From positions 4,712,001 to 4,776,000 of the forward strand of contig NZ_CP128187.1 of assembly GCF_035207705.1 (NCBI RefSeq): 64,000 nucleotides of DNA. Direction: 5' to 3'. Below, piece after piece: positions 1 to 64,000 of the stretch. The stretch is from Maribacter sp. BPC-D8 (lineage in GTDB: Bacteria; Bacteroidota; Bacteroidia; Flavobacteriales; Flavobacteriaceae). The notes beneath the pieces were generated by a model. It did not search any database. It was not told the DNA's origin and saw nothing but the letters and a program-made list of their open reading frames with translations. The position numbers and the translations under genes are program-made. Position 1 is the first letter of the stretch; every line of letters begins with the position of its first letter.

Positions 1-1
1 C

Positions 2-346
2 GCAGATTATGTAGTAACGCAAATGTTTTTCGATAATAAAAAGTATTTTGAGTTTGTAGAAGCTGCAAAAAGTATTGGAATTACGGTACCAATTATTCCG
101 GGTATCAAGCCAATTGCAGTGAAAAGGCATATGCAATTATTGCCACAGGTATTTAGAATTGATATGCCACAAGAGTTAATTGAAGCAGTTGACGGTTGTG
201 CTACAAATAAAGATGTACGTAAAGTAGGTATTGAATGGGCAATTCAACAATCTAAAGAGTTGAAAGCTGCTGGTGTGCCTGTGTTACACTACTATTCTAT
301 GGGGAAATCTGATAATATTAAGGCGATAGCAGAAGCACTTTTTTAG
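2..346 (+). CDS. metF: 5,10-methylenetetrahydrofolate reductase, C-terminal part
   Basis: The open frame runs in from the left edge of the window (codon phase starts at base 2), so only the last ~114 residues are present. MetF reduces methylene-THF to methyl-THF with a flavin, feeding methionine synthesis in the cytoplasm. The visible part carries the TIM-barrel end: a PIIPGIKPI strand, a helix with VKRHMQLLPQVFRIDMP, and the C-terminal GVPVLHYYSMG segment that corresponds to the substrate-side GVHFYT motif of the enterobacterial enzyme. The stop is TAG at 344-346. The real start lies outside the window. Confidence 0.9.
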   Translation, partial: ADYVVTQMFFDNKKYFEFVEAAKSIGITVPIIPGIKPIAVKRHMQLLPQVFRIDMPQELIEAVDGCATNKDVRKVGIEWAIQQSKELKAAGVPVLHYYSMGKSDNIKAIAEALF

Positions 347-363
347 TCTTTGGGTAGCTAGAT

Positions 364-487
364 TGTCAGTTCGAGTGTTTTTATATCGTAGAGTGTCGGA
401 GATGTAAAAATGTATCGAGAACCTTTGGAACATGAGAGCATCTCGATAAAAATTTATTCGTACCTCATAAATTCACTCGAAGTGACA
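364..487. repeat. ~125-bp palindromic intergenic element, copy 1
   Basis: Outer arms TGTCAGTTCGAGTG (364-377) and CACTCGAAGTGACA (474-487) are near-perfect inverted repeats. An inner pair, TGTATCGAGAAC and a degenerate ATCTCGATA arm, lies inside. Three further copies occur at 34549-34675, 51966-52092 and 52220-52343. This is the most diverged copy. It follows the metF stop and would fold as a nested hairpin in RNA or single-stranded DNA. Confidence 0.85.
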
Positions 488-522
488 TTGTTACTTCTGT
501 AATTACATAATTTGTAAGAAAG

Positions 523-557
523 AACTTTGTACTTTGTACATGGTACTTCGTACTTAT
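523..557 (-). repeat. Degenerate heptad array (TACTTNG type)
   Basis: Five successive 7-bp words, mostly TACTTNG on the plus strand (NNNAAGT-type words on the minus strand), run without a break between the palindromic element and the promoter of the next gene. The same vocabulary recurs near 24.1, 34.5, 36.5 and 52.4 kb. Confidence 0.7.
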
Positions 558-568
558 AACTATTTTTG
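534..568 (+). promoter_or_regulatory. Putative Bacteroidota-type promoter of the PagL-like gene
   Basis: TATTTTTG at 561-568 matches the -7 consensus TAnnTTTG exactly. A TTG at 534-536 lies 24 bp upstream, slightly beyond the usual 17-23 bp. Transcription would start about at the ATG at 575, implying a leaderless or nearly leaderless mRNA. The TTG lies inside the heptad array. Confidence 0.45.
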
Positions 569-574
569 CCCCCA

Positions 575-1672
575 ATGAATTTTAAGTTTTTATCCATTTT
601 ACTGATTTCAGTAAGTTGTTGTTTCGCACAAGAATCTGGTGAGCAAAGAAAGTATACACTTGATGCTAGTCAGTTCTACGGGTCTATAATTTTGCATAAT
701 CCAGATATATCGCATTTGATTACATCGCATCCTGCGGGCGTGATTTTGAGTTATAATCGAAAAACCTATGGTTCTGAAGAATGGGAAGAGTTATATAACT
801 ATCCTGATTTCGGGTATTCTTTCATTTATCAGAATTCGAATAATAGCACACTAGGTGATAATTACGGATTGTACGCTCATTATAACTTCTATCTTTTTAA
901 GAGAAATGTACAGCTTCGTGTTGGACAGGGTGTCTCTTATGCAACGAATCCGTATGACAAGGAAACTAATTTTAGAAATAATGCCTACGGTTCTGATGTG
1001 TTGAGTTCTACGTATTTAATGTTCAATTACCACAAAGAAAATATTATAAAAGGCTTAGGGTTTAAGGCAGGTGTTTCTATAATACATTATTCAAATGCCA
1101 ACTTTAGAGCACCCAATACCTCAACCAATACATTGGCTTTTAATGCAGGTGTTGTCTATGATTTAGATGGAGGTAAAGAAATAGAATATATACATCGCGA
1201 AAAAGAAAAAGTGACTGAGCCGTTGCGTTACAATTTTGCTTTAAGAACAGGTGTAAATGAGAGTGATGTCATTGATTCTGGTCAGTATGGTTTTGTTGTA
1301 CTTTCTGCCTATGCTGATAAAAGAGTAGGTCGAAAAAGTGCATTACAATTTGGGGTAGATGCGTATTTTTCGAATTTTTTAAAAGAGTTGATTAGATATC
1401 AAAGTATTGCTTTTCCAGAAAACGGAGTCGCTGCAGATGACGATTATAAAAGAGTGGGTGTTTTTGCTGGGCATGAGTTGTTCATAAATCGAACGTCGGT
1501 AGTTTCGCAGTTCGGATATTATGTGTATTATCCTTTTGATTTTGAGGGGCGAACTTATTTACGTGTGGGGCTGAAGCGTTATTTTGGAGATAAAATATAT
1601 GGTGCTGTTACCTTAAAATCTCACGGTGCAAAAGCAGAGGCTGTAGAATTCGGAATAGGAATAAGATTGTAG
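575..1672 (+). CDS. PagL-like lipid A deacylase family protein (acyloxyacyl hydrolase)
   Basis: A signal peptide (MNFKFLSILLISVSCCFA, cleaved before QE) is followed by an outer-membrane beta-barrel with alternating aromatic strands. Residues 171-173 are H-Y-S in the context IIHYSNANFRAPN, the PagL catalytic signature (His126/Ser128 in Pseudomonas PagL). By ungapped alignment the third PagL catalytic residue, Glu140, corresponds to Asn185 here. The family removes the 3-O acyl chain of lipid A in the outer membrane. At 365 residues it is about twice PagL length, as in other Bacteroidota members. I chose ATG 575, since the longer frame would start at a TTG at 566 inside the -7 element. Activity is inferred, not shown. 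Confidence 0.75.
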   Translation: MNFKFLSILLISVSCCFAQESGEQRKYTLDASQFYGSIILHNPDISHLITSHPAGVILSYNRKTYGSEEWEELYNYPDFGYSFIYQNSNNSTLGDNYGLYAHYNFYLFKRNVQLRVGQGVSYATNPYDKETNFRNNAYGSDVLSSTYLMFNYHKENIIKGLGFKAGVSIIHYSNANFRAPNTSTNTLAFNAGVVYDLDGGKEIEYIHREKEKVTEPLRYNFALRTGVNESDVIDSGQYGFVVLSAYADKRVGRKSALQFGVDAYFSNFLKELIRYQSIAFPENGVAADDDYKRVGVFAGHELFINRTSVVSQFGYYVYYPFDFEGRTYLRVGLKRYFGDKIYGAVTLKSHGAKAEAVEFGIGIRL

Positions 1673-1676
1673 AAAT

Positions 1677-2492
1677 ATGATGTTAGAAAATAGAAATCAG
1701 AAAATAGACTTTAAAGGAAGAGGTATTGGTAGAAAGCTTTTTGCCATGTCCGCCATTCTCGTCTTGTTACTATCGTTTATTTCTTGCGATTCGGAAAATG
1801 CTTCAGATTGTTTTCAAGAAACAGGTGATATCATAAGAGAAGAGGTTTTGGTTGCGGAATTCACTTCCATAACAGCTTTTGAAAATGTAGCCTTGGTCAT
1901 TAAACAAGGAGATACACAAAAGGTAGAAATCGAAACAGGAGAAAATCTGCGCAATGAAGTAGCTGCTGTTGTTGTAGACGGTAGATTATTACTTACCGAT
2001 ACCAATGAATGTAATTATGTACGCGATTATGGAACCACAGTAGTTTATGTAACCACTCCTAATTTAACCAGTATTCGTAGTAGTACCGGTTTTCCTATTC
2101 AAAGTGATGGAGTGCTGACTTTTGAGAGTTTAAGCCTGCTATCGGAAAGTTTTACAGATCCAGAGGCAGAAACCACAGATGGTGAATTTAATTTAGAATT
2201 AGATGTTACCAGTTTAAGCATTACAAGTAACGGAATTTCTTATTTCAAGTTAAAAGGTAGCGCAGAAAGTTTCAATATTAGTATCGCTGCAGGTGACTCT
2301 AGAGTAGAAACTCAAGATTTGATAACTCAACGTGTAAATGTGAAGCATAGAGGTTCGAATGATTTATTGGTGAATCCGCAAGAGAGTTTAACCGGAATTT
2401 TGAGAGGTACGGGAGACTTGCAAAGTTATAACCGACCACCCACAGTTGCCGTTGAAGAATTGTATAACGGTCGTTTGATCTTTGTAGAATGA
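1677..2492 (+). CDS. Head-GIN (DUF2807) domain lipoprotein
   Basis: A 271-residue protein with an N-terminal lipoprotein signal: hydrophobic FAMSAILVLLLSFISC with Cys37 as the likely lipidated residue. From about residue 60 (FTSITAFENVALVIKQGDTQKVEIETGENL) it has the start of a DUF2807 head-GIN right-handed parallel beta structure, rich in short strands such as LTSIRSSTGFPIQSDG. The function of this Bacteroidota-enriched family is unknown; an auto-adhesion or cell-surface role is usually guessed. It starts 4 bp after the PagL-like gene and overlaps the next gene by ATGA, so the three are probably co-transcribed. Confidence 0.8.
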   Translation: MMLENRNQKIDFKGRGIGRKLFAMSAILVLLLSFISCDSENASDCFQETGDIIREEVLVAEFTSITAFENVALVIKQGDTQKVEIETGENLRNEVAAVVVDGRLLLTDTNECNYVRDYGTTVVYVTTPNLTSIRSSTGFPIQSDGVLTFESLSLLSESFTDPEAETTDGEFNLELDVTSLSITSNGISYFKLKGSAESFNISIAAGDSRVETQDLITQRVNVKHRGSNDLLVNPQESLTGILRGTGDLQSYNRPPTVAVEELYNGRLIFVE

Positions 2493-3637
2493 ACCCGATA
2501 CTCAAATATCTAAAAAACGTATTTGCTGCTAAACGCGTTCTGGCAGATGACAGTCAGTTAATTGGATTGGTAAAAGCAGATTATTTACTTCAAGAATTAA
2601 TTAAACACGATAAAGCTCCCGGTATTGCAATTACCGTTTTAAAAGATGGGAAAACTATCTTTCAAAAAGGATACGGTTATGCCGATTTGGAACAAAAACA
2701 ATTCATTGATCCAAGAAAATCTATTTGCAGAGTAGCTAGTGTTTCGAAACCTATCGCTGCGACAGCATTGGCTTATATGGTGCAAGATGGTCTTATAGAT
2801 TTAGATGAATCTTTCTACACATATTTGCCAGATTACCCCAAGAAAGAATGGGATTTTACCATTCGTCAATTAGCTAGTCACACAGCAGGTATTAGAGTGT
2901 ATAAGGGCAAGGAATACGGATTGAATGAACCTTTGTCTATAAAAGAAGGTTTAGATATATTTAAAAATGACCCTTTGGTTTATGAACCGGGTACAGAGTA
3001 TTTATATACTAGTTTTGATTGGGTAATGATTTCTGCGGCAATGCAAGAAGCAAGCGGAATTCCGTTTGAAGAATATGTACAAGAGAAAGTCCTAAATCCT
3101 TTAGGAATGTTGAATACCTATTGTCCCGAATGTCATTACGAGTCCGGCTCACAGAACAGTAATCAAAAACTTGATGGTCCTGAGGTAAATGATATTTCTA
3201 CATCTGAAGTACAAAACCAGATTGCTACATTTTATACAAAGGGTATATCAGGATTTAGAAAGGCGATACTTGTCGATAATTTTTACAAATTAGCAGGTGG
3301 CGGTTACTTATCTACTTCCGAGGATATAGCAAAATTTGGACAAGCATTTTTAGATAAGAAAGTTGATATCGAACAAACCCTTTTGAATCAATTTTTAACT
3401 GCTCAGCAAGTTAGTGGAAATTCTACCTACTACGGATTAGGTTGGCAAGTTAGTGAAGATGCAAAAGGCAGAAAGTTCTTTGGACATGTTGGTAACGGAG
3501 TAGGAGGTTATGCTAATTTCTTTGTCTACCCTAAAGAGCAACTTGTTTTTTCAATTTTAGTAAACTGTACCGACCCTAAAATACAGACGGAATTAGATGC
3601 TGTAATCAATGGCTTTTTTGACGAGGTTGATTCTTAA
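2489..3637 (+). CDS. Serine hydrolase of the class C beta-lactamase/DD-peptidase family
   Basis: The 382-residue protein has the serine-hydrolase motifs in order: SxxK as S84-V-S-K87 (RVASVSKPIAATAL), a Y-T-S triad around 173-175 in place of YxN, and HVGNGVGG near residue 336 as the HxG/KTG box. No signal peptide is evident, since the N-terminus is short and polar, so it may be cytoplasmic or exported by other means. Family members hydrolyse esters, peptides or beta-lactams; the substrate cannot be told from sequence. It overlaps the head-GIN gene by 4 bp (ATGA), suggesting translational coupling. Confidence 0.85.
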   Translation: MNPILKYLKNVFAAKRVLADDSQLIGLVKADYLLQELIKHDKAPGIAITVLKDGKTIFQKGYGYADLEQKQFIDPRKSICRVASVSKPIAATALAYMVQDGLIDLDESFYTYLPDYPKKEWDFTIRQLASHTAGIRVYKGKEYGLNEPLSIKEGLDIFKNDPLVYEPGTEYLYTSFDWVMISAAMQEASGIPFEEYVQEKVLNPLGMLNTYCPECHYESGSQNSNQKLDGPEVNDISTSEVQNQIATFYTKGISGFRKAILVDNFYKLAGGGYLSTSEDIAKFGQAFLDKKVDIEQTLLNQFLTAQQVSGNSTYYGLGWQVSEDAKGRKFFGHVGNGVGGYANFFVYPKEQLVFSILVNCTDPKIQTELDAVINGFFDEVDS

Positions 3638-3708
3638 TGATTTAATGTTTTATAAGTTTTAAAGAAAGGGTATATTAGTCTCGCTAACCATTGAGATTAT
3701 AATACAGA

Positions 3709-5028
3709 ATGAGCTTACCAACAGAAAGCACCCCGGTTGTAGAAAATAAAAAGAACATAAAATGGCTTCAACAACTTAAAGAAGAAAGTTGGGAAGCAGA
3801 ATTGCTAGTCTCTGCAATTGCCATTTTTGGTACGTTTCAGTTATTTGGTTTTATAGAGTGGGTTACTAATAAATTAATAGACTTATTGCCTATTGAACAG
3901 CATATTTATGGTTACATAATAACTATTATAGGGTTGTTGGCTATTAGTGTTCTAGTGTCCATGTTTGTTATTCATTTTATTTTGCGAGCTTATTGGATTG
4001 GTTTGGTAGGCTTGAATTCAGTTTTTCCAGATTATAGTATTGAGGATAGTGCATATTCTAAAATTTATACAGAGAAGATTTTGGCTATACTGCCAAAGCA
4101 AGAAGATACTATACAGAAAGTAGATGAATTATGCAGTGTGATTTTTTCTGTGGCATTCACTATTCTTTTAATCTATTCATATATGTCTTTGTTTTTAAGT
4201 ATTTACATGTTGATATATAATTTATTATTAGATTATGTACCAAGTTCTATACTTTTAATACCTCTTTTTCTAATCTTTGGCCTTGTTGTATTTCAAACGA
4301 TTTTTGGTATTGTAGGAAATTTGAAAAAGTTCAAAAACAATGTTGGTGTTCAAACATGGATGTTCAAAGTTGTTAGATTGGTGTCAATGATTACTTACGG
4401 TCCTTTATATCGTAATTTACTTCAGGTGACTATGGTATTTGGGTCTAATTTCAAAAAGAAAAAATCATTAGTTTATCTTGTATTAATGTTTTTTGCATCA
4501 GGTATGTTTTTAACTTTTGTTAAAATTACTGACACGAATATTTTTCATTTAGTATTCCCAAAAGATCATGATGTTAGTCTTATGTATTTAAGTTATTACA
4601 GTGATCAAAATTCTGATGAATCGTTTTTGTTGACTCCTCAAATACAATCAGATATTATTGAAGATAATACCGTTAAATTATTTATTCCAGTGTTTCATCA
4701 TGAACGTAATTATCAAAAAAATAGTTGCGGTGAATTTAATGATGACGAAAGTTTAAGTAGTGATGAAAATAGGGCGAATAGTCGTAAATATCATCTAGAC
4801 TGCTATGATAAATACCATAGTATTAAGTTAAATGGTAAAGTTGTCAATATTGATTTTCTCAAAAAAGATCATGCCGTATCTGAGCAATTTGGTATTGTAG
4901 GTTTTATAGATAAAGAGTTCTTGCAGAAAGGTGAGAATACTTTAGTGGTAACAAAAAAGCTAGGCGATGTAAAAGAGTTTACGTGGACTATTCCCTTTTA
5001 TTACCAGCCCAATACAGGTTCAAAGTAA
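3709..5028 (+). CDS. Uncharacterised multi-pass membrane protein
   Basis: I do not recognise this 439-residue protein. Hydrophobic segments lie at about residues 32-50, 67-100, 143-173, 178-203 and 252-272, giving at least five membrane passes. A ~165-residue hydrophilic C-terminal domain follows, with a charged stretch (ECNDDESLSSDEN-like, around 345-360). The TM1 start (ESWEAELLVSAIAIFGTFQLF) and a glycine-rich TM2 are the most distinctive parts. It lies 71 bp after the serine hydrolase and 152 bp before the aromatic operon leader, so it is probably a single-gene unit. No function is proposed. Confidence 0.75.
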   Translation: MSLPTESTPVVENKKNIKWLQQLKEESWEAELLVSAIAIFGTFQLFGFIEWVTNKLIDLLPIEQHIYGYIITIIGLLAISVLVSMFVIHFILRAYWIGLVGLNSVFPDYSIEDSAYSKIYTEKILAILPKQEDTIQKVDELCSVIFSVAFTILLIYSYMSLFLSIYMLIYNLLLDYVPSSILLIPLFLIFGLVVFQTIFGIVGNLKKFKNNVGVQTWMFKVVRLVSMITYGPLYRNLLQVTMVFGSNFKKKKSLVYLVLMFFASGMFLTFVKITDTNIFHLVFPKDHDVSLMYLSYYSDQNSDESFLLTPQIQSDIIEDNTVKLFIPVFHHERNYQKNSCGEFNDDESLSSDENRANSRKYHLDCYDKYHSIKLNGKVVNIDFLKKDHAVSEQFGIVGFIDKEFLQKGENTLVVTKKLGDVKEFTWTIPFYYQPNTGSK

Positions 5029-5180
5029 AAAGTAGTTTTGTTGGTCAAATTATTGTTTGATTCAATTTTTAACACAAAACCTTCGCTTTTTGAGATAGAA
5101 ATTGATTTTTTTAAAAAAATAAAAAGGAAAACAACCATTTTTAAATATAATTACTACATTAGCCAAAGTTTACAAGCACA

Positions 5181-5252
5181 ATGACAAAACAATATTTCTG
5201 GAACGGTTTTTATTTTTACTTCTTTTTTAAGAGAGGTGCGGGACTGTTGTAG
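5181..5252 (+). CDS. Phe/Tyr/Trp-rich leader peptide of the aromatic amino acid operon
   Basis: A 23-codon open frame (ATG 5181, TAG 5250-5252) encodes a peptide whose residues 5-16 read YFWNGFYFYFFF: six Phe, three Tyr and one Trp within twelve residues. The tail is KRGAGLL. It lies about 120 bp before pheA, immediately ahead of an intrinsic terminator. Such a run of codons for the end-products of the downstream genes is the hallmark of a transcription-attenuation leader: scarce charged tRNA-Phe or tRNA-Tyr stalls the ribosome. No Shine-Dalgarno sequence is seen, as is usual in this phylum. The peptide itself probably has no further function. Confidence 0.88.
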   Translation: MTKQYFWNGFYFYFFFKRGAGLL

Positions 5253-5309
5253 TATATTTTAAATATAAAATAGAATCTAAGTTCCGATATATATCGGAAC
5301 TTTTTTTTT
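5239..5309 (+). promoter_or_regulatory. Attenuator: antiterminator/terminator switch before pheA
   Basis: The terminator stem GTTCCGATAT/ATATCGGAAC (5281-5300, extended by AA/TT) is a perfect hairpin followed by nine T (5301-5309). The segment CGGGACT (5239-5245), in the last codons of the leader peptide, can pair with AGTTCCG (5280-5286), the 5' half of the terminator, giving seven pairs including one G-U. A ribosome stalled on the Phe/Tyr run (5208-5228) leaves 5239-5245 free, so the antiterminator forms and the operon is read. A ribosome reaching the stop at 5250 covers it, and the terminator forms. The pairing is seen in the sequence; the mechanism is inferred. Confidence 0.82.
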
Positions 5310-5327
5310 GTTCAAAAATTAAAATTA

Positions 5328-5347
5328 CTCTAAGCGTAGTCGAAGGG
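5328..5347. repeat. Half-arm of the GCGNAGTCGAAG palindrome family
   Basis: CTAAGCGTAGTCGAAGGG resembles one arm of the 66-80 bp palindromes at 34805-34870 and 51838-51916, but no second arm is present. It lies between the attenuator terminator and pheA and is probably a decayed remnant. Confidence 0.4.
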
Positions 5348-5373
5348 TTTTGCAGTAAGTTGAAATGTGAATT

Positions 5374-6201
5374 ATGAGTTTAAAAATAGCCATACAGGGA
5401 ATTAAAGGAAGTAACCATCATCAGGTAGCAAAAGATTATTTTGGTGATGATATCGAGTTGGTAGAATGTCTTTCTTTCGATGCTTTGGTTGACAAGTTAT
5501 TGTCTAATGAAGCGGATCAAGGGGTTATGGCTATCGAGAATAGCATTGCGGGTTCGATAATACCGAATTACGCATTGGTGAATCATAATAACTTGAATAT
5601 TATAGGTGAGTATTACTTAAATATCCATCATAATTTAATGATGTTGAAGGGGCAGAAAATTGAAGATATAACAGAGGTCAGTTCTCACCCAATGGCATTG
5701 TTGCAGTGTAAAGAATATTTTAGACAATATCCGCATATAAAACTGGTAGAAGATGTAGATACTGCCGAGACAGCAAAGCGCATACAAGAGCAAAAGTTAA
5801 AGCATGTAGCGGCTATTGCACCAAATGTTGCAGCAGAATTATATGGTTTGGACATCGTAGCGAACGACATACAGACGATACAAAATAACGCTACTCGTTT
5901 TATCATTGTAAAGACAAAAAACAATGTGTTGCCAGAGGCTGATATTACAAAGGCTTCACTAAGGTTCATAACCGACCATAAAAGGGGGAGTTTAGCAGCT
6001 GTGCTTAATGTTATGAGCGATTGTAGATTGAATTTGACAAAAATACAGTCGTTACCAGTAATTGAAACACCATGGAAATATGCATTTTTTGTGGATGTTA
6101 CTTTTACTGATTATGCAGATTTTACTAAGGCTAAAAGTCTATTGAACATCATGGCAGAAGACTTTAAAGTTTTGGGTGAATATAAAAATGTAAGACAATG
6201 A
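5374..6201 (+). CDS. pheA: Prephenate dehydratase
   Basis: This 275-residue monofunctional enzyme converts prephenate to phenylpyruvate in phenylalanine synthesis. The catalytic domain (about 1-185) has IENSIAGSI at 54-62 and the active-site TRF motif at 174-176 (NNATRFIIV). A C-terminal ACT domain (about 195-270) should bind Phe. Its regulatory motifs read GSLA (205-208) and QSLP (225-228) instead of the GALV and ESRP of E. coli PheA. No chorismate mutase domain is attached; that activity is supplied by the last gene of the operon. It is the first gene after the attenuator and overlaps the aminotransferase by 4 bp. Confidence 0.95.
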   Translation: MSLKIAIQGIKGSNHHQVAKDYFGDDIELVECLSFDALVDKLLSNEADQGVMAIENSIAGSIIPNYALVNHNNLNIIGEYYLNIHHNLMMLKGQKIEDITEVSSHPMALLQCKEYFRQYPHIKLVEDVDTAETAKRIQEQKLKHVAAIAPNVAAELYGLDIVANDIQTIQNNATRFIIVKTKNNVLPEADITKASLRFITDHKRGSLAAVLNVMSDCRLNLTKIQSLPVIETPWKYAFFVDVTFTDYADFTKAKSLLNIMAEDFKVLGEYKNVRQ

Positions 6202-7346
6202 TACGTACTGCCGACAGGTTAAATACCATACAGGAATACTACTTCTCAAAAAAGCTGAGAGAGGTACGCGGCTTAATGGCGCAAGGTAAACCAATCATAA
6301 ATATGGGTATTGGTAGTCCGGATCTAACTCCGTCTCAAGAAGTATTGAATGCAATACAGAGCGCGGTATTAGAAAGCGGTGCGCATCAATATCAAAGTTA
6401 TCAAGGGTTACCTCAGTTAAGAGGTGCAATTGCTAATTTTTACAAGAAGAGGTTTAATGTTGATGCCGATCCTGAGTCTGAGATTTTACCATTAATGGGC
6501 TCAAAAGAAGGTATAATGCATATTAGCCTTTCTTTTTTGAATGAAGGCGATGAGGTTTTAATTCCTAATCCGGGATACCCAACATACACTTCAGTTACTA
6601 ATTTGGTGGGCGCAGTGCCTACATACTATGACTTGACTGAAGAAAATGGCTGGTTTCCAGATTTAGAAGCATTGGCAAAACAAGATTTATCTAAGGTAAA
6701 GATCATGTGGTTGAGTTACCCACATATGCCAACAGGTGCTTCGGCAACTAAAGAGCAGTTTGTGAAAATAGTCGACTTTGCAAAGCAGCATGATATTCTG
6801 TTAGTAAACGACAATCCGTACAGTTTTGTTTTAAATAACGAACCGGCGAGTATTTTGAGTATACCGAATGCAAAAGAGGTGTGTTTAGAGTTGAATTCTT
6901 TGAGCAAAACCTTTAACATGGCCGGTTGGCGCGTAGGTTTTGTATTAGGTAGCGAAGAGCATATTAATGCTATTTTAAAGGTAAAGAGCAATATGGACTC
7001 TGGTATGTTCTACGGAATTCAAAAAGGAGCCATAGCAGCATTAGAAAGTACCGATGAATGGTTCGAGAACTTGAATGCCGTATATAGTGAACGTAGAGAG
7101 TTGATCTTTGAATTGGCAGACACGCTTGGGTGTACATATGATAGAAATGCCGTTGGCTTGTTTGTATGGGCAAAATTACCAGAAGGCAGTGTGTCATCAG
7201 AAGAATTTATAGATAATGTATTATATACAAAAGATTTGTTCATTACCCCAGGTACTATATTTGGTAGTAATGGTGAAGGCTATATTCGCTTTTCGCTTTG
7301 TATAACAAAAGACAAAATAAAAGAAGCAATTAAAAGATTTAATTAA
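6198..7346 (+). CDS. PLP-dependent class I/II aminotransferase (probable aromatic aminotransferase)
   Basis: A fold-type I aminotransferase of 382 residues. Lys237 in SLSKTFNMAGWRVGF is the Schiff-base lysine; Asp205 and Tyr208 (VNDNPYSF) contact the cofactor; YIRFSLC near the C-terminus holds the carboxylate-binding Arg. The usual YPNNPTG box reads YPHMPTG (174-180), so the Asn that normally hydrogen-bonds the PLP hydroxyl is Met. Its place between pheA and tyrA, translationally coupled to pheA by a 4-bp overlap, points to transamination of phenylpyruvate and/or 4-hydroxyphenylpyruvate, the final step to Phe and Tyr. Sequence alone would also allow an aspartate or LL-DAP type substrate. Confidence 0.88.
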   Translation: MIRTADRLNTIQEYYFSKKLREVRGLMAQGKPIINMGIGSPDLTPSQEVLNAIQSAVLESGAHQYQSYQGLPQLRGAIANFYKKRFNVDADPESEILPLMGSKEGIMHISLSFLNEGDEVLIPNPGYPTYTSVTNLVGAVPTYYDLTEENGWFPDLEALAKQDLSKVKIMWLSYPHMPTGASATKEQFVKIVDFAKQHDILLVNDNPYSFVLNNEPASILSIPNAKEVCLELNSLSKTFNMAGWRVGFVLGSEEHINAILKVKSNMDSGMFYGIQKGAIAALESTDEWFENLNAVYSERRELIFELADTLGCTYDRNAVGLFVWAKLPEGSVSSEEFIDNVLYTKDLFITPGTIFGSNGEGYIRFSLCITKDKIKEAIKRFN

Positions 7347-7378
7347 TAAAAAGTAACAACTAAAGCGCAGCTTTAATA

Positions 7379-8245
7379 ATGAATGTATTTGTAATAGGTA
7401 TCGGTTTAATAGGAGGTTCTTTAGCGAAAGACATAAAGTCGGCAGTCGACAATGTTACTGTTTATGGCATAGAATCTAATGAAGCAAATTTAGCTGAGGC
7501 ATTGTCTTTGGGTATAATCGATAAGACGGCAACCTATCAAGACTTACAATTAGCAGACATGGTCATTGTTAGTATACCTGTTGATGTTATGGTTACAGAG
7601 CTTCCGGTAATATTAGATGCTGTTCATGAAGACTGTGTAGTTTTTGATGTAGGATCGACCAAATCTTTAATCTGCAAGGTTTTAGAGAATCATCCGAAGA
7701 GAAGAAACTTTTTAGCTTGTCACCCAATTGCAGGAACAGAGTTTTCTGGTCCGTCAGCAGCGATAACTAATTTGTTCAAAGACAAAACGAATATTATTTG
7801 CGAGGTAGAGTTAACTGCATTTAAGCTTCAAGAAATCGCTTTGAAAGTTTTTCAAGCAATTGGTATGAGAATACGATATATGAACCCTGTGGCTCATGAT
7901 AAGCACATTGCTTATGTTTCTCATTTATCGCACATAAGTGCATTTATGTTGGGTAAGACAGTAATAGAGAAAGAGAAGAACGAGCGCGATATTTTTGATA
8001 TGGCGGGTAGTGGGTTTAGAAGTACCGTACGTTTGGCAAAGAGTTCGCCAGCCATGTGGACACCAATTTTTAGACAGAATAAAGAGAATGTAGTCGAGAC
8101 ATTAGAAGAGTACATTCAAAATCTTATGGCATTTAAAGAAATGTTACAGAAAGATGATTACGAGGGCATTTATAATGAAATGAACAATACGAATAAGATT
8201 AAAGGAATATTAAAAAGAAATACCGTTAAACAAGAAATAGAATAA
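7379..8245 (+). CDS. tyrA: Prephenate dehydrogenase
   Basis: This 288-residue enzyme oxidatively decarboxylates prephenate to 4-hydroxyphenylpyruvate for tyrosine synthesis. The N-terminal Rossmann motif is GIGLIGGSLA (about 7-16), HPIAGTEFSGP starts at residue 115, and YVSHLSHISAF carries the conserved histidine region. No ACT domain is present, so feedback control may act through the attenuator and the DAHP synthase instead. It is third in the aromatic operon, 32 bp after the aminotransferase and 6 bp before the DAHP synthase gene. Confidence 0.94.
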   Translation: MNVFVIGIGLIGGSLAKDIKSAVDNVTVYGIESNEANLAEALSLGIIDKTATYQDLQLADMVIVSIPVDVMVTELPVILDAVHEDCVVFDVGSTKSLICKVLENHPKRRNFLACHPIAGTEFSGPSAAITNLFKDKTNIICEVELTAFKLQEIALKVFQAIGMRIRYMNPVAHDKHIAYVSHLSHISAFMLGKTVIEKEKNERDIFDMAGSGFRSTVRLAKSSPAMWTPIFRQNKENVVETLEEYIQNLMAFKEMLQKDDYEGIYNEMNNTNKIKGILKRNTVKQEIE

Positions 8246-8251
8246 GTAAAA

Positions 8252-9334
8252 ATGGAAAATTCAAAACAAATGAGAACATGGTTGGATGATTTACACCTAG
8301 ACCATCCACTAGTAATAGCAGGGCCATGTAGTGCGGAAACAGAGGAACAAGTGTTAGGTATAGCACGTTCTCTAAAAGATACCGATGTAAATTATTACAG
8401 AGCAGGTATTTGGAAACCTCGTACTCGCCCAGGAAATTTTGAAGGTGTAGGCGCTTTAGGTCTTAAATGGCTTCAAAAGGTAAAGGCTGAAACAGGTATG
8501 AAAACTGCAACAGAGGTTGCAAACCGTGCGCATGTTGAGTTAGCATTAGAACATGATATTGATTTATTATGGATCGGAGCAAGATCAACTGTTAGTCCGT
8601 TTATCATGCAAGAATTGGCTGATGCCTTAAAAGGTACCGATAAGATTGTATTGGTGAAGAATCCGGTAAATCCAGATTTAGCTTTATGGTTAGGTGGTAT
8701 CGAAAGATTGCATACTGCAGGTATAAAGAAATTAGGCGCAATACACAGAGGGTTCTCAACGTATGAGAAAACAAAGTATAGAAATATACCAGAGTGGCAA
8801 ATGGCGATTGACTTTAAAAACAAATTTCCAGATTTACCATTGATCAACGATCCATCGCATATTACAGGTAAGCGTGATATGATTTTTGATGTATCGCAAA
8901 CGGCTTTAGATTTGAATTTTGACGGACTGATGATTGAAACTCACCATGATCCAGATAACGCATGGAGTGATGCTGCACAGCAGGTTACACCAGAGAAATT
9001 GATTCAAATCATGAGAGATCTTAAAATTAGAAAAGAAAGTGATCCAGAAGCAGAATACAATTCAGAATTAAGTAACCTAAGAGCTCAAATTGATGTTATT
9101 GACAATCAAATAATAGAGACATTAGGTAAAAGAATGAAAGTATCTGACGGTATTGGAGCACTTAAAAAGCAAAAAAACGTTGCGGTTCTTCAGTCTAACA
9201 GATGGAATCAAATTCTAGGTGCAATGATTTTAGAAGGGGAAAGTAAAGGACTAAGTGAAGAGTTTGTTCTTCGTATGTTCAAAGCTATTCACCAAGAGTC
9301 TATCAATCACCAAGAGAAGATAGTAAACGCTTAA
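8252..9334 (+). CDS. Bifunctional 3-deoxy-7-phosphoheptulonate synthase/chorismate mutase
   Basis: This 360-residue fusion supplies the first step of the shikimate pathway and the branch step chorismate to prephenate. Residues 15-255 are a DAHP synthase of the small (KDO8P-synthase-like) type: AGPCSAE, WKPRTRPGNFEG, the RGF motif in IHRGFSTYE, and DPSHITGKR. Residues 262-355 form an AroQ-type chorismate mutase helix bundle (LRAQIDVIDNQIIETLGKRMKVS...IHQESINHQ). The fusion is common in Bacteroidota, where the mutase part often acts as a feedback sensor for prephenate. It ends the operon; an intrinsic terminator follows 25 bp after the stop. Confidence 0.95.
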   Translation: MENSKQMRTWLDDLHLDHPLVIAGPCSAETEEQVLGIARSLKDTDVNYYRAGIWKPRTRPGNFEGVGALGLKWLQKVKAETGMKTATEVANRAHVELALEHDIDLLWIGARSTVSPFIMQELADALKGTDKIVLVKNPVNPDLALWLGGIERLHTAGIKKLGAIHRGFSTYEKTKYRNIPEWQMAIDFKNKFPDLPLINDPSHITGKRDMIFDVSQTALDLNFDGLMIETHHDPDNAWSDAAQQVTPEKLIQIMRDLKIRKESDPEAEYNSELSNLRAQIDVIDNQIIETLGKRMKVSDGIGALKKQKNVAVLQSNRWNQILGAMILEGESKGLSEEFVLRMFKAIHQESINHQEKIVNA

Positions 9335-9358
9335 GATTAGCTTAACGTTATAAAAATA

Positions 9359-9387
9359 AAACATCCGTATTATGCGGATGTTTTTTT
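9359..9387 (+). terminator. Intrinsic terminator of the aromatic operon
   Basis: A hairpin with stem ACATCCG/CGGATGT (9361-9367 with 9375-9381) is followed by seven T. It closes the pheA to DAHP synthase operon. Confidence 0.9.
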
Positions 9388-9488
9388 ATGTCTAATTTTT
9401 AAATAGTAAGAAAAGTATTACGTTTTTACAATATCCTTAATTGTGTGTCGTTAGGCATGTATAGAACCAATTTAACCAAACCTAGAGT

Positions 9489-11579
9489 ATGAAGAAAGTA
9501 GTATTATTTGCCATTATGTTCGTTGCTTCACTATCAGTAAAAGCACAATCTTATATTGGCTATTTAACCGACAATTACAGTGGGGTAAACGGGGTAATTT
9601 CTAATCCAGCGAATATTGCAGATTCCCGTTTTAAAACAGATATCAATTTAGTAGGTATAAGTGGTTTTCTTGCCAATGACTATGTTGGTGTAGGGTATTC
9701 AGATTTAATTTCTAGTGATTTTGAGTATGATGATGACGCCATATTATCGCTTTCAGATAACAACAATTTTTCGGGCAATGTAGATGTATTAGGTCCGTCA
9801 TTTATGTTCAACGTAGGTAGAACATCATCGATAGCGGTATTTACCAGGGCACGAAGTTTTGTTACTGGTAATGAATTTAACGGTGAAAGTATTGATGACC
9901 TAGATGACAGTATTGATGAAAGTCAAGATTTTATAGTAAACGAAGGAGATTTCTTTGCGGCTGGGCATGGCTGGGCAGAAGTAGGTATTACGTATGCTCA
10001 AGAATTAATGAATAAAGAAGAGCACTTTTTAAAAGGTGGTCTTTCGTTAAAATATTTAAAAGGATTTGGTAACGCATACGTATCTGGTAGAAATGTAACT
10101 ATCGATTATGATGCAGATGGTGCTACGTTACCAGACAGTTCAACAATTGGAACCTTAGAATCTACTGGCGATTTAATTTATGGTCGTGCAGATGATTATG
10201 ATGATGATAACTATGACTATGAAGTGCCAGATGCAAACGGATTCGGATTCGATTTGGGTTTCGTTTATGAGTGGAGACCAGACTATAAAGATTATGAGGT
10301 AGCAGGTGCTGACGGTGAGAAAACAGTAATGAAAGACAAAAATAAGTATAAGCTTAAATTTGGCTTGTCACTTACAGATGTTGGGTCGGTAAATTATAAG
10401 GGGAGTTTAATGGATACTTACAATATCAACAATACCATTACCCAAGATGATTATGATAATATTGAAGATTCTGATGATTTACAGAACCTTTATACGTTTA
10501 CACAAGCTACAGAAGATATGAAAGCTGGTTTGCCGACTGCACTTCATTTTAATGCAGATTGGAATATTAAGAATCATTTCTATTTAAATTTCAATACTGA
10601 TCTATCTATGCGTTCTACGGGTGAAAATAACCTTAGAACTGCAAATGTATTTTCTTTGACGCCTCGTTTTGAAAGCAAGTGGTTTAGTTTCTATTTACCG
10701 GTAAGCAGTTACCAATATAGTGGCTTGCAAGTAGGTGCAGGTTTACGTGCCGGACCATTATATATTGGTTCAGGGTCACTGATATCTACATTCACAAAAA
10801 ATGAAATTCAAGGTGCAGATATATATGCAGGTTTAAAAGTACCTGTTTATTATGGTCAGCCTAAAGATTCTGACGGTGATGGTATACCAAATAAAGAAGA
10901 TGGTTGCCCTAAAGAAGCAGGACCAATAGAAAATAATGGTTGCCCTTGGGGAGATACCGACGGAGATACTGTTTTAGATAATGAGGATAAATGTCCAGAG
11001 GAAGCAGGGCCAGTAGAAAATAACGGATGCCCATGGGTAGATACCGATGGTGATACCATAATGGACAATGAAGATCAATGTATTGATGAAGCAGGACCAG
11101 TAGAGAATAACGGTTGCCCTTGGGCAGATTCTGATGGTGATTCTGTTTTGGATAAAGATGATGAATGTCCGAATGAAATGGGAACTGTGGCAAATAAAGG
11201 TTGTCCAGAGCCGGTAGTTACTGCTGAGGTTCAAAAGTCATTGAACGAGTATGCAAAAACAATTTTATTTACGACAGGTAAATCGACTTTAAAAGATGAA
11301 TCTACGCCTGTGTTAGTTGATATTATTAGTATTTTGAATGAATACCCAAATGCTAATTTTACCATAGAAGGTCATACTGATAGTGTAGGTTCTGAAGCTA
11401 CTAATCAAAAATTATCAGAGAAAAGAGCGAAAGCTGTTTTACAATTCTTAGTAGACGGAGGTATTTCTTCAGCTAGATTAACATCTGTAGGTTATGGAGA
11501 AAGCAAACCTATTGCTACGAACATGTATAAAGACGGAAGACAGAAAAACAGACGTGTTGAGATTAACTTAGCACAATAG
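9489..11579 (+). CDS. OmpA family outer-membrane protein with DUF5723-like barrel and thrombospondin type 3 repeats
   Basis: 696 residues: a signal peptide ([19 protein letters not shown]), a beta-barrel domain to about 455 that begins with the [28 protein letters not shown] signature of DUF5723-type proteins, then about four calcium-binding thrombospondin type 3 repeats (458-580, [15 protein letters not shown] type), and an OmpA C-terminal peptidoglycan-binding domain (590-696, [22 protein letters not shown]...GYGESKP). It should anchor the outer membrane to peptidoglycan. Monocistronic, with strong terminators on both sides. The TSP3 repeats produce spurious long frames on the minus strand. 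Confidence 0.92.
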
Positions 11580-11593
11580 TTTTACGAGTATAT

Positions 11594-11627
11594 AAAAAAA
11601 GCCCGGTAATACCGGGCTTTTTTTATA
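11594..11627 (+). terminator. Intrinsic terminator after the OmpA gene
   Basis: AAAGCCCGGTA/TACCGGGCTTT hairpin (centre about 11610) with seven T on the 3' side and seven A on the 5' side, so it could work in both directions. Confidence 0.9.
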
Positions 11628-11730
11628 TACGTTATTCAGAAAGTATATTTAAGGTTTTAGGAATGTAAATTATTAACTCCAAGTAAAACGAAGTTAAATC
11701 CTTAAAAAGCCACTAGAAAACCAGTAGGCA

Positions 11731-11770
11731 AAAAAAAGACCCAATGCTAAAAGCATTGGGTCTTTATATA
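11731..11770 (-). terminator. Intrinsic terminator of the minus-strand secreted protein gene
   Basis: The stem AAGACCCAATGCT/AGCATTGGGTCTT (11738-11764) has a 3-nt AAA loop. On the minus strand it is followed by eight T (A-run 11731-11738), 17 bp after the stop of the gene at 11787. Confidence 0.88.
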
Positions 11771-11786
11771 TAATATGAGTTATGTT

Positions 11787-12599
11787 CTATTGAACAGAAA
11801 AATCAAAAACCGATTGGTTCTCTCTACCTTGAGGTACTTGACCTTGGTAGATGAAGCAATACTCACCTGGCTCTAAAGTATCAGGAGTCACTTTGAATTT
11901 GTGACCTTCAATTTCCTCAATAGCAAAGTTAAGTGCGTATTTAGGGTCAATACCAGTACTGCTTGTAATCCAGCTGCTTTTTCCTGTAATAACTTCTCTA
12001 AGATTCTTTTTCTCTTTTACGGTAAGTTTTACCAAAACGAATTCGTTAGGGTTACTCGCCATTCTAAACCACCAGTTAAAGATACCTGTATCGCCACCTT
12101 GGTTGTTCTGCATGTTATCAACTTGAGTAACACTAGGATCAAAGATGAAAGTGAATTCAGGCTGACTCTGGTGAATAACGTTGTTAGATTGTGTTTTTGG
12201 AAGTTGTGCTTTCTTCTTAGAGTTGATTAAACCAGAAACCAATTTCTGTGCAACTTGGTTAGAATTAGAACCAGAGAATACACTTGGTTGAACCAATTTG
12301 TCTTCACCACTAGCATCTGTAAAATAAATACCAGTTTTAGACATGGTGTTTTGCTTAGACTTGTCCATAATTAAAGACAATACTTCAGAAGAAACACCTG
12401 CATTTTTCATTTGCCCAAGAGCTGTAATAGATGCGTCGAACTTTACATCAGAAGTATTTATTTTATCGATAATCATATAATCGTCAAAACCAAGTTCGAC
12501 CATTTGAACTACAGATTCGTTAGTGATAGTTTCTTGGGCAGCCCCAAAAGTAAATACTGATAATGTTAACATCAGTAATGATTTTTTAATGAATTTCAT
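11787..12599 (-). CDS. Secreted protein of unknown function
   Basis: 270 residues with a signal peptide (MKFIKKSLLMLTLSVFTFGAA, then QE). Residues 22-80 (TNESVVQMVELGFDDYMIIDKINTSDVKFD...LGQMKNAGVSSEVLSLIM) form a small helical module seen in several Bacteroidota exported proteins. The C-terminal ~130 residues look like a beta-sandwich ending EPGEYCFIYQGQVPQ. I know no function. A TAAATTTG -7 element sits on the minus strand at 12649-12642 without a matching -33 TTG, and a terminator follows the gene. Confidence 0.8.
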   Translation of the reverse strand: MKFIKKSLLMLTLSVFTFGAAQETITNESVVQMVELGFDDYMIIDKINTSDVKFDASITALGQMKNAGVSSEVLSLIMDKSKQNTMSKTGIYFTDASGEDKLVQPSVFSGSNSNQVAQKLVSGLINSKKKAQLPKTQSNNVIHQSQPEFTFIFDPSVTQVDNMQNNQGGDTGIFNWWFRMASNPNEFVLVKLTVKEKKNLREVITGKSSWITSSTGIDPKYALNFAIEEIEGHKFKVTPDTLEPGEYCFIYQGQVPQGRENQSVFDFSVQ

Positions 12600-12706
12600 T
12601 TTCTTGTATTTGGTTATTATTTAATGTTATAGTTCTAATTTCAAATTTATGTTAATTTTTATATTTAAAGCAGTTACTTTGTATAAAAGGAAGGTATTTT
12701 GGACAA

Positions 12707-13660
12707 ATGGTAGGAATTGTTTACAAATCTACGGGAAGTTGGTACACTGTTAAGGCAGAAAATGGTGATTTCTATGAATGTAGAATAAAAGGAAAGTTTA
12801 GAATAAAGGGGATAAAAAGTACGAATCCGGTTGCGGTTGGTGACTATGTGCGTTTTGAAACTGAGACTACTGGCGATGATACCTTTGGTATTATTAATGA
12901 AATTGAAAAACGTAAAAATTACATTATACGTAAATCTGTTAACTTATCTAAGCAGACCCATATTATAGCGGCTAATTTGGATCAGGTGTTTTTATTGGTA
13001 ACGTTGAATAACCCGCCGACCTATCCAGTTTTTATAGATCGTTTTTTAATTACGGCAGAAGCTTACGAAATTCCTGCAGTGTTACTTTTTAATAAAATAG
13101 ACACGTACTCACCAGAAGAGTTAGATGAAATCAAATTCTTGGCGGCATTATATCGTAATATAGGTTATACCTGCTTAGGTATTTCGGCAGCAACAGGTAA
13201 GAATGTAGATAAGGTCAAAGAAATGATGTTAGGTAAGACCTCTATGTTTTCTGGTCATTCTGGTGTAGGTAAGTCAACTTTGGTTAATGCTATAGAGCCT
13301 AATTTAGATATTAAGACAAAACAAATTTCTCAGCAGCATGCGCAAGGTCAACATACGACTACGTTTGCCGAAATGTACGATTTAAGTTTTAACGCACGAA
13401 TAATAGATACACCCGGTATAAAAGGATTCGGAATCGTAGATATGGAAAAAGAGGAAATAGGTAACTATTTTCCAGAGTTCTTTAAGCTAAAACAGCACTG
13501 TAAGTTTAATAATTGTATTCATGTAGACGAGCCAAAATGTGCTGTAAAAGATGCTTTAGAAACAGGCGATATTGCATGGAGTAGGTATAATAGTTACTTA
13601 CAGATGATAAAAGGCGAAGATGAGCATTACAGGGTAGATATACATGACGAGAAAAAATGA
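12707..13660 (+). CDS. rsgA: Small ribosomal subunit biogenesis GTPase RsgA
   Basis: A circularly permuted GTPase of 317 residues that helps late 30S maturation. The motif order G4 (NKID, 129-132), G1 P-loop (GHSGVGKS, 183-190), G3 (DTPG, 234-237) is diagnostic. An N-terminal OB fold covers about 1-75. The C-terminal zinc site uses C265, C270, H272 and C278 (CKFNNCIHVDEPKC). It is divergent from the preceding gene and overlaps dtd by 4 bp (ATGA), so they form an operon. Confidence 0.95.
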   Translation: MVGIVYKSTGSWYTVKAENGDFYECRIKGKFRIKGIKSTNPVAVGDYVRFETETTGDDTFGIINEIEKRKNYIIRKSVNLSKQTHIIAANLDQVFLLVTLNNPPTYPVFIDRFLITAEAYEIPAVLLFNKIDTYSPEELDEIKFLAALYRNIGYTCLGISAATGKNVDKVKEMMLGKTSMFSGHSGVGKSTLVNAIEPNLDIKTKQISQQHAQGQHTTTFAEMYDLSFNARIIDTPGIKGFGIVDMEKEEIGNYFPEFFKLKQHCKFNNCIHVDEPKCAVKDALETGDIAWSRYNSYLQMIKGEDEHYRVDIHDEKK

Positions 13661-14109
13661 GAGCAGTAATACAGCGAGTTTCCAAAGCTAGTGTAACGGT
13701 TGATGGAAAAAAGATAAGCGCCATTGAGCAAGGTGTTTTAATACTTATCGGCATTGAAAATGAAGATGCCCAAGACGATATCGATTGGCTTACGAACAAA
13801 ATAGTCAACCTTCGTATTTTTAATGACGACGACGGAGTAATGAATATGTCACTTTTAGCTACAAAAGGCGATGCAATTGTAGTTAGTCAATTTACGCTTC
13901 ATGCCAGTACTAAAAAAGGCAATCGCCCCTCATACATAAAAGCGGCAAGACCAGAAGTAGCCATTCCGCTTTACGAAGCGTTCATTTCAACTTTAGAAAC
14001 AAAGATGAATAAGAAAGTAGGTACAGGTATATTCGGTGCAGATATGAAGGTCGAATTGTTGAATGACGGACCGGTTACTATATTAATAGATACGAAGGAT
14101 AAAACTTAG
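13657..14109 (+). CDS. dtd: D-aminoacyl-tRNA deacylase
   Basis: A 150-residue enzyme that hydrolyses D-aminoacyl-tRNA (D-Tyr and others), and Gly-tRNA-Ala, to protect translation. Motifs: N-terminal MRAVIQRVSKASV, the SQFTLHA nucleophile-region motif, and the cross-subunit GPVT motif (NDGPVTILID) that enforces chiral proofreading. Length is standard. Its start overlaps the rsgA stop by 4 bp. Confidence 0.95.
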   Translation: MRAVIQRVSKASVTVDGKKISAIEQGVLILIGIENEDAQDDIDWLTNKIVNLRIFNDDDGVMNMSLLATKGDAIVVSQFTLHASTKKGNRPSYIKAARPEVAIPLYEAFISTLETKMNKKVGTGIFGADMKVELLNDGPVTILIDTKDKT

Positions 14110-14188
14110 GATTCAATAAATTTTCTGCATATTTTGTAAGAAATCTACCGTTTTTGTCGTTAAGATAAAAACCAGTTGACCAAACCAT

Positions 14189-16081
14189 ATGCGCTTATTA
14201 TTGATATTACTATTATTCACAGTAACCCATACTGTGCTTGCTCAAGATTATAATTTTTCAAAAATAGACCCCTCCCTTTTAAAGAATTCAGATGCAGTTG
14301 TTCGTTTAGATGAAAGCACTGTTTTGGTGAAATCTTCTGATAATATGGAAGTTACATCTCAAAGAGTGGTGACGGTCTTAAATGAAAGCGGATCAAAACA
14401 TATAAATGCTACGGCATTTTATGATAAAGAAACTTCTCTTAAAAACCTAGAGGCAGTAATACTTGATGCTAATGGTAAGGAGATAGAAAAGTTTAAGGAA
14501 AAAGATTTTATTGATCAAACTGCTACAGGCGAAGGAACTCTTTATTCTGACTCTCGAGTAAAATTTCTAAGATATACTCCCATAAAATTTCCTTACACAG
14601 TGGTTTTAACTAAAAAATATACCACTTCAGATACTGCATTTATGCCACGTTGGTATTTTATGGATGGGTATAGACTAAGTGTTGAAAAAAGTGAATTCAA
14701 CCTAAATATACCAATACAAATAAAATATAGGTATAAGGATAATAACCTTACATCTTTTGAAGTAAAACGAAGAGAGAATGAAGCTGGGGTAAAGTATACT
14801 GCAGTTAATTTAAAAGCTCTTGAATCTGAAGATTTTGACCCAGAGTTTAGAGATTTTGCACCGAACGTTCAAATTGCTTTAGAAGATTTTCATTTAAAAG
14901 GAGTAGACGGTCATGCAACTACATGGAAAGAATTCGGCAGTTGGATCTACAATTCGCTGCTAAAGGAAAGGGGAGAAATTAGTCCTTCAACAATTCAAAA
15001 AGTAAAAAATTTAGTAGAAGGTATAGACGACCCAAAAGAAAAAGTAAAAATAGTATATCAATTTGTTCAAGATAATACCAGATATATCAGTGTGCAAATG
15101 GGTATTGGCGGTTGGGAGCCAATTAGTGCCAATGAAGTAGATAGGGTCAAATATGGCGATTGCAAAGGTTTAACCAATTATACAATGGTTTTATTAAAAG
15201 CGATAGGTATAGAATCTTATTATACCATTGTTTCGGCTGGTTCAAATATGCGGAGTTTAGATTTTGATTTTCCATCTCTGCAAGGAAATCATGCTTTTTT
15301 AAATGTGTCCTTAGAAGACGAAGAAATTTGGTTAGAGTGCACCAATCAAGTAGTACCATCAAATTTTCTTGGAACATTTACAGATAATAGATATGTACTA
15401 AAAGTTGGGTCAAATGGAGGTGAAATTGTAAAATCTAGGGAATACCTGCCAGAACAAAGTAGGCAAATTACAAATGCTGAAATACATGTAGGGGAATCTG
15501 AAATTACAGCACAAGTAGAAATAAAGAGCACAGGTATACAGTACAATCAAAAATATGGATTGGCAAATGATAGTGAAGAGGATATAGAAAAGTATTATAA
15601 GCATTACTGGGATTATGTTAACGCCATTCATATTCAAAGTCATGAGCTTATTAATGATAAGGATAGTATTGTAACTACTGAAAAAGTAAATTTTAGAACA
15701 TCGGGCTATTTATCAAAAGCAGGAGACCGCATTCTATTTGCTCCAAATATGTTAAATAGAAATGCCTATGTGCCAAAAAGAGATAACAATAGAAAACGTG
15801 AAGTTGTTATTAAAAGAGGGTATTTAGATGAGGATAATTTTATAATAGAAATTCCTAAAGGATATAAGGTGGAGGCTAACTTAATGCCTACGGCTATTAC
15901 TAATGATTTTGGAGAATTTGAAGTTAGTGTAGAGCAGCTAACAGAATCAAAATTACATTATAAAAGGCGGTTATTAATGAAATCAGGGAACTTCCCAAGT
16001 ACAATGTATAACGATTATAGGGATTTTAGAAAAACCATTTCACAAGTTGATGCCTCTAAAATTGTATTTATTAAAAAATAA
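14189..16081 (+). CDS. DUF3857 / transglutaminase-like exported protein with intact Cys-His
   Basis: 630 residues: a signal peptide (ending VLAQ), an N-terminal DUF3857 beta-rich domain (about 40-230), a transglutaminase-like domain (about 285-390) and a C-terminal beta-rich part. The papain-like residues are Cys325 (YGDCKGLTN), His368 (GNHAFL) and Glu383 (WLECT, where Asp is more usual), so this copy could be catalytic. The family is periplasmic or surface-associated; the substrate is unknown. It is the first of three tandem paralogues, 6 bp before the next. Confidence 0.85.
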   Translation: MRLLLILLLFTVTHTVLAQDYNFSKIDPSLLKNSDAVVRLDESTVLVKSSDNMEVTSQRVVTVLNESGSKHINATAFYDKETSLKNLEAVILDANGKEIEKFKEKDFIDQTATGEGTLYSDSRVKFLRYTPIKFPYTVVLTKKYTTSDTAFMPRWYFMDGYRLSVEKSEFNLNIPIQIKYRYKDNNLTSFEVKRRENEAGVKYTAVNLKALESEDFDPEFRDFAPNVQIALEDFHLKGVDGHATTWKEFGSWIYNSLLKERGEISPSTIQKVKNLVEGIDDPKEKVKIVYQFVQDNTRYISVQMGIGGWEPISANEVDRVKYGDCKGLTNYTMVLLKAIGIESYYTIVSAGSNMRSLDFDFPSLQGNHAFLNVSLEDEEIWLECTNQVVPSNFLGTFTDNRYVLKVGSNGGEIVKSREYLPEQSRQITNAEIHVGESEITAQVEIKSTGIQYNQKYGLANDSEEDIEKYYKHYWDYVNAIHIQSHELINDKDSIVTTEKVNFRTSGYLSKAGDRILFAPNMLNRNAYVPKRDNNRKREVVIKRGYLDEDNFIIEIPKGYKVEANLMPTAITNDFGEFEVSVEQLTESKLHYKRRLLMKSGNFPSTMYNDYRDFRKTISQVDASKIVFIKK

Positions 16082-16087
16082 TAATTC

Positions 16088-18109
16088 ATGAAATTACACT
16101 TAACAATCATCCTAGCATTTATAACATTTTCAACGAACGCACAAAAAAGTGAAATCAAATTTGGTAAGGTGTCTATAGAAGAAGTTGCTCAAAAACAACA
16201 TTCAACTAATAGTGAAGCTGAAGCTGCCATTCTTTATAAAAAAGAAAGAATGTCATATGATTATTCCTCAGGTAAAGGTTTTGGAACAATAAGAGAAGTC
16301 CATTTGAGAATTAAAATATATAGTAAATCTGGTTTGGACTGGGCTACAAGAGTTGTATCTCTTTATACTTCTAATTCTGGAGAACAAAAGATTTATAATA
16401 TTAAAGGGTATACTTATAATCTTGTTAATGGAAAAATCGAAGAAGACAAGCTAAAAAAGGAAGGCTCATTTTTAGAAAATGTTAGTAAATATCGCAATCA
16501 TGTTTCTATTACTATGCCAAATGTCAAAGTGGGCAGTGTTATTGAAATTAAATATGATATAGCATCAGATATGGTGGGTTATATGGACGATTTTACACTA
16601 CAGTATGGTATTCCATTGGATTGTGTGGAACTGAGCGTAGAGGTGCCTGAGTATTTTAATTTTAAAAGATTTACAAAGGGTTTTTATCCTATTTCCTTAA
16701 AGGAGTCTCAAAAAAATCGAAAAATCAATTATAACTACAAAACAAAAAGAGACGATAGTTTTGGGTCTGTGGGGTCAAAATCTACAAATCAATTGGCTGA
16801 GCTTGAATTTTTCGAAAAACATTATGAAATTAAAGCAAAGAACATTCCTGCATTAAAAGAGGTGAATTACACTAATAATATTGAGAATTACAGAAGCGCT
16901 ATTGTTTTTGAGTTAGAGTCTACGAAATTTCCAAATGTAGGTTTTAAAATATATAGTAAATCTTGGGAAGATGTTGCGAGTACTATTTATAAGTATGATA
17001 ATTTTGGAGAAGAAGTTAATAAGAATAGATTTTTTAGAAATGACTTAGATGTTCTTATAAAAGAAAGCAAAGGTTCAAATCAACTAACCTCAGAAATTTA
17101 TAAATATGTCCAGAATAGAATGACCTGGAATGATTATTATGGCGTTGGATGCAGCAATGGTGTGAAGAAGGCATATGAGGAGAAGAAAGGGAATGTTGCT
17201 GATATAAATTTATTGCTTATCTCAATGTTGCGTTATGCAGGTATAAAGGCTAATCCTGTTTTAGTCAGTACAAAGTCTAATGGCATTCCCATTTTTCCAA
17301 CTACCAGTGGTTTTAACTATGTTATTGCCGCTGTAGAAAATGGAGAGGGTTTTATTTTATTAGATGCTACGGAAAAAATGTTGGTCGTAAATGAATTGCC
17401 TGTGCGTGCAATGAATTGGCAAGGTCGCTTAGTTAGAGAAGATGGGTCTTCAAAAGATGTTTCTTTAGCCGCAAAGACTATTTCAAATAAGTTTGTTTTC
17501 ATGCAAGTAAACATAGTTGAAGATGGTACTGTAGAAGGTGAAATGAAAACTCGTTTAAGTAATCATTTAGCATTCGATTATAGAATAGATAATTATGATA
17601 AGACCGAAGAAGAAATTTCAAACAACTCTTCTTCATTATTCGAAAATATAGAGATAGATGATTTTGAGCTTAAAAATAGTAAAGCTCCAGATGAGCCTTT
17701 AGAATATTCTATGTCGTTTAATAACGATACCCAAATTGAAATTATTGGAGATAAATTATATTTCAATCCTCTAATGTTTTTGACTTTAAATGAAAATCCT
17801 TTTAAACTAGAATCAAGAGAGTACCCCGTCGATTTTAGCTATCCATTTTCAAGTAAAGCGAGTGTTACTTATACGCTGCCTGATGGTTATAAAATAGAAT
17901 CTATGCCAGAGAAAATAACAATAGGTTTACCTGATAAAATGGGAGTGTTCAATTTCGCTATAAAGCAAAATGGTAATATATTACAAGTTATAAGTACAAC
18001 AAAGATTCAAGAGGCGCTAATACCTGCCTTATATTATGAATCTTTAAAAGAGTTTTACGGTCAAATGGTTTTGAAACAAACAGAAAAAGTAGTATTGACT
18101 AAAATATAG
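16088..18109 (+). CDS. DUF3857 / transglutaminase-like exported protein, catalytic residues lost
   Basis: 673 residues with a signal peptide (MKLHLTIILAFITFSTNA). The DUF3857 domain and transglutaminase-like fold are recognisable (MTWNDYYGVG...GNVADINLLLISMLRYAGI...LLDATEK). The position of the catalytic Cys is Val370 in GNVADIN, the His position is Tyr411 (FNYVIA), and only Asp426 is kept. It is therefore probably a non-catalytic binding or structural protein. It follows its paralogue by 6 bp and is followed by a third copy, suggesting one operon of functionally linked proteins. Confidence 0.85.
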   Translation: MKLHLTIILAFITFSTNAQKSEIKFGKVSIEEVAQKQHSTNSEAEAAILYKKERMSYDYSSGKGFGTIREVHLRIKIYSKSGLDWATRVVSLYTSNSGEQKIYNIKGYTYNLVNGKIEEDKLKKEGSFLENVSKYRNHVSITMPNVKVGSVIEIKYDIASDMVGYMDDFTLQYGIPLDCVELSVEVPEYFNFKRFTKGFYPISLKESQKNRKINYNYKTKRDDSFGSVGSKSTNQLAELEFFEKHYEIKAKNIPALKEVNYTNNIENYRSAIVFELESTKFPNVGFKIYSKSWEDVASTIYKYDNFGEEVNKNRFFRNDLDVLIKESKGSNQLTSEIYKYVQNRMTWNDYYGVGCSNGVKKAYEEKKGNVADINLLLISMLRYAGIKANPVLVSTKSNGIPIFPTTSGFNYVIAAVENGEGFILLDATEKMLVVNELPVRAMNWQGRLVREDGSSKDVSLAAKTISNKFVFMQVNIVEDGTVEGEMKTRLSNHLAFDYRIDNYDKTEEEISNNSSSLFENIEIDDFELKNSKAPDEPLEYSMSFNNDTQIEIIGDKLYFNPLMFLTLNENPFKLESREYPVDFSYPFSSKASVTYTLPDGYKIESMPEKITIGLPDKMGVFNFAIKQNGNILQVISTTKIQEALIPALYYESLKEFYGQMVLKQTEKVVLTKI

Positions 18110-18199
18110 AATGCAACTACTATTAAGAGCATAAAGAAAAAATAATCTTAATTGTTCAACAACTCATTTCTTATTAGAAAAATAAACCAATCAACTCAA

Positions 18200-20179
18200 A
18201 TGCATAAAATTATCCATTTAGTACTTCTTATAACTACTTCAATATTTTGTACTAACACTATTCTAGCTCAGGACAAAGCTGAATTTGGTGTTATCTCACA
18301 ATCAGAAAGTACTTTAACATCATACGATAAAGATGTAGATGCAACAGCAATATATCTTTATGAATACGGAGATAATTATTTTGAAATTAGAGATAATTAT
18401 ATCTACCTGATAACGAAATATCATGCGAAAATTAAAATTTTAGAAAAAGAGGGTTTTGAATATTCAAATATTGAAATCCCATTTTATCACACTAAGAAGA
18501 GCAAAGAGAAAATAGTCAAATTAAAGGCGCTCACGCATAACGGTGAAACTAAAAGTTGGGTAAAGAAAAGTGATTTTTTCGAGGAAGATGTTAATGATAA
18601 ATGGTCACAAACAAAATTCACTTTTCCTAATGTAAAAGAAGGATCGATTATTGAATATGAATATGAGATGCAGTCTCCCTTTTACTTCAATTTTACGGGG
18701 TGGGAGTTTCAGTCAGCGATTCCCAAGTTGTATTCTGAATTCAATGCCAAAATACCAGGTAATTGGTTGTATAATAGGAGCCTTAAAGGTGATTTAAGCC
18801 TAGATGTTAACGAGGCAGATATTGTAAAAGGTTGTTTTAGTTTTCCTGGTACGAAAGATGATAGTGACTGCGAGTCTTTAAGATATGTAATGAAAGATAT
18901 ACCTGCGTTTGAAGATTCTGAAGAATATATGCTTTCTTCCAATAACTACAGGTCTAAAATAGAATTTGAACTGTCTGAATATAAAAGTTTCTATGGTAGT
19001 ACTGAAAAGTATACCAAATCATGGGACGATGTCGATAAGGAATTTAAAACCGATAAAGATATCGGAAGTCAGCTTAGAAAGAAGAATTTTTTCGAAAAAA
19101 AGGTAGATGAAGCATTACTAACAGAAGGCGATGATTTAACTCGTGCAAAGAATATTTATGAGTTTGTACAAGGTCATTTTACTTGGAATGAAAAATTTAG
19201 TATTTGGCAAGATAACAAGGTGAAAACGGCTTTTGATGAGAGAAAAGGAAATGTAGCCGAAATAAATATAGCTTTAATAAACCTGTTGAATGCAGCTGAT
19301 ATAAAAGCGAACATGATGGTTATGGCTACACGCAAAAGAGGGTTGCCAAAGAAGACGCATCCGGTTATGAATGATTTTAATTATATAGTTGCAAAAGTTG
19401 ATATTGATGGCGAGTCGTATTTATTAGATGCTACAGATAAATATATGCCTTTTGGTATGTTGCCATTTCGGTGTTTGAACTATTACGGTCGAGTTATGGA
19501 TTTTGATGCTGAAAGTTATTGGTACGATATTGTAGCCGAGAAAACGAACTCAATTATGTTGCGTGCTCAAATGACTATCGATACAAATGAAAAAAAATTG
19601 GAAGGAGTATTTGATGTAATTAATTCAGGCTATAAGAAAGTTAAACAAGATGAGTTTTTACATACTACTAACGAAGAAAGTTATATTGAAAAATTAGAGG
19701 AAGAGATTTCAGATGATTTCCATATTACTTCTCACGAAAAGATATTAAAATACTCTAACGAAAAGAAAATTACCGAAAGATTCAATTTTGAAATTGAAAA
19801 CTTATTTCAGGGCGATAATATTTACTTGAATCCGTTCGTGATAAAATTCTTTGATAAAAATCCTTTCGTAGCATCTGATAGAAATTATCCGGTTGATTTT
19901 GGTTATCCTATGAAGTACCAATACATTCTCAATATTAAAATACCGGAAGGATATCAGGTTAAGTCGATACCTGAAAATAAAAATTTTAGTATGCCAGATA
20001 ATGGTGGTGAATTAAAATTAAATGTATCGGATAATAGTAGTGGTGCCCTTAATTTATTTTTTACTTTTGATTTGAACTCTGCCCATTATAGCAATGGTTA
20101 TTACACAGGATTAAAGCAGCTATTCAATGAAGCTGTAAAAAGTCAGAATCAATCTTTAATTGTTTTTGAAAAAATATAA
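18200..20179 (+). CDS. DUF3857 / transglutaminase-like exported protein, catalytic residues lost
   Basis: 659 residues from ATG 18200; the longer frame uses a TTG at 18152 and would place 16 residues before the signal peptide (MHKIIHLVLLITTSIFCTNTILAQ), so I prefer the ATG. It is clearly paralogous to the preceding protein: GNVAEINIALINLL with Val352 at the Cys position, Tyr395 at the His position (FNYIVA), and Asp410 retained (LLDATDKY). Like its neighbour it is predicted to be a pseudoenzyme. The mazG-like gene starts 8 bp after its stop. Confidence 0.85.
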   Translation: MHKIIHLVLLITTSIFCTNTILAQDKAEFGVISQSESTLTSYDKDVDATAIYLYEYGDNYFEIRDNYIYLITKYHAKIKILEKEGFEYSNIEIPFYHTKKSKEKIVKLKALTHNGETKSWVKKSDFFEEDVNDKWSQTKFTFPNVKEGSIIEYEYEMQSPFYFNFTGWEFQSAIPKLYSEFNAKIPGNWLYNRSLKGDLSLDVNEADIVKGCFSFPGTKDDSDCESLRYVMKDIPAFEDSEEYMLSSNNYRSKIEFELSEYKSFYGSTEKYTKSWDDVDKEFKTDKDIGSQLRKKNFFEKKVDEALLTEGDDLTRAKNIYEFVQGHFTWNEKFSIWQDNKVKTAFDERKGNVAEINIALINLLNAADIKANMMVMATRKRGLPKKTHPVMNDFNYIVAKVDIDGESYLLDATDKYMPFGMLPFRCLNYYGRVMDFDAESYWYDIVAEKTNSIMLRAQMTIDTNEKKLEGVFDVINSGYKKVKQDEFLHTTNEESYIEKLEEEISDDFHITSHEKILKYSNEKKITERFNFEIENLFQGDNIYLNPFVIKFFDKNPFVASDRNYPVDFGYPMKYQYILNIKIPEGYQVKSIPENKNFSMPDNGGELKLNVSDNSSGALNLFFTFDLNSAHYSNGYYTGLKQLFNEAVKSQNQSLIVFEKI

Positions 20180-20187
20180 ATTAGAAA

Positions 20188-20514
20188 ATGAACATCGAAA
20201 ACGCACAACTAGAAGTAGATAATTGGATCAAAGAACATGGCGTTCGTTATTTTAACGAGCTTACCAATATGGCGCAGTTAACAGAAGAAGTAGGCGAGGT
20301 TGCTAGAATTATTGCTAGACGCTATGGTGAGCAAAGCGAAAAAGAATCTGACAAGAACAAAGATCTAGGCGAAGAATTGGCAGATGTTATGTTCGTAGTA
20401 TTATGTTTAGCGAACCAGACAGGTATCGATTTACAACAAGCTTTCGATAAAAAGTTAGATTTAAAAACAAAGCGTGATCATGATCGTCATCACAATAATA
20501 AAAAGTTGAAATAG
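20188..20514 (+). CDS. MazG-like nucleotide pyrophosphohydrolase
   Basis: A 108-residue single-domain all-alpha NTP pyrophosphohydrolase. The metal-binding pattern is present as EEVGEVARII (ExxE about 31-37) and EELADVMFVV (ExxxD about 62-66). Such small MazG-like proteins hydrolyse dNTPs or non-canonical NTPs; the preferred nucleotide is unknown. It lies 8 bp after a DUF3857 gene and 38 bp before aroA. Confidence 0.88.
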   Translation: MNIENAQLEVDNWIKEHGVRYFNELTNMAQLTEEVGEVARIIARRYGEQSEKESDKNKDLGEELADVMFVVLCLANQTGIDLQQAFDKKLDLKTKRDHDRHHNNKKLK

Positions 20515-20551
20515 ACGTATATTTGGCGTTCTATTTTTAAAACCATACGCT

Positions 20552-21781
20552 TTGAAACTTCACTTAACCGGTCCGTCAAATCATCAATTAAAAGATACTA
20601 TAACTATAACAGGTTCTAAAAGTGAATCTAACCGTAGTTTATTATTGGCGGCATTATACCCAGATATTAAAATAGAAAATATTTCAAATTCTGATGATGC
20701 CCAGGTAATGGCAAAAGGTTTGAAAATTTCAGAGGGTACGGTAGGTATTCATCATGCTGGTACGGCAATGCGTTTTTTAACGGGTTACTTCTCTTCTCAA
20801 GAAGGTAAAGATGTAATTCTTACTGGGTCAAAAAGAATGACAGAAAGACCTATAAAAATTCTTGTAGAAGCTTTAAGAACATTAGGGGCTGAAATCTCTT
20901 ATGTACAAGATGAAGGTTATCCACCTATAAAAATAAAAGGGCAACGTATAGTAAAAGATAAAGTTAGTCTGCCTGCAAATGTCAGTAGTCAGTATATTTC
21001 TTCGCTGTTATTAATAGCACCAAGTTTAGAAAACGGACTAGAATTAGAGCTGGTAGGTAAAATTACTTCGGTACCTTATATTAAAATGACTTTAGCATTA
21101 CTTGAAGAAATAGGTGTAGAAACCTCTTTTGAAGGTAATATGATTAAAGTATCGCCTAAGGCAAAAGTAGCACCAACAACATTAGTTGTGGAGTCTGACT
21201 GGAGTTCAGCTTCTTACTTTTATGGTATTTGTGCACTTGCAGCACCAGGTACTGAAATTACTTTATCCGCATATAAAAAGAAAAGCCTTCAAGGCGATAG
21301 TGTACTTGCCGATATTTATACTGCATTCGGAGTGGAAACTACCTTTGGCGAAAATAAGATTACTTTAAAAAAGACGGATAAAAAAGTATTGGCAACCAAT
21401 GAATTTGATTTAGCTAATGCACCAGATATTGCACAAACTATTGCAGTTACTTGTTTCGGGTTAGGTGTTGGATGTCATTTAGTTGGTCTGCATACCCTAA
21501 AAATTAAAGAAACAGATCGTTTAGAGGCTTTACATATAGAGCTTTCTAAATTAGGGGCAGATATTTCGGTAACAGATAAAACACTTACTATAGTACCAAC
21601 GTCAGAAATAAACGCAGATGTAGCTATAGATACGTATAACGATCATAGAATGGCAATGGCTTTTGCACCATTAGCTATGAAAACTACACTTTTTGTGAAT
21701 GATGCCGAGGTGGTTTCTAAGTCATATCCTGATTTTTGGAACGACCTAAAACAACTAGATTTCAGCATAAAAGAATTATAA
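20552..21781 (+). CDS. aroA: 3-phosphoshikimate 1-carboxyvinyltransferase (EPSP synthase)
   Basis: 409 residues; joins shikimate-3-phosphate and PEP, the sixth step of the shikimate pathway. Motifs: GSKSESNRSLLLAAL near the N-terminus, HHAGTAMRFLTGYF, and NDHRMAMAFAPLA (where the NDHR box binds PEP). The start codon is TTG at 20552: the protein then begins MKLHLTGPS, and no in-frame ATG lies between the mazG-like gene and this point. It is unlinked to the pheA operon in this window. A promoter for queA lies just downstream. Confidence 0.94.
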   Translation: MKLHLTGPSNHQLKDTITITGSKSESNRSLLLAALYPDIKIENISNSDDAQVMAKGLKISEGTVGIHHAGTAMRFLTGYFSSQEGKDVILTGSKRMTERPIKILVEALRTLGAEISYVQDEGYPPIKIKGQRIVKDKVSLPANVSSQYISSLLLIAPSLENGLELELVGKITSVPYIKMTLALLEEIGVETSFEGNMIKVSPKAKVAPTTLVVESDWSSASYFYGICALAAPGTEITLSAYKKKSLQGDSVLADIYTAFGVETTFGENKITLKKTDKKVLATNEFDLANAPDIAQTIAVTCFGLGVGCHLVGLHTLKIKETDRLEALHIELSKLGADISVTDKTLTIVPTSEINADVAIDTYNDHRMAMAFAPLAMKTTLFVNDAEVVSKSYPDFWNDLKQLDFSIKEL

Positions 21782-21793
21782 TTAGCGTTTTAC

Positions 21794-21825
21794 TTGACAA
21801 GGCCTATCTGCAGATTGTATATTTG
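21794..21825 (+). promoter_or_regulatory. Bacteroidota-type promoter of queA
   Basis: TTG (21794-21796), 21-bp spacer, then TATATTTG (21818-21825). This is a full match to the primary sigma-factor consensus TTG-N17-23-TAnnTTTG. Transcription should start near 21831, about 30 bp before the queA ATG. Confidence 0.8.
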
Positions 21826-21860
21826 CAGCCGCAATTTGCTACAATAAATATAACAGCTAC

Positions 21861-22910
21861 ATGAAATTATCAAATTTTAGTTTTGAGCTTCCAGACGAAT
21901 TATTGGCGGAGCATCCATCTGAAAATAGAGATGAGTCTAAATTAATGGTTATCCATAGAGAGACCGGAAAAATTGAGCACAAGATGTTCAAAGACATGAT
22001 CGACTATTTTGATGAAGGTGATGTTATGGTTCTTAATAACACTAAAGTTTTTCCTGCTCGTTTATACGGTAACAAGGAAAAAACAGGTGCGCGTATCGAG
22101 GTTTTTCTTTTACGTGAGTTGAACGAAGAGCAACGTCTATGGGATGTTCTTGTAGATCCAGCACGTAAAATACGTATTGGTAACAAGCTATATTTTGGTG
22201 ATGATGAAACGTTGGTAGCTGAGGTTATTGATAACACTACTTCTAGAGGTAGAACATTACGTTTTTTATATGATGGTGCTTACGTAGATTTCAGAAGAAA
22301 ACTAAGAGAGCTAGGTGAAACGCCATTACCTAAGTATATTAAAAGAGATGTTGAGCCAGAAGATGAAGGTCGTTACCAGACTATTTATGCGAAGCATGAA
22401 GGTGCAGTTGCTGCCCCTACTGCTGGTCTTCACTTCTCTAAACACTTATTAAAGCGTTTAGAAATTAAAGGTGTTGATTTTGCAGAATTAACTTTACATG
22501 TTGGTTTGGGTACTTTTAACCCAGTAGAAGTTGAAGATCTTTCTAAGCATAAAATGGATAGCGAAGAGTTATTTATTGATGAGAAAGCTACCGATATTGT
22601 GAATAATGCTAAGAGAGAAAAGCGTCGTATTTGTGCAGTAGGTACTACAGCAATGAGAGGTTTAGAAAGTGCTGTTTCATCTAAGCATATGTTGAATACG
22701 TATGAAGGTTGGACGAATAAGTTCATTTTCCCTCCATATGATTTTAGTATCGCTAATGCTATGATTACCAATTTCCATTTACCAAAATCTACATTATTGA
22801 TGATGGTATCTGCATTTATGGGTCATGATTTAATGAACAAAGCATATAAAGAAGCAATACTGGAAAACTATAAGTTCTATTCTTATGGTGATGCCATGTT
22901 GATTATATAA
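21861..22910 (+). CDS. queA: S-adenosylmethionine:tRNA ribosyltransferase-isomerase
   Basis: 349 residues; transfers and isomerises the ribosyl part of SAM onto preQ1 at tRNA position 34, giving epoxyqueuosine. Diagnostic segments: [54 protein letters not shown] and [23 protein letters not shown]. Full length. It has its own promoter and a terminator, so it is a single-gene unit. No queuosine riboswitch is visible in the ~30-nt leader. Confidence 0.96.
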
Positions 22911-22947
22911 GTTCAAAATACATCCTTTCTAAAAAGGAAAAAATAAT

Positions 22948-22987
22948 AAAATCCCGCTTTATCACATATTGAGAAAGCGGGATTTTT
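22948..22987 (+). terminator. Intrinsic terminator after queA
   Basis: AAAATCCCGCTTT/AAAGCGGGATTTTT stem with a 13-nt loop and a T-run, between queA and rlmN. The hairpin is nearly symmetric. Confidence 0.85.
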
Positions 22988-23015
22988 ATCACTAGTAATA
23001 CCTACCTTTAAAAAG

Positions 23016-24059
23016 ATGGAAGAAATAAAGAAAAAAGATATTCGGGCACTAACGCGAGAGCAGCTTAGAGAATTCTTTGTTTCTAACGGTGACAAAGCTT
23101 TTCGTGGTAATCAGGTGTATGAATGGTTATGGCAGAAAGCAGCGTATTCTTTTGATGTGATGACAAATCTATCAAAAGAAACTAGAGAAATGCTAGAAGC
23201 TAATTTTGTAATCAACCATATTAAGGTAGATCTAATGCAGCGTAGTAGTGACGGTACAATTAAGAATGCCGTTCGCTTGCATGACGATTTAATTGTAGAA
23301 TCGGTATTGATACCGACAAAGTCAAGAACAACTGCCTGTGTATCTAGTCAGGTTGGTTGTAGTTTAGACTGTAGGTTCTGTGCAACGTCTCGTTTGAAAC
23401 GTATGCGAAATCTGAATCCTGATGAGATTTACGATCAAGTTGTAGCTATAGACAATGAAAGTCGCTTGTATTTTGAAAGACCATTGAGCAATATTGTTTT
23501 TATGGGGATGGGAGAGCCTTTAATGAACTATAACAATGTGTTGAAGGCAATTGATAAGATTACTTCTCCTGACGGATTGGGGATGTCTCCAAGGCGAATT
23601 ACAGTTTCAACTTCTGGTGTGCCTAAATTAATTAAGAAAATGGCAGATGATGAGGTGAAATTCAAATTGGCTGTTTCGTTACATTCCGCCATAGATGAAA
23701 TCAGAACTTCAATTATGCCGTTTAATGCCAAGTTTACCTTAAGTGATTTAAGAGAATCGTTAGTGTATTGGTACGAGAAAACAAGAAGTAGAATTACCTA
23801 CGAATATGTAGTTTGGGACGGAATCAACGACGCTCAAAAAGATGTAGATGCTTTGGTAGAATTCTGTCGTTTTGCACCCTCTAAAGTAAACTTAATAGAA
23901 TATAACCCTATTGATGATGGCGAGTTCAAACAAGCGTCTAACGCAGCCATAGATCGCTATGTTAATACATTAGAGAAGAATAATATAGTAGTAACCGTTC
24001 GTCGTTCTAGAGGAAAGGATATTGATGCCGCATGTGGGCAGTTGGCGAATAAATCTTAA
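23016..24059 (+). CDS. rlmN: 23S rRNA (adenine2503-C2)/tRNA (adenine37-C2) methyltransferase RlmN
   Basis: A 347-residue radical-SAM enzyme. The [4Fe-4S] motif is C115-SLD-C119-RF-C122. The methyl-carrying cysteine is in the C-terminal DAACGQLA segment and the second catalytic Cys is in RTTACVSSQ (Cys108). MGMGEPLMNYNNVL is the SAM-binding GEP region. It methylates A2503 in 23S rRNA and A37 in some tRNAs. The stop at 24059 is followed directly by a heptad repeat array. Confidence 0.95.
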   Translation: MEEIKKKDIRALTREQLREFFVSNGDKAFRGNQVYEWLWQKAAYSFDVMTNLSKETREMLEANFVINHIKVDLMQRSSDGTIKNAVRLHDDLIVESVLIPTKSRTTACVSSQVGCSLDCRFCATSRLKRMRNLNPDEIYDQVVAIDNESRLYFERPLSNIVFMGMGEPLMNYNNVLKAIDKITSPDGLGMSPRRITVSTSGVPKLIKKMADDEVKFKLAVSLHSAIDEIRTSIMPFNAKFTLSDLRESLVYWYEKTRSRITYEYVVWDGINDAQKDVDALVEFCRFAPSKVNLIEYNPIDDGEFKQASNAAIDRYVNTLEKNNIVVTVRRSRGKDIDAACGQLANKS

Positions 24060-24218
24060 GGGAAGTATCAAGTACAAAGTATTAAGTACGAAGTCTAAAG
24101 TTTGAATATAGAAAATAGAGTTTAGAGAATAGACTCTTTTGATTTTGAGTATTTAGCTAAGCTAAACTTAGGAAATACAAAGTATTAAGTTCGAAGTCCA
24201 AAATCCAAAATCAGTAAT
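24060..24218. repeat. Composite heptad-repeat element, left part
   Basis: Directly after the rlmN stop come six NNNAAGT words in strict 7-bp register (to 24101), one transition word, and four TAGANNN words (24109-24136). Then follow a small hairpin TTTAGC-TAA-GCTAAA (24152-24166), three more NNNAAGT words (24177-24197) and two CCAAAAT words (24198-24211). The same modules in the same order recur at 36515-36680. No promoter or coding potential is seen. Confidence 0.8.
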
Positions 24219-24290
24219 ACTAGTTTGTAAAAGAGATAATATAGTATTAAGTAAAACGAATTACTAGAGCGATTGCTAACGTAATATCTT

Positions 24291-24334
24291 AGTACTTTAT
24301 ACTTATTACTTAATACTAAAAAACGCGAAGCGTT
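24291..24334. repeat. Composite heptad-repeat element: inverted heptads and GNA mini-hairpin
   Basis: Four words of NNTACTT type (24291-24318) are the reverse complement of the left-hand NNNAAGT words, so the two sides could pair. They are followed by AACGC-GAA-GCGTT (24322-24334), which contains GCGAAGC, a sequence known for an unusually stable DNA mini-hairpin. Confidence 0.75.
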
Positions 24335-24508
24335 AAAGCCAAAAGCCAAAAGCCAAAAGCCAAAAGCCAAAAGCCAAAAGCCAAAAGCCAAAAGCCAAAA
24401 GCCAAAAGCCAAAAGCCAAAAGCCAAAAGCCAAAAGCCAAAAGCCAAAAGCCAAAAGCCAAAAGCCAAAAGCCAAAAGCCAAAAGCCAAAAGCCAAAAGC
24501 CAAAAGCC
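24335..24508. repeat. Pure 7-bp tandem repeat (AAAAGCC), about 25 copies
   Basis: Twenty-four perfect AAAAGCC units (24341-24508) are preceded by a 6-bp partial unit. There are no interruptions. Because 7 is not a multiple of 3, the minus strand reads as a repeating GFWLLAF in every frame; I regard those long frames as non-coding. Perfect homogeneity suggests recent expansion by slippage and probable copy-number variation between strains. Confidence 0.95.
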
Positions 24509-24557
24509 ATTTTGAGATTGAGTTTGATTTTTGAACTTGAACTTGAACTTATTTTTT

Positions 24558-24599
24558 CCAACAACCAACAACTAATCCCTAACCCCTAGCTCCTAATTA
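24558..24599. repeat. Heptad array, CCAACAA/CTAANCC type
   Basis: Two CCAACAA words followed by four CTANNNN words (CTAATCC, CTAACCC, CTAGCTC, CTAATTA) in 7-bp register. Nearly the same CTANNNN word series occurs at 36845-36879 and runs into the truncated haemoglobin stop codon. Confidence 0.75.
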
Positions 24600-24651
24600 C
24601 TCGAGAAACCATTATCTCCGCGCCGAGTACTGTTAACTGCTTGCTTTTGAC

Positions 24652-24659
24652 TAATTTTG
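24652..24659 (+). promoter_or_regulatory. Putative -7 element of the polyprenyl synthase gene
   Basis: TAATTTTG matches TAnnTTTG exactly; a -33 TTG at the right spacing is lacking (CTGTTA is the closest). The predicted start of transcription is near 24666, 13 nt before the proposed CTG start codon. Confidence 0.5.
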
Positions 24660-24678
24660 CCGTTCTAATACAGAGCAA

Positions 24679-25656
24679 CTGAAAATAGTAGCACAAATAA
24701 AGGAACCTGTCTATCAGGAAATGGAGCTGTTTGAATCTAAGTTCAGAGATTCAATGACCTCTAAGGTTGCGCTACTCAATAGAATCACCCATTACATCGT
24801 AAATCGCAAGGGCAAGCAAATGCGCCCTATGTTCGTATTTTTAACAGCCAAATTGTTGAATGGCGGAGAAGTGAACGAGCGTACCTATCGTGGTGCATCG
24901 GTTATAGAATTGATACATACGGCAACATTGGTTCATGATGATGTTGTTGATGAAAGCAATAAACGCAGGGGATTCTTCTCTATAAATGCCCTTTGGAAAA
25001 ATAAGATTGCCGTTTTGGTAGGCGATTATTTACTGTCTAAAGGTCTGTTGCTTTCTATTGATAACGAAGATTTCGATTTGCTTAAAATTATCTCTGTTGC
25101 TGTTCGCGAAATGAGTGAGGGCGAATTATTACAGATAGAAAAAGCTAGGCGTTTAGATATTACCGAAGATGTCTATTACGATATTATCAGACAAAAAACG
25201 GCAACGTTGATAGCAGCATGCTGTTCGCTGGGTGCTTGTTCGGTAAAGCCCGAAAGCGAAGATGTAGAAACTTTCAGAAAATTCGGAGAGCTCTGCGGTA
25301 TGGCATTTCAGATTAAAGATGACCTTTTCGATTATGGAACCAAACAAATAGGAAAGCCAACCGGTATCGATATTAAAGAGCAAAAAATGACGTTGCCTTT
25401 AATATATGCACTGAACAATTGTACCAAAAAAGAGAAAAATTGGGTCATCAATTCCATCAAAAACCATAACCAGGATAAAAAACGTGTGAAAGAAGTTATC
25501 GCTTTTGTAAAAGAAAAAGGCGGATTGGATTATGCGGTAACTAAAATGCTAGAGTATAGAGATGAGGCTTTAGAACTGCTAAGTTCGTATCCTGATTCTG
25601 AGTATAAAAGTGCATTAGAGTTGATGGTGAATTACGTGGTGGATCGTAAAAAGTAA
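24679..25656 (+). CDS. Polyprenyl diphosphate synthase (trans-isoprenyl chain elongation)
   Basis: A 325-residue all-helical prenyltransferase that extends FPP with IPP units, probably for the menaquinone side chain. First Asp-rich motif DDVVDES (in LVHDDVVDESNKRRG), second KDDLFDYG (in FQIKDDLFDYG), and the RPMFVFL region. The first ATG is 24721, but conserved sequence continues upstream: the in-frame codons from CTG 24679 read KIVAQIKEPVYQE, matching the usual N-terminus of flavobacterial members. I therefore propose a CTG start there; no ATG, GTG or TTG is available upstream before an in-frame stop at 24652. The exact start remains uncertain. Confidence 0.88.
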   Translation: MKIVAQIKEPVYQEMELFESKFRDSMTSKVALLNRITHYIVNRKGKQMRPMFVFLTAKLLNGGEVNERTYRGASVIELIHTATLVHDDVVDESNKRRGFFSINALWKNKIAVLVGDYLLSKGLLLSIDNEDFDLLKIISVAVREMSEGELLQIEKARRLDITEDVYYDIIRQKTATLIAACCSLGACSVKPESEDVETFRKFGELCGMAFQIKDDLFDYGTKQIGKPTGIDIKEQKMTLPLIYALNNCTKKEKNWVINSIKNHNQDKKRVKEVIAFVKEKGGLDYAVTKMLEYRDEALELLSSYPDSEYKSALELMVNYVVDRKK

Positions 25657-25774
25657 ATCCGTCAAAAATTTATTCTTCTTTTTATTGTTTTTAAACAACT
25701 GTATTTCAGCTACTTAAAAATTAATTTTATTTTTTGTTTATCTTCAGGCAACTATAATTACTTCTTCTGCGTCT

Positions 25775-26365
25775 ATGCTAATAGAAGACCAAACCAATAT
25801 TTTGAAAATTATACCTTTTTATAAAAACGAGAAGCAGCTCATTAAAAAAGCAACATCGGGTAACCGCGATGCGCAAGAGCGTTTGTATAAAAAACATGCT
25901 CCAAAAATGTTGAGTGTCTGCCGTCAGTATATAAAGGATATTCATTTTGCGGAAGATGTAATGGTGCAAGGTTTTCTGAAAATGTTCAATAAGTTAGATA
26001 CGTTCAAGTTCGAAGGAAGTTTCGAAGGATGGTTACGGCGGATAATGATTCGAGAAAGCATCTCTTATTTAAGAAAGCAGCAGTTTGTGGTGTATGACGA
26101 TGAGGTGTATGAAAAGAATCAATCTGAAGAAATATCGCAAAGTACCGATTTAGATACCGAGCATATTCAACAATTGATAGATGCTTTGCCACAAGGTTAT
26201 AAAATGGTTTTCGTGTTGTATACCGTAGAAGGGTATAAGCATAAAGAAATCGCAGAAATGCTGTCGATCACAGAGAGCACTTCAAAAACACAGTTATTAA
26301 AAGCCCGAAAATTGCTTCAAGACCAATTAAGGCAACAAAATATTATAGGGTATGGAAACCGATAA
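25775..26365 (+). CDS. RNA polymerase sigma-70 factor, ECF subfamily
   Basis: 196 residues with sigma region 2 (about 35-95, FAEDVMVQGFLKMFNKLDTFKFEGSFEGWLRRIMIRESISYLRK) and region 4 (about 130-185, ALPQGYKMVFVLYTVEGYKHKEIAEMLSITESTSKTQLLKARKLL). Regions 1 and 3 are missing, as in ECF factors. It probably directs a cell-envelope regulon. It overlaps the next gene by 14 bp; that gene has the layout of a membrane anti-sigma factor. Confidence 0.92.
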   Translation: MLIEDQTNILKIIPFYKNEKQLIKKATSGNRDAQERLYKKHAPKMLSVCRQYIKDIHFAEDVMVQGFLKMFNKLDTFKFEGSFEGWLRRIMIRESISYLRKQQFVVYDDEVYEKNQSEEISQSTDLDTEHIQQLIDALPQGYKMVFVLYTVEGYKHKEIAEMLSITESTSKTQLLKARKLLQDQLRQQNIIGYGNR

Positions 26366-27101
26366 ATTTGAAAAACATATAAAAGCCAAGTTTCAAGAGC
26401 GGGAGATTAATCCGTCAGAAAATGCTTGGTCCAAAATCTCATCAGAATTAAATACTGATACTGCAAAAAAGAAACCTGTGTATTTATGGTTGGGTGTTGC
26501 TGCCAGCATTGTAGTGTTGCTGGGTGTCGCATTATTTTATTTTAATGAAACAAATGAGTTGAACGAATCACCAATAGAGTTGGTAGATATCGATAATGAA
26601 AATAAGGTTGAAGAGGTAGTCACTAAAGACCCAACTCAGCTGAAAGAAGAACAAGTGGTTATTGTAGAAACAAATACAAAGACAGAAAGTAGGACTATTA
26701 AAAAGGAAGAGTACAAAATACCAGAAGTACAAGAGAGCAAAACTTTAAATGATGCTATTGAAGTAGCGGTTGTAGCGCATGTATCTACAGACCAATCTAC
26801 TTCTAAATTAGAAGTGTCAGACGAAATAATCAATTCAAAAGTAGCAGATATAGTTGCTCAAATAGATGTTTTAGAGCAGTATAGTACGGTTACCGATGCA
26901 GAAGTAGATTCGTTGTTGAAACGAGCACAAGACGAAATTTTACGAGATAAAATATTTAATACAGATAAATCTGTCGATGCAATGGCTTTGTTGACAGAGG
27001 TTGAAGAAGAACTTGATCAATCTTTCCGAGACCAAATTTTTAATTCTTTAAAAGCCGGATTCATAAAAGTGCGAACTGCAGTGGCAGACCGCAATAATTA
27101 A
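26352..27101 (+). CDS. Probable membrane anti-sigma factor
   Basis: 249 residues with a short cytoplasmic N-terminus (1-42, METDKFEKHIKAKFQEREINPSENAWSKISSEL), one transmembrane helix (about 43-64) and a long, acidic, low-complexity periplasmic part. This topology, together with the 14-bp overlap with the ECF sigma gene, suggests that the N-terminus binds the sigma factor. No zinc-binding anti-sigma motif is present. The assignment rests mainly on context. Confidence 0.65.
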   Translation: METDKFEKHIKAKFQEREINPSENAWSKISSELNTDTAKKKPVYLWLGVAASIVVLLGVALFYFNETNELNESPIELVDIDNENKVEEVVTKDPTQLKEEQVVIVETNTKTESRTIKKEEYKIPEVQESKTLNDAIEVAVVAHVSTDQSTSKLEVSDEIINSKVADIVAQIDVLEQYSTVTDAEVDSLLKRAQDEILRDKIFNTDKSVDAMALLTEVEEELDQSFRDQIFNSLKAGFIKVRTAVADRNN

Positions 27102-27188
27102 TCAAACACAAATCGTATTATCCTTCATCGCTATAAATGTTATAGGGACAGGGGACGGAGTTTTATTCATCAAAAAATCAAAATCGAA

Positions 27189-28271
27189 ATGAGAACAATT
27201 ACAATGTATTTAATAGTGGCGCTGACCCTATTTATGGTTCAAAATTCAGTAGGGCAAGAAGACTACCAAAAAACAGTAGATATTTTAAAAGAGCAAAAGC
27301 TAAGTGTAACTAGACAAGAAAAAGAAGCTTTGAAATTTGAAATAGCAGCCATTTCTAAAAAGTTAGCTAATGCTGAAATCACACAAGAAGAAGCTGATAA
27401 TTTAAAAATGGAAGCAGCTGAAAAGCGAGCTCTAAATATTGAAGATAGAATAGCTATAATTAATAATAAAATAGCCTTGTTAGAGCGTAATAATGGCGAG
27501 GTAAAAGAATTGGACACCTTGAATTATAAATTTGCTTTTCAAATCGGTTTTGGCGATGATGACGGTGACGATGCAAAGCTTTTCGGAATTCGACTAAACG
27601 AAAATCCGAATAGAAGAGAACCAATTTATGACAGAAGAACATATTCAGATTTGGTTCTTGCAGTAGGTCTTAATAATGCTATCGTAGACGGTCAATCTTT
27701 AAATGATTCACCATATAAAATAGGAGGTAGTAGGTTTTTTGAAATGGGATGGCAGTGGCGTACACGTGTATTTAAAAACACGAATTTCTTAAGATTTAAT
27801 TACGGATTCTCTTTTCAGTTTAACGGATTAAAACCGAAGGATAATCAGTATTTAGTGTCGCTGGAAAACGGACAGTCAGAACTTCAAGAATTCGATTATG
27901 AGCTAGATAAGTCGAAATTTAGAATGGATAATTTGGTTTTTCCTATGCATTTCGAGTTTGGACCATCAAAGCAGAGTACAAGCGAAAAAAAGATGAGATA
28001 CTCTTTAAAGAATCAATTTAGAGTAGGAGTTGGTGGTTATGGCGGATTTAATATAGGTACACGTCAAAAATTAAAATACAGTCTTGATGGTGATAATGTA
28101 AAAGACAAACTGAAGCGTAGTTATAATACCAATGATTTAATTTATGGTTTAAGTGCCTATGCAGGTGTTGACGGATTTCTGTTATATATGAAATATGATT
28201 TGAATCCTATATTTAAAGATGCAGCTGTAGAGCAGCACAACATTTCTTTAGGTCTTCGTTTCGACCTATAA
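27189..28271 (+). CDS. Outer-membrane beta-barrel protein with N-terminal coiled coil
   Basis: 360 residues: a signal peptide (ending QNSVGQ), a charged alpha-helical stretch of about 25-105 with coiled-coil character (LKEQKLSVTRQEKEALKFEIAAISKKL...), then a beta-barrel of porin type ending in HNISLGLRFDL with C-terminal aromatic/Leu. It may be the output or sensor partner of the sigma/anti-sigma pair just upstream (87-bp gap). Function unknown. Confidence 0.75.
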   Translation: MRTITMYLIVALTLFMVQNSVGQEDYQKTVDILKEQKLSVTRQEKEALKFEIAAISKKLANAEITQEEADNLKMEAAEKRALNIEDRIAIINNKIALLERNNGEVKELDTLNYKFAFQIGFGDDDGDDAKLFGIRLNENPNRREPIYDRRTYSDLVLAVGLNNAIVDGQSLNDSPYKIGGSRFFEMGWQWRTRVFKNTNFLRFNYGFSFQFNGLKPKDNQYLVSLENGQSELQEFDYELDKSKFRMDNLVFPMHFEFGPSKQSTSEKKMRYSLKNQFRVGVGGYGGFNIGTRQKLKYSLDGDNVKDKLKRSYNTNDLIYGLSAYAGVDGFLLYMKYDLNPIFKDAAVEQHNISLGLRFDL

Positions 28272-28329
28272 AAAGAAATTCATCAATCAAATTAGCTGTG
28301 GTACCGTGTGTAAAAACCGGTTACTACAG

Positions 28330-28581
28330 CTAATTATTTGTATTAGATAGTTCTCGATTCATCTCTTCGGTAAACTCATTCTCATAATAACCACGTTTAC
28401 AATGACTGCACTCTGCCGTAGTCGTGCTAGATATTTTAAAAAGCTTGATCCAAAATATATGAAAATAGTTCTTTTGGGTGATAGCAGTTAATGTCCCGCG
28501 TTGCTGGCAATACGGACATGTACAGTTAAAAAGTTTTTTAGTTTCGGGCTTTCCTGGTCTAGTGCCAAAGAATAGAATCAT
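28330..28581 (-). CDS. Small zinc-ribbon protein
   Basis: 83 residues with two CxxC knuckles: C22-P-Y-C (NCTCPYCQQRG) and C-S-H-C (AECSHCKRGYY) about 35 residues later, separated by an aromatic stretch (KNYFHIFWIKLFKIS). The C-terminus is acidic. A minus-strand TAATTTTG -7 element is at 28618-28611, about 30 bp upstream, with no clear -33. Function unknown. Confidence 0.75.
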   Translation of the reverse strand: MILFFGTRPGKPETKKLFNCTCPYCQQRGTLTAITQKNYFHIFWIKLFKISSTTTAECSHCKRGYYENEFTEEMNRELSNTNN

Positions 28582-28650
28582 TATTGCTATTTTTGATGTT
28601 CTAATTTACACAAAATTATTTCCCTCTTTTGGAGGGACTAAGGGAGGAAT

Positions 28651-30636
28651 ATGATTTCAAAAATTACCATAGATAAAGTATATGAATCTGCTCGACTAGA
28701 AGAGGTTATTGGTGATTTTGTACAGTTAAAAAAATCTGGATCCAATTTTAAAGGACTTAGCCCTTTTTCTGATGAAAGATCACCAAGTTTTATGGTATCA
28801 CCTGTAAAGCAGATCTGGAAAGATTTCAGTAGTGGAAAAGGAGGTAATGTAGTCGCATTTTTAATGGAGCACGAGCATTTTACCTATCCTGAGGCTATAA
28901 AATACTTAGCAAAGAAATATAATGTTGAAGTAGAGGAGACTGAGCAATCTAACGAACAAAAAGAACAAGCTAGCGAACGTGAGAGTATGTACCTGGTGTC
29001 TGAATTCGCCCAAACGCATTTTAAGGAAATGTTGTGGCAATCAGAGTTGGGTAAGGCAATAGGACTTAGCTATTTTAAGGAACGTGGTTTTACAGATGAA
29101 ACCATTAAGAAATTTGAGTTAGGATATTGCCTAGATAATTGGGACGGATTTACAACTGCAGCTTTAGATAAAGGGTATAAACTAGAATATCTTGCTAAAA
29201 CAGGGTTGACCATAGTTAAGGAAGATCCTAATAATCCGAATGGATCACGAAAATTCGATCGATTCAAGGGTAGGGTGATGTTTCCTATCCATTCTTTAAG
29301 TGGTCGTGTACTTGGTTTCGGTGGGCGTATTTTAACGAACGATAAAAAGGCAGCCAAGTATCTGAATTCTCCCGAAAGTGACATCTACCATAAGAGTAAG
29401 GTGTTGTACGGTATTTACCATGCTAAGCAATCTATCGCTAAAGAAGACAATTGCTATTTGGTAGAAGGGTATACCGATGTAATTCAATTTGTACAACGCG
29501 GTATTGATAACGTGGTATCTTCTAGTGGTACAGCATTGACGCCCGAGCAAATTAGGCTCATCAATAGATTGACCAAAAATATTACGGTATTATTTGATGG
29601 TGATGCGGCAGGTTTACGAGCATCGCTACGTGGTATCGATCTTATTTTGGAACAAGGTATGAATGTGCGCGTTTGTACATTTCCAGAAGGTGAGGATCCA
29701 GACAGTTTTGCAAAGAACAATGAGTTGGAAGATGTCATGACCTACCTTAATGACAACTCTAAAGATTTTATTCAATTCAAGGCATCGCTTCTGGTAAAAG
29801 AGGCAGATAACGATCCAATAAAGAGAGCAGATACGGTAAGGGATATTGTGAACAGTATTGCCAAGATTCCCGATCGCATACAGCAAGAGATCTATATTCA
29901 AGAGTGTGCGCAGATCATGAATATATCTGAAGCAGTTTTGTATAATACACTTGCTCAAATAGGTAAGAAAGAAGAGAAGAATGTACAGGCACCACAAAAA
30001 GAGGAGCAGAAAGCTTTTGATGTTGTTCGTAATACAGATCAGGAAAAAGAAGAAAAAGTTGATGTACAGTATTTGCTAGAGCGAAAAATTATTGAATCGC
30101 TTATGCTATATGGTAATCTCAAAGAACAGTTTGAAGATCTGGTGTTGAAAGAAAATGATGCCGGAGATTTAGTGTTGGAGCCAGAATTATCTGAAATTAA
30201 AGTATACGAGAAAATCTATTTGGATCTGCAAGAAGATGAAATAGAATTGGCCAATGAAGATTTTCGTAAAATGTATGCTAGACTGATCGAAGCCTTAAAT
30301 GAAAAAGAAGAATTTTCGATCACCAATTTTGTGAATGGTTTAGAGCAAGAAATGGCAAACCAGATTTCTTCTATTTTAATGGAAGAGGAACGGTATACCT
30401 TAGATGACTGGGAACGTAAAGAAATTTTTCCAAAGAGTAAAGAAATAGGTGTTGCGCAGTTGGTAAGTGAGACGATACTAACGTTGCGTTGTTTTTTGAT
30501 TAAAAAGAGAATGAATACTTTGCAAAATACAACACAAGATTCTACTACAGATCATAGAGAAGTTCTTGAAGAGATTATGAATTACATTCAGTTGAATAAA
30601 TTGCTGAATAAGAAATTAAATAGGGTATTGTCTTGA
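28651..30636 (+). CDS. dnaG: DNA primase lacking the zinc-ligand residues
   Basis: 661 residues; makes RNA primers at the replication fork. The N-terminal CHC2-like domain (1-95) is clearly homologous to DnaG, but all four zinc ligands are replaced: aligned with E. coli C40, H43, C61 and C64 are Ser37, Ser40, Asp58 and Ser61. The TOPRIM catalytic core is normal (VEGYTDVIQF and LFDGDAAGLRAS with the Glu and Asp residues). The C-terminal helicase-interaction region extends to 661. A purine-rich GGGAGG lies just before the ATG, unusual in this phylum. The sequence is otherwise intact and presumably essential. A terminator follows. Confidence 0.93.
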   Translation: MISKITIDKVYESARLEEVIGDFVQLKKSGSNFKGLSPFSDERSPSFMVSPVKQIWKDFSSGKGGNVVAFLMEHEHFTYPEAIKYLAKKYNVEVEETEQSNEQKEQASERESMYLVSEFAQTHFKEMLWQSELGKAIGLSYFKERGFTDETIKKFELGYCLDNWDGFTTAALDKGYKLEYLAKTGLTIVKEDPNNPNGSRKFDRFKGRVMFPIHSLSGRVLGFGGRILTNDKKAAKYLNSPESDIYHKSKVLYGIYHAKQSIAKEDNCYLVEGYTDVIQFVQRGIDNVVSSSGTALTPEQIRLINRLTKNITVLFDGDAAGLRASLRGIDLILEQGMNVRVCTFPEGEDPDSFAKNNELEDVMTYLNDNSKDFIQFKASLLVKEADNDPIKRADTVRDIVNSIAKIPDRIQQEIYIQECAQIMNISEAVLYNTLAQIGKKEEKNVQAPQKEEQKAFDVVRNTDQEKEEKVDVQYLLERKIIESLMLYGNLKEQFEDLVLKENDAGDLVLEPELSEIKVYEKIYLDLQEDEIELANEDFRKMYARLIEALNEKEEFSITNFVNGLEQEMANQISSILMEEERYTLDDWERKEIFPKSKEIGVAQLVSETILTLRCFLIKKRMNTLQNTTQDSTTDHREVLEEIMNYIQLNKLLNKKLNRVLS

Positions 30637-30657
30637 TTCTCAGAAAGTATCATAAAT

Positions 30658-30690
30658 AAAAAAGACCTGCTAAAAGCAGGTCTTTTTTTA
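30658..30690. terminator. Bidirectional intrinsic terminator between dnaG and the regulator
   Basis: The AAAGACCTGCT/AGCAGGTCTTT stem is flanked by A- and T-runs on both sides, between convergent genes ending at 30636 (+) and 30711 (-). Confidence 0.9.
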
Positions 30691-30710
30691 TTTTATTCAG
30701 TTGTAAGAAT

Positions 30711-31340
30711 TTAGTACAATTCTAAGGCTTTTGCCTGTTGTAATAAATCTACCATGTTGTCTACATTTAATTTTTTCATTAAACGAGCTTTGTAGGTACT
30801 TACTGTTTTTTCATTTAGGTTCAAGCCTAATGCAACTTCTTTGTTACGTTTACCACTAGCTAAAAGTTTTAATACTTCTATTTCTCTAGTAGATAGTTTT
30901 CTAAAGAACCTTCTTGGTTTTTTAGTTCCTTCATCGAAAGCAAGACGTTGTGCAAGTTCGTTTGTAATGAACATACTACCTTCACTTACTTTAGTTACTG
31001 CTGCAGTAATGTATTCTACACCAGATGATTTCGATAAATATCCGAATGCACCAGCTCTAATGGCACTTAAGGCGTAAACATCTTCAGATTGACCGCTGTA
31101 CATAAGGACTTTTACGTCCGCGTAATCTTTTTTAATTCTGCGTAATGCCGCTATTCCATTTACATCAGGAATATCCATTTCTAGCATGACTACATCGGGG
31201 GTTGTGTCTTTAAGTTTTTCAAAAAGTTCTTCGGTATTAGCTACCTCATCGATCAGTTCAAATCCCTCAGCGGATTCTAGAACCTTCCTAACTCCCATTC
31301 TTATGATAGGGTGGTTATCCGCTATTAAAACTTTGATCAT
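30711..31340 (-). CDS. NarL/LuxR-type response regulator with Glu at the phospho-acceptor site
   Basis: 209 residues: a receiver domain (1-120) and a LuxR-type HTH (about 145-205, LSTREIEVLKLLASGKRNKEVALGLNLNEKTVSTYKARLMKKL). The receiver has Asp8 (IADNHP), a Ser in LMYSGQ and a Lys in GYLSKS, but the phosphorylated Asp is replaced by Glu54 in VVMLEMDIPDVNG, and the second acidic residue is Asn9. It may thus act constitutively or by another signal. No histidine kinase gene is adjacent. Cytoplasmic DNA-binding regulator; targets unknown. Confidence 0.9.
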   Translation of the reverse strand: MIKVLIADNHPIIRMGVRKVLESAEGFELIDEVANTEELFEKLKDTTPDVVMLEMDIPDVNGIAALRRIKKDYADVKVLMYSGQSEDVYALSAIRAGAFGYLSKSSGVEYITAAVTKVSEGSMFITNELAQRLAFDEGTKKPRRFFRKLSTREIEVLKLLASGKRNKEVALGLNLNEKTVSTYKARLMKKLNVDNMVDLLQQAKALELY

Positions 31341-31504
31341 TAATTGTTTTTTTATATAGATTTTGGAACCTTTTTGTCTGAAAAGACTACATGCAATGTA
31401 AGGCTTAAAATTCTAAATTAGAAGTCAAAGTTGCATTATTTTATTAGTAACGTATAATTTCAGACTTTATTTTCGATTTAATACCTTGATTCTTAGATGA
31501 GTTG

Positions 31505-32293
31505 TTATTTTAACTGTTTTGGGATCTCACAAACGGGTATTGGTAGCATTTTATGTTGGTTCATTGTATTGAGTCTTATGAATATAGTAAAGACCTCTTT
31601 CTTTCTACCTTCAAAGTCATCAACTGTTTTACCCTCGTCTTTCATATTCATCGCCCATTCTAGCTCAGGGTAAGAAGCACCGATCTGATCTTCATCTGTT
31701 CTATCATCGCCCCACAATCCATCTGTTGGTGCAGCACCGATTATCTCTTCATTTATACCTAAAACCTTGGCAATGGCATAAACTTCGGTTTTCATTAAAT
31801 CTGCTATCGGACTCAAATCTACGCCGCCATCTCCGTATTTGGTGTAAAATCCTACTCCGAAATCTTCGACCTTATTACCAGTTCCGGCTACAAGGTAGCT
31901 TTCAAGTGCTGCAAAGTAATAAAGACTAGTCATACGTAAACGAGCTCGCGTATTTGCCAAAGACATAAATCTGTCCTCTTCATTATCAACAGCGGGTAAG
32001 GCAGCTACGAAACTATCGAACACCGGTGTAAGGTTTACCGGTTGTCTTTTTACATTCTTAAAATTCTCTTGTAACCACTCAATATGGCGAGATGCTCGGT
32101 CACTTTGATTCTCGGCTTGGTGAATCGGCATTTCTAAGCAAAGAAGGTCTAAACCAGTCTTAGCACATAGGGTTGAAGTGACTGCAGAATCTATTCCGCC
32201 AGATATACCAATGACAAAACCTTTCTGTTTTGCATTTGTGGCATAATCCTTTAACCAATTAACAATGTGCTCAATTACCTTTTCCGTTTGCAT
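31505..32293 (-). CDS. nadE: NAD+ synthase
   Basis: 262 residues from the ATG at 32293 (MQTEKVIEHIVNWLKDY); a frame extending to a TTG at 32320 is less likely. It adenylates and amidates nicotinic acid adenine dinucleotide. The ATP-pyrophosphatase P-loop is SGGIDSAV (about 31-38), followed by GTGNKVEDFGVGFYTKYGDGGVDLSPIADLMKTEVY and PTDGLW. No glutaminase domain, so it is the ammonia-dependent type. It is divergent from gldB, sharing a 70-bp intergenic region. Confidence 0.94.
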   Translation of the reverse strand: MQTEKVIEHIVNWLKDYATNAKQKGFVIGISGGIDSAVTSTLCAKTGLDLLCLEMPIHQAENQSDRASRHIEWLQENFKNVKRQPVNLTPVFDSFVAALPAVDNEEDRFMSLANTRARLRMTSLYYFAALESYLVAGTGNKVEDFGVGFYTKYGDGGVDLSPIADLMKTEVYAIAKVLGINEEIIGAAPTDGLWGDDRTDEDQIGASYPELEWAMNMKDEGKTVDDFEGRKKEVFTIFIRLNTMNQHKMLPIPVCEIPKQLK

Positions 32294-32321
32294 ACCGCTC
32301 TTATTATTTAGTAAAATCAAT

Positions 32322-32329
32322 TAACTTTG
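32322..32329 (+). promoter_or_regulatory. Putative -7 element for gldB-gldC
   Basis: TAACTTTG matches TAnnTTTG; no TTG at the -33 distance. It would start transcription near 32336, about 28 bp before the gldB ATG at 32364. Confidence 0.45.
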
Positions 32330-32363
32330 CCATAAAAATAAGTTGAACACTGTGAATAATAAA

Positions 32364-33342
32364 ATGTATTGTAAAATACTTGCCAAGGTCAAACCTATTT
32401 TTATACTATTATCAGTTTTTTTCATTCTTTCTAGCTGTAATGATAGTGATAAGGTAGCCGAAGAGATAGCCGCTATACCGATGCACCTGAAAATTTCGCG
32501 ATTTGATCGTGAGTTTGCCGCTTCTGGCGAAAAGGGATTACCGGCATTGCGTAAAACGTATCCGTACTTATTTCCGGCACCAGATAGTGTTTGGATCGCC
32601 AAGATGGAAGATTCCCTTCAAATAGAATTGTTTCAAGAGGTGGGTAATGCCTTCCGTAGTTTTGAAGATGAAGAAGAAGGGCTGGTGCAATTGTTTAAAC
32701 ACATTAAATATTATTTCCCAGAATACAAGGTGCCAAAAGTACTTACGGTAACCAATGATGTAGATTATAATAATAGAATTATTTTAACCGATAGTCTGTT
32801 ATTTATCAGTCTTGATAATTACTTGGGTTCTGAGCATAAGTATTATGGCGGGTTTCAGCGGTACATCGCACAGTCTTTAAATCGCAATTTTTTAGTAAGT
32901 GATGTGGCTAGTGCATTTGCAAAGCAAGTAGTACCAAGACCTAGAGACCGTACATATCTTGCTCGAATGGTTTACTTCGGTAAAGAATTATACCTGAAGG
33001 ATGAATTGATGCCAGAGGCTACCGACGGTAAAAAAAATAGGATACTCTGAAGCAGAAATAGAATGGGCAATTGCGAACGAAGAACCTATGTGGAGAAATT
33101 TTATAGAGAACGAATATTTATACAGTACCGACAATAAATTAAACCAGCGATTTCTAGATCCTGCTCCGTTTTCAAAATTCGGATTAGAATTAGACAACGA
33201 ATCGCCAGGTAAGTTGGGTCGTTACGTAGGTTGGCAAATTGTGCGTGCCTTTATGAAAAATAATGACGTAAGCATAAAGCAATTAATGACGATGCCTGCG
33301 GAAGAAATATTTAAGAAATCAAATTACAAACCGAGAAATTAG
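32364..33342 (+). pseudogene. gldB: Gliding motility lipoprotein GldB, interrupted by a +1 frameshift in an A8 run
   Basis: Frame 1 from ATG 32364 encodes a lipoprotein signal (FFILSSC, Cys25) and about 228 residues of GldB, ending at a stop at 33048-33050. The rest of GldB (IGYSEAEIEWAIANEEPMWR...NYKPRN) continues in the +1 frame to 33342. The break is in eight A at 33030-33037; with seven A the reading frame is continuous at normal GldB length (~325 residues). GldB is a cell-envelope lipoprotein needed for gliding in Flavobacterium. Alternatives are a sequencing error, an on/off contingency tract, or transcriptional slippage. The neighbouring gldC is intact. Confidence 0.88.
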
Positions 33343-33684
33343 ATGGCAGATTTACATACTTCAGAAATTACACTGCGCGTAGGATTAGATGAAAATAGAA
33401 TTCCGGAAAAATTAAACTGGTCTGCACAAGACGGTGGTATTGAAAATGAGGAAATCAAGGCTATGTTATTATCTGTTTGGGATAGTAAAAACCAAGAGTC
33501 TTTGAAAATTGACTTGTGGACAAAAGATATGCCCGTTGATGAAATGAAAACATTTTTTCACCAGACATTGGTTTCTTTGACCGATACTTTTCAAAAGGCG
33601 ACACAAGACGATAAAATGACGGCTACCATGAAAGATTTCTGTGATTACTTCGCAGAAAACCTAAATCTTAAAGAAAAAGACTAA
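33343..33684 (+). CDS. gldC: Gliding motility protein GldC
   Basis: A 113-residue cytoplasmic-type protein without signal peptide, directly abutting gldB (start on the base after the stop). The sequence SEITLRVGLDENRIPEKLNWSAQDGG...LSVWD...LKIDLWTKDMPVDEMKTFFHQTLVSLTDTF is typical GldC. It is accessory rather than essential for gliding in Flavobacterium johnsoniae. Its stop overlaps the end of the convergent downstream gene. Confidence 0.92.
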   Translation: MADLHTSEITLRVGLDENRIPEKLNWSAQDGGIENEEIKAMLLSVWDSKNQESLKIDLWTKDMPVDEMKTFFHQTLVSLTDTFQKATQDDKMTATMKDFCDYFAENLNLKEKD

Positions 33685-34340
33685 GCTGTTTTTAGTTTCT
33701 TTTTTCCTTTCGTTTTTTTAATCCAGTAGATAATATAGGCAGTCCCAAAAACGGACGGAGTCATCCATGCCCAAAGTGTATCTTGGTGCATACCTGCAAC
33801 TATAAATGCGGTAACCGAGGCTATAAGTGCACCTAACATTCTACTAAGGTGATTTATGAGCCAAAGCTTCCTGTTTTCTAATGTGTTCTTAAATAGTTTA
33901 TAATCTCCATAAGGTAGAAATAGACCTATTATTCCGAAGAACAGAAAAAGAATACTGTGAGAATAGCCGTTTAGGAGTCCGGTGACACCAAAGCCAATCA
34001 TCAATAGAGCCGATAAAGCCATAATGCCGGAAACCAATTTATCGGTCAAATTTGCTTTTGTTTTTTTGACAGATTTAAATGTGAGTGCTCTATTACCCGC
34101 TAACACCATATAAATAGTAAAAATACCGATCAAGAATAAAAAGGTATTGATGTGGTTAGGCATTCTCGCAATCACTAAAGAAATCGCAGAACTAATAATC
34201 ATAGACCACGAAAACCATTTGCCCAATCGCTTATGGTTTAGCCTTCCCTTTTTAACAACAATACTCGCAATGCCAGTAATTAGCCCCACACCGCCAAAAA
34301 AAGCATGTATGTAAATGAAGATTTCAATGATATTTTCCAT
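33681..34340 (-). CDS. DUF2306-like multi-pass membrane protein
   Basis: 219 residues with about seven hydrophobic helices. The first helix and the loop after it (IHAFFGGVGLITGIASIVVKKGRLNHKRLGKWF) resemble the DUF2306 start, with His13 and His37 as candidate haem or metal ligands. The C-terminus is a basic KKTKGKKKLK tail. Function unknown. It is convergent with gldC, with a 4-bp overlap at the stops. Confidence 0.7.
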   Translation of the reverse strand: MENIIEIFIYIHAFFGGVGLITGIASIVVKKGRLNHKRLGKWFSWSMIISSAISLVIARMPNHINTFLFLIGIFTIYMVLAGNRALTFKSVKKTKANLTDKLVSGIMALSALLMIGFGVTGLLNGYSHSILFLFFGIIGLFLPYGDYKLFKNTLENRKLWLINHLSRMLGALIASVTAFIVAGMHQDTLWAWMTPSVFGTAYIIYWIKKTKGKKKLKTA

Positions 34341-34390
34341 GGTTGGTTGGTTTTATGTTACTCAAAGATGGAATAATCATTGTTTGGAAA

Positions 34391-34529
34391 ATAAGTTAAG
34401 TTACTCAATTGTAAGTTTTGGGTGCTGAGTTGTGTTTGGAGGGAAGTGCGAGGTTTAAGGTACAAGGTACAAAGTCGCAAGTAAAGAGTATACGTTATTG
34501 CGAGGAGCTTTTTTGCGCCGTGGCAATCT
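34391..34529. repeat. Heptad array plus GCGAGGAGC module, copy 1
   Basis: A degenerate 7-bp array (words with AGG, AAG or TTG endings, clearest at 34454-34495) leads through TATACGT into ATTGCGAGGAGC ... GTGGCAATCT (34497-34529). The last module is an imperfect palindrome (ATTGC.../...GGCAAT). The array-plus-module unit recurs at 34692-34767 and 34887-34946, and the module alone at 51587-51618 and 51753-51786. Confidence 0.7.
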
Positions 34530-34548
34530 ATGGTCTTGATATTATCAA

Positions 34549-34675
34549 TGTCAGTTCGAGTGGTTTTATGATGTAGCATAGCGGAGTCATAAAATTGTAT
34601 CGAGAACAGGTTTGGAACACACGAAGGTTCTCGATACAAATTTTCTCATACTTCGAAAATTCACTCGAACTGACA
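34549..34675. repeat. ~125-bp palindromic intergenic element, copy 2
   Basis: Outer arms TGTCAGTTCGAGTG/CACTCGAACTGACA, inner arms TTGTATCGAGAAC/GTTCTCGATACAA, and a conserved central AGGTTTGGAACAC loop. This is the best-preserved class of the four copies. Confidence 0.9.
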
Positions 34676-34691
34676 TTACGTTTTGCTATGG

Positions 34692-34767
34692 TAAAGAGTA
34701 TTAAGTACAAAGTCTTAAGTAAAAAGTATACGTTATTGCGAGGAGCTTTTTAGCGACGTGGCAATCT
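34692..34767. repeat. Heptad array plus GCGAGGAGC module, copy 2
   Basis: Five words ending AAG or GAG in 7-bp register, then TATACGT and ATTGCGAGGAGC...GACGTGGCAATCT. It repeats the organisation of 34391-34529. Confidence 0.75.
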
Positions 34768-34804
34768 GTCGAACCAAAGTAACTATGTGAGTTCTTTGTA
34801 CCAT

Positions 34805-34870
34805 TGTCAGTCTGAGCGCAGTCGAAGACCCTTGCGTGTTCCATTCCCTTCGACTGCGCTCAGGGTGACA
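34805..34870. repeat. 66-bp palindrome with GCGCAGTCGAAG arms
   Basis: The arms begin TGTCAGTCTGAGCGCAG and end CTGCGCTCAGGGTGACA, each ~23 bp and nearly perfectly complementary, around a 20-bp centre holding CGTGTTCCA. A related copy is at 51838-51916, and a half-arm at 5328-5347. Confidence 0.85.
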
Positions 34871-34886
34871 TTTTGCTTTACGGTAG

Positions 34887-34946
34887 TACTAAGTATTAAG
34901 TAAAAAGAATAGGTATTGCGAGGAGTTTTCTGCGACGTGACAATCT
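34887..34946. repeat. Heptad array plus GCGAGGAGC module, copy 3
   Basis: Three words ending AAG, one AATAGGT, then ATTGCGAGGAGTTTTCTG and CGACGTGACAATCT. This is a slightly diverged third copy of the unit. Confidence 0.7.
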
Positions 34947-34983
34947 GGTCGCTAGAAGAACAAAACTACTCTAACAGAAATTT

Positions 34984-35089
34984 CATTTTTCATTTTTCAT
35001 TTTTCAACTTTTGCTAATTGCTAATTGCTAATTGCTAATTGCTAATTGCTAATTGCTAATTGCTAATTGCTAATTGCTAATTGCTAATT
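34984..35089. repeat. 7-bp tandem repeats: CATTTTT x3 and GCTAATT x11
   Basis: Three CATTTTT units (34984-35004) are followed by eleven perfect GCTAATT units (35013-35089). The last T of the array is the first base, on the plus strand, of the stop codon (TCA, 35089-35091) of the minus-strand gene, so the array abuts that gene's 3' end exactly. Not coding. Confidence 0.95.
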
Positions 35090-35694
35090 CATTTCCTATT
35101 CTTCTTAGGCTTACAGGTCATGCAAAAATCAGAAAGTGCGTTGATTTCATCTACCACTTTGTTGTGTTCTTTCTGTAACATTTCAGAATCCTTACCAAAA
35201 TCGGTGGCTTTAAAGACTTGTGCACTTACGGTGTTCATTTCTTCTTGTAGCTCGTTGAAAATAGGTTGAAATAAACTGGAGTCACTAAAAGCCCCTTTTT
35301 CCTCATAGATTTTCTTGCGTATTTTTCTGGAGTATAGTTCTACCAAATCAAAATCATACCGTCCGAATTGTAATAGCTGGTTCGCTGTCAAAGAATCTGG
35401 AGCAACCAAAACAGCCAGGTTCTTTTGAAAAATGGCTTTTACTTTACTATTGAAGTTCTTGGTAAACATGAAGGATACTGAATTCATGTTAAAGCTGAAA
35501 TCGATTTTAGCGCCCGAATAAATAGAATAGGAGGTAAGGGCAGCATTAATTTCCGATTCCGGAGATTGGTAGTCGCTCAGTTGTAACTCGTAATCGGGAG
35601 TCCATTGCATTGGTTCTTGCGCTATTACCAATGAAGATGAGAGTGCTATGAATAAAGTAAAGATGATTTTTTTCAAGGGAATTGTATTTTCCAT
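35089..35694 (-). CDS. Secreted protein of unknown function
   Basis: 201 residues with a signal peptide (KKIIFTLFIALSSSLVIAQ). The mature part begins MQWTPDYELQLSDYQSPESEIN and has an amphipathic helical C-terminal half ending in a CMTC pair and a basic KPKKNRK tail. I do not recognise the family. Its stop codon lies at the edge of an 11-copy heptamer array. Confidence 0.75.
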   Translation of the reverse strand: MENTIPLKKIIFTLFIALSSSLVIAQEPMQWTPDYELQLSDYQSPESEINAALTSYSIYSGAKIDFSFNMNSVSFMFTKNFNSKVKAIFQKNLAVLVAPDSLTANQLLQFGRYDFDLVELYSRKIRKKIYEEKGAFSDSSLFQPIFNELQEEMNTVSAQVFKATDFGKDSEMLQKEHNKVVDEINALSDFCMTCKPKKNRK

Positions 35695-35763
35695 CGAATG
35701 TACTATAAAAAATAATCTGTAAAGTGGCTAACTAGGTTTTTGAGTATTAAAGTTTGTTAAAAC

Positions 35764-36399
35764 CTACAACTGGAATTCGGTCTGGTTAGTGCCAGTATCA
35801 AAAATATTTGGGTAGTGCTCGCGTGCATTACGTTCCATAAATTCCATCGGTACATCTTCAAAATGCCCGTAGTCTTCTAGGTACTCCATAAACTGTGTTC
35901 CGTCTGAACTGAATTCTTGTAATATGGAATCATTTTCTCCGTCAAAATCTAAAGGCGCTACATTAAGCATTTCACATAACGATGCATTGAATGTAGGGGA
36001 GAGCTTCAGCCATTTATCATTTATAAAGGCATCGACCATACCATGAGGAGTAAGTTCATTAGATCCGAATTTCTCTATTAATCGTTCTACGCCAATATGA
36101 TTTTTAACTTTCGCCAAATGAATTCTCGCAGGTATACCAAGGGCACGAAGTCCCGCAATTAAGATGATGGACTTATCAATACAATGACCTTTTGGGCGTT
36201 TTGCAATTTCACTGGCTCGGTATTTCTCTTTATTGAAACTTAAGCTGTATGGATCGTATCGCCATGCATCACGTACTTTGTTGTATAGTGCAATAGAAAT
36301 TTCTTTCTCAGAAAGTGAAGTGTTTTTAAATTCAGAAACCAAGTCTTGAATCTCGTCACTTTCATAATCAAAAAAATAGGTAGGGGATAGGAAATCCAT
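35764..36399 (-). CDS. Transglutaminase-like (papain-fold) protein
   Basis: A 211-residue cytoplasmic-type protein with a transglutaminase-like core: KGHCIDKSIILIAGLRALGIPAR carries the Cys (about residue 73), TPHGMVDAFINDKWLKLSPT carries the His. The usual third residue (Asp in DPT) is Ser in LSPTFN, so activity is uncertain. Such proteins in small genes are often peptidases or acyltransferases. Read on its own on the minus strand. Confidence 0.75.
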   Translation of the reverse strand: MDFLSPTYFFDYESDEIQDLVSEFKNTSLSEKEISIALYNKVRDAWRYDPYSLSFNKEKYRASEIAKRPKGHCIDKSIILIAGLRALGIPARIHLAKVKNHIGVERLIEKFGSNELTPHGMVDAFINDKWLKLSPTFNASLCEMLNVAPLDFDGENDSILQEFSSDGTQFMEYLEDYGHFEDVPMEFMERNAREHYPNIFDTGTNQTEFQL

Positions 36400-36514
36400 A
36401 GTATTGAAAATTAGCGAATTATTTCATGTTCAATTTACGAAATAGATTTGGCATACTCGCTTCGGCAATGGGAGACTGTTTAGATTAAGTATTTTTTCAA
36501 AAGTTTAAATCCAG
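36400..36514. other. Upstream region of the transglutaminase-like gene
   Basis: The first part of the 466-bp gap between genes at 36399 and 36866. It should hold the minus-strand promoter of the transglutaminase-like gene, but I find no clear TAnnTTTG element. The rest of the gap is repeat array. Confidence 0.4.
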
Positions 36515-36880
36515 TATTAAGTAATAAGTACAAAGTATTAAGTAAGTATTGTAAGTTAGAAAATAGAGGATAGAAAATAGAATATAGAGAATAGACTTGT
36601 TTTTATAGAGCCGTATTTAGCAAAGCTAAATTGTTGATGTTTAAGTATCCAGTATCCAAAATCAACTATATACTAACTCACTATCAAACTATCAAACGAA
36701 CAAACTATCAACTGAAAACTGAAAACTGAAAACTGAAACTGCCAACTGATACTGAATACTGAACACTAACTCACTATCAAACTAATTCACTAACAAACTA
36801 TCAACTGAATACTGATACTGCCAACTGTTACTGAATACTGAAAACTAAATCCTAACCCCTAAAACCTAGTTCCTAAATTC
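36515..36880. repeat. Composite heptad-repeat element, second copy
   Basis: Modules in order: four NNNNAAG words (36515-36542), six TAGANNN words (36557-36598), the hairpin TTTAGC-AAA-GCTAAA (36616-36630), GTATCCA/AAATCAA words, a degenerate ACTAACTC/ACTATCA section, ACTGAAA x4 (36711-36738), mixed TACTG words, and five CTANNNN words (36845-36879). The order matches 24060-24600. The last two words overlap the final codons of the truncated haemoglobin gene. Confidence 0.8.
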
Positions 36881-37267
36881 TTCCGGTCTATTCTGCCAAA
36901 TATGTATATACTGCCCTGTCGACATTCTACGCGCCATGTCTTTTGCTCTAGTCGCTAATTCACCTTCGTAGAGCTCTTCGATAGTTTCGAACCAAAGCTG
37001 TAGCCATTGTGCGAAATGATCTTGAGAAATGGTATGCTTAAGATTTTTATCGACCTTGACATGTGCCTTAGACGGACTCCCACGAAAAGTACGGACGCCA
37101 AAAAGATTCGATTCCCAGAAATCGGTGAGTTTGCTTAAGTGGGTAGGCCATTCTTCGTCTGTAATATGTCCGTTAAAAATGGGACCTAGCATTTCGTTTT
37201 GCCTTATTTTATCATAGAAAGTATGTACCAATACCCTAACATCTTCTCTATTGGTAATTTCGCTCAT
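36866..37267 (-). CDS. Truncated haemoglobin, probably group III
   Basis: 133 residues of the 2-on-2 globin fold. Proximal His in ISQDHFAQWLQLWFETI (about residue 83); the N-terminal VHTFYDKIRQNEMLGPIF and NLFGVRTFRGSPSKAHVKV segments are typical of group III. Such proteins bind O2 or NO in the cytoplasm. It lies 9 bp downstream of a cupin gene. The last codons (E-F-R-N-stop) coincide with a CTANNNN repeat array, so the C-terminus may have been reshaped by it. Confidence 0.9.
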   Translation of the reverse strand: MSEITNREDVRVLVHTFYDKIRQNEMLGPIFNGHITDEEWPTHLSKLTDFWESNLFGVRTFRGSPSKAHVKVDKNLKHTISQDHFAQWLQLWFETIEELYEGELATRAKDMARRMSTGQYIHIWQNRPEEFRN

Positions 37268-37276
37268 AGTCTTTTT

Positions 37277-37621
37277 TTAAGAATCAGCAACAACTTTTTC
37301 TACCCGTTCAGCTGCATCTTTTTTAGAAAGTGTAAGACGAACAATACTGTCAGATTTTGCTAAAAGGTCGTGCGGAACATTTGCAGCTAAGGTAATGATA
37401 TCTCCTTGCTTTAGGGTGTGATGAGCGCCTTCCACTCCGAAATCAATTTCACCTTGTACGATATGTACTATAATAGGGAAAGGAGCTTTGTGCTCTTTCA
37501 TAAGTTGCCCGTTCTTCATTAGAATTCGGATCTCTTTGGAAAACGGAGTTTCTAAAAGAACTTTAATGACAACTTTGTCATCGTTGAAATCTAAATTTTC
37601 GGTAAAAGATATCTTTTGCAT
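37277..37621 (-). CDS. Small cupin-domain protein
   Basis: A single conserved-barrel cupin of 114 residues. Motif 1 is approximated by KEHKAPFPIIVHIVQGEIDFGV and motif 2 by LKQGDIITLAANVPHDLLA, with His49, His58 and His85 as candidate ligands. Cupins next to truncated globins are frequent in Flavobacteriia and fit a role in redox or NO response, but the ligand is unknown. A minus-strand TACTTTTG -7 element (37642-37635) lies 14 bp upstream of the ATG. Confidence 0.85.
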   Translation of the reverse strand: MQKISFTENLDFNDDKVVIKVLLETPFSKEIRILMKNGQLMKEHKAPFPIIVHIVQGEIDFGVEGAHHTLKQGDIITLAANVPHDLLAKSDSIVRLTLSKKDAAERVEKVVADS

Positions 37622-37722
37622 TGTACTTTTTTTTCAAAAGTAGTAATGAACAGCAACTGGAACTATGACACTTCTCATACCAAGCCGATAACTACATACC
37701 GAATTGAAAAATACTGTTGATT

Positions 37723-38105
37723 TTAAAGCAATGCTCGCAACTTTTTATTTCTGAGTAAAACGCTTACCCACACAAGAACACCGAAAATAACCGGAAAAAT
37801 AGTTAAGGTCATATGGTCTTTATGAATTACATGAGTAGCCACTGCACCCCTAACCACGCGGTTATGAGCAAACCACCAATGAACATGGTTTTTGGCATGG
37901 CGTAAAGTACTATAGATACTACCAAAATTATGCCTAATGCCATAACATATTCTGAAGGATAGCCCATTTCTACAGCTCCTTTAACAGCCGTTTCGGTTTG
38001 TAAAACATTATTTACAGCACCCATTAAAAGCATAAAAATAACAATACCTTGTAGAATATAAGAAGTCCACAAGATACCTTTCGAGGTTTTTTTGATAGTT
38101 TCCAT
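37723..38105 (-). pseudogene. DoxX-like membrane protein, frameshifted in a G-run
   Basis: The intact frame gives only 92 residues, ending GGLLITAWLGVQWLLM. In the -1 frame the sequence continues as the expected DoxX-like C-terminus, GAVATHVIHKDHMTLT then IFPVIFGVLVWVSVLLRNKK, to a stop at 37723-37725. The break falls at four C on the plus strand (37847-37850, GGGG on the coding strand); one more G would give LGGAVATH and a normal ~127-residue four-helix membrane protein. Either a true inactivation or a homopolymer sequencing error. The family includes quinone or thiosulfate oxidoreductase-associated membrane subunits; function here unknown. Confidence 0.8.
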
Positions 38106-38201
38106 ACGGTGTAGATTGATTTGATTGTCAACTACAATGTACGTTTTATTTCATTAAAAAACAGCTAGTTACGCTATGGCGAATGGTGAAAAAAGAAGTG
38201 G

Positions 38202-38705
38202 TTATTTAAATATAAGTCCGTTCTCGGCATCAAATTGTGCTTGTTCTTCAGGCGAAAGTGCATCGCGAATAGCACGAATGGTAAAACCACCAACCACTTT
38301 GCCTTCGTCGTAGTACATCCAATCGCTAATATCGGCGTTGTTTACCGTAATGGTATCGCCCAATTGAACTTCACTGGTGTAAACCGGTTCGTTGGCAATA
38401 ATACCCATTAAAGCATTATCAATTAATTGAATATCGCCCACCCAAATATGTTCGGCACCACCATCGGCTTCGAATTTTTGTTTAATAGTGAAATATTCAA
38501 AATTAGGATTGTCGCTAGCTATTGCCTCTTTAAAATCACCTATAGAATTTTTGGCATCTATCATGGCCTGGTTCATTTTAGCATCGTCATCTTCCACATT
38601 GTACACATCTGGTTCGCCAGAGCGTTCTGTTTTATCAGCTGAGCCTTCTTTGCAAGAAGTTAGTATAAATAATAGTGATGCGATAAAAAGTAGCGATTTC
38701 TTCAT
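38202..38705 (-). CDS. DUF2314 domain lipoprotein
   Basis: 167 residues from the ATG at 38705 (MKKSLLFIASLLFILTSC, lipid Cys18); an upstream start at 38756 would displace the signal. The DUF2314 (YegJ-like) domain covers about 55-150: FEYFTIKQKFEADGGAEHIWVGDIQLIDNALMGIIANEP and the DISDWMYYDEGKVVGGFTIRAI segment. Function unknown. Confidence 0.85.
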   Translation of the reverse strand: MKKSLLFIASLLFILTSCKEGSADKTERSGEPDVYNVEDDDAKMNQAMIDAKNSIGDFKEAIASDNPNFEYFTIKQKFEADGGAEHIWVGDIQLIDNALMGIIANEPVYTSEVQLGDTITVNNADISDWMYYDEGKVVGGFTIRAIRDALSPEEQAQFDAENGLIFK

Positions 38706-38814
38706 AAGATAGGTGTCTATTTTATTTAATATGGTTTGTAGTACTATGAAGCACAACGCAATAGTACTTGTATTGTTTTATTGGATAATAGAGATTTTAA
38801 TGCCTAGTAGAAGT

Positions 38815-39543
38815 TTACTTCGGGTTTTTACCGTTTCGCGGGTCTTGTTTTAACACTTTGGCGGTAGTACGGTAAAAAGTAGGCGAGTAGGAGTAGAACT
38901 CATGAGGTTGCTCAAAAAAGGTCTCTAACGCAATGGCAAAAAGCTCCATTAAGTTAGTGCCGCCATAGTCCCTGAAAATGGTGTATTTGCCTTCACGTAT
39001 AAGTGGTATTTTTTTAGTAGCCAGTTCTTTCCAGGCGTTGAGGTCTGTATCTTTAAATGCTTTCGAAAAATACGAGCCTTTGGCGTTTTCAATGATTAAG
39101 CAATGACTGAACTCGTGTATGGCAATGTTTAATCCGTCATCGGTAATAACGAATCCTTTTTCTACAGCAGGCCACGATAAGTTTACACGCTTGGTAGCGG
39201 TATTTACATCGCCATCATACAAAACATCTCTACCGGTGTATGAATATGAAGTCGGAGTAACAAAAATGGTTTTGAAGACACTTAGAACATCTTGTTTCAG
39301 ACCAAAGGTAATCTGAACGAATGCACTAGAAATAACCAATTTCATTTCGGTGGTAAGTTCAAAACCTTCTGTAGCATCAAAATCTGTAGTATTTACAAAT
39401 AGCAGTGTTCTCACCACAAAAGACTCTTGGTGCTTTTCAGATAATGCAGCGTAATAGGAGTTCCATTTGCTGAGTACCTCATGGCATTCTTGCTTGCTAC
39501 TGGTCTTAAGAAATAAATTGACGAAAGTATGTTTGGCGTTCAA
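38815..39543 (-). CDS. MtfA-like zinc metallopeptidase
   Basis: 242 residues with the zincin motif HEFSH at 143-147 (AIHEFSHCLI) and a downstream Glu-rich helix LMELFAIALETFFEQP likely supplying the third ligand. Related to E. coli MtfA, a cytoplasmic peptidase that relieves repression by Mlc. No Mlc homologue is in view, so the substrate here is open. Confidence 0.85.
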   Translation of the reverse strand: MNAKHTFVNLFLKTSSKQECHEVLSKWNSYYAALSEKHQESFVVRTLLFVNTTDFDATEGFELTTEMKLVISSAFVQITFGLKQDVLSVFKTIFVTPTSYSYTGRDVLYDGDVNTATKRVNLSWPAVEKGFVITDDGLNIAIHEFSHCLIIENAKGSYFSKAFKDTDLNAWKELATKKIPLIREGKYTIFRDYGGTNLMELFAIALETFFEQPHEFYSYSPTFYRTTAKVLKQDPRNGKNPK

Positions 39544-39614
39544 GTAATTGGTTTGGTTGAAAGTGTGGTTCGGTAAATAATTATTACAAAAAAATGCGGA
39601 GGGTAAAATTAGTG

Positions 39615-40103
39615 TTATTCGGTGATAACAACACTACCAATAAGTTCATTTTCGGTAGGTTTTTCAAACCAAGTTTCCATAAAGTCAAAATTCTCTTGGC
39701 TAACTTCAAACTCAAATGTAACTCCTTTTTCGGTGTTGCGCTGTTGTACACGTTGCCATCTGGTATTTTTTGAAATATCTAAAAAGTGAAGTTTAATTTC
39801 GAACCCATTAGATGCCGCAAAAGCTCTAAATTTTTCGCGGTGTTCAAATTTAGATAATCCCAAGTCTAAAATAGCATCAGTATTTGATTCTTCTAATTGC
39901 GTTACCACATTTAAAATCATTGTTTCTGCCCGCTCAATACGCTCTAAAAACCATTCTAATCCGTCAGTTTCAGTTTTGTCTGGTAGAAATAGGGTATTGT
40001 TCCAAGTATCTATAGAGAAAATTACACCTTTAGTTTTCTTTTTTAGTTCATTTGAATAGGTTGTTTTACCTGAACCTGTATTACCGACGATGAGGTGTAG
40101 CAT
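39615..40103 (-). CDS. P-loop kinase-like ATPase (AAA_33 type)
   Basis: 162 residues with Walker A GNTGSGKTT (7-15), an Asp-Thr-Trp strand (IFSIDTWNN) after it, and a DILDLGLSKFEHREKFR segment where polynucleotide-kinase-like proteins hold their second acidic motif. The LID-like region is KNTRWQRVQQRN. It probably phosphorylates a small molecule or nucleic acid end; the substrate is unknown. Confidence 0.8.
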   Translation of the reverse strand: MLHLIVGNTGSGKTTYSNELKKKTKGVIFSIDTWNNTLFLPDKTETDGLEWFLERIERAETMILNVVTQLEESNTDAILDLGLSKFEHREKFRAFAASNGFEIKLHFLDISKNTRWQRVQQRNTEKGVTFEFEVSQENFDFMETWFEKPTENELIGSVVITE

Positions 40104-40139
40104 GAGTTTTACTTTAAATTTAAGTATTACACTATTGTT

Positions 40140-40655
40140 CTATTCAACGCTAAAACTCTTTTCGATCAAATCAAACCCTGGCTTGTTTGTGGCGTTATCT
40201 TCCGTAGCTTGTTGTATTAGAATTGCAAAAGTTTTATCGCCCTTATAAAAGAAGTGAATATCCCCTTCATGATCAAGGCCTAGAATACTTGCCGTAAACT
40301 TTAATGAAGTGGAATTTATATCGTTAAATGAACCTTCAGCAACACTTTTAAAGTTGAGCTTAGAATTTTTATAGATGATATTATTCTCTAATTCTTCTTT
40401 ATAGATATCTACCCATTCATTTAAATCCATCTCACCATTCACCCAAGTTATGGTTATAATGCCGCTAGAATCAAAACCATCTTTTTCGACAGATAAATAA
40501 TACCCGAGGTCATCTATATTTTCTTCATCAGTAATTCCCCAACCTGTGGGGCTGGTTATTGAAACTCCATCTCTTTCAAATTTTGCAGGTTTACTTTCGC
40601 TACAAGAAGTTAAGAATAGAAATATGGATGCTATTAATATTAGTGGTTTTTTCAT
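40140..40655 (-). CDS. Putative lipoprotein
   Basis: 171 residues starting MKKPLILIASIFLFLTSC (lipid Cys18); the upstream TTG start is less likely. The mature domain (GVSITSPTGWGITDEENID...YYLSVEKDGFDSSGIITITWVNGEMDLNEWVDIYKEEL) resembles small PsbP/DUF1795-like folds that begin with a PxGW segment. Function unknown. Confidence 0.7.
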   Translation of the reverse strand: MKKPLILIASIFLFLTSCSESKPAKFERDGVSITSPTGWGITDEENIDDLGYYLSVEKDGFDSSGIITITWVNGEMDLNEWVDIYKEELENNIIYKNSKLNFKSVAEGSFNDINSTSLKFTASILGLDHEGDIHFFYKGDKTFAILIQQATEDNATNKPGFDLIEKSFSVE

Positions 40656-40708
40656 GTTGTTGGTTTTCAAAGAGAATTGATGTTTTTTAATGAAATATAT
40701 AAAACCGA

Positions 40709-41245
40709 TTAATGTTTTAATTTTCGTTTACTTTTAAAATAATCATATATCCATAATAATAGTAATATGAACGCTGCAATGAATGAAAGATAGCTTGTTG
40801 TTAAATTCAAAGCGATTACATTTAAATTATAGTCTATAATTGGAATTTCAACATTATTGGAAATACGACCACCTAAAATATTTATTTCTGGTTTTATACC
40901 TAAAAAACTATTCTGCTTAATTTTTTTCTGAAAATACTGTCTTTCAGCATCGATGATAATTTTCTTATTAATTTCAAGAGAAGAAACGAGTTCCATTCCT
41001 TTGTCAAAATCAATATATAAATATTTTATTTTGAATTTCTTTTTTGGAAATTCAGAGAATTCTAGTCTTATATCATCTGTCTTTTCATAATCGGATATTT
41101 TTGGTTCAAATGATGCTATCGTCAATTTTTTAGAGATGATATCACCTTTATATAACCTTTTCTTGGATTCACTATTATAATACAGGCCAACTAATAGAAG
41201 AGTTATTATAAGTATTAAATAAGTTAACGATTCAATTCTTTTCAT
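40709..41245 (-). CDS. Uncharacterised membrane protein with two helices
   Basis: 178 residues with transmembrane helices at about 7-23 and 147-168 and a ~120-residue extracytoplasmic domain between them, followed by a basic tail (FKSKRKLKH). Very AT-rich. I do not recognise the family. Confidence 0.6.
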   Translation of the reverse strand: MKRIESLTYLILIITLLLVGLYYNSESKKRLYKGDIISKKLTIASFEPKISDYEKTDDIRLEFSEFPKKKFKIKYLYIDFDKGMELVSSLEINKKIIIDAERQYFQKKIKQNSFLGIKPEINILGGRISNNVEIPIIDYNLNVIALNLTTSYLSFIAAFILLLLWIYDYFKSKRKLKH

Positions 41246-41343
41246 TCAATTAAATGAACGTGATAATTTTAGTTGTTATTGTTTGTTAGTGAAATTAGAC
41301 TGGTTTTACAAAATTCATACAAAAGGACCATAACTGAAGTTTA

Positions 41344-41634
41344 TTAATTTGGAGTAGGACCATGAAAACCAAACAGCATTAAAATCCACCAACCAATACC
41401 AGTAAAAAGCAACAATAAGGTAATCAAAGTAGTAAGTAAAGGTAAAGCCGAAATAAAAATATAGCTACGTCCAAGTTTTTTTACTAAACCCAAAATCAAT
41501 AAAGCAAGAGTTGTTAAGATAGAAAACATTAAGTATGGAATTAATTTATCAATTCCGTACTTTGAATAGGCTAAGTATACTAACAAGAAAAATAGCAATG
41601 AATTTAAAATTGGCGTATAAATACGAGTAATCAT
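41344..41634 (-). CDS. Small membrane protein
   Basis: 96 residues with three hydrophobic helices (about 8-24, 31-50, 57-90), ending GWWILMLFGFHGPTPN. No known domain. It lies in a run of small minus-strand accessory genes. Confidence 0.6.
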   Translation of the reverse strand: MITRIYTPILNSLLFFLLVYLAYSKYGIDKLIPYLMFSILTTLALLILGLVKKLGRSYIFISALPLLTTLITLLLLFTGIGWWILMLFGFHGPTPN

Positions 41635-41748
41635 AAGATTAATTGCTTTGCGATTAAAGGCTCAATACCAAATTAGGTTTGACTTTATTGATTTTTCGTC
41701 ATCACTTATTTAATAGGTTGTTTAACAATATTTGATTAGCAAATATAT

Positions 41749-42207
41749 CTACCCATTAGCAACTTTAGCCTGCTCTTCTAAATCAGCAATATTTTCAAAT
41801 TTTTTAAGCGGTAGTTCTTTATTGGTCGCTTTTATTTCAGCAACTAAGGCAAGAATTAAATCTAGGGGTTTTGCTTCATAACCGAACATCTTTTGGTCGA
41901 ATTCGATACCAGCGAGTATTCCGTCATTTTCCATGCCTACACCCCAATTTTCTATAAAATCTACTAATGCTATTTCAGTAAGTTGGTAGTTCGCCCAATG
42001 GTTTATAGTACAAGATTTCGCTCTGGCACTTTCTGCCCAAAAACAAAGTACACCAACAGGTTTGTCATTTTCATCATCATACTGTACAGAGGCTGAGGTA
42101 GCAAAACCTTCATGATTTTGTAGCGCATAAACAATGTTTGTTTCACAAACCGTTTTTATAAATTTTTGGTATCTATTGGTAATTATATCTGAGCCTTGTT
42201 GTTCCAT
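41749..42207 (-). CDS. DUF2750 domain protein
   Basis: A 152-residue soluble protein with the DUF2750 pattern: NRYQKFIKTVCETNIVYALQNHEGFATSASVQYDD, VGVLCFWAESARAKSC and WANYQLTEIALVDFIENWGVGMENDGILAGIEFD. The family is small, cytoplasmic and of unknown function, often in mobile or accessory contexts. Confidence 0.8.
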   Translation of the reverse strand: MEQQGSDIITNRYQKFIKTVCETNIVYALQNHEGFATSASVQYDDENDKPVGVLCFWAESARAKSCTINHWANYQLTEIALVDFIENWGVGMENDGILAGIEFDQKMFGYEAKPLDLILALVAEIKATNKELPLKKFENIADLEEQAKVANG

Positions 42208-42285
42208 GTTTATAAAAAGTGTTTTTATTGAAGATTTGAGCGAAGTTAGAATTATTTTATTCTTAGACTTAAATAATTAGCCTTG

Positions 42286-42801
42286 TTAGTTATGCTCTAA
42301 ATATTCAATCGGGTTTAAATAGAACATCTTTTTCCAACCCTGTCTGTCAGAATCTAGTTGCCAAACGTATGGTATAATGGTCAAAATAGAATAATGTAAA
42401 TGTGGCGATTTACCCGCTGCGTTACCACTTGTACCAACGGTACCAATTTTTGAATTTGTATTTACAAATGAAAGTGAAGTCGTGTTTAATTCATTTAAAT
42501 GAGCATAATAATGCAAGCGCCATTTTGGACCAAGAACTAAAACAAATTTGCCACCCATACTTATCTCGCCGGCATAGAGTACCAAACCATTAGTTGAAGA
42601 ATTAATATCCGTTCCCTTTTTTGCGAAAATATCTACACCCTTATGCGTAACAGATTTCCCCCAGGGATAAAACCAAAATGATTTAGAATTGTAGTCAGAT
42701 TTTGTTGCTCCTTGAACAGGCATTTTTAAATGCTGCGGAATCAAATAACCGATAATAAGAATTACTACTATACTGATTAAGACTTTCTTTCTTTTCTTCA
42801 A
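42286..42801 (-). CDS. M23-family peptidoglycan endopeptidase
   Basis: 171 residues with an N-terminal signal anchor (about 7-22) and a LytM-type fold. Zinc ligands are H53 and D57 (HKGVD) and H136 (HLHY, 134-136), with H97/H101 in HYYAHL completing the site. It should cleave peptidoglycan cross-links in the periplasm. Complete in motifs but short. Confidence 0.88.
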   Translation of the reverse strand: MKKRKKVLISIVVILIIGYLIPQHLKMPVQGATKSDYNSKSFWFYPWGKSVTHKGVDIFAKKGTDINSSTNGLVLYAGEISMGGKFVLVLGPKWRLHYYAHLNELNTTSLSFVNTNSKIGTVGTSGNAAGKSPHLHYSILTIIPYVWQLDSDRQGWKKMFYLNPIEYLEHN

Positions 42802-42892
42802 TACCGACTTGGGTTGTAGTTGATGTCAACGTTTTTTTGAACATCATAAAGATACAAGCCTGATTATAAACAACAAGTTCTCGTTTATAATT

Positions 42893-43738
42893 TTATAATG
42901 ACGGACTTGGGGGCGGTGGCAAACCTTCGTTCTTGTTAGTGGTTAAAATTTCACCATTTTCAAGAAAAGAAATAAGTTCGGTTGCTTTGCTTACAACCTT
43001 TTCAATATTGCCATTTTCATTAACTACAATGTGAGTAGGATAGGCTTTGGCGAAAAGTTTATTTTCAATAAAATCTTCTTGATTGGGTATGGTTTTATAG
43101 TTAAACACTTTTTTGGACAAGAATCTATCTAATGCAGCTTTATCGTCTATCGCCAAACTTATAAATTCAACATTCTCTCGTTGCTTATATTCGTCAACTA
43201 ATGTATTCAATTCAGGAAACTCAGCTACACAAGGTTTGCAATTAATAAACCAACATTTAAAAACTAACACTTTACCTTTTGTGTTTTCATTGGTATATTC
43301 TTTTCCATCTAGATCTGTAAAGCTAAAATCAGGAAAAGGAGTTCCTTCCATTTTAAATTTTGTGTATATATTTTCTGAAGCTGGTTTAATAATTTCTCGA
43401 ATTTTGTTGTCTGCAGAAGCGCTTAATTTGTATAGTTTATATTTTCTTACACTATCAGGTGCTATGAGTTTTAAGGCGATATAATCACCAGTGGACAATA
43501 AGTTTAGAAAATTGTCTTTGGTTATTGTTTCAGATTTATCGTTTATGGCAATAAATTCTGACGATAAAATGATGTTGTTTTCATGATATGGCCACCACTT
43601 TAAATTATCCAATTCTAAAGCATTTACATCTACATCTGCCCTTTGTGCTGTAGTTTCGGTATTCCTAGTTTTTGCTTGTTTATTTTCTTTACAAGAAGTA
43701 ATACAAATAAGAAGTAGTAGAATTAGTAGGTTTTTCAT
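42893..43738 (-). CDS. TlpA-like thioredoxin-fold lipoprotein
   Basis: 281 residues: a lipoprotein signal (MKNLLILLLLICITSC, Cys16), an N-terminal helper domain to about 130, and a TlpA/AhpC-TSA thioredoxin fold with C167-K-P-C170 in KCWFINCKPCVAEFPEL plus the cis-Pro strand AKAYPTHIVVNENG. Probable periplasmic thiol-disulfide reductase. The odd C-terminal tail is proline-rich (PPPPSPSL). Confidence 0.88.
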   Translation of the reverse strand: MKNLLILLLLICITSCKENKQAKTRNTETTAQRADVDVNALELDNLKWWPYHENNIILSSEFIAINDKSETITKDNFLNLLSTGDYIALKLIAPDSVRKYKLYKLSASADNKIREIIKPASENIYTKFKMEGTPFPDFSFTDLDGKEYTNENTKGKVLVFKCWFINCKPCVAEFPELNTLVDEYKQRENVEFISLAIDDKAALDRFLSKKVFNYKTIPNQEDFIENKLFAKAYPTHIVVNENGNIEKVVSKATELISFLENGEILTTNKNEGLPPPPSPSL

Positions 43739-43762
43739 TTTATAATTTTTTCAACCGTTTTT

Positions 43763-44557
43763 TTATTGCTTGCGTAGTAATTCAAATTTTGTTTTTGCAG
43801 CTTGTATTTCCTCATAGTTCATTTCTTGCTCTAAATACCATTTTACCTCTGTAGCTACAGGTGGGCTTAGCGTAAATTGTATTGTTTTCGGTATGGTGTT
43901 CTCATCATTTTCACCATAACTTTGAATTTCAGCGAGTTTAGCTTCTATAAAATTCCAGCCTTTTTTAAACTGAATATCTGCGGTTCGCTCTATTTCAAGA
44001 TCGGCGTTTTCAGGTGATGTTTGAATACAGGTGTCTTTATATTCAAGGGCTCTGTCTATGTACATCCAATAGTATCTATTTCCTGTAATTTTATTCCGGT
44101 TTTCTTTGATTAACATTTTTTCGTCAGAAACAGGAGAAATATAAGCTACAGAAACCCCATATTTTTTCACATAAATAGGAGGGTACATTTGCGAGTACAC
44201 ATCATCATAAGGTGTTTTGAAAAGAGGTTCGCCAAGCATATCAAATTCACCTTTTCCGTTGCATTTAAGCATATTAAATTGACTTTCTAAGTTAGCGTTC
44301 ATGTGAGTTTTACCGAGCGATTTAATATCATATTCAGGTAAAACGAAATGAATCTCACCCGTTTCATCAATGCTGCCTAGAATAATTTCATCTCCATTAT
44401 TTTGCCACTGCACAAGTTCAAATCCTCCTGTGGTATAATCTAACTCCCCTTTAAGTTGATTTTCAAGTTTAGGTGCTGAAGTTTTAGTTTGTAATTGCTG
44501 CGTTTTGCATGATTGAAGTAAAATAATCGCAAGTAATAAGGCTAGTTTCGTTTTCAT
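43763..44557 (-). CDS. Putative lipoprotein of unknown function
   Basis: 264 residues with signal MKTKLALLLAIILLQSC (Cys17). A mostly beta mature part contains GGFELVQWQNNGDEIILGSIDETGEIHFVLP, suggesting a small beta-sandwich, and a C-terminal helix (YEEIQAAKTKFELLRKQ). It lies 24 bp upstream, in the transcription direction, of the TlpA-like gene, so the two are likely co-transcribed. Confidence 0.7.
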   Translation of the reverse strand: MKTKLALLLAIILLQSCKTQQLQTKTSAPKLENQLKGELDYTTGGFELVQWQNNGDEIILGSIDETGEIHFVLPEYDIKSLGKTHMNANLESQFNMLKCNGKGEFDMLGEPLFKTPYDDVYSQMYPPIYVKKYGVSVAYISPVSDEKMLIKENRNKITGNRYYWMYIDRALEYKDTCIQTSPENADLEIERTADIQFKKGWNFIEAKLAEIQSYGENDENTIPKTIQFTLSPPVATEVKWYLEQEMNYEEIQAAKTKFELLRKQ

Positions 44558-44855
44558 AGTTCTGGTTGAATTATTTAGCTATTCTCTATTATGGGAAACT
44601 TTCTTATGTAAGAAATGTACTTTATAAACAAGGGTTAACCTCATAGGTTATACACGTGCCATTTTAGTTATTTTTATAAAAAAAATACAAAATTTACAGG
44701 GTTTTATAAATGTACGTAAACCCCTTTTAAAAAATTAGCTAGAAGTATATTTTTTATCTAAATAATTGATCAGTAGATTTTTATGGTTACAATATCTAGA
44801 AGATTTATGGCTAAACTTAAGTCTTAATAGTGACTAGATAAATAGAAGATGAACC
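44558..44855. other. AT-rich intergenic region
   Basis: Part of the 421-bp gap between lipoprotein and ligase genes. Very AT-rich, including a poly-A stretch around 44680. I see no ORF, tRNA or clear repeat; it should hold the minus-strand promoter of the lipoprotein gene. The last ~120 bp hold the terminator structures listed separately. Confidence 0.4.
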
Positions 44856-44895
44856 AAAAAAAAGCTCAAAGATTCTGATTTTAGAATCTATGAGC
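44856..44895 (-). terminator. Intrinsic terminator after the WGR-ligase gene
   Basis: The stem GCTCA-a-AGATTCT / AGAATCT-a-TGAGC (44864-44895) has a 6-nt loop, and the minus strand continues with eight T (A-run 44856-44863). The same sequence, with small changes, follows the PLD-type gene at 47276-47316. Confidence 0.85.
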
Positions 44896-44910
44896 CTAGA
44901 ATAGTATTGT

Positions 44911-44948
44911 CTCAGATGCAGGAAGAATTGATTTGTTTTTTATCTGAG
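44911..44948 (-). repeat. 3'-UTR hairpin element, copy 1
   Basis: CTCAGAT/ATCTGAG stem (44911-44917, 44942-44948) around an A-rich loop (plus strand GAAGAATTGATTTGTTTTT). It sits between the ligase stop and its terminator. Copies with different but complementary stem bases are at 47334-47370 and 48250-48283. Confidence 0.7.
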
Positions 44949-44978
44949 TTCTTTATGTGTGCCGTATGTATTACCTAA

Positions 44979-46040
44979 CTAAACTTCGGGTTTATATTTC
45001 AATTGACTTAACAAACAGTTTTCTCGTTCCATATCATCTCTAACACTCAAAAAAGTAGGTTGGTAAATACTTCCGCCCTTGTAGGCATATAAATACCGGA
45101 CTTCAATAATTTCATCTAGCTTAGGTATTTCTTTGTTTACTGAAATGGTAACATTCCCCACAAAAATATCTTCACCATTTTCTATTAGAGACATTCCAAT
45201 ACTTCGCTTATCATTAATCTTAGAAACAATAACAGAAACCGTATCATAAAACTTAAATTTTATTTGATTTCCGCCGCTATTGGGTCTGCCTGCTGCGTAT
45301 GCTGAATTTAATTTTTTAAAGACAACACCTTCCTTAGAATCGTCTTTTAACTGCTGAAATAAAGCTTGTTTACTTTCGATGCCTTCTATTAAAGCTACAA
45401 GTTCTATTTTTTCAGAGAAAGAAATATTTTTCAGTATTTCATATCTTTCTAAGTAGCTTTTTGCTTTTAAATCTTCTTCATTAAAAGACAATATATCAAA
45501 TACATATAAAGTGTCATCAATCGCTTCTCCATCAATAATAAAAGTGCTTTCAATTGCATTGGCACTGTTTATCATTTGTTCGGGTGCACCAACAGATAAT
45601 CCTCTTCTGTTTATAGCAATTGTTTCATCTTTCGTTTTTTTAATGAGCATTCTCTTGCCGTCCATTTTTTCTTGCAGACACCAATCATCATCATTAAAGA
45701 AATTTTCTAACTCACTTTCTTCTATTGGGTTTAATAACTGACAGTGAATGCCTGTTTTTCTTTGCTCGGTATCTACTACATAATTCGAAGAATCTGCATC
45801 GGGTACATACCCTTTAGATGCTTTAGAAAGCACCAATTTGTCATATATTTTCTTTGCTTTTTCGTAAGCAACAGGGGCTTGTGTTTTAGTACCTGTCTTT
45901 AATGTAGCGCCTCTTCTGCCGTAAGCGAAATTAACTATGTAATTACCCTCTTTCTCTTCTAAGTAGGCTTTATAAACCTTATCGCTTCTTTCTTGACGAA
46001 AGAATAAAGTGATGCTTTCAGTTTTTGTAGGTATGGTCAT
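44979..46040 (-). CDS. WGR domain fused to an ATP-dependent DNA ligase-like nucleotidyltransferase
   Basis: 353 residues. Residues 8-70 look like a WGR domain (KVYKAYLEEKEGNYIVNFAYGRRGATLKTGTKT, with YGRRG in place of WGRIG). Residues 95-265 are a covalent nucleotidyltransferase core: motif I K125-MDGKR (nucleophile Lys125), motif III IDGEAI (169-174), IIIa VFDIL, motif IV EGVVFK (237-242), motif V IKFKF (260-264). The C-terminal ~85 residues could be an OB fold. WGR domains bind DNA ends in PARPs, so this is probably a compact nick or end-joining ligase. Start is ATG 46040. It leads an island of nucleic-acid enzymes. Confidence 0.85.
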   Translation of the reverse strand: MTIPTKTESITLFFRQERSDKVYKAYLEEKEGNYIVNFAYGRRGATLKTGTKTQAPVAYEKAKKIYDKLVLSKASKGYVPDADSSNYVVDTEQRKTGIHCQLLNPIEESELENFFNDDDWCLQEKMDGKRMLIKKTKDETIAINRRGLSVGAPEQMINSANAIESTFIIDGEAIDDTLYVFDILSFNEEDLKAKSYLERYEILKNISFSEKIELVALIEGIESKQALFQQLKDDSKEGVVFKKLNSAYAAGRPNSGGNQIKFKFYDTVSVIVSKINDKRSIGMSLIENGEDIFVGNVTISVNKEIPKLDEIIEVRYLYAYKGGSIYQPTFLSVRDDMERENCLLSQLKYKPEV

Positions 46041-46153
46041 TTTGTTTTTTTCTAAAAAATGATAGATAAAAATTTACTGAGCTTTTTAAATTTCTGATAA
46101 CAATTTTCGATTAAATTGGAAATTTGTTATTCAATGTTTTGTGTATAGCTTAT

Positions 46154-47203
46154 TTAAATTAATTGACTTGATATTTCATTAACCTGTTCATCAGTTAAGA
46201 TAGGTTCAAAGTAATTAATATAGGCATTAAGTTCTTTTAATAATTTTACACTTACATATTTAAATTCAGTATTTGGTTTATTATTAATCATGACTATAAC
46301 GTTTCGAATTGGAATTTTTTGTTCTCCCCAATGATGATCATGTAAAGTTATATTTTCCGAAATGTAGATGTATAGAGCAAAATTTGATCTTCTAATTTGT
46401 TCTATTGGTGATCGCAGACTAATAGAATTAACAGAGTTTTTACTCCAGTTTTTTGTCTCTAATATAAAAATTCCTGCTTTTGAGATTAAAAGATGGTCTA
46501 TTTGTATAGAGTAAATTCTCTCGTTTTGTTGTTTGTGAAAAATAGGAGGGGAAAAATCTAATTTAAAATCATTAATTAAGATAAAATCGTCAGAAAGTTT
46601 TTTAATTTCTTTTACAACTAAGTTTTCCCCAATTGCTCCGGAAATTAGGTTTTTACATTCCTCTAAAACCTCGCGTGTGTATTCTAAATCAGCAATTTTA
46701 AGATTAGCGCTTCTTTTAATTAATAACTGCTCATCAGTTTCATATTCGTGTATAAAAAGTTGGTCAACTTTAATCTTTTGAGAAAACGGCTGAATAGCTT
46801 GATTCAGCCGTTCAGATTTGCTTTTGATAAAATCATTGTATTGTTTTCTTAAATAATAAAGCTTAATGCTTGAAAGTATTTTATTTAAAAAATTAAGGTT
46901 GTTTCCTTTATGAGTTAAATCGATTTTTGATTGTAGATGGGCAATTTTGACATCTATCTTTTCTGTCTCTATTTTGCTTATTTCAACTTTTTGTTGGGTG
47001 TTATTTTTAAGACGTATACAGGTTTTGGAATATTCTTCATCCAGTTCGTTTTTTGTGTCGTTTAGAACTGTTTGTGTTTCTGAATCAAATTTTATTAAAA
47101 AATCTTTTATCTCTCTTACAGATTTAAATCTAGTAACACCTCTACTTTCTAATTCATATTTAAGAGATTTTAATGATTCTATGGTTCTGTATATTCTTGC
47201 CAT
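46154..47203 (-). CDS. NERD (nuclease-related) domain protein with long coiled coil
   Basis: 349 residues from ATG 47203 (MARIYRTIESLK). Residues 40-185 are strongly helical and charged, probably coiled coil. The NERD domain follows: GAIGEN (189-194), QIDHLLI with Asp236, and ILETKNW with Glu249 and Lys251, matching the G.xGE ... D ... ExK nuclease-like core. NERD proteins are suspected endonucleases or DNA-binding proteins on mobile DNA. A helix around 110-125 is hydrophobic but charged, so no membrane anchor is clear. Confidence 0.82.
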   Translation of the reverse strand: MARIYRTIESLKSLKYELESRGVTRFKSVREIKDFLIKFDSETQTVLNDTKNELDEEYSKTCIRLKNNTQQKVEISKIETEKIDVKIAHLQSKIDLTHKGNNLNFLNKILSSIKLYYLRKQYNDFIKSKSERLNQAIQPFSQKIKVDQLFIHEYETDEQLLIKRSANLKIADLEYTREVLEECKNLISGAIGENLVVKEIKKLSDDFILINDFKLDFSPPIFHKQQNERIYSIQIDHLLISKAGIFILETKNWSKNSVNSISLRSPIEQIRRSNFALYIYISENITLHDHHWGEQKIPIRNVIVMINNKPNTEFKYVSVKLLKELNAYINYFEPILTDEQVNEISSQLI

Positions 47204-47275
47204 TAAAGGATAATTCTTAAATAAGCAATAACGTATTTGTAATTGATTAGTTGCCTTGTGATTTATAATTATTTT

Positions 47276-47316
47276 AAAAAAAAAGCTCAAAGAATCTGAT
47301 TTTAGAATCTATGAGC
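47276..47316 (-). terminator. Intrinsic terminator after the PLD-type gene
   Basis: GCTCA-a-AGAATCT / AGAATCT-a-TGAGC with a GATTTT loop, and nine T on the minus strand (A-run 47276-47284). It is near-identical to the terminator at 44856-44895; one stem position is mismatched here. Confidence 0.8.
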
Positions 47317-47333
47317 TTAGAATAGTTTTGTGA

Positions 47334-47370
47334 CTGATTAAAGAAGAATTTGTTTGTTTTTTTAAATCAG
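47334..47370 (-). repeat. 3'-UTR hairpin element, copy 2
   Basis: CTGATT/AATCAG stem (47334-47339, 47365-47370) around the conserved loop AAAGAAGAATTTGTTTG plus T-run (plus strand), between the PLD-type stop and its terminator. Confidence 0.7.
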
Positions 47371-47389
47371 GGCTTTGTTTTAAATAGTT

Positions 47390-48118
47390 TTATTCTGTAA
47401 TTTGTTTCGCAATATTTTCTGGCCAAACTACAAATTTTCCATATTGACCATTTTTTTCAATACCACCAGTTTCTTTTCCTTTTTTTGTTGTTATCCAATC
47501 ATCTTCTTTTTTATACATTAACTTATTGTCAGTAAACCAACTATTTACCTTTCTGCTACTTAATCCTGTAAGATGGGATAATTCTTTGGTTGTTAGTAGT
47601 TTAGAGTTTGAAGAGGTTTTGGTTTGTGGCTTTTCTAAAATTTCTATTTTTGTTGATTGTGCTTCTTCCGGAATTGATGAAAACTCAAATCGTTCACTTG
47701 TTTCGTCAATGAAATCTATTTCTTTGTAGGCATCTTCAAATAATTCTTTATCTGTTTCGTCATTTAGGTCGATTAAAACACCCATTTCCTTATTGTTGTT
47801 CATAGAGAACTCATAAAGGTTCAATGACGTAATTATCATCGTATCATCATTTAAGTAACATTTAGCATGTAAATCCTGATTGTATTTTAAGATTACAAAT
47901 CTTAATCCTTGAAGAAATTTCATTTCCTTGGGATTTAGCTCTTGCTTTCCAAATATTACAGTTGTGATTTTATCCTTGCTATTTCTGTAAGTTAGTAATT
48001 GCTTAAAATCTTTTGATAATTTGAGATAGGGTGATATTAAAATCAATCTAGTTTCTGCATTTCGGATTAAATCTTCAATTTCAGATACTGCTTTTCTTGT
48101 ATTTAAAAATTTCGCCAT
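47390..48118 (-). CDS. PLD-type (HKD) domain protein with C-terminal HTH-like module
   Basis: 242 residues. One phospholipase D-like half: H84-A-K86 with Asp91 (LHAKCYLNDDTMIITSLNLYEFS), preceded by SPYLKLS and followed by EMGVLID. A single HKD implies dimerisation for activity. After an acidic linker (125-175), residues 177-240 (LLTTKELSHLTGLSSRKVNSWFTDNKLMYKKEDDWITTKKGKETGG) look like a helix-turn-helix/homing-type module. Probably a nuclease or DNA-binding protein; substrate unknown. The ATG is at 48118. Confidence 0.82.
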   Translation of the reverse strand: MAKFLNTRKAVSEIEDLIRNAETRLILISPYLKLSKDFKQLLTYRNSKDKITTVIFGKQELNPKEMKFLQGLRFVILKYNQDLHAKCYLNDDTMIITSLNLYEFSMNNNKEMGVLIDLNDETDKELFEDAYKEIDFIDETSERFEFSSIPEEAQSTKIEILEKPQTKTSSNSKLLTTKELSHLTGLSSRKVNSWFTDNKLMYKKEDDWITTKKGKETGGIEKNGQYGKFVVWPENIAKQITE

Positions 48119-48249
48119 TTATCTTTTAGTTTTTGAGTTTGTTAAAAATTGATTGAGGCTTATGGGGTTAAGTATTTAAATTTAGCAAATAGAATCTGAA
48201 TACTAAATATGATAAAATCGCCTCGCATTTACTGGGATTATAAATTTTT

Positions 48250-48283
48250 CAGATTAAAGAAGAATTTGTTTGTTTTTTATCTG
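48250..48283 (-). repeat. 3'-UTR hairpin element, copy 3
   Basis: CAGAT/ATCTG stem (48250-48254, 48279-48283) with the same 25-nt loop as copy 2, ~22 bp after the stop of the gene at 48306. No downstream terminator hairpin accompanies this copy. Confidence 0.65.
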
Positions 48284-48305
48284 AGTTCTTTCTTGTAAAC
48301 AGTTT

Positions 48306-48695
48306 TTAATCCAGCCGAAGTAATTTTCTTGGAAAAATGATATTGTAGGTTCCTTCCATATACTCTTCTGAGTAAAATCCATTCTTGACATCGATTATCT
48401 TTACAGAATCAATAGCCTCGATATTTATTTGTAAATCAATATTTTTTGGATTTTCTAGTACTTTGTGAAATACTATTGTATATGAACATTCGTCTGTCCA
48501 AGTAATTTTTGATTCCACTTTAACCCCGGTTTTTGAATTAAATGAGATTTCTTGATTTTGAGTTCTCTGGATAATCATGTCCCCATACTCATTATCAATA
48601 ACTTTAAATTTACCTTCCTTAACAACTTCACAATCAATTTGAGCACTTGAAATAGTAGAAAAAAGGAGTGTAAATAATAGGACTATTTTTCTCAT
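48306..48695 (-). CDS. Small exported protein
   Basis: 129 residues with signal peptide MRKIVLLFTLLFSTISSAQ. The mature part (IDCEVVKEGKFKVIDNEYGDMIIQRTQNQEISFNSKTGVKVESKITWTDECSYTIVFHKVL) is a small beta-rich domain of a type common in Bacteroidota, with two cysteines (Cys22, Cys70) that could pair. Function unknown. Confidence 0.75.
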   Translation of the reverse strand: MRKIVLLFTLLFSTISSAQIDCEVVKEGKFKVIDNEYGDMIIQRTQNQEISFNSKTGVKVESKITWTDECSYTIVFHKVLENPKNIDLQINIEAIDSVKIIDVKNGFYSEEYMEGTYNIIFPRKLLRLD

Positions 48696-48709
48696 GTTAT
48701 CTTAATGAA

Positions 48710-48872
48710 TGCCAACGTCTCGTATATGAAACGTAGCGTGTAAAAAGGTGCTACATTTCGGATTAAACACTGAGCCGAATTTTTAAATTTTATTAATTAT
48801 TTTATTTTTGGAAATTTGTCAAATTTAAAAATTTGGCGACTTTCCGAAAATGCCCAAAACATTGTGTTAGCA
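48710..48872 (-). repeat. 163-bp imperfect palindrome, attC-like
   Basis: Outer 7-mers TGCCAAC (48710-48716) and GTTAGCA (48866-48872) are complementary at six of seven positions. Inside are CATTTCGGA/TCCGAAAATG (48754-48762, 48843-48852) and a 17-bp near-perfect arm pair starting GCCGAATTTTT (48774-48790) and ending AAAATTTGGC (48821-48837). Nested short outer arms with spaced inner arms resemble an integron attC site, placed 40 bp after the stop of the ATPase gene as a cassette site would be. No integrase is in view. Confidence 0.55.
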
Positions 48873-48911
48873 ACGACTTGCGCTATTTTTTATATACATT
48901 GTTGTCACCAG

Positions 48912-51029
48912 TTACTTAAAGTATATGTCTTTTGATTTTTGTGTTAAAAAATAATATGTTCTGATTCCTAAACCCTTTATGTGCTCAATTTTATCGGCTC
49001 GTAACAATTCAGATTTAACTAGCCTAACAGCTCTTTTAGAAGCTTTTTGGTATGAACAATCAAGCTCTTGTGCTAATGAAGTTGGATATTGAGGTTCGTT
49101 TATATATATAGAATTTAATAACCTAATATCAAATTCAGGTAATTGTAGTTCTTCTTCTACTTGGTCAGTCAGGTTGATTTCAACGTGTTCTAAATTACAA
49201 ATCCCTTTTTTACATTTAGGACACATCATATCAAACATCTCAAGCATTTCCAATTTTTCGTACGGTAATGAATTAGAACAATTATTACATTTGAACTGTT
49301 TAGCATCTGATATATATTCTCTAACAATATCAGAATTATTAAACCTCCTTTGAATCACATATTTTCTATCTGTTCCTTTTCCATAATTTATATCTTCTGA
49401 TTTACATAGACCGTGATTTAAAGAATAAAAGGCCATTAAAGTTTTTCCATCTTGGTCTTTTTGTTCACTATATTTAGTTATAAAATAATTTAACTCTAAC
49501 GTTCGTAAAACATTTTCTAATTTTTTATCTATATAAAAGTGACTTGTAGGTGGTTTTGATTTGTCGGCTTGAAAAATTTTCGACTCGGATGTAGATATTT
49601 CAGTTTTGTTGGTTTTTGCTTTTGAAATAATATTATTCAAAACTTCGTTTAGATGAAATTTCTCTAATCTTTCGCTAAATGCGCTTCGCATATATTTATT
49701 TTTTGAGAAAAACACTTCTACAGTATCTTTAAAAAATCTTTCAGAAGCGATGTTTATATCTTGTAGTGTAATTTTCTTTCCTTTTGAAACACTTGTTTGA
49801 AATGAATACCATAGAACCCAACCTATGTTTCTAGGGACATTTGATGTAGAGTCAAAAAGTAGTTGATAAAACTGTTCCATTGGAACTTTATCTGAATATG
49901 CGAAAAAAGATTCAGGCTTTACATTACAGAAATAAGAACATCTTTTTGTGAGTAATCTTTTAACGTTGTTTATGGCTTCTTTTTGAGTATTGGATACTTT
50001 TCCAGATTGATATAAGTCGTAATAATCAAGTTTTATTTGTTCAATTTTTTGAGGGTCAATATCTCCTAAATAAACTCTATTTGGATAACCAGCTATTTTG
50101 AATTTGAAAAATTCTTCAGACCAATTGTTTAATGGCGATACAATAGTGTCCACAAAAATTTTCATAGCTTCCTCCTGTATTTCAGAGAAATCGTCTAAGC
50201 ATATGAAAACATAGTTAATACCTATTTCTTTTAAAAGTTTTTTTAATTCTAAGAGTACTTTATGAGGCTCATAATATTGTAAAAATATTTCAGAAAAGGC
50301 TTCATCAATATTTTCAGAATGTTTATTTGATTTCTGGCTACCTTTTTCAAAACCAGCAGTGCCTTCTATTGCTTTTTCAGATACTTTTCCTCCTAAATTA
50401 AAATTTGTAGAACTAGAATTTTCATTGAGATTATTCTCAGTAGACTGGACAATTTTTTCTTTTAAAATTAATATATCCTCACTTTCCTTTTTATCAATAT
50501 TTTTAAAAATTTGAGATATTTCATCTTTAAAATTTTGTTTATCAGGACCAAATTTTTTCGATATTGAAGCTAAGAAAAATCTTAAAGTATTAGTTTTTAC
50601 TTCCTCTTCAATTTGGGATAATATTAATTTAAGAAATGACTTGAAAAGGAAATATTTGTCAAGTTCCTCTTTATTAAGAATATTCTTAAAGTTTGCTGAG
50701 TTATAAGTGAATGTTCTTGATTGGTCAAAAATTGTTTTTACATCTAAGTATAGAGATAATTTATCTGTAGACTTCCTAACTTCGTGCTGAAGTCTGGCTA
50801 TGATTGTAGATTTTCCAGTTCCTTTTCGACCAATTAATATTGTAGTATTAGGCTTTAAAGAAGTTTTAAGTACAAAATCATTTTCTAATGGGTCAACGTA
50901 AAGCTTTTCAATTATGTTTTCATCCTTGTTTATGTCAGAGAGGTCAGCTCGTCTGCTCTTTTTCAAAGAATCGACCATATCAAAAAAACCATCAATTAGA
51001 TTTTGTCTTCTTTCTTCTTCTTTAGTCAT
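48912..51029 (-). CDS. Large P-loop ATPase with C-terminal zinc ribbon and winged helix
   Basis: 705 residues from ATG 51029 (MTKEEERRQN); a TTG at 51056 is less likely. Walker A is GRKGTGKST (67-75); the Walker B strand is YVFICLDDFSEIQ (about 273-285). The long helical middle fits a STAND/KAP-like ATPase. Near the C-terminus are a zinc ribbon (C581-NN-C584 and C603-PK-C606) and a winged-helix-like domain (about 635-705, SLAQELDCSYQKASKRAVRLVKSELL). I cannot assign a named family. The ATPase core plus DNA-binding tail next to nuclease-like genes suggests a defence or DNA-processing role (inference). Confidence 0.75.
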   Translation of the reverse strand: MTKEEERRQNLIDGFFDMVDSLKKSRRADLSDINKDENIIEKLYVDPLENDFVLKTSLKPNTTILIGRKGTGKSTIIARLQHEVRKSTDKLSLYLDVKTIFDQSRTFTYNSANFKNILNKEELDKYFLFKSFLKLILSQIEEEVKTNTLRFFLASISKKFGPDKQNFKDEISQIFKNIDKKESEDILILKEKIVQSTENNLNENSSSTNFNLGGKVSEKAIEGTAGFEKGSQKSNKHSENIDEAFSEIFLQYYEPHKVLLELKKLLKEIGINYVFICLDDFSEIQEEAMKIFVDTIVSPLNNWSEEFFKFKIAGYPNRVYLGDIDPQKIEQIKLDYYDLYQSGKVSNTQKEAINNVKRLLTKRCSYFCNVKPESFFAYSDKVPMEQFYQLLFDSTSNVPRNIGWVLWYSFQTSVSKGKKITLQDINIASERFFKDTVEVFFSKNKYMRSAFSERLEKFHLNEVLNNIISKAKTNKTEISTSESKIFQADKSKPPTSHFYIDKKLENVLRTLELNYFITKYSEQKDQDGKTLMAFYSLNHGLCKSEDINYGKGTDRKYVIQRRFNNSDIVREYISDAKQFKCNNCSNSLPYEKLEMLEMFDMMCPKCKKGICNLEHVEINLTDQVEEELQLPEFDIRLLNSIYINEPQYPTSLAQELDCSYQKASKRAVRLVKSELLRADKIEHIKGLGIRTYYFLTQKSKDIYFK

Positions 51030-51054
51030 TGAGTTTTTTTTAATTGGTGATAAC

Positions 51055-51148
51055 AAGTGTGTATATGTATAATTACACTTCTAATATACCACTAAAGAAT
51101 AAACCTACAATAACCATTTTACACTCCATTACGGGAAACCGTAATTGG
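51055..51148. promoter_or_regulatory. Divergent intergenic region with two inverted repeats
   Basis: Between the ATPase gene (-) and the CxxC protein gene (+) lie AAGTGT...ACACTT (51055-51080) and CCATTACGG-GAAA-CCGTAATTGG (51126-51148, one bulged T). Either could be an operator for a dimeric regulator; neither has a T-run of a terminator. No regulator gene is adjacent. Confidence 0.4.
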
Positions 51149-51192
51149 TTAAAAATTATGTATGGTTTGGGTATTTTTACGACCAAATGGTC

Positions 51193-51564
51193 ATGTCAAA
51201 GAAAATTCTATTTATCTATAATGCCAATAGTGATACGGGCAGTAAAATGTTAGACTTCGCCCATAAAATTGTGAGTCCCGATACGTACGATTGCGCACTC
51301 TGCTCATTAACCTTCGGTAATTTCAGCGAGAACAAACAATGGAAAGGGTTTAGAGAAAGTTTGTTAGCAAAAGGCTACGAGCTAGAATTCTTTCATAAAG
51401 ATGAGTTTCAAAAAAGCTATAAAAGTAAGTTTGGGCATAAGTATACCTATCCTATTATATTAGTAGAAACGGCACATGATTTAGAGGTGCTGGTAACGAC
51501 CGAGAAGTTGAATGCTTTTGAGGGAGTGGAGGAGCTTATTTGTTCAGTTGGCAGTGTTCAGTAA
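51193..51564 (+). CDS. Conserved uncharacterised protein with CxxC motif
   Basis: 123 residues from ATG 51193 (MSKKILFIYNANSDTGSKM); an ATG at 51187 and a longer frame from 51145 are also possible. Conserved-looking segments are YNANSD, HKIVSPDTYDC34-AL-C37-SLTFGNF and YPIILVETAHDLEVLVT. The CxxC suggests a redox-active or metal site in a thioredoxin-like fold, but I do not know the function. The last codons (S-V-G-S-V-Q) are written in TCAGTTG/GCAGTGT heptads that continue past the stop. Confidence 0.65.
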   Translation: MSKKILFIYNANSDTGSKMLDFAHKIVSPDTYDCALCSLTFGNFSENKQWKGFRESLLAKGYELEFFHKDEFQKSYKSKFGHKYTYPIILVETAHDLEVLVTTEKLNAFEGVEELICSVGSVQ

Positions 51565-51580
51565 CAGTTTTCATTTGTTG
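51544..51580. repeat. Heptad array (CAGT type) overlapping a stop codon
   Basis: TCAGTTG, GCAGTGT, TCAGTAA, CAGTTTT and CATTTGT follow each other in 7-bp steps (with one 6-7 bp drift). The third word contains the TAA stop (51562-51564) of the CxxC protein gene. Related TTTTCAG words recur at 51921-51945 and 52165-52200. Confidence 0.65.
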
Positions 51581-51584
51581 TTCG

Positions 51585-51840
51585 TCTTTGCGAGGAGCTT
51601 TTCGCGACGTGGCAATCTGTTGAATTTGTGTTCTGTGGTTGGTTGATGGTTGTTGGTTTCACTCTGTCGCTTAGTTTGGTTGTAGTGTGGCGTGTTCCAA
51701 ACAAACAGATAGCCGCGCTCTGCTCGCTATGACGGAGAGATTTAAATATTCGTCTTTGCGAGGAGCTTTTCGCGACGTGGCAATCTGTTGAATGTGTTTT
51801 CTGTGGTTGGTTGATGGTTGTTGGTCTCACTCGGTCGCTG
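51585..51840. repeat. ~90-bp direct duplication containing the GCGAGGAGC module
   Basis: 51585-51675 and 51749-51840 are nearly identical: CGTCTTTGCGAGGAGC ... GTGGCAATCTGTTGAAT, then a TGGTTGG/TTGATGG/TTGTTGG heptad section and a TCACTCNGTCGCT end. The unit between them (51691-51734) is a different repeat, CGTGTTCCAAACA...GATAGCCGCGCT...GCTATGACG, also present at 52114-52157 and 52365-52408. No coding sequence is convincing here. Confidence 0.8.
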
Positions 51841-51916
51841 AGCGTAGCCGAAGTGACATTTCGGTTGCGAGGTGAGTTTTCGTGTTCCAGTCCCTTCGAC
51901 TGCGCTCAGGATGACA
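51838..51916. repeat. Palindrome with GCGTAGCCGAAG/CTTCGACTGCGC arms
   Basis: Left arm CTGAGCGTAGCCGAAG (51838-51853), right arm CTTCGACTGCGCTCAG (51894-51909), with CGTGTTCCAGTCC in the centre, as in the copy at 34805-34870. Confidence 0.75.
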
Positions 51917-51965
51917 ATGCGGTTTCAGTTTTCAGTTTTTAGATGTTTTCGTTTGTGAGTACCAC

Positions 51966-52092
51966 TGTCAGTTCGAGTGGATTTCGAGGTACGAGAAATT
52001 TGTATCGAGAACAGGTTTGGTACACTAGATGGTTCTCGATACAAATTTTTCACTTCCGCTTTGCTACAGTATAAAATCCACTCGAACTGACA
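51966..52092. repeat. ~125-bp palindromic intergenic element, copy 3
   Basis: Outer TGTCAGTTCGAGTG/CACTCGAACTGACA arms and inner TTGTATCGAGAAC/GTTCTCGATACAA arms around the AGGTTTGG centre. 127 bp, like copy 2. Confidence 0.9.
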
Positions 52093-52113
52093 TATCGTTT
52101 ACGAGATGTGTGT

Positions 52114-52157
52114 CGTGTTCCAAACAAACAGATAGCCGCGCTTTGCTCGCTATGACG
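52114..52157. repeat. GATAGCC...GCTATGACG repeat, copy 2 of 3
   Basis: CGTGTTCCAAACAAACAG then ATAGCCGCGCTTTGCTCGC and TATGACG. Copies at 51691-51734 and 52365-52408. GATAGC and GCTATG form a short hairpin around CGCGCTTTGCTC. Confidence 0.75.
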
Positions 52158-52219
52158 GTGGCGAGAGAGTTTTCAGTTGGCAGTGCCAGTTTTCAGATGT
52201 TTTCGTTTGTGAGTACCAC

Positions 52220-52343
52220 TGTCAGTTCGAGTGGATTTCGAGGTACGAGGAATTTGTATCGAGAACAGGTTTGGAACACGCGAGGGTTCTCGATACAAAT
52301 TTAGGCTTTCGTTGCACTCAAGCTAAAATCACTCGAACTGACA
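52220..52343. repeat. ~125-bp palindromic intergenic element, copy 4
   Basis: Same outer and inner arms as copies 2 and 3. The ~45 bp before it (TTTTCAG words, then TTTTCGTTTGTGAGTACCAC) also duplicates the sequence before copy 3, so the duplicated unit is larger than the palindrome. Confidence 0.9.
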
Positions 52344-52364
52344 ATGCGTTTACGAGTTTAGTTT

Positions 52365-52408
52365 CGTGTTCCAAACAGGCAGATAGCCACGCTTTGCTCG
52401 CTATGACG
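52365..52408. repeat. GATAGCC...GCTATGACG repeat, copy 3 of 3
   Basis: CGTGTTCCAAACAGGCAG, ATAGCCACGCTTTGCTCGC, TATGACG. It differs from copy 2 at three or four positions. Confidence 0.75.
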
Positions 52409-52420
52409 TTAATAAAGAAG

Positions 52421-52595
52421 TACTAAGTACTAAGTATAAAGTCGTAAGTAAGAGGTACAAAGTATTAAGAAGTGAATGTGGAGTATAAAGAGAACAGCAT
52501 AAAGCAAACAGCTCAAAGTACGCAGTACTAAGAACTAACAAGAACAGCTTTGTACTCTGTACTTAATACTTAATACAAAAAAAACGCGCAGCGTT
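52421..52595. repeat. Composite heptad-repeat element, third copy (inverted arms and mini-hairpin)
   Basis: Seven words, mostly NNNNAAG in 7-bp register (52421-52469), then a degenerate stretch, then four inverted words of CTTNNTA/CTTAATA type (52548-52575). These are followed by the mini-hairpin AACGC-GCA-GCGTT (52583-52595). The order matches 24060-24334. Confidence 0.75.
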
Positions 52596-52604
52596 AAGAA
52601 AACT

Positions 52605-52757
52605 GCCAACTGTTACTGCCAACTGTTACTGCCAACTGTTACTGCCAACTGTTACTGCCAACTGTTACTGCCAACTGAATACTAGAACAAGTACTTAATA
52701 CAAAAAACGTGCAGCGTTAAAAAACGAACAACCAACAACGAACAACCATCAACCATT
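52605..52757. repeat. 13-bp tandem repeat, mini-hairpin and AACNAAC heptads abutting engB
   Basis: GCCAACTGTTACT repeats every 13 bp, five full copies plus a partial (52605-52677). A second inverted CTTAATA word and mini-hairpin AACGT-GCA-GCGTT (52706-52718) follow. Five words of AACNAAC/AACCATN type (52723-52757) then run across the engB stop codon (TCA at 52749-52751 on the plus strand). Confidence 0.85.
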
Positions 52758-53369
52758 TTTCGTTGCCTCGTAAAACTTCTCGTTGATATCATCTATATAT
52801 GCCAGTACTTCATCGCGACCACTTCGGTGGCTAGAGCTGGTGATAAAGTGTGGTGGTGCTTCTTCCCACATGTCTTCTAATAGTTGATCCAGGTATTTTT
52901 TAACTTGAAGTTCAACCGCTTTAGGCTTTAATTTATCTGCCTTTGTGAAGATAATGGCAAATGGTACTCCGTTTTCACCCATCCACTGCATGAACTCCAT
53001 ATCTATAGGTTGTGGATCATGGCGAATATCTACAAGCACGAAAGAGCATACTAGTTGCTCTCGTTCTAAAAAGTAATTGGTGATATATTTTTGAAAGGTC
53101 TTTTTATCTCTTTTAGAAACACGTGCATAACCGTAGCCAGGTAAATCGACAAGAAACCAATTTTCATTGATTTTAAAGTGATTTATAAGTTGGGTTTTAC
53201 CGGGTCTGCCAGAAATTTTCGCCAAGCTTTTACGCTCGGTCAACATGTTTATTAGAGAAGACTTACCAACGTTAGAACGACCAATAAAGGCGTACTCGGG
53301 TAAAGGCTCTTTCGGGCATTTGGCAACATTAGAGTTGCTCATTACAAAGTCGGCCGACTTTATTTTCAT
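52749..53369 (-). CDS. engB: Ribosome biogenesis GTP-binding protein YsxC/EngB
   Basis: 206 residues from ATG 53369 ([19 protein letters not shown]); a longer frame to 53405 would overlap the upstream gene. TRAFAC GTPase: G1 GRSNVGKSS (30-38), G3 DLPGYGYA, G4 TKAD. Needed for 50S assembly. It lies 11 bp downstream of the hydrolase gene, so they share a transcript. Its last codons overlap a heptad array. Confidence 0.95.
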
Positions 53370-53380
53370 CCGTAGGGTAT

Positions 53381-54145
53381 TTAGAAATTGTTTTTCGTCA
53401 ACCACTCATCAAGAATGGTGTTGAATTCGTCTGGGTGCTCCATCATCGGTGCATGTCCGCATTTATCCATCCAAAATAAATCTGAATTAGGTAAAAGCTC
53501 ATCGAACAGTTCTGCAACGTCTGGCGGAGTAACCGTATCATTTTTTCCCCATATAATACAAGTTGGGGTTTTCATGCTAGGTAAATCTTGCGCCATGTTG
53601 TGGCGAATGGCACTTTTTGCAATTGCCAAGGTCTTTACCAATTTTACACGATCGTTAACCGTAGCAAAAACTTCATCTACGATTTCTTTGGTAGCAACTT
53701 CTGGGTCATAGAAAACATCTTGTGCTTTCTTTTTAATAAACTCATAATCACCACGTTTAGGGTAACCATCGCCCATAGCGCTTTCGTAAAGTCCAGAACT
53801 ACCTGTAATTACCAAAGCTTTTACTTTTGCCGGGTATAATTTGGTGTGTAAAAGACCAATATGGCCACCTAAAGAGTTACCTAAAAGAATAACATCGTCT
53901 AGCTCTTTATAATCTATAAATTTCTTAAGGTATTTTGCAAAATTCTTTACCGTTGTCTTTAACATCGGCATAGCGTAAAGGGGCAATTCAGGAATAATCA
54001 CTCTGTATCCTTTCGGAGGAAAATAAGTATTCACCCCCTCAAAATTACTTAGTCCGCCCATTAATCCGTGAAGAATAATAATGGGTTTGCCCTCGCCTTT
54101 TTCTATATACTTAAATCCTCCCTCGGTGATCAATTCGTTTTCCAT
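53381..54145 (-). CDS. Alpha/beta hydrolase
   Basis: 254 residues from ATG 54145 ([27 protein letters not shown]). Catalytic triad: Ser91 in GNSLGGH, Asp in [10 protein letters not shown], His in [10 protein letters not shown]; the oxyanion HGLMGG motif is at 26-31. Substrate unknown. It has its own promoter divergent from the dcw cluster and is followed by engB. A GTG at 54151 would add only two residues. Confidence 0.9.
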
Positions 54146-54168
54146 GCGCACTACTCATCATAATTCTC

Positions 54169-54201
54169 CAAATATAGGTAATTACCGAGAATAGCTAACA
54201 A
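54169..54201 (-). promoter_or_regulatory. Promoter of the alpha/beta hydrolase-engB unit
   Basis: On the minus strand: TTG (54201-54199), 22-bp spacer, TATATTTG (54176-54169). A full consensus match. Transcription should start near 54162, about 17 nt before the ATG. Confidence 0.75.
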
Positions 54202-54315
54202 CTCTTTTCGATAAGGTGAGTAGCTGAAACTTTAAGAATTCACTTTATCAATAATTATGGGCTGAGTGGGAAAAATATCCCATAAAATCCGATGAAGTGC
54301 AAAAACGTGTTCAAA

Positions 54316-54380
54316 AGTGGGGTAATTTATTAACAAAGTGGTTTTTAGTGGTAAAATGTGGTAATAATATTTATATATTT
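54316..54380 (+). promoter_or_regulatory. dcw cluster promoter with MraZ-type operator repeats
   Basis: GTGG repeats start at 54316 (GTGGGG), 54337, 54347 and 54357, the last three exactly 10 bp apart in an AAAGTGG/TTAGTGG/AATGTGG context. Direct GTG-rich repeats with a 10-bp period ahead of mraZ are the known MraZ binding pattern in E. coli and Mycoplasma. The -7 element TATATTTG follows at 54373-54380; the repeats occupy the -33 region, so bound MraZ should block or modulate initiation. Transcription would start near 54387. Confidence 0.75.
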
Positions 54381-54407
54381 GAGTTATATAAACTAAACAC
54401 ATCCATT

Positions 54408-54881
54408 TTGGACATATTTTTCTTTGGGACTTTTAATTGCAAGGCTGATGCCAAGGGGCGTATTATGCTCCCTGTCGCGCTGCGTAATCAAGTGGCTCCG
54501 ATCCTAAATGATGGGTTTTTTATCAAGAAATCATATTTGAGCGAATGTTTGGAATTATACCCGGCATATGAGTGGCACAGAGTGATGGCAGAATTGAATG
54601 AAAAGAGCAGGTTCGATGAAGAAAACCTACAGTTTATAAGAATGTATACCGCAGGGCTACGTCAAGTAGAAGTAGACTCGACCGGTAGATTATTGATACC
54701 GAAAGATATTATTTCATTAGGTGGTATTAGCAAAGAAGTAGTTATTGCACCAATAGGAAAGCGATTAGAGATTTGGGACAAGAAAGCCTATGATGAATCT
54801 ATAAGCGCAACGAAAGAAGAGAAGGTGAAGTTGGCAAAGCGTGTAATGTTAGGTGAAAAACCAAGTGGAGATGTATCATAA
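54408..54881 (+). CDS. mraZ: Transcriptional regulator MraZ
   Basis: 157 residues if started at TTG 54408 (MDIFFFGTFNCKADAKGRIMLP), which gives normal MraZ length and falls ~20 nt after the predicted transcription start. The longer frame from 54297 would run through the operator and promoter. Two AbrB-like swapped-hairpin repeats: CKADAKGRIMLPVALRNQV and VEVDSTGRLLIPKDIISLGGI. It binds its own promoter and regulates the dcw cluster. It overlaps rsmH by 11 bp. Confidence 0.93.
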   Translation: MDIFFFGTFNCKADAKGRIMLPVALRNQVAPILNDGFFIKKSYLSECLELYPAYEWHRVMAELNEKSRFDEENLQFIRMYTAGLRQVEVDSTGRLLIPKDIISLGGISKEVVIAPIGKRLEIWDKKAYDESISATKEEKVKLAKRVMLGEKPSGDVS

Positions 54882-55773
54882 CCCTGTATTACTGAAAGAA
54901 TCGGTAGATGGCTTGAACATCAAAGAAGACGGTATATATGTAGACGTAACCTTTGGTGGTGGCGGTCACTCGAAAGAGATATTAAAAAGATTGGGCAAAG
55001 AAGGCAGATTATATGCTTTTGATCAAGATGAAGATGCGCAAGCAAATACATTAGGTGATCCAAGATTTACGCTAATCGCGGAAAATTTTAGATACATCAC
55101 CCAGTTTTTAAAGTTCTATGGCATAAAGAAGGTAGATGGTATTCTAGCGGATTACGGAGTTTCATCGCACCAATTCGATCAAGCGGAAAGAGGATTCTCT
55201 ACCCGTTTCGATGCAGATTTAGATATGCGAATGAGCAAGCGCAATACGCTATCGGCTTTTGAGGTCGTAAATAAGTTCTCATATGATGACTTGCGTAAAG
55301 TATTGTTCGAGTACGGCGATATTAGAAACGCGAATGCCATGGCAAAAGTAATTGTTGCCAGTAGAGAAGAAGAGCAGATACAAACAACCGATGCGCTGAA
55401 AACAGTGTTGAAGCAGTTTTTGCCAGAACATAGGCAGCATAAAATATTGGCACAGATATACCAAGCGATTCGCATAGAGGTGAATCAAGAGATAGAAGTG
55501 ATCAAAGAGTTTTTGGAGCAGGCTCCAGAATTATTGAATGAAAAAGGAAGGCTAAGTGTTATTAGCTACCACTCTTTAGAAGATAGGCTTGTAAAAAGAT
55601 TTATAAGAGCAGGTCAGTTTGACGGAGAGCCAGAAAAAGATTTTTACGGCAATATAGATGTACCGTTAAAAAAGGTTGGTGGGTTGATCGTGCCAACAAG
55701 AGAAGAGATAAAATTAAATAACAGAGCACGTAGTGCAAAATTAAGAATAGCAGAGCGTAATGGCGAAAAATAA
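54871..55773 (+). CDS. rsmH: 16S rRNA (cytosine1402-N4)-methyltransferase
   Basis: 300 residues from ATG 54871 (MYHNPVLLKESVDGL). SAM-binding motif VDVTFGGGGHSKEIL, then GILADYGVSSHQFD and the C-terminal SYHSLEDRLVKRFI motif. It methylates N4 of C1402 in the 30S decoding centre. Second gene of the dcw cluster, overlapping mraZ (11 bp) and the FtsL-like gene (14 bp). Confidence 0.95.
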   Translation: MYHNPVLLKESVDGLNIKEDGIYVDVTFGGGGHSKEILKRLGKEGRLYAFDQDEDAQANTLGDPRFTLIAENFRYITQFLKFYGIKKVDGILADYGVSSHQFDQAERGFSTRFDADLDMRMSKRNTLSAFEVVNKFSYDDLRKVLFEYGDIRNANAMAKVIVASREEEQIQTTDALKTVLKQFLPEHRQHKILAQIYQAIRIEVNQEIEVIKEFLEQAPELLNEKGRLSVISYHSLEDRLVKRFIRAGQFDGEPEKDFYGNIDVPLKKVGGLIVPTREEIKLNNRARSAKLRIAERNGEK

Positions 55774-56101
55774 AGTGAAAACGGGTGTATTAGACCTATT
55801 AAAGGGTAAGTTTTTGGTGAGCGGTGACGCCCCTAAAAATTGGCTGTTTATTATTTTCATTTCATTTTTGGCAACGGTAATGATCAGTAGCTCTCATAGC
55901 GCCGATCAAAAAGTACACCGTATCGCTTTATTAAATGAAGAAGTAAAAGAATTGCGTAACGAGTTCGTAGATATGCGATCAGATGTACAGCAGCTAAAAT
56001 TAGAATCGAGCATTACCGGTAAAATATCGGAAAAAGGACTGTTTCCTTCAGAGAATCCCCCGCAGAAAATTAAGGTGAAATCTTTAAAAGAGGAGGAATA
56101 A
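55760..56101 (+). CDS. FtsL-like cell-division protein
   Basis: 113 residues with a cytoplasmic basic N-terminus, one transmembrane helix (about 27-45, NWLFIIFISFLATVMISSS) and a periplasmic heptad-type coiled coil (VHRIALLNEEVKELRNEFVDMRSDVQQLKLE). The place between rsmH and ftsI is that of ftsL in other dcw clusters. Primary sequence of FtsL is poorly conserved, so the call rests on size, topology and position. Its TAA overlaps the next ATG by 1 bp. Confidence 0.85.
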   Translation: MAKNKVKTGVLDLLKGKFLVSGDAPKNWLFIIFISFLATVMISSSHSADQKVHRIALLNEEVKELRNEFVDMRSDVQQLKLESSITGKISEKGLFPSENPPQKIKVKSLKEEE

Positions 56102-58107
56102 TGGCGGCAACAGATAAAAGCATATTAAAAAGGCTCTATATAGTAGCAGGTTTCATGGTACTCTTTGCGGGTGCAGTGTTATTTAAGCTGGTTTCTATAC
56201 AAGTAGTAGATGGCGAAAAGTACCAGGCATTGGCAGATACACGTACCGAGCGTATGTTTACTATTGAGCCAAATAGAGGTAATCTATATTCTGACGATGG
56301 TAGCCTTTTGGCAACTTCAGTATCTAAATACACCATTCGTTTTGATGCCGTAACCGTTAGCAGCGAAGATTTTAAAGCAAATGTAAAACCATTGGCAGAT
56401 GCCTTGGCTAAGAATTTCGGTAAAACATCTTCTCACTATCAGCAGGTTTTAAGAAAAGCACGTGAGAATAAAAATAGATATGCATTGCTTGTGCGTAACC
56501 TAGATTATTCTGAATACATGGCGGTAAAGAAATTTCCGCTTTTGAATAAGGGGGCGTATAAGGGCGGACTCATTATTGAGCAGCATACCAAAAGAGAGCA
56601 TCCGTTAGGTAAAATTGCCGAGCGTAGTGTAGGGTATGAGCGTGTAGATGAAAACGGATATTATACCCGTGTGGGTATGGAAGGTGCTTTTGGGGAATAC
56701 CTAAGAGGAATTTCTGGAAAGCGCTTAAAGCAAAAAATAGCAAAAGGACAGTGGAAGCCTATCGGTAACGATAATATCATTGAGCCAAAAGATGGCTACG
56801 ATGTGTATTCGACCATTGACATTAATATACAAGATATAGCGCACCATGCTTTATTAGGTCAGTTAGAGAAATACCAAGCAGACCACGGTACGGTAATCGT
56901 AATGGAAGTGAAAACCGGTGAGGTAAAAGCGATATCGAATTTGGGTCAGACGACCGATGGAAAATATTACGAGCGTTTAAATTATGCTATAGGTGAGTCT
57001 CACGAGCCAGGTTCAACATTTAAGTTGGTGAATTTAGTAGCAGCATTAGAAGATAAGGTGATTGATACCAGTTCTGTAATCGATACGGAGAAAGGCTCTT
57101 GGAAATTATATAAGCATACCATTAGAGATACCAAGCGTGGTGGTCATGGAAAAATTACCATGTCTACGGCTTTTGAAGTATCGTCGAATGTGGCATTTGC
57201 AAAAATGATACATGAAGGGTATAAGAACGATCCAGAAAAATACGTGAACCGATTAATGAGCATGGGTATTCATAAAGAATTAGGACTTCCGGTTGTTGGT
57301 GAAGGTAAACCAGTGCTGCGTTACCCAGGTGATAAAGGTTGGTCAGGGCTTTCTTTGGCACAAATGGCTTATGGTTATGAAGTATCTATGACGCCGCTAC
57401 AAACATTGGCATTTTATAATGCTATTGCGAACGATGGCGAAATGGTAAAGCCACGATTGTTGAAAGAAGTTAAAGAGTGGAACAAGACAATTGAGAAGTT
57501 TGAAAAGAAAGTATTGAACCCTGCAATTTGCTCACAATCTACGGTAAAGAAAGTACAGCAGATATTAAAGAATGTAGTAGAGAAAGATCACGGTACAGGT
57601 CACCGTATGTATTCTAAGAATTTTTCTATGGCAGGAAAAACAGGGACTACGCAGACCAATTATGTGTCTAAAGATAAATCGAAGTACGAGTACATTTCTT
57701 CGTTCGCAGGATATTTTCCGGCAGACAATCCGAAATACTCTTGTATCGTAGTGATCCATAAGCCAGACAAAAGTGTTGGGTATTATGGTGCAGATGTATC
57801 TGGTCCGGTATTTAAATCTGTAGCACAAAAAGTATATGCAACATCGCCGTTAACAAGTGAGGTAGATGTAAAAAATGTGTTGATCGCCAAAAATGAAGAT
57901 TCGCACCAAGGATATTACAAAGCAGCGCAGCAGAAATATTCATCAATGCCAAATGTAAAAGGGATGTGCGGTATGGATGCCGTAGCCATTCTTGAGAATT
58001 TAGGAATTGAAGTAGAAGTAAAAGGAAACGGAAAGGTGAAGAACCAATCTATCAACAAAGGCACCGATTTAAAATCAGTGAAGAAAATAGTATTAGAATT
58101 AATATGA
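56101..58107 (+). CDS. ftsI: Penicillin-binding protein 3-type transpeptidase with PASTA domain
   Basis: 668 residues: a membrane anchor (about 11-33), a PBP dimerisation domain (50-230), and a transpeptidase domain with S305-TFK (EPGSTFK), S361-SN and KTG (AGKTGTTQT). A C-terminal PASTA domain (about 610-668, MPNVKGMCGMDAVAILENLGIEVEVKGNG) follows; this is not found in E. coli FtsI. It cross-links septal peptidoglycan in the divisome with FtsW. It overlaps murE by 4 bp. Confidence 0.94.
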   Translation: MAATDKSILKRLYIVAGFMVLFAGAVLFKLVSIQVVDGEKYQALADTRTERMFTIEPNRGNLYSDDGSLLATSVSKYTIRFDAVTVSSEDFKANVKPLADALAKNFGKTSSHYQQVLRKARENKNRYALLVRNLDYSEYMAVKKFPLLNKGAYKGGLIIEQHTKREHPLGKIAERSVGYERVDENGYYTRVGMEGAFGEYLRGISGKRLKQKIAKGQWKPIGNDNIIEPKDGYDVYSTIDINIQDIAHHALLGQLEKYQADHGTVIVMEVKTGEVKAISNLGQTTDGKYYERLNYAIGESHEPGSTFKLVNLVAALEDKVIDTSSVIDTEKGSWKLYKHTIRDTKRGGHGKITMSTAFEVSSNVAFAKMIHEGYKNDPEKYVNRLMSMGIHKELGLPVVGEGKPVLRYPGDKGWSGLSLAQMAYGYEVSMTPLQTLAFYNAIANDGEMVKPRLLKEVKEWNKTIEKFEKKVLNPAICSQSTVKKVQQILKNVVEKDHGTGHRMYSKNFSMAGKTGTTQTNYVSKDKSKYEYISSFAGYFPADNPKYSCIVVIHKPDKSVGYYGADVSGPVFKSVAQKVYATSPLTSEVDVKNVLIAKNEDSHQGYYKAAQQKYSSMPNVKGMCGMDAVAILENLGIEVEVKGNGKVKNQSINKGTDLKSVKKIVLELI

Positions 58108-59567
58108 TGCATTTAAAGGACATATTATATGGAGTGCGTATTACTGCTGTTAGCGGTACTACCTCTTGTGATATAGCATCAGTTTGTTTTGATTCTCGCG
58201 AGGTTCAAAAAGGTGATGCCTTTGTAGCGATTAAAGGAACTTTGACCGATGGTCATAAATATATAGATCAAGTTGTAGCTGCAGGTGCAAGAGCAATTGT
58301 TTGTGAGCAATTACCGGCAGACATGATTGATGATGTTACCTATGTACAGGTAGAAAGTGGTAATCAAGCATTGGCTTTGATGGCTTCTAACTACTACGGT
58401 ACACCATCTAAGAATTTAAAACTAGTAGGTGTTACGGGTACAAATGGTAAAACCACGGTATCTAGTTTATTATATCAGTTATTCAAAAAAGCAGGGTATA
58501 AAGTGGGCTTGTTATCAACCATTAAAATTATGGTCGATGAAACTGAATTTCCAACAAAGCATACCACTCCCGATGCATTGGTGATCAACAAGCATTTAAA
58601 GTTGATGAACGATGCCGGTGTAGAGTTTTGCTTTATGGAAGTAAGTTCTCATGGTATTCATCAGAAAAGAACAGAAGGCTTGGTATTTGAAGGCGCGATT
58701 TTTACGAATCTGTCTCACGATCACCTAGACTACCATAAAACATTTGCAGAATATCGCGATACCAAAAAAATACTGTTTGATCAGTTGCCAAAAACGGCAT
58801 TTGCATTAACCAATGTAGATGATAAGAACGGCTTGGTAATGTTGCAGAATACAAAGGCTAGAAAAGCAAGCTACGCCTTAAAGAATTATGCAGATTACAG
58901 AGCACAGATATTAGAAAATCAGTTCGACGGACAGTTGTTGAAAATCAATGACCATGAACTTTGGACGAAATTAATAGGTCATTTCAATGCATATAATATG
59001 TTGGCGATTTACGCGACAGCAGATTTATTAGGATTGGAGCAATTAGAAACCCTGCGCTTATTGAGCGAGTTGGAAAATGTAGATGGAAGGTTTCAGTATT
59101 ACATATCAAAGAAAAAAATTACGGCAATAGTTGATTATGCCCATACGCCGGACGCCCTTAAAAATGTGCTTGAGACAATCAACACGTTGAGAACTGGAAA
59201 TGAAAACGTCATCACCGTTGTGGGGTGTGGTGGCGATAGAGACAGATCAAAGCGTCCGGTAATGGGTAATATCGCATCAGAGATGAGTAACAAGACCATT
59301 TTCACCTCTGATAACCCGAGAACGGAGTCGCCAACTGAAATTATTTCAGAAATGGAGGCAGGAGTAGAACCACAGAATGTCAAAAAGATTTTATCCATCG
59401 AGAATAGAGAGCAGGCGATTAAAACAGCTTGTCAACTAGCAGATGACAACGATATCATATTAGTAGCCGGTAAAGGTCATGAGACCTACCAAGAAACCAA
59501 CGGAGTACGTATAGATTTCGATGATTTTAAAATAGTAAAAGAGCTCTTAAACAGCTTAGAAAAATAA
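58104..59567 (+). CDS. murE: UDP-MurNAc-L-Ala-D-Glu:meso-diaminopimelate ligase
   Basis: 487 residues. ATP-binding GTNGKTT (112-118); DNPR at 403-406 ([10 protein letters not shown]) is the signature of meso-diaminopimelate rather than lysine specificity, so the peptidoglycan is DAP-type. The GKGHETYQ motif near the C-terminus supports this. Start ATG 58104 is followed at once by a second ATG. Cytoplasmic step of peptidoglycan precursor synthesis. Confidence 0.96.
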
Positions 59568-59598
59568 CCAAGGCTTAGTAGCAAAGAATACAGATTAT

Positions 59599-60819
59599 AT
59601 GTTAACCTACCTGTTCGAATATTTAGAAAAACAATACCAGTTGCCTGGAGCTTCGCTGTTTCAGTTCAGCACTTTCCGTGCGGCAATGGCTATACTGTTT
59701 TCATTAATGATTGCGACGATTTACGGTAAGCGTGTTATTCTTTTTCTTCAAAAGCAACAAGTAGGGGAAACCATTCGCGATTTAGGTCTTGATGGTCAAA
59801 AGCAAAAAGCAGGTACGCCAACAATGGGTGGGGTAATTATAATCATGTCCACCTTGATACCAGTATTGCTTTTCGCAAGATTAGAGAACATATATATCAT
59901 ACTGTTGATATTCACCATGCTGTGGATGGGAGCAATCGGATTCTTAGATGATTACATTAAAGTATTCAAAAAGAATAAAGAAGGATTAAAAGGACGTTTC
60001 AAGGTATTGGGTCAAGTAGTATTAGGCTTAATCGTAGGTGCAGTACTTTATTTTCACCCACAGGTAACAATGCGTGATCATGATAAAACAATTATTACGC
60101 AAGATTACACTGTTGAGCAGGTAAAAGGAGCAGAGATTAAGTCAACCATGACAACGGTTCCTTTCTTTAAAAATAATGAGTTTGATTATGAAAGTCTAAT
60201 ATCATGGGCAGGCGATGATGCAAAAGAATATGCTTGGTTGTTATTTATACCGGTAATTATTTTGATAGTAACTGCGGTATCTAACGGAGCAAATTTAACA
60301 GATGGTATCGATGGTCTCGCGGCAGGTACATCGGCAATAATAGTATTTACGCTGGGCATTTTTGCCTTGGTATCTGGTAATATCATATTCTCTGATTATT
60401 TGGATATCATGTATATACCACGAGTAGGTGAGTTGCTGGTATTCATTACCGCTTTTGCAGGAGCATTGATCGGATTCTTATGGTATAATGCCTTCCCGGC
60501 ACAAGTGTTTATGGGCGATACGGGTAGTTTAACTATCGGTGGCGTAATTGCTGTAATCGCAATTATAGTACGTAAAGAATTATTAATACCTGTGTTATGC
60601 GGAATCTTCTTTGCAGAGTCGCTTTCAGTGATGATACAAGTAGGGTATTTCAAATACACAAAGAAAAAATTTGGTGAAGGTCGACGTATATTTTTAATGT
60701 CCCCATTACATCACCACTACCAAAAAATGGGATACCACGAGAGTAAGATCGTAACCCGTTTTTGGATTGTAGGTATACTATTGGCAATTGTAACTGTAGT
60801 GACCTTAAAAATTAGATAA
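59599..60819 (+). CDS. mraY: Phospho-N-acetylmuramoyl-pentapeptide-transferase
   Basis: 406 residues, ten predicted helices. Motifs: [19 protein letters not shown] (Asp-Asp), [23 protein letters not shown] and [11 protein letters not shown] (triple His). It transfers phospho-MurNAc-pentapeptide to undecaprenyl phosphate, giving lipid I. It is ~45 residues longer than E. coli MraY because of an extracytoplasmic insertion (about 155-205), as in other Bacteroidota. It shares TAATG (1-bp overlap) with murD. Confidence 0.96.
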
Positions 60820-62153
60820 TGGCATTACTGGTAGTTCTTGGAGGAGGAGAAAGTGGAGTAGGAACAGCCATTTTAGGATTAAAGAAAGGATACGATGTAT
60901 TTGTATCTGATAAAGGAATAATTAAAGAGAAGTATAAAAACGTTCTTGAACATTTTGGAATTGATTGGGAAGAAGAACAGCATTCTGAAGACCGCATACT
61001 AAAAGCCGATTTGGTAATGAAGAGTCCGGGTATACCAGACAAAGTACCCTTGGTAAAGCAGTTGGTGTCGAAAGGTATTCCAGTAATATCAGAGATAGAA
61101 TTTGCATCAAAATACACCGATGCAAAAATTATTGGTATTACGGGAAGCAACGGAAAAACGACAACGACCATGCTAACCAGCCACATTCTGGCAAATGCCG
61201 GATTGAAAGTGGGTATGGCAGGAAATATTGGTGATAGTTATGCGAAAATGGTTGCAGAGAATGATTTTGAGTATTACGTACTTGAGATTAGCAGTTTTCA
61301 ATTAGACGGCATAGTAGATTTTAAACCACACATTGCCGTGATTACGAATATTACACCAGATCATTTAGATCGGTATGAGTATGAGTTTGAAAACTATATC
61401 GCATCTAAATTCAGAATTGCAGAAAACCAAGACGAAAACGATTATTTGATTTATGATGCAGATGATACAGTTTTGGTAGAATGGCTGAACAAGCACCCAG
61501 TTAAATCAAAATTAATGCCCTTTTCATTGAATAAAGTATTTGAACAAGGCGCATTTATAGAACAAAACGAGATAATAATAAAAACAACAACAGACACTAT
61601 TAGCATGATTAAAGACACTTTGGCCTTAGAAGGTCAGCACAATGTAAAGAACACAATGGCAGCGGCAACAATTGCAAAATTAGTTGGTATCCGTAAGGAA
61701 ACGATAAGAGCCTGTGTTTCTAATTTTCAAGGGGCTCCCCACCGTTTGGAGAAGGTGTTGAAAATACATCATGTAGAATATATCAATGACTCAAAGGCAA
61801 CGAATGTAAACGCTGCTTATTACGCATTAGATAGCATGAAAACACCTACTGTATGGATTGTAGGTGGTGTAGATAAGGGCAATGAGTACATGGAGTTAAT
61901 GCCATTGGTACGAGAAAAAGTAAAAGCAATTATTTGCTTAGGTGAGAATAATGAAAAGATAAAGCATGTATTCGGTAATGCTGTGGATCTATTAGTAGAA
62001 ACATATGCAATGGAAGAAGCGGTGAAAGTAGCTTATAAGATTGCAGAACGTGGCGATACGGTTTTGTTATCACCGGCATGTGCAAGTTTCGATTTGTTTA
62101 AGAATTATGAGGATCGCGGAGATCAATTTAAGAACTGTGTAAAGAACCTATAG
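60819..62153 (+). CDS. murD: UDP-MurNAc-L-alanine:D-glutamate ligase
   Basis: 444 residues; adds D-Glu to UDP-MurNAc-L-Ala. N-terminal Rossmann-like GGGESGVGTAILG, P-loop GSNGKTTT (109-116), NITPDHLDRY and NDSKATNVNA motifs. Fits the order mraY-murD-ftsW, with a 1-bp overlap upstream and a 1-bp gap downstream. Confidence 0.96.
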   Translation: MALLVVLGGGESGVGTAILGLKKGYDVFVSDKGIIKEKYKNVLEHFGIDWEEEQHSEDRILKADLVMKSPGIPDKVPLVKQLVSKGIPVISEIEFASKYTDAKIIGITGSNGKTTTTMLTSHILANAGLKVGMAGNIGDSYAKMVAENDFEYYVLEISSFQLDGIVDFKPHIAVITNITPDHLDRYEYEFENYIASKFRIAENQDENDYLIYDADDTVLVEWLNKHPVKSKLMPFSLNKVFEQGAFIEQNEIIIKTTTDTISMIKDTLALEGQHNVKNTMAAATIAKLVGIRKETIRACVSNFQGAPHRLEKVLKIHHVEYINDSKATNVNAAYYALDSMKTPTVWIVGGVDKGNEYMELMPLVREKVKAIICLGENNEKIKHVFGNAVDLLVETYAMEEAVKVAYKIAERGDTVLLSPACASFDLFKNYEDRGDQFKNCVKNL

Positions 62154-62154
62154 G

Positions 62155-63363
62155 GTGTTGAATATATTTCAAAATATAAAAGGAGATAAAGCTATTTGGG
62201 CCATTGCGGCACTCTTGGCCTTATTTTCATTTCTGCCAGTATATAGTGCCAGTAGTAACTTGGTGTATGTAGTAGGTAGTGGTACGCCAGTTGGTCATTT
62301 GGTAAAACATGCCATACTGTTGTTTTTAGGCTTTGGAATTATTTATGGGGTACATAAAATACCTACACACTTCTTTAAGGGGCTTTCAATGATTGCACTG
62401 CCTATAGTGTTGGTCTTGCTCATATTCGTATTGGCACAAGGCACCTCAAGTGGTGGTACTAACGATAGTCGTTGGATACGCTTACCATTGGTAGGTTTCG
62501 GTTTTCAGCCTTCTAACTTGGCAGCAGTAGTATTAATGATATATGTAGCGCGTTATTTCTCAAAAGTTAGAGATATAAAAATAACATTTAAAGACAGCAT
62601 ATTGCCTTTATGGCTTCCGGTTTTCTTAGTAGTAGCACTTATTTTACCAGCGAACTTTTCAACGGCAGCAATCGTTTTTTCAATGGTTATGGTATTGTGT
62701 TTTTTAGGAGGATATCCTATGAAATACTTATTTGGCATTGTTGGAGCGGGTATGTTGTTTTTGACCATGTTCGTATTAACGGCAAAAGCTTTCCCAGATT
62801 TATTCCCGAATAGGGTAGATACGTGGATGAGCCGTATAGATAGTTTCTCAAACCCTGAGGATACCGAAGGCTCCTATCAAATAGAAAGAGCAAAAATAGC
62901 AATAGCTACTGGCGGAGTAATGGGTAAAGGAGCTGGAAAAAGTGTACAGAAGAACTTTTTGCCACAGAGTTCATCAGATTTTATCTATGCGATTATAGTG
63001 GAAGAATATGGTTTGATAGGAGGATTTATTCTCATGTTATTTTACTTGTTTCTCTTGTTTAGAATAGTGGTGGTTGCCAATGGTTGTGCATCGGTCTTTA
63101 GTAAGTTATTGGTGCTAGGTGTTGGTTTGCCCATTGTGTTTCAAGCGTTGATCAATATGGCAGTAGCGGTGGAGTTGTTTCCGGTAACAGGTCAGAACTT
63201 ACCATTGATCAGTAGTGGAGGTACTTCTAGTTGGATGACCTGTTTGGCGATAGGTATAATTTTAAGTGCAAGTAATAAAAGTATAGCTCAGGAGAGTGCT
63301 TCTGGCAACGATATTGATATGGATGAAACGAACCCTTTAGAGATTTTAAGTGGGCAGTTATAA
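62155..63363 (+). CDS. ftsW: Septal peptidoglycan polymerase FtsW (SEDS family)
   Basis: 402 residues with about ten helices; the SEDS signature is present ([15 protein letters not shown], the conserved Asp in [13 protein letters not shown], and [12 protein letters not shown] near the C-terminus). Glycosyltransferase that polymerises lipid II together with FtsI. The start codon is GTG at 62155, one base after the murD stop. It overlaps murG by 14 bp. Confidence 0.95.
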
Positions 63364-64000
63364 GTTTATTCTATCAGGAGGAGGTACTGGCGGACATATT
63401 TATCCGGCGATAGCCATAGCGAACGAATTGAAAAGGAGACATCCTGATGCAGAATTTTTGTTCGTTGGTGCGAAGGATAGAATGGAGATGGAGAAAGTAC
63501 CACAAGCAGGGTACAAAATAGAAGGATTGTGGATTACAGGAATTCAGCGCAAACTGACCCTTAAAAATCTACTATTTCCAATAAAATTGATAAGTAGTTT
63601 AATGAGAGCAAATAGCATCGTATCGAAGTTTAAGCCACACGCCGTAATTGGTACGGGTGGTTTTGCTAGTGGTCCGTTGTTAAAAATGGCAACCGTAAAA
63701 GGAATACCATGTGTGTTGCAAGAACAAAATTCTTTTGCAGGCATTACTAATAAACTATTAAAAGATAAAGTGAAGAAAATCTGTGTGGCATATGATGGCA
63801 TGGAGCGATTTTTTCCGAAAGATAAAATTGTAAAAACAGGTAATCCTGTACGTTCAGATTTGGTAGAATTGAAAGCTACTAAAGATGAAGCTTTACAGTA
63901 TTTTGAATTGAAAGCCGATAAGAAAACACTTTTAGTATTAGGTGGAAGTTTAGGGGCAAGACGCATCAATCAATTGGTAGCGGATCATTTAGAATATTTT
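63350..64000 (+). CDS. murG: UDP-GlcNAc:undecaprenyl-PP-MurNAc-pentapeptide GlcNAc transferase, N-terminal part
   Basis: An open frame from GTG 63350 to the window edge (217 codons), cut off by the right boundary. It starts [30 protein letters not shown], the MurG G-loop. [14 protein letters not shown] and [15 protein letters not shown] are further diagnostic segments; [14 protein letters not shown] begins the second GT-B domain. It makes lipid II from lipid I on the cytoplasmic membrane face. It overlaps the end of ftsW by 14 bp. Start inferred from the motif distance, as no ATG is available. Confidence 0.94.

Follow-up and report, generated by a model that had tools for sequence, protein, structure and literature searches.

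A predicted leader-peptide attenuator with mixed phenylalanine and tyrosine codons before the pheA operon of Maribacter and other Bacteroidota

An operon that makes both phenylalanine and tyrosine is preceded, in Maribacter sp. BPC-D8, by a short open reading frame (ORF) crowded with aromatic codons, and the question raised by this locus is whether that ORF senses the supply of the operon's products, and of which of them. The window, i.e., the whole stretch of DNA that was analysed, is 64 kb long. Sequence comparison and folding models indicate that the element is, very probably, a classical ribosome-mediated attenuator sensing charged tRNA-Phe and tRNA-Tyr together. The first-pass annotation had described the downstream genes as pheA, an aminotransferase, tyrA and the first shikimate step, and domain matches bore this out:

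5374..6201, + strand: pheA, prephenate dehydratase (PF00800), gene 1 of the operon
6198..7346, + strand: class I/II aminotransferase (PF00155)
7379..8245, + strand: tyrA, prephenate dehydrogenase (NF006307, above cut-off)
8252..9334, + strand: DAHP synthase-chorismate mutase fusion (PF00793 and PF01817)
9358..9384, + strand: terminator-like hairpin closing the operon

Between them, the four genes supply the first step of the shikimate pathway, chorismate mutase and the Phe and Tyr branches; the remaining steps of the shikimate pathway are absent from the pheA operon. Directly upstream on the same strand, 3709–5028 encodes a protein of 439 aa for which neither Pfam nor NCBIfam gave a match at E ≤ 0.001. 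The following elements were recognized between that gene and pheA:

5155..5162, + strand: candidate Bacteroidota -7 promoter box TACATTAG, with 5/6 fixed bases of TAnnTTTG
5181..5252, + strand: leader ORF MTKQYFWNGFYFYFFFKRGAGLL, 23 codons plus TAG, identified by direct reading and by conservation
Codons 5-7 and 10-16 of the leader ORF, + strand: control codons
5202..5210, + strand: strand 1, predicted partner of strand 2 at 5240-5248, with moderate support
5217-5225:5230-5238, + strand: predicted inner helix of the 1:2 structure
5239..5245, + strand: strand 2, CGGGACT, 5' half of the antiterminator within the last leader codons, covarying with strand 3
5279..5309, + strand: intrinsic terminator (3:4), a 10-bp hairpin (5279-5302) and T9 (5301-5309)
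5280..5286, + strand: strand 3, AGTTCCG, 3' half of the antiterminator and part of the 5' arm of the terminator, covarying with strand 2

The 23-codon ORF with ten Phe, Tyr or Trp codons among residues 5-16, as first noted, can be read directly from the sequence; the aromatic residues of MTKQYFWNGFYFYFFFKRGAGLL occupy positions 5, 6, 7, 10, 11, 12, 13, 14, 15 and 16. The hairpin and T9 said to follow the leader are likewise present, the hairpin consisting of AAGTTCCGAT-ATAT-ATCGGAACTT, and the region 5260-5310 folded with z = -4.67 relative to shuffles. The leader peptide had no match in NCBIfam.

A related pheA was confirmed at 174 loci, and the best 80 of these were used to assess conservation; the closest pheA found was 97% identical (Maribacter sp. 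1_MG-2023). The order pheA-aminotransferase-tyrA-aroG was present in 78 of the 80; the other two were contigs of 3.1–3.5 kb. A leader of the Maribacter type (MTKQYFWNGFYFYFFFKRGxGLL) was present in 79/80 loci, starting about 127 to 248 nt upstream of pheA, and a terminator was called behind it in all 79, so that the F/Y codons and terminator expected at the same place in relatives were found there; the sole exception (L051) had just 155 nt of upstream sequence. When 299 genomes of the family were searched with a profile HMM of the peptide, 55 matched at E ≤ 1e-3 and 77 at E ≤ 0.1; the best 30 matches, when examined as loci, all lay immediately upstream of pheA. This HMM failed outside the Maribacter-type clade, where a search based on pheA succeeded.

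For the wider survey a detector was used that required six or more aromatic residues within 12 codons of a short ORF, with a hairpin and T-run behind it. It called 165 of 212 loci (some of which repeat a genome), corresponding to 151 of 198 distinct upstream sequences. Grouping by k-mers divided the 151 sequences into 44 clusters, one of which contained 98 sequences; such groups do not amount to a phylogeny, and hence are not fully independent. As a control, 60 homologous upstream regions were each subjected to five dinucleotide shuffles. These 300 shuffles yielded a single call, a weak one with fewer than eight aromatic codons; among the 151 distinct real calls, 141 had eight or more. The 556 gene starts of the 80 loci that were left after removal of 73 pheA-leader regions gave five calls. 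Each of these was once more the pheA leader, at three pheA starts that had passed the filter and at two later starts in the same frame; no device was called at any other gene start of those tested. The combination of leader and terminator therefore exceeds chance. That a terminator belonging to the upstream gene had come to lie beside a random ORF might be imagined, given that 3709-5028 is on the same strand, ends 152 nt before the leader ORF and has no terminator of its own among those detected; however, this explanation is refuted by the conservation in 79/80 loci, by both controls and by the covariation described below (0/10,000), and its probability is negligible.

Elsewhere in the Flavobacteriaceae, the device was present in 17/17 genomes with a pheA match, and in other families of the same order (f2, f3, f8, f11 and f14) it was present in 7/10 genomes with a similar pheA. 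Two loci (L129 and L130) had the same layout but five aromatic codons, while L137 had nothing. Two further families of the order, f4 and f15, gave no calls among the seven and two loci examined, respectively (19 genomes with a pheA match in each). Across the other orders of the class, 24/39 examined loci were called (44 genomes with a pheA match), and three of the 15 uncalled loci of the same class (L157, L172 and L206) had ORFs with 8, 11 and 9 aromatic residues and no called terminator. In other classes of the phylum, 4/23 examined loci were called (103 genomes with a pheA match), these 23 having been selected by hand, beginning with the closest pheA and continuing with one or two loci per family. 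Of all uncalled loci, 28/47 had a pheA no more than 39% identical to the query, and only one locus among the 29 in this range was called (L210). Other loci were uncalled despite a closer pheA (e.g., L156, L158, L160, L164, L165 and L204), and in L141 and L142 coding-like sequence without a leader ran right up to pheA. PF00800 was matched in 33 of 119 genomes of the class, and the survey speaks only for genomes in which pheA was found.

The pheA of family f4 was diverged (L193-L199, 29–34% identity, 0/7 with a called leader). This family may have lost or replaced pheA and its control, although other families of the order keep the leader. In 18 longer stretches from further genomes, the order pheA-aminotransferase-tyrA-aroG was observed in 11, and other or partial arrangements in seven. 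Four stretches (L253, L258, L260 and L262) had a leader with Tyr codons and yet no tyrA match (E ≤ 1e-8), while L266 and L267 had no called leader and nevertheless kept the order pheA-aminotransferase-tyrA.

The candidate promoter was evaluated across the same clusters. The -7 box consensus TAnnTTTG, positioned at -12 to -5, was taken from PMC9723704, and on this basis the box at 5155..5162 would place the transcription start near 5167. Of 44 cluster representatives, 20 had a perfect box no more than 50 nt from the leader ATG, where 2.1 were expected from shuffles. The box at 5155..5162 is, by itself, weak evidence of a promoter because 5/6 boxes of its kind barely exceeded the shuffle expectation (15/44 against 12.8).

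An attenuator further requires an alternative to the terminator. It had been proposed that 5239-5245 pairs with 5280-5286, which gives seven pairs, one of them G-U, and that this pairing should covary among relatives. Permutation across clusters upheld both points. Leader and terminator were chosen without pairing in the score, and 43 of the 44 clusters were usable; an earlier version that let pairing into the terminator score made identical choices in all 43 and gave the same result. The summed 2:3 score was 501, compared with 351 ± 14 for permuted partners, and was reached in 0/10,000 permutations; a cluster's own pairing exceeded the mean of its swapped pairings in 40/43 cases. When restricted to the 34 clusters with pheA below 60% identity, the result was 396 against 291 ± 12 (0/10,000), whereas a control region upstream of the ATG paired no better than permuted sequences (4,441/10,000).

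The letters of the two strands, CGGGACT/AGTCCCG in the 80-locus set, were replaced elsewhere by AGGATTGT/ACAATCCT, GAGGCTTT/AAAGCCTC, AGCGGTC/GACCGCT, GCCGGG/CCCGGC and GAGAACT/AGTTCTC. Within the Maribacter-type group, 23 distinct strand 2/3 types also beat permutation (27/10,000), and compensatory changes were seen in L004 (CGGAACT/AGTTCCG) and L056 (CAGGACT/AGTCCTG). The covariation argues for an antiterminator with its 5' half in the leader region and mutually exclusive with the terminator. In three leaders of the same family (L117, L122 and L124), a stop right after the aromatic run shortens the peptide and the sequence of strand 2 is kept downstream; because it is kept beyond these early stops, strand 2 appears to matter as RNA. 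A further hairpin, in the linker of the antiterminator (5255-5272 when the window was folded), was considered, but its conservation found no support across the clade, the mean z being -0.62 relative to simple letter shuffles, with 27/88 sequences below -1.

A structured 5' region with a terminator upstream of an operon would also be expected of a metabolite-binding riboswitch or a T-box, neither of which involves translation of a leader. However, no Rfam family, leaders, riboswitches and T-box included, was matched at gathering threshold in the window, and the ORF behaves as a coding sequence: deletions in L036, L038 and L059 removed whole codons, and aromatic codons varied most at their third positions (mean entropy of 0.07, 0.27 and 0.44 for positions 1, 2 and 3 among 83 distinct leaders). 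A riboswitch or T-box is accordingly considered highly improbable, and the ribosome-mediated attenuator is retained.

The relationship between ribosome position and pairing was explored with a folding model, in which the ribosome was assumed to mask the RNA from approximately 18 nt upstream to 11 nt downstream of the first nucleotide in the A-site codon. With RNA made to 5290, stalls at seven of the ten aromatic codons (5, 6, 7, 10, 13, 14 and 16) gave P(2:3) of 0.97–0.99, while a ribosome at codon 17, codon 18 or the stop masked strand 2 and gave P(2:3) = 0. Over 42 clusters, P(2:3) was above 0.5 at the last aromatic codon in 39 and below 0.5 three codons later in 41; the mean was 0.92 for aromatic codons and 0.84 for the last of these, then 0.48, 0.16, 0.04 and 0.00 for the next four. 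From this stepwise fall it follows that the aromatic run ends about where stalling would lose its effect. The same spacing was evident in the sequences themselves: 141 of the 151 leaders had a 2:3 score of at least 9, and in 131 of these 7–12 nt separated the end of the last aromatic codon from the start of strand 2. In three clusters (L155, L171 and L182) the last aromatic codon left strand 2 unfreed, and a ribosome at the stop masked strand 2 in 31/42 clusters and not in the other 11, some of which have late stops. According to the model, therefore, a stall at the control codons would free strand 2 and a ribosome at the end of the leader would cover it.

In the classical attenuation model, the outcome is decided before strand 4 exists, through the kinetic logic of ribosome and RNA polymerase. 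The same must apply here if the folding model is correct, because the full-length RNA at equilibrium preferred the terminator in every state tested, stalled states included (P(3:4) of 0.95–0.97); the switch would then be kinetic, its outcome being set while strand 4 is unmade. In the absence of a ribosome, RNA to 5290 favoured 2:3 (0.71 here and 0.75 on average over 42 clusters), so that a leader that is not translated would be leaky rather than off.

From the leader, its Phe and Tyr content, the terminator, the covarying 2:3 pairing and the spacing, we infer translation, stalling, termination and a response to amino acids in the following order. RNA polymerase would start near 5167, with a ribosome translating the 23-codon leader close behind. 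Where Phe-tRNA or Tyr-tRNA is scarce, the ribosome would stall at one of codons 5-16, leaving strand 2 (5239-5245) free to pair with strand 3 (5280-5286) while strand 4 has yet to be transcribed; with 2:3 formed there would be no terminator, and pheA, the aminotransferase, tyrA and the DAHP synthase gene would be transcribed. With both tRNAs plentiful, the ribosome would reach codon 17 or beyond and cover strand 2, and the terminator at 5279-5309 would halt transcription. Starvation for either Phe or Tyr should thus open the operon.

A simple two-state switch between 2:3 and 3:4, as first proposed, is compatible with these results, but the accompanying claim that it needs no 1:2 hairpin goes beyond them. 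Strand 2 is also predicted to pair with codons 8-10 (5202-5210:5240-5248), and the minimum-energy structure predicted for the entire leader contains this 1:2 pairing together with its inner helix at 5217-5225:5230-5238. For pair counts in the clade, 100 rows were taken; L136, placed in the clade by k-mers but with no recognised arm, was dropped, and the others collapsed to 88 distinct sequences. The counts were made on anchored arms because in the MAFFT alignment the terminator arms of different groups were offset by one column. The 1:2 cells were paired in 94–95%, compared with 37–70% when slid. Across clusters, 1:2 probability was 0.64, against 0.55 in synonymous-codon shuffles; it exceeded the shuffles in 32/42 clusters and fell within the top 5% in 10/42. 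U-rich Phe and Tyr codons opposite a G-rich strand 2 yield much of this signal for nothing. The third base of codons 13 and 14 (TAC TTC, 5217-5222) was nearly fixed (entropy of 0.16 and 0), as was that of codon 15 (0.09), while Phe codons 10 and 12 had values of 0.78 and 0.83; the near-invariant C at codons 13 and 14 perhaps reflects constraint at the RNA level from the inner helix. A 1:2 helix is thus predicted with moderate support.

These helices bear on another interpretation, i.e., that the leader is a regulatory arrest peptide, in which an effector-bound nascent chain, and not the supply of charged tRNA, stalls the ribosome. Several non-aromatic residues were indeed retained among 83 Maribacter-type leaders (N8 in 76, G9 in 73, G21 in 81 and L22 in 79). 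However, the codons for N8, G9 and the tail lie in strands 1 and 2, so that RNA pairing can explain why these residues are kept, and the only features common to the clusters are F/Y density, spacing to strand 2, and pairing. An arrest peptide is very unlikely for these reasons, and sensing of charged tRNA is preferred.

It remains to consider which tRNAs are sensed. At least two Phe and at least two Tyr codons were present in the leaders of 44/44 clusters and in 150 of 151 distinct leaders, which supports the original suggestion that one peptide senses several amino acids; Trp codons occurred in the leaders of 16/44 clusters. On average, a cluster had 5.0 F, 3.6 Y and 0.36 W among its control residues. 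The predominance of Phe, which was also the last aromatic codon in 26/44 clusters, would suit an attenuator in which Phe starvation alone derepresses the operon and the Tyr and Trp codons are passive. Tyr made up 42% of F+Y in leaders and 45% in eight ordinary proteins of the window; since these shares are close, the argument for Tyr is one of retention, and not of enrichment over Phe. Besides the two or more Tyr codons in every cluster, Tyr was the last aromatic residue in 14/44, and was kept at positions 5 and 13 in 77 and 79, respectively, of 83 Maribacter-type leaders. Stalls at Tyr codons 5 and 13 also had the same folding outcome as stalls at Phe codons, and Tyr is likewise made by the operon. 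Sensing of Phe alone is improbable on this evidence, though less so than an arrest peptide, and a two-input sensor of Phe and Tyr is the best reading of the leader sequences.

Among known leaders, those of Enterobacteria carry the gene names pheL, trpL and hisL. Earlier predictions of attenuators in the phylum Bacteroidota are likely, because the abstract of an attenuation survey by Vitreschak et al. in 2004 reportedly mentions Bacteroidetes/Chlorobi; another such survey is said to be that of Lopatovskaya et al. in 2010. Leader-peptide attenuators of Enterobacteria include those of trp, his, leu, thr, ilvGMEDA, ilvBN and pheA (PMC1183508). The Maribacter leader shares with these a short ORF rich in control codons, an antiterminator strand in the end of the leader and a terminator before the first structural gene. 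It differs in having a mixed run of Phe and Tyr codons before one operon that makes both, a promoter box of Bacteroidota type, no Shine-Dalgarno sequence evident by eye and no match to an Rfam leader family.

The closest precedent is a 2021 study of Flavobacterium psychrophilum (PMC9723704), which reported clues to leader-peptide attenuation as well as a 5' element conserved upstream of pheA. That element, described from F. psychrophilum and other Flavobacteriaceae, concerns the same gene in the same family, with attenuation suggested for amino-acid operons, and is very probably the same as the Maribacter leader. The passages of that article considered here give no peptide, codons, pairing or role for Tyr in the case of pheA. 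The first-pass annotation had considered a combined Phe and Tyr sensor in a Bacteroidota operon worth documenting, leader attenuation being best known in Proteobacteria; the existence of the element was already in print. Relative to those passages of PMC9723704, the new aspects are the Phe and Tyr codon logic, covariation, geometry and a wider distribution. Other elements are more distant. The uORFC-13-1 motif of Acholeplasma aroF (PMC8632094) similarly combines a U-run uORF with a terminator before an aromatic-pathway gene, but it belongs to another phylum and another gene, and its description there states at least one Phe codon and no Tyr. The leu/phe leader of Lactococcus lactis (RF01743) and the Actinobacteria pheA motif (both PMC2864571) are tied by name to Phe genes and come from other phyla; RF01743 had no match in the window, and the table in PMC2864571 gives no Rfam number for the Actinobacteria motif. 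Leader-peptide-like sORFs in B. thetaiotaomicron are mentioned in general terms in PMC7366714.

In a broader interpretation, to which we assign an even chance, the pheA-aminotransferase-tyrA-DAHP synthase operon has been under the control of a two-input attenuator responding to Phe or Tyr starvation from early in the Bacteroidia onwards, perhaps since the ancestor of the Bacteroidota, with strand 2 beginning where a ribosome stalled at the last aromatic codon ends. The leader would then also be a natural sensor of coupling, because such an attenuator can work only with a ribosome closely following RNA polymerase. One review (PMC10931766) states that widespread uncoupling is predicted for Gram-positives and that Bacteroidota initiate translation without Shine-Dalgarno pairing; in a limited literature search that included sections of this review, no statement was found on transcription-translation coupling in Bacteroidota. 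If correct, this interpretation would provide a conserved, natural sign of coupled transcription and translation, at least at leaders, in a phylum without Shine-Dalgarno initiation, and a ready-made reporter for ribosomes that trail RNA polymerase closely. The regulation of amino-acid synthesis is, in our judgement, little studied in Bacteroidota, and covariation, spacing and codon content now provide sequence evidence for a combined Phe and Tyr attenuator in many of those sampled.

Two further leaders were observed elsewhere in the Maribacter sp. BPC-D8 genome. A His-rich peptide, MKNRTTHHHFHIHAQAR, followed by a hairpin, lies just before hisG (L248, C1:1384000-1385300, minus strand), and is a second candidate for a classical attenuator. 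The other, MKNLIANTWWWNNLRKTS, contains three consecutive Trp codons and precedes a hairpin and a trpE-like gene (PF00425; L249, C1:158900-160700, minus strand). The tails of both hairpins are T-rich but imperfect. The his and trp leaders support the view of a genome that probably uses ribosome-mediated attenuation, and the pheA leader may be able to do without Trp because Trp has a sensor of its own.
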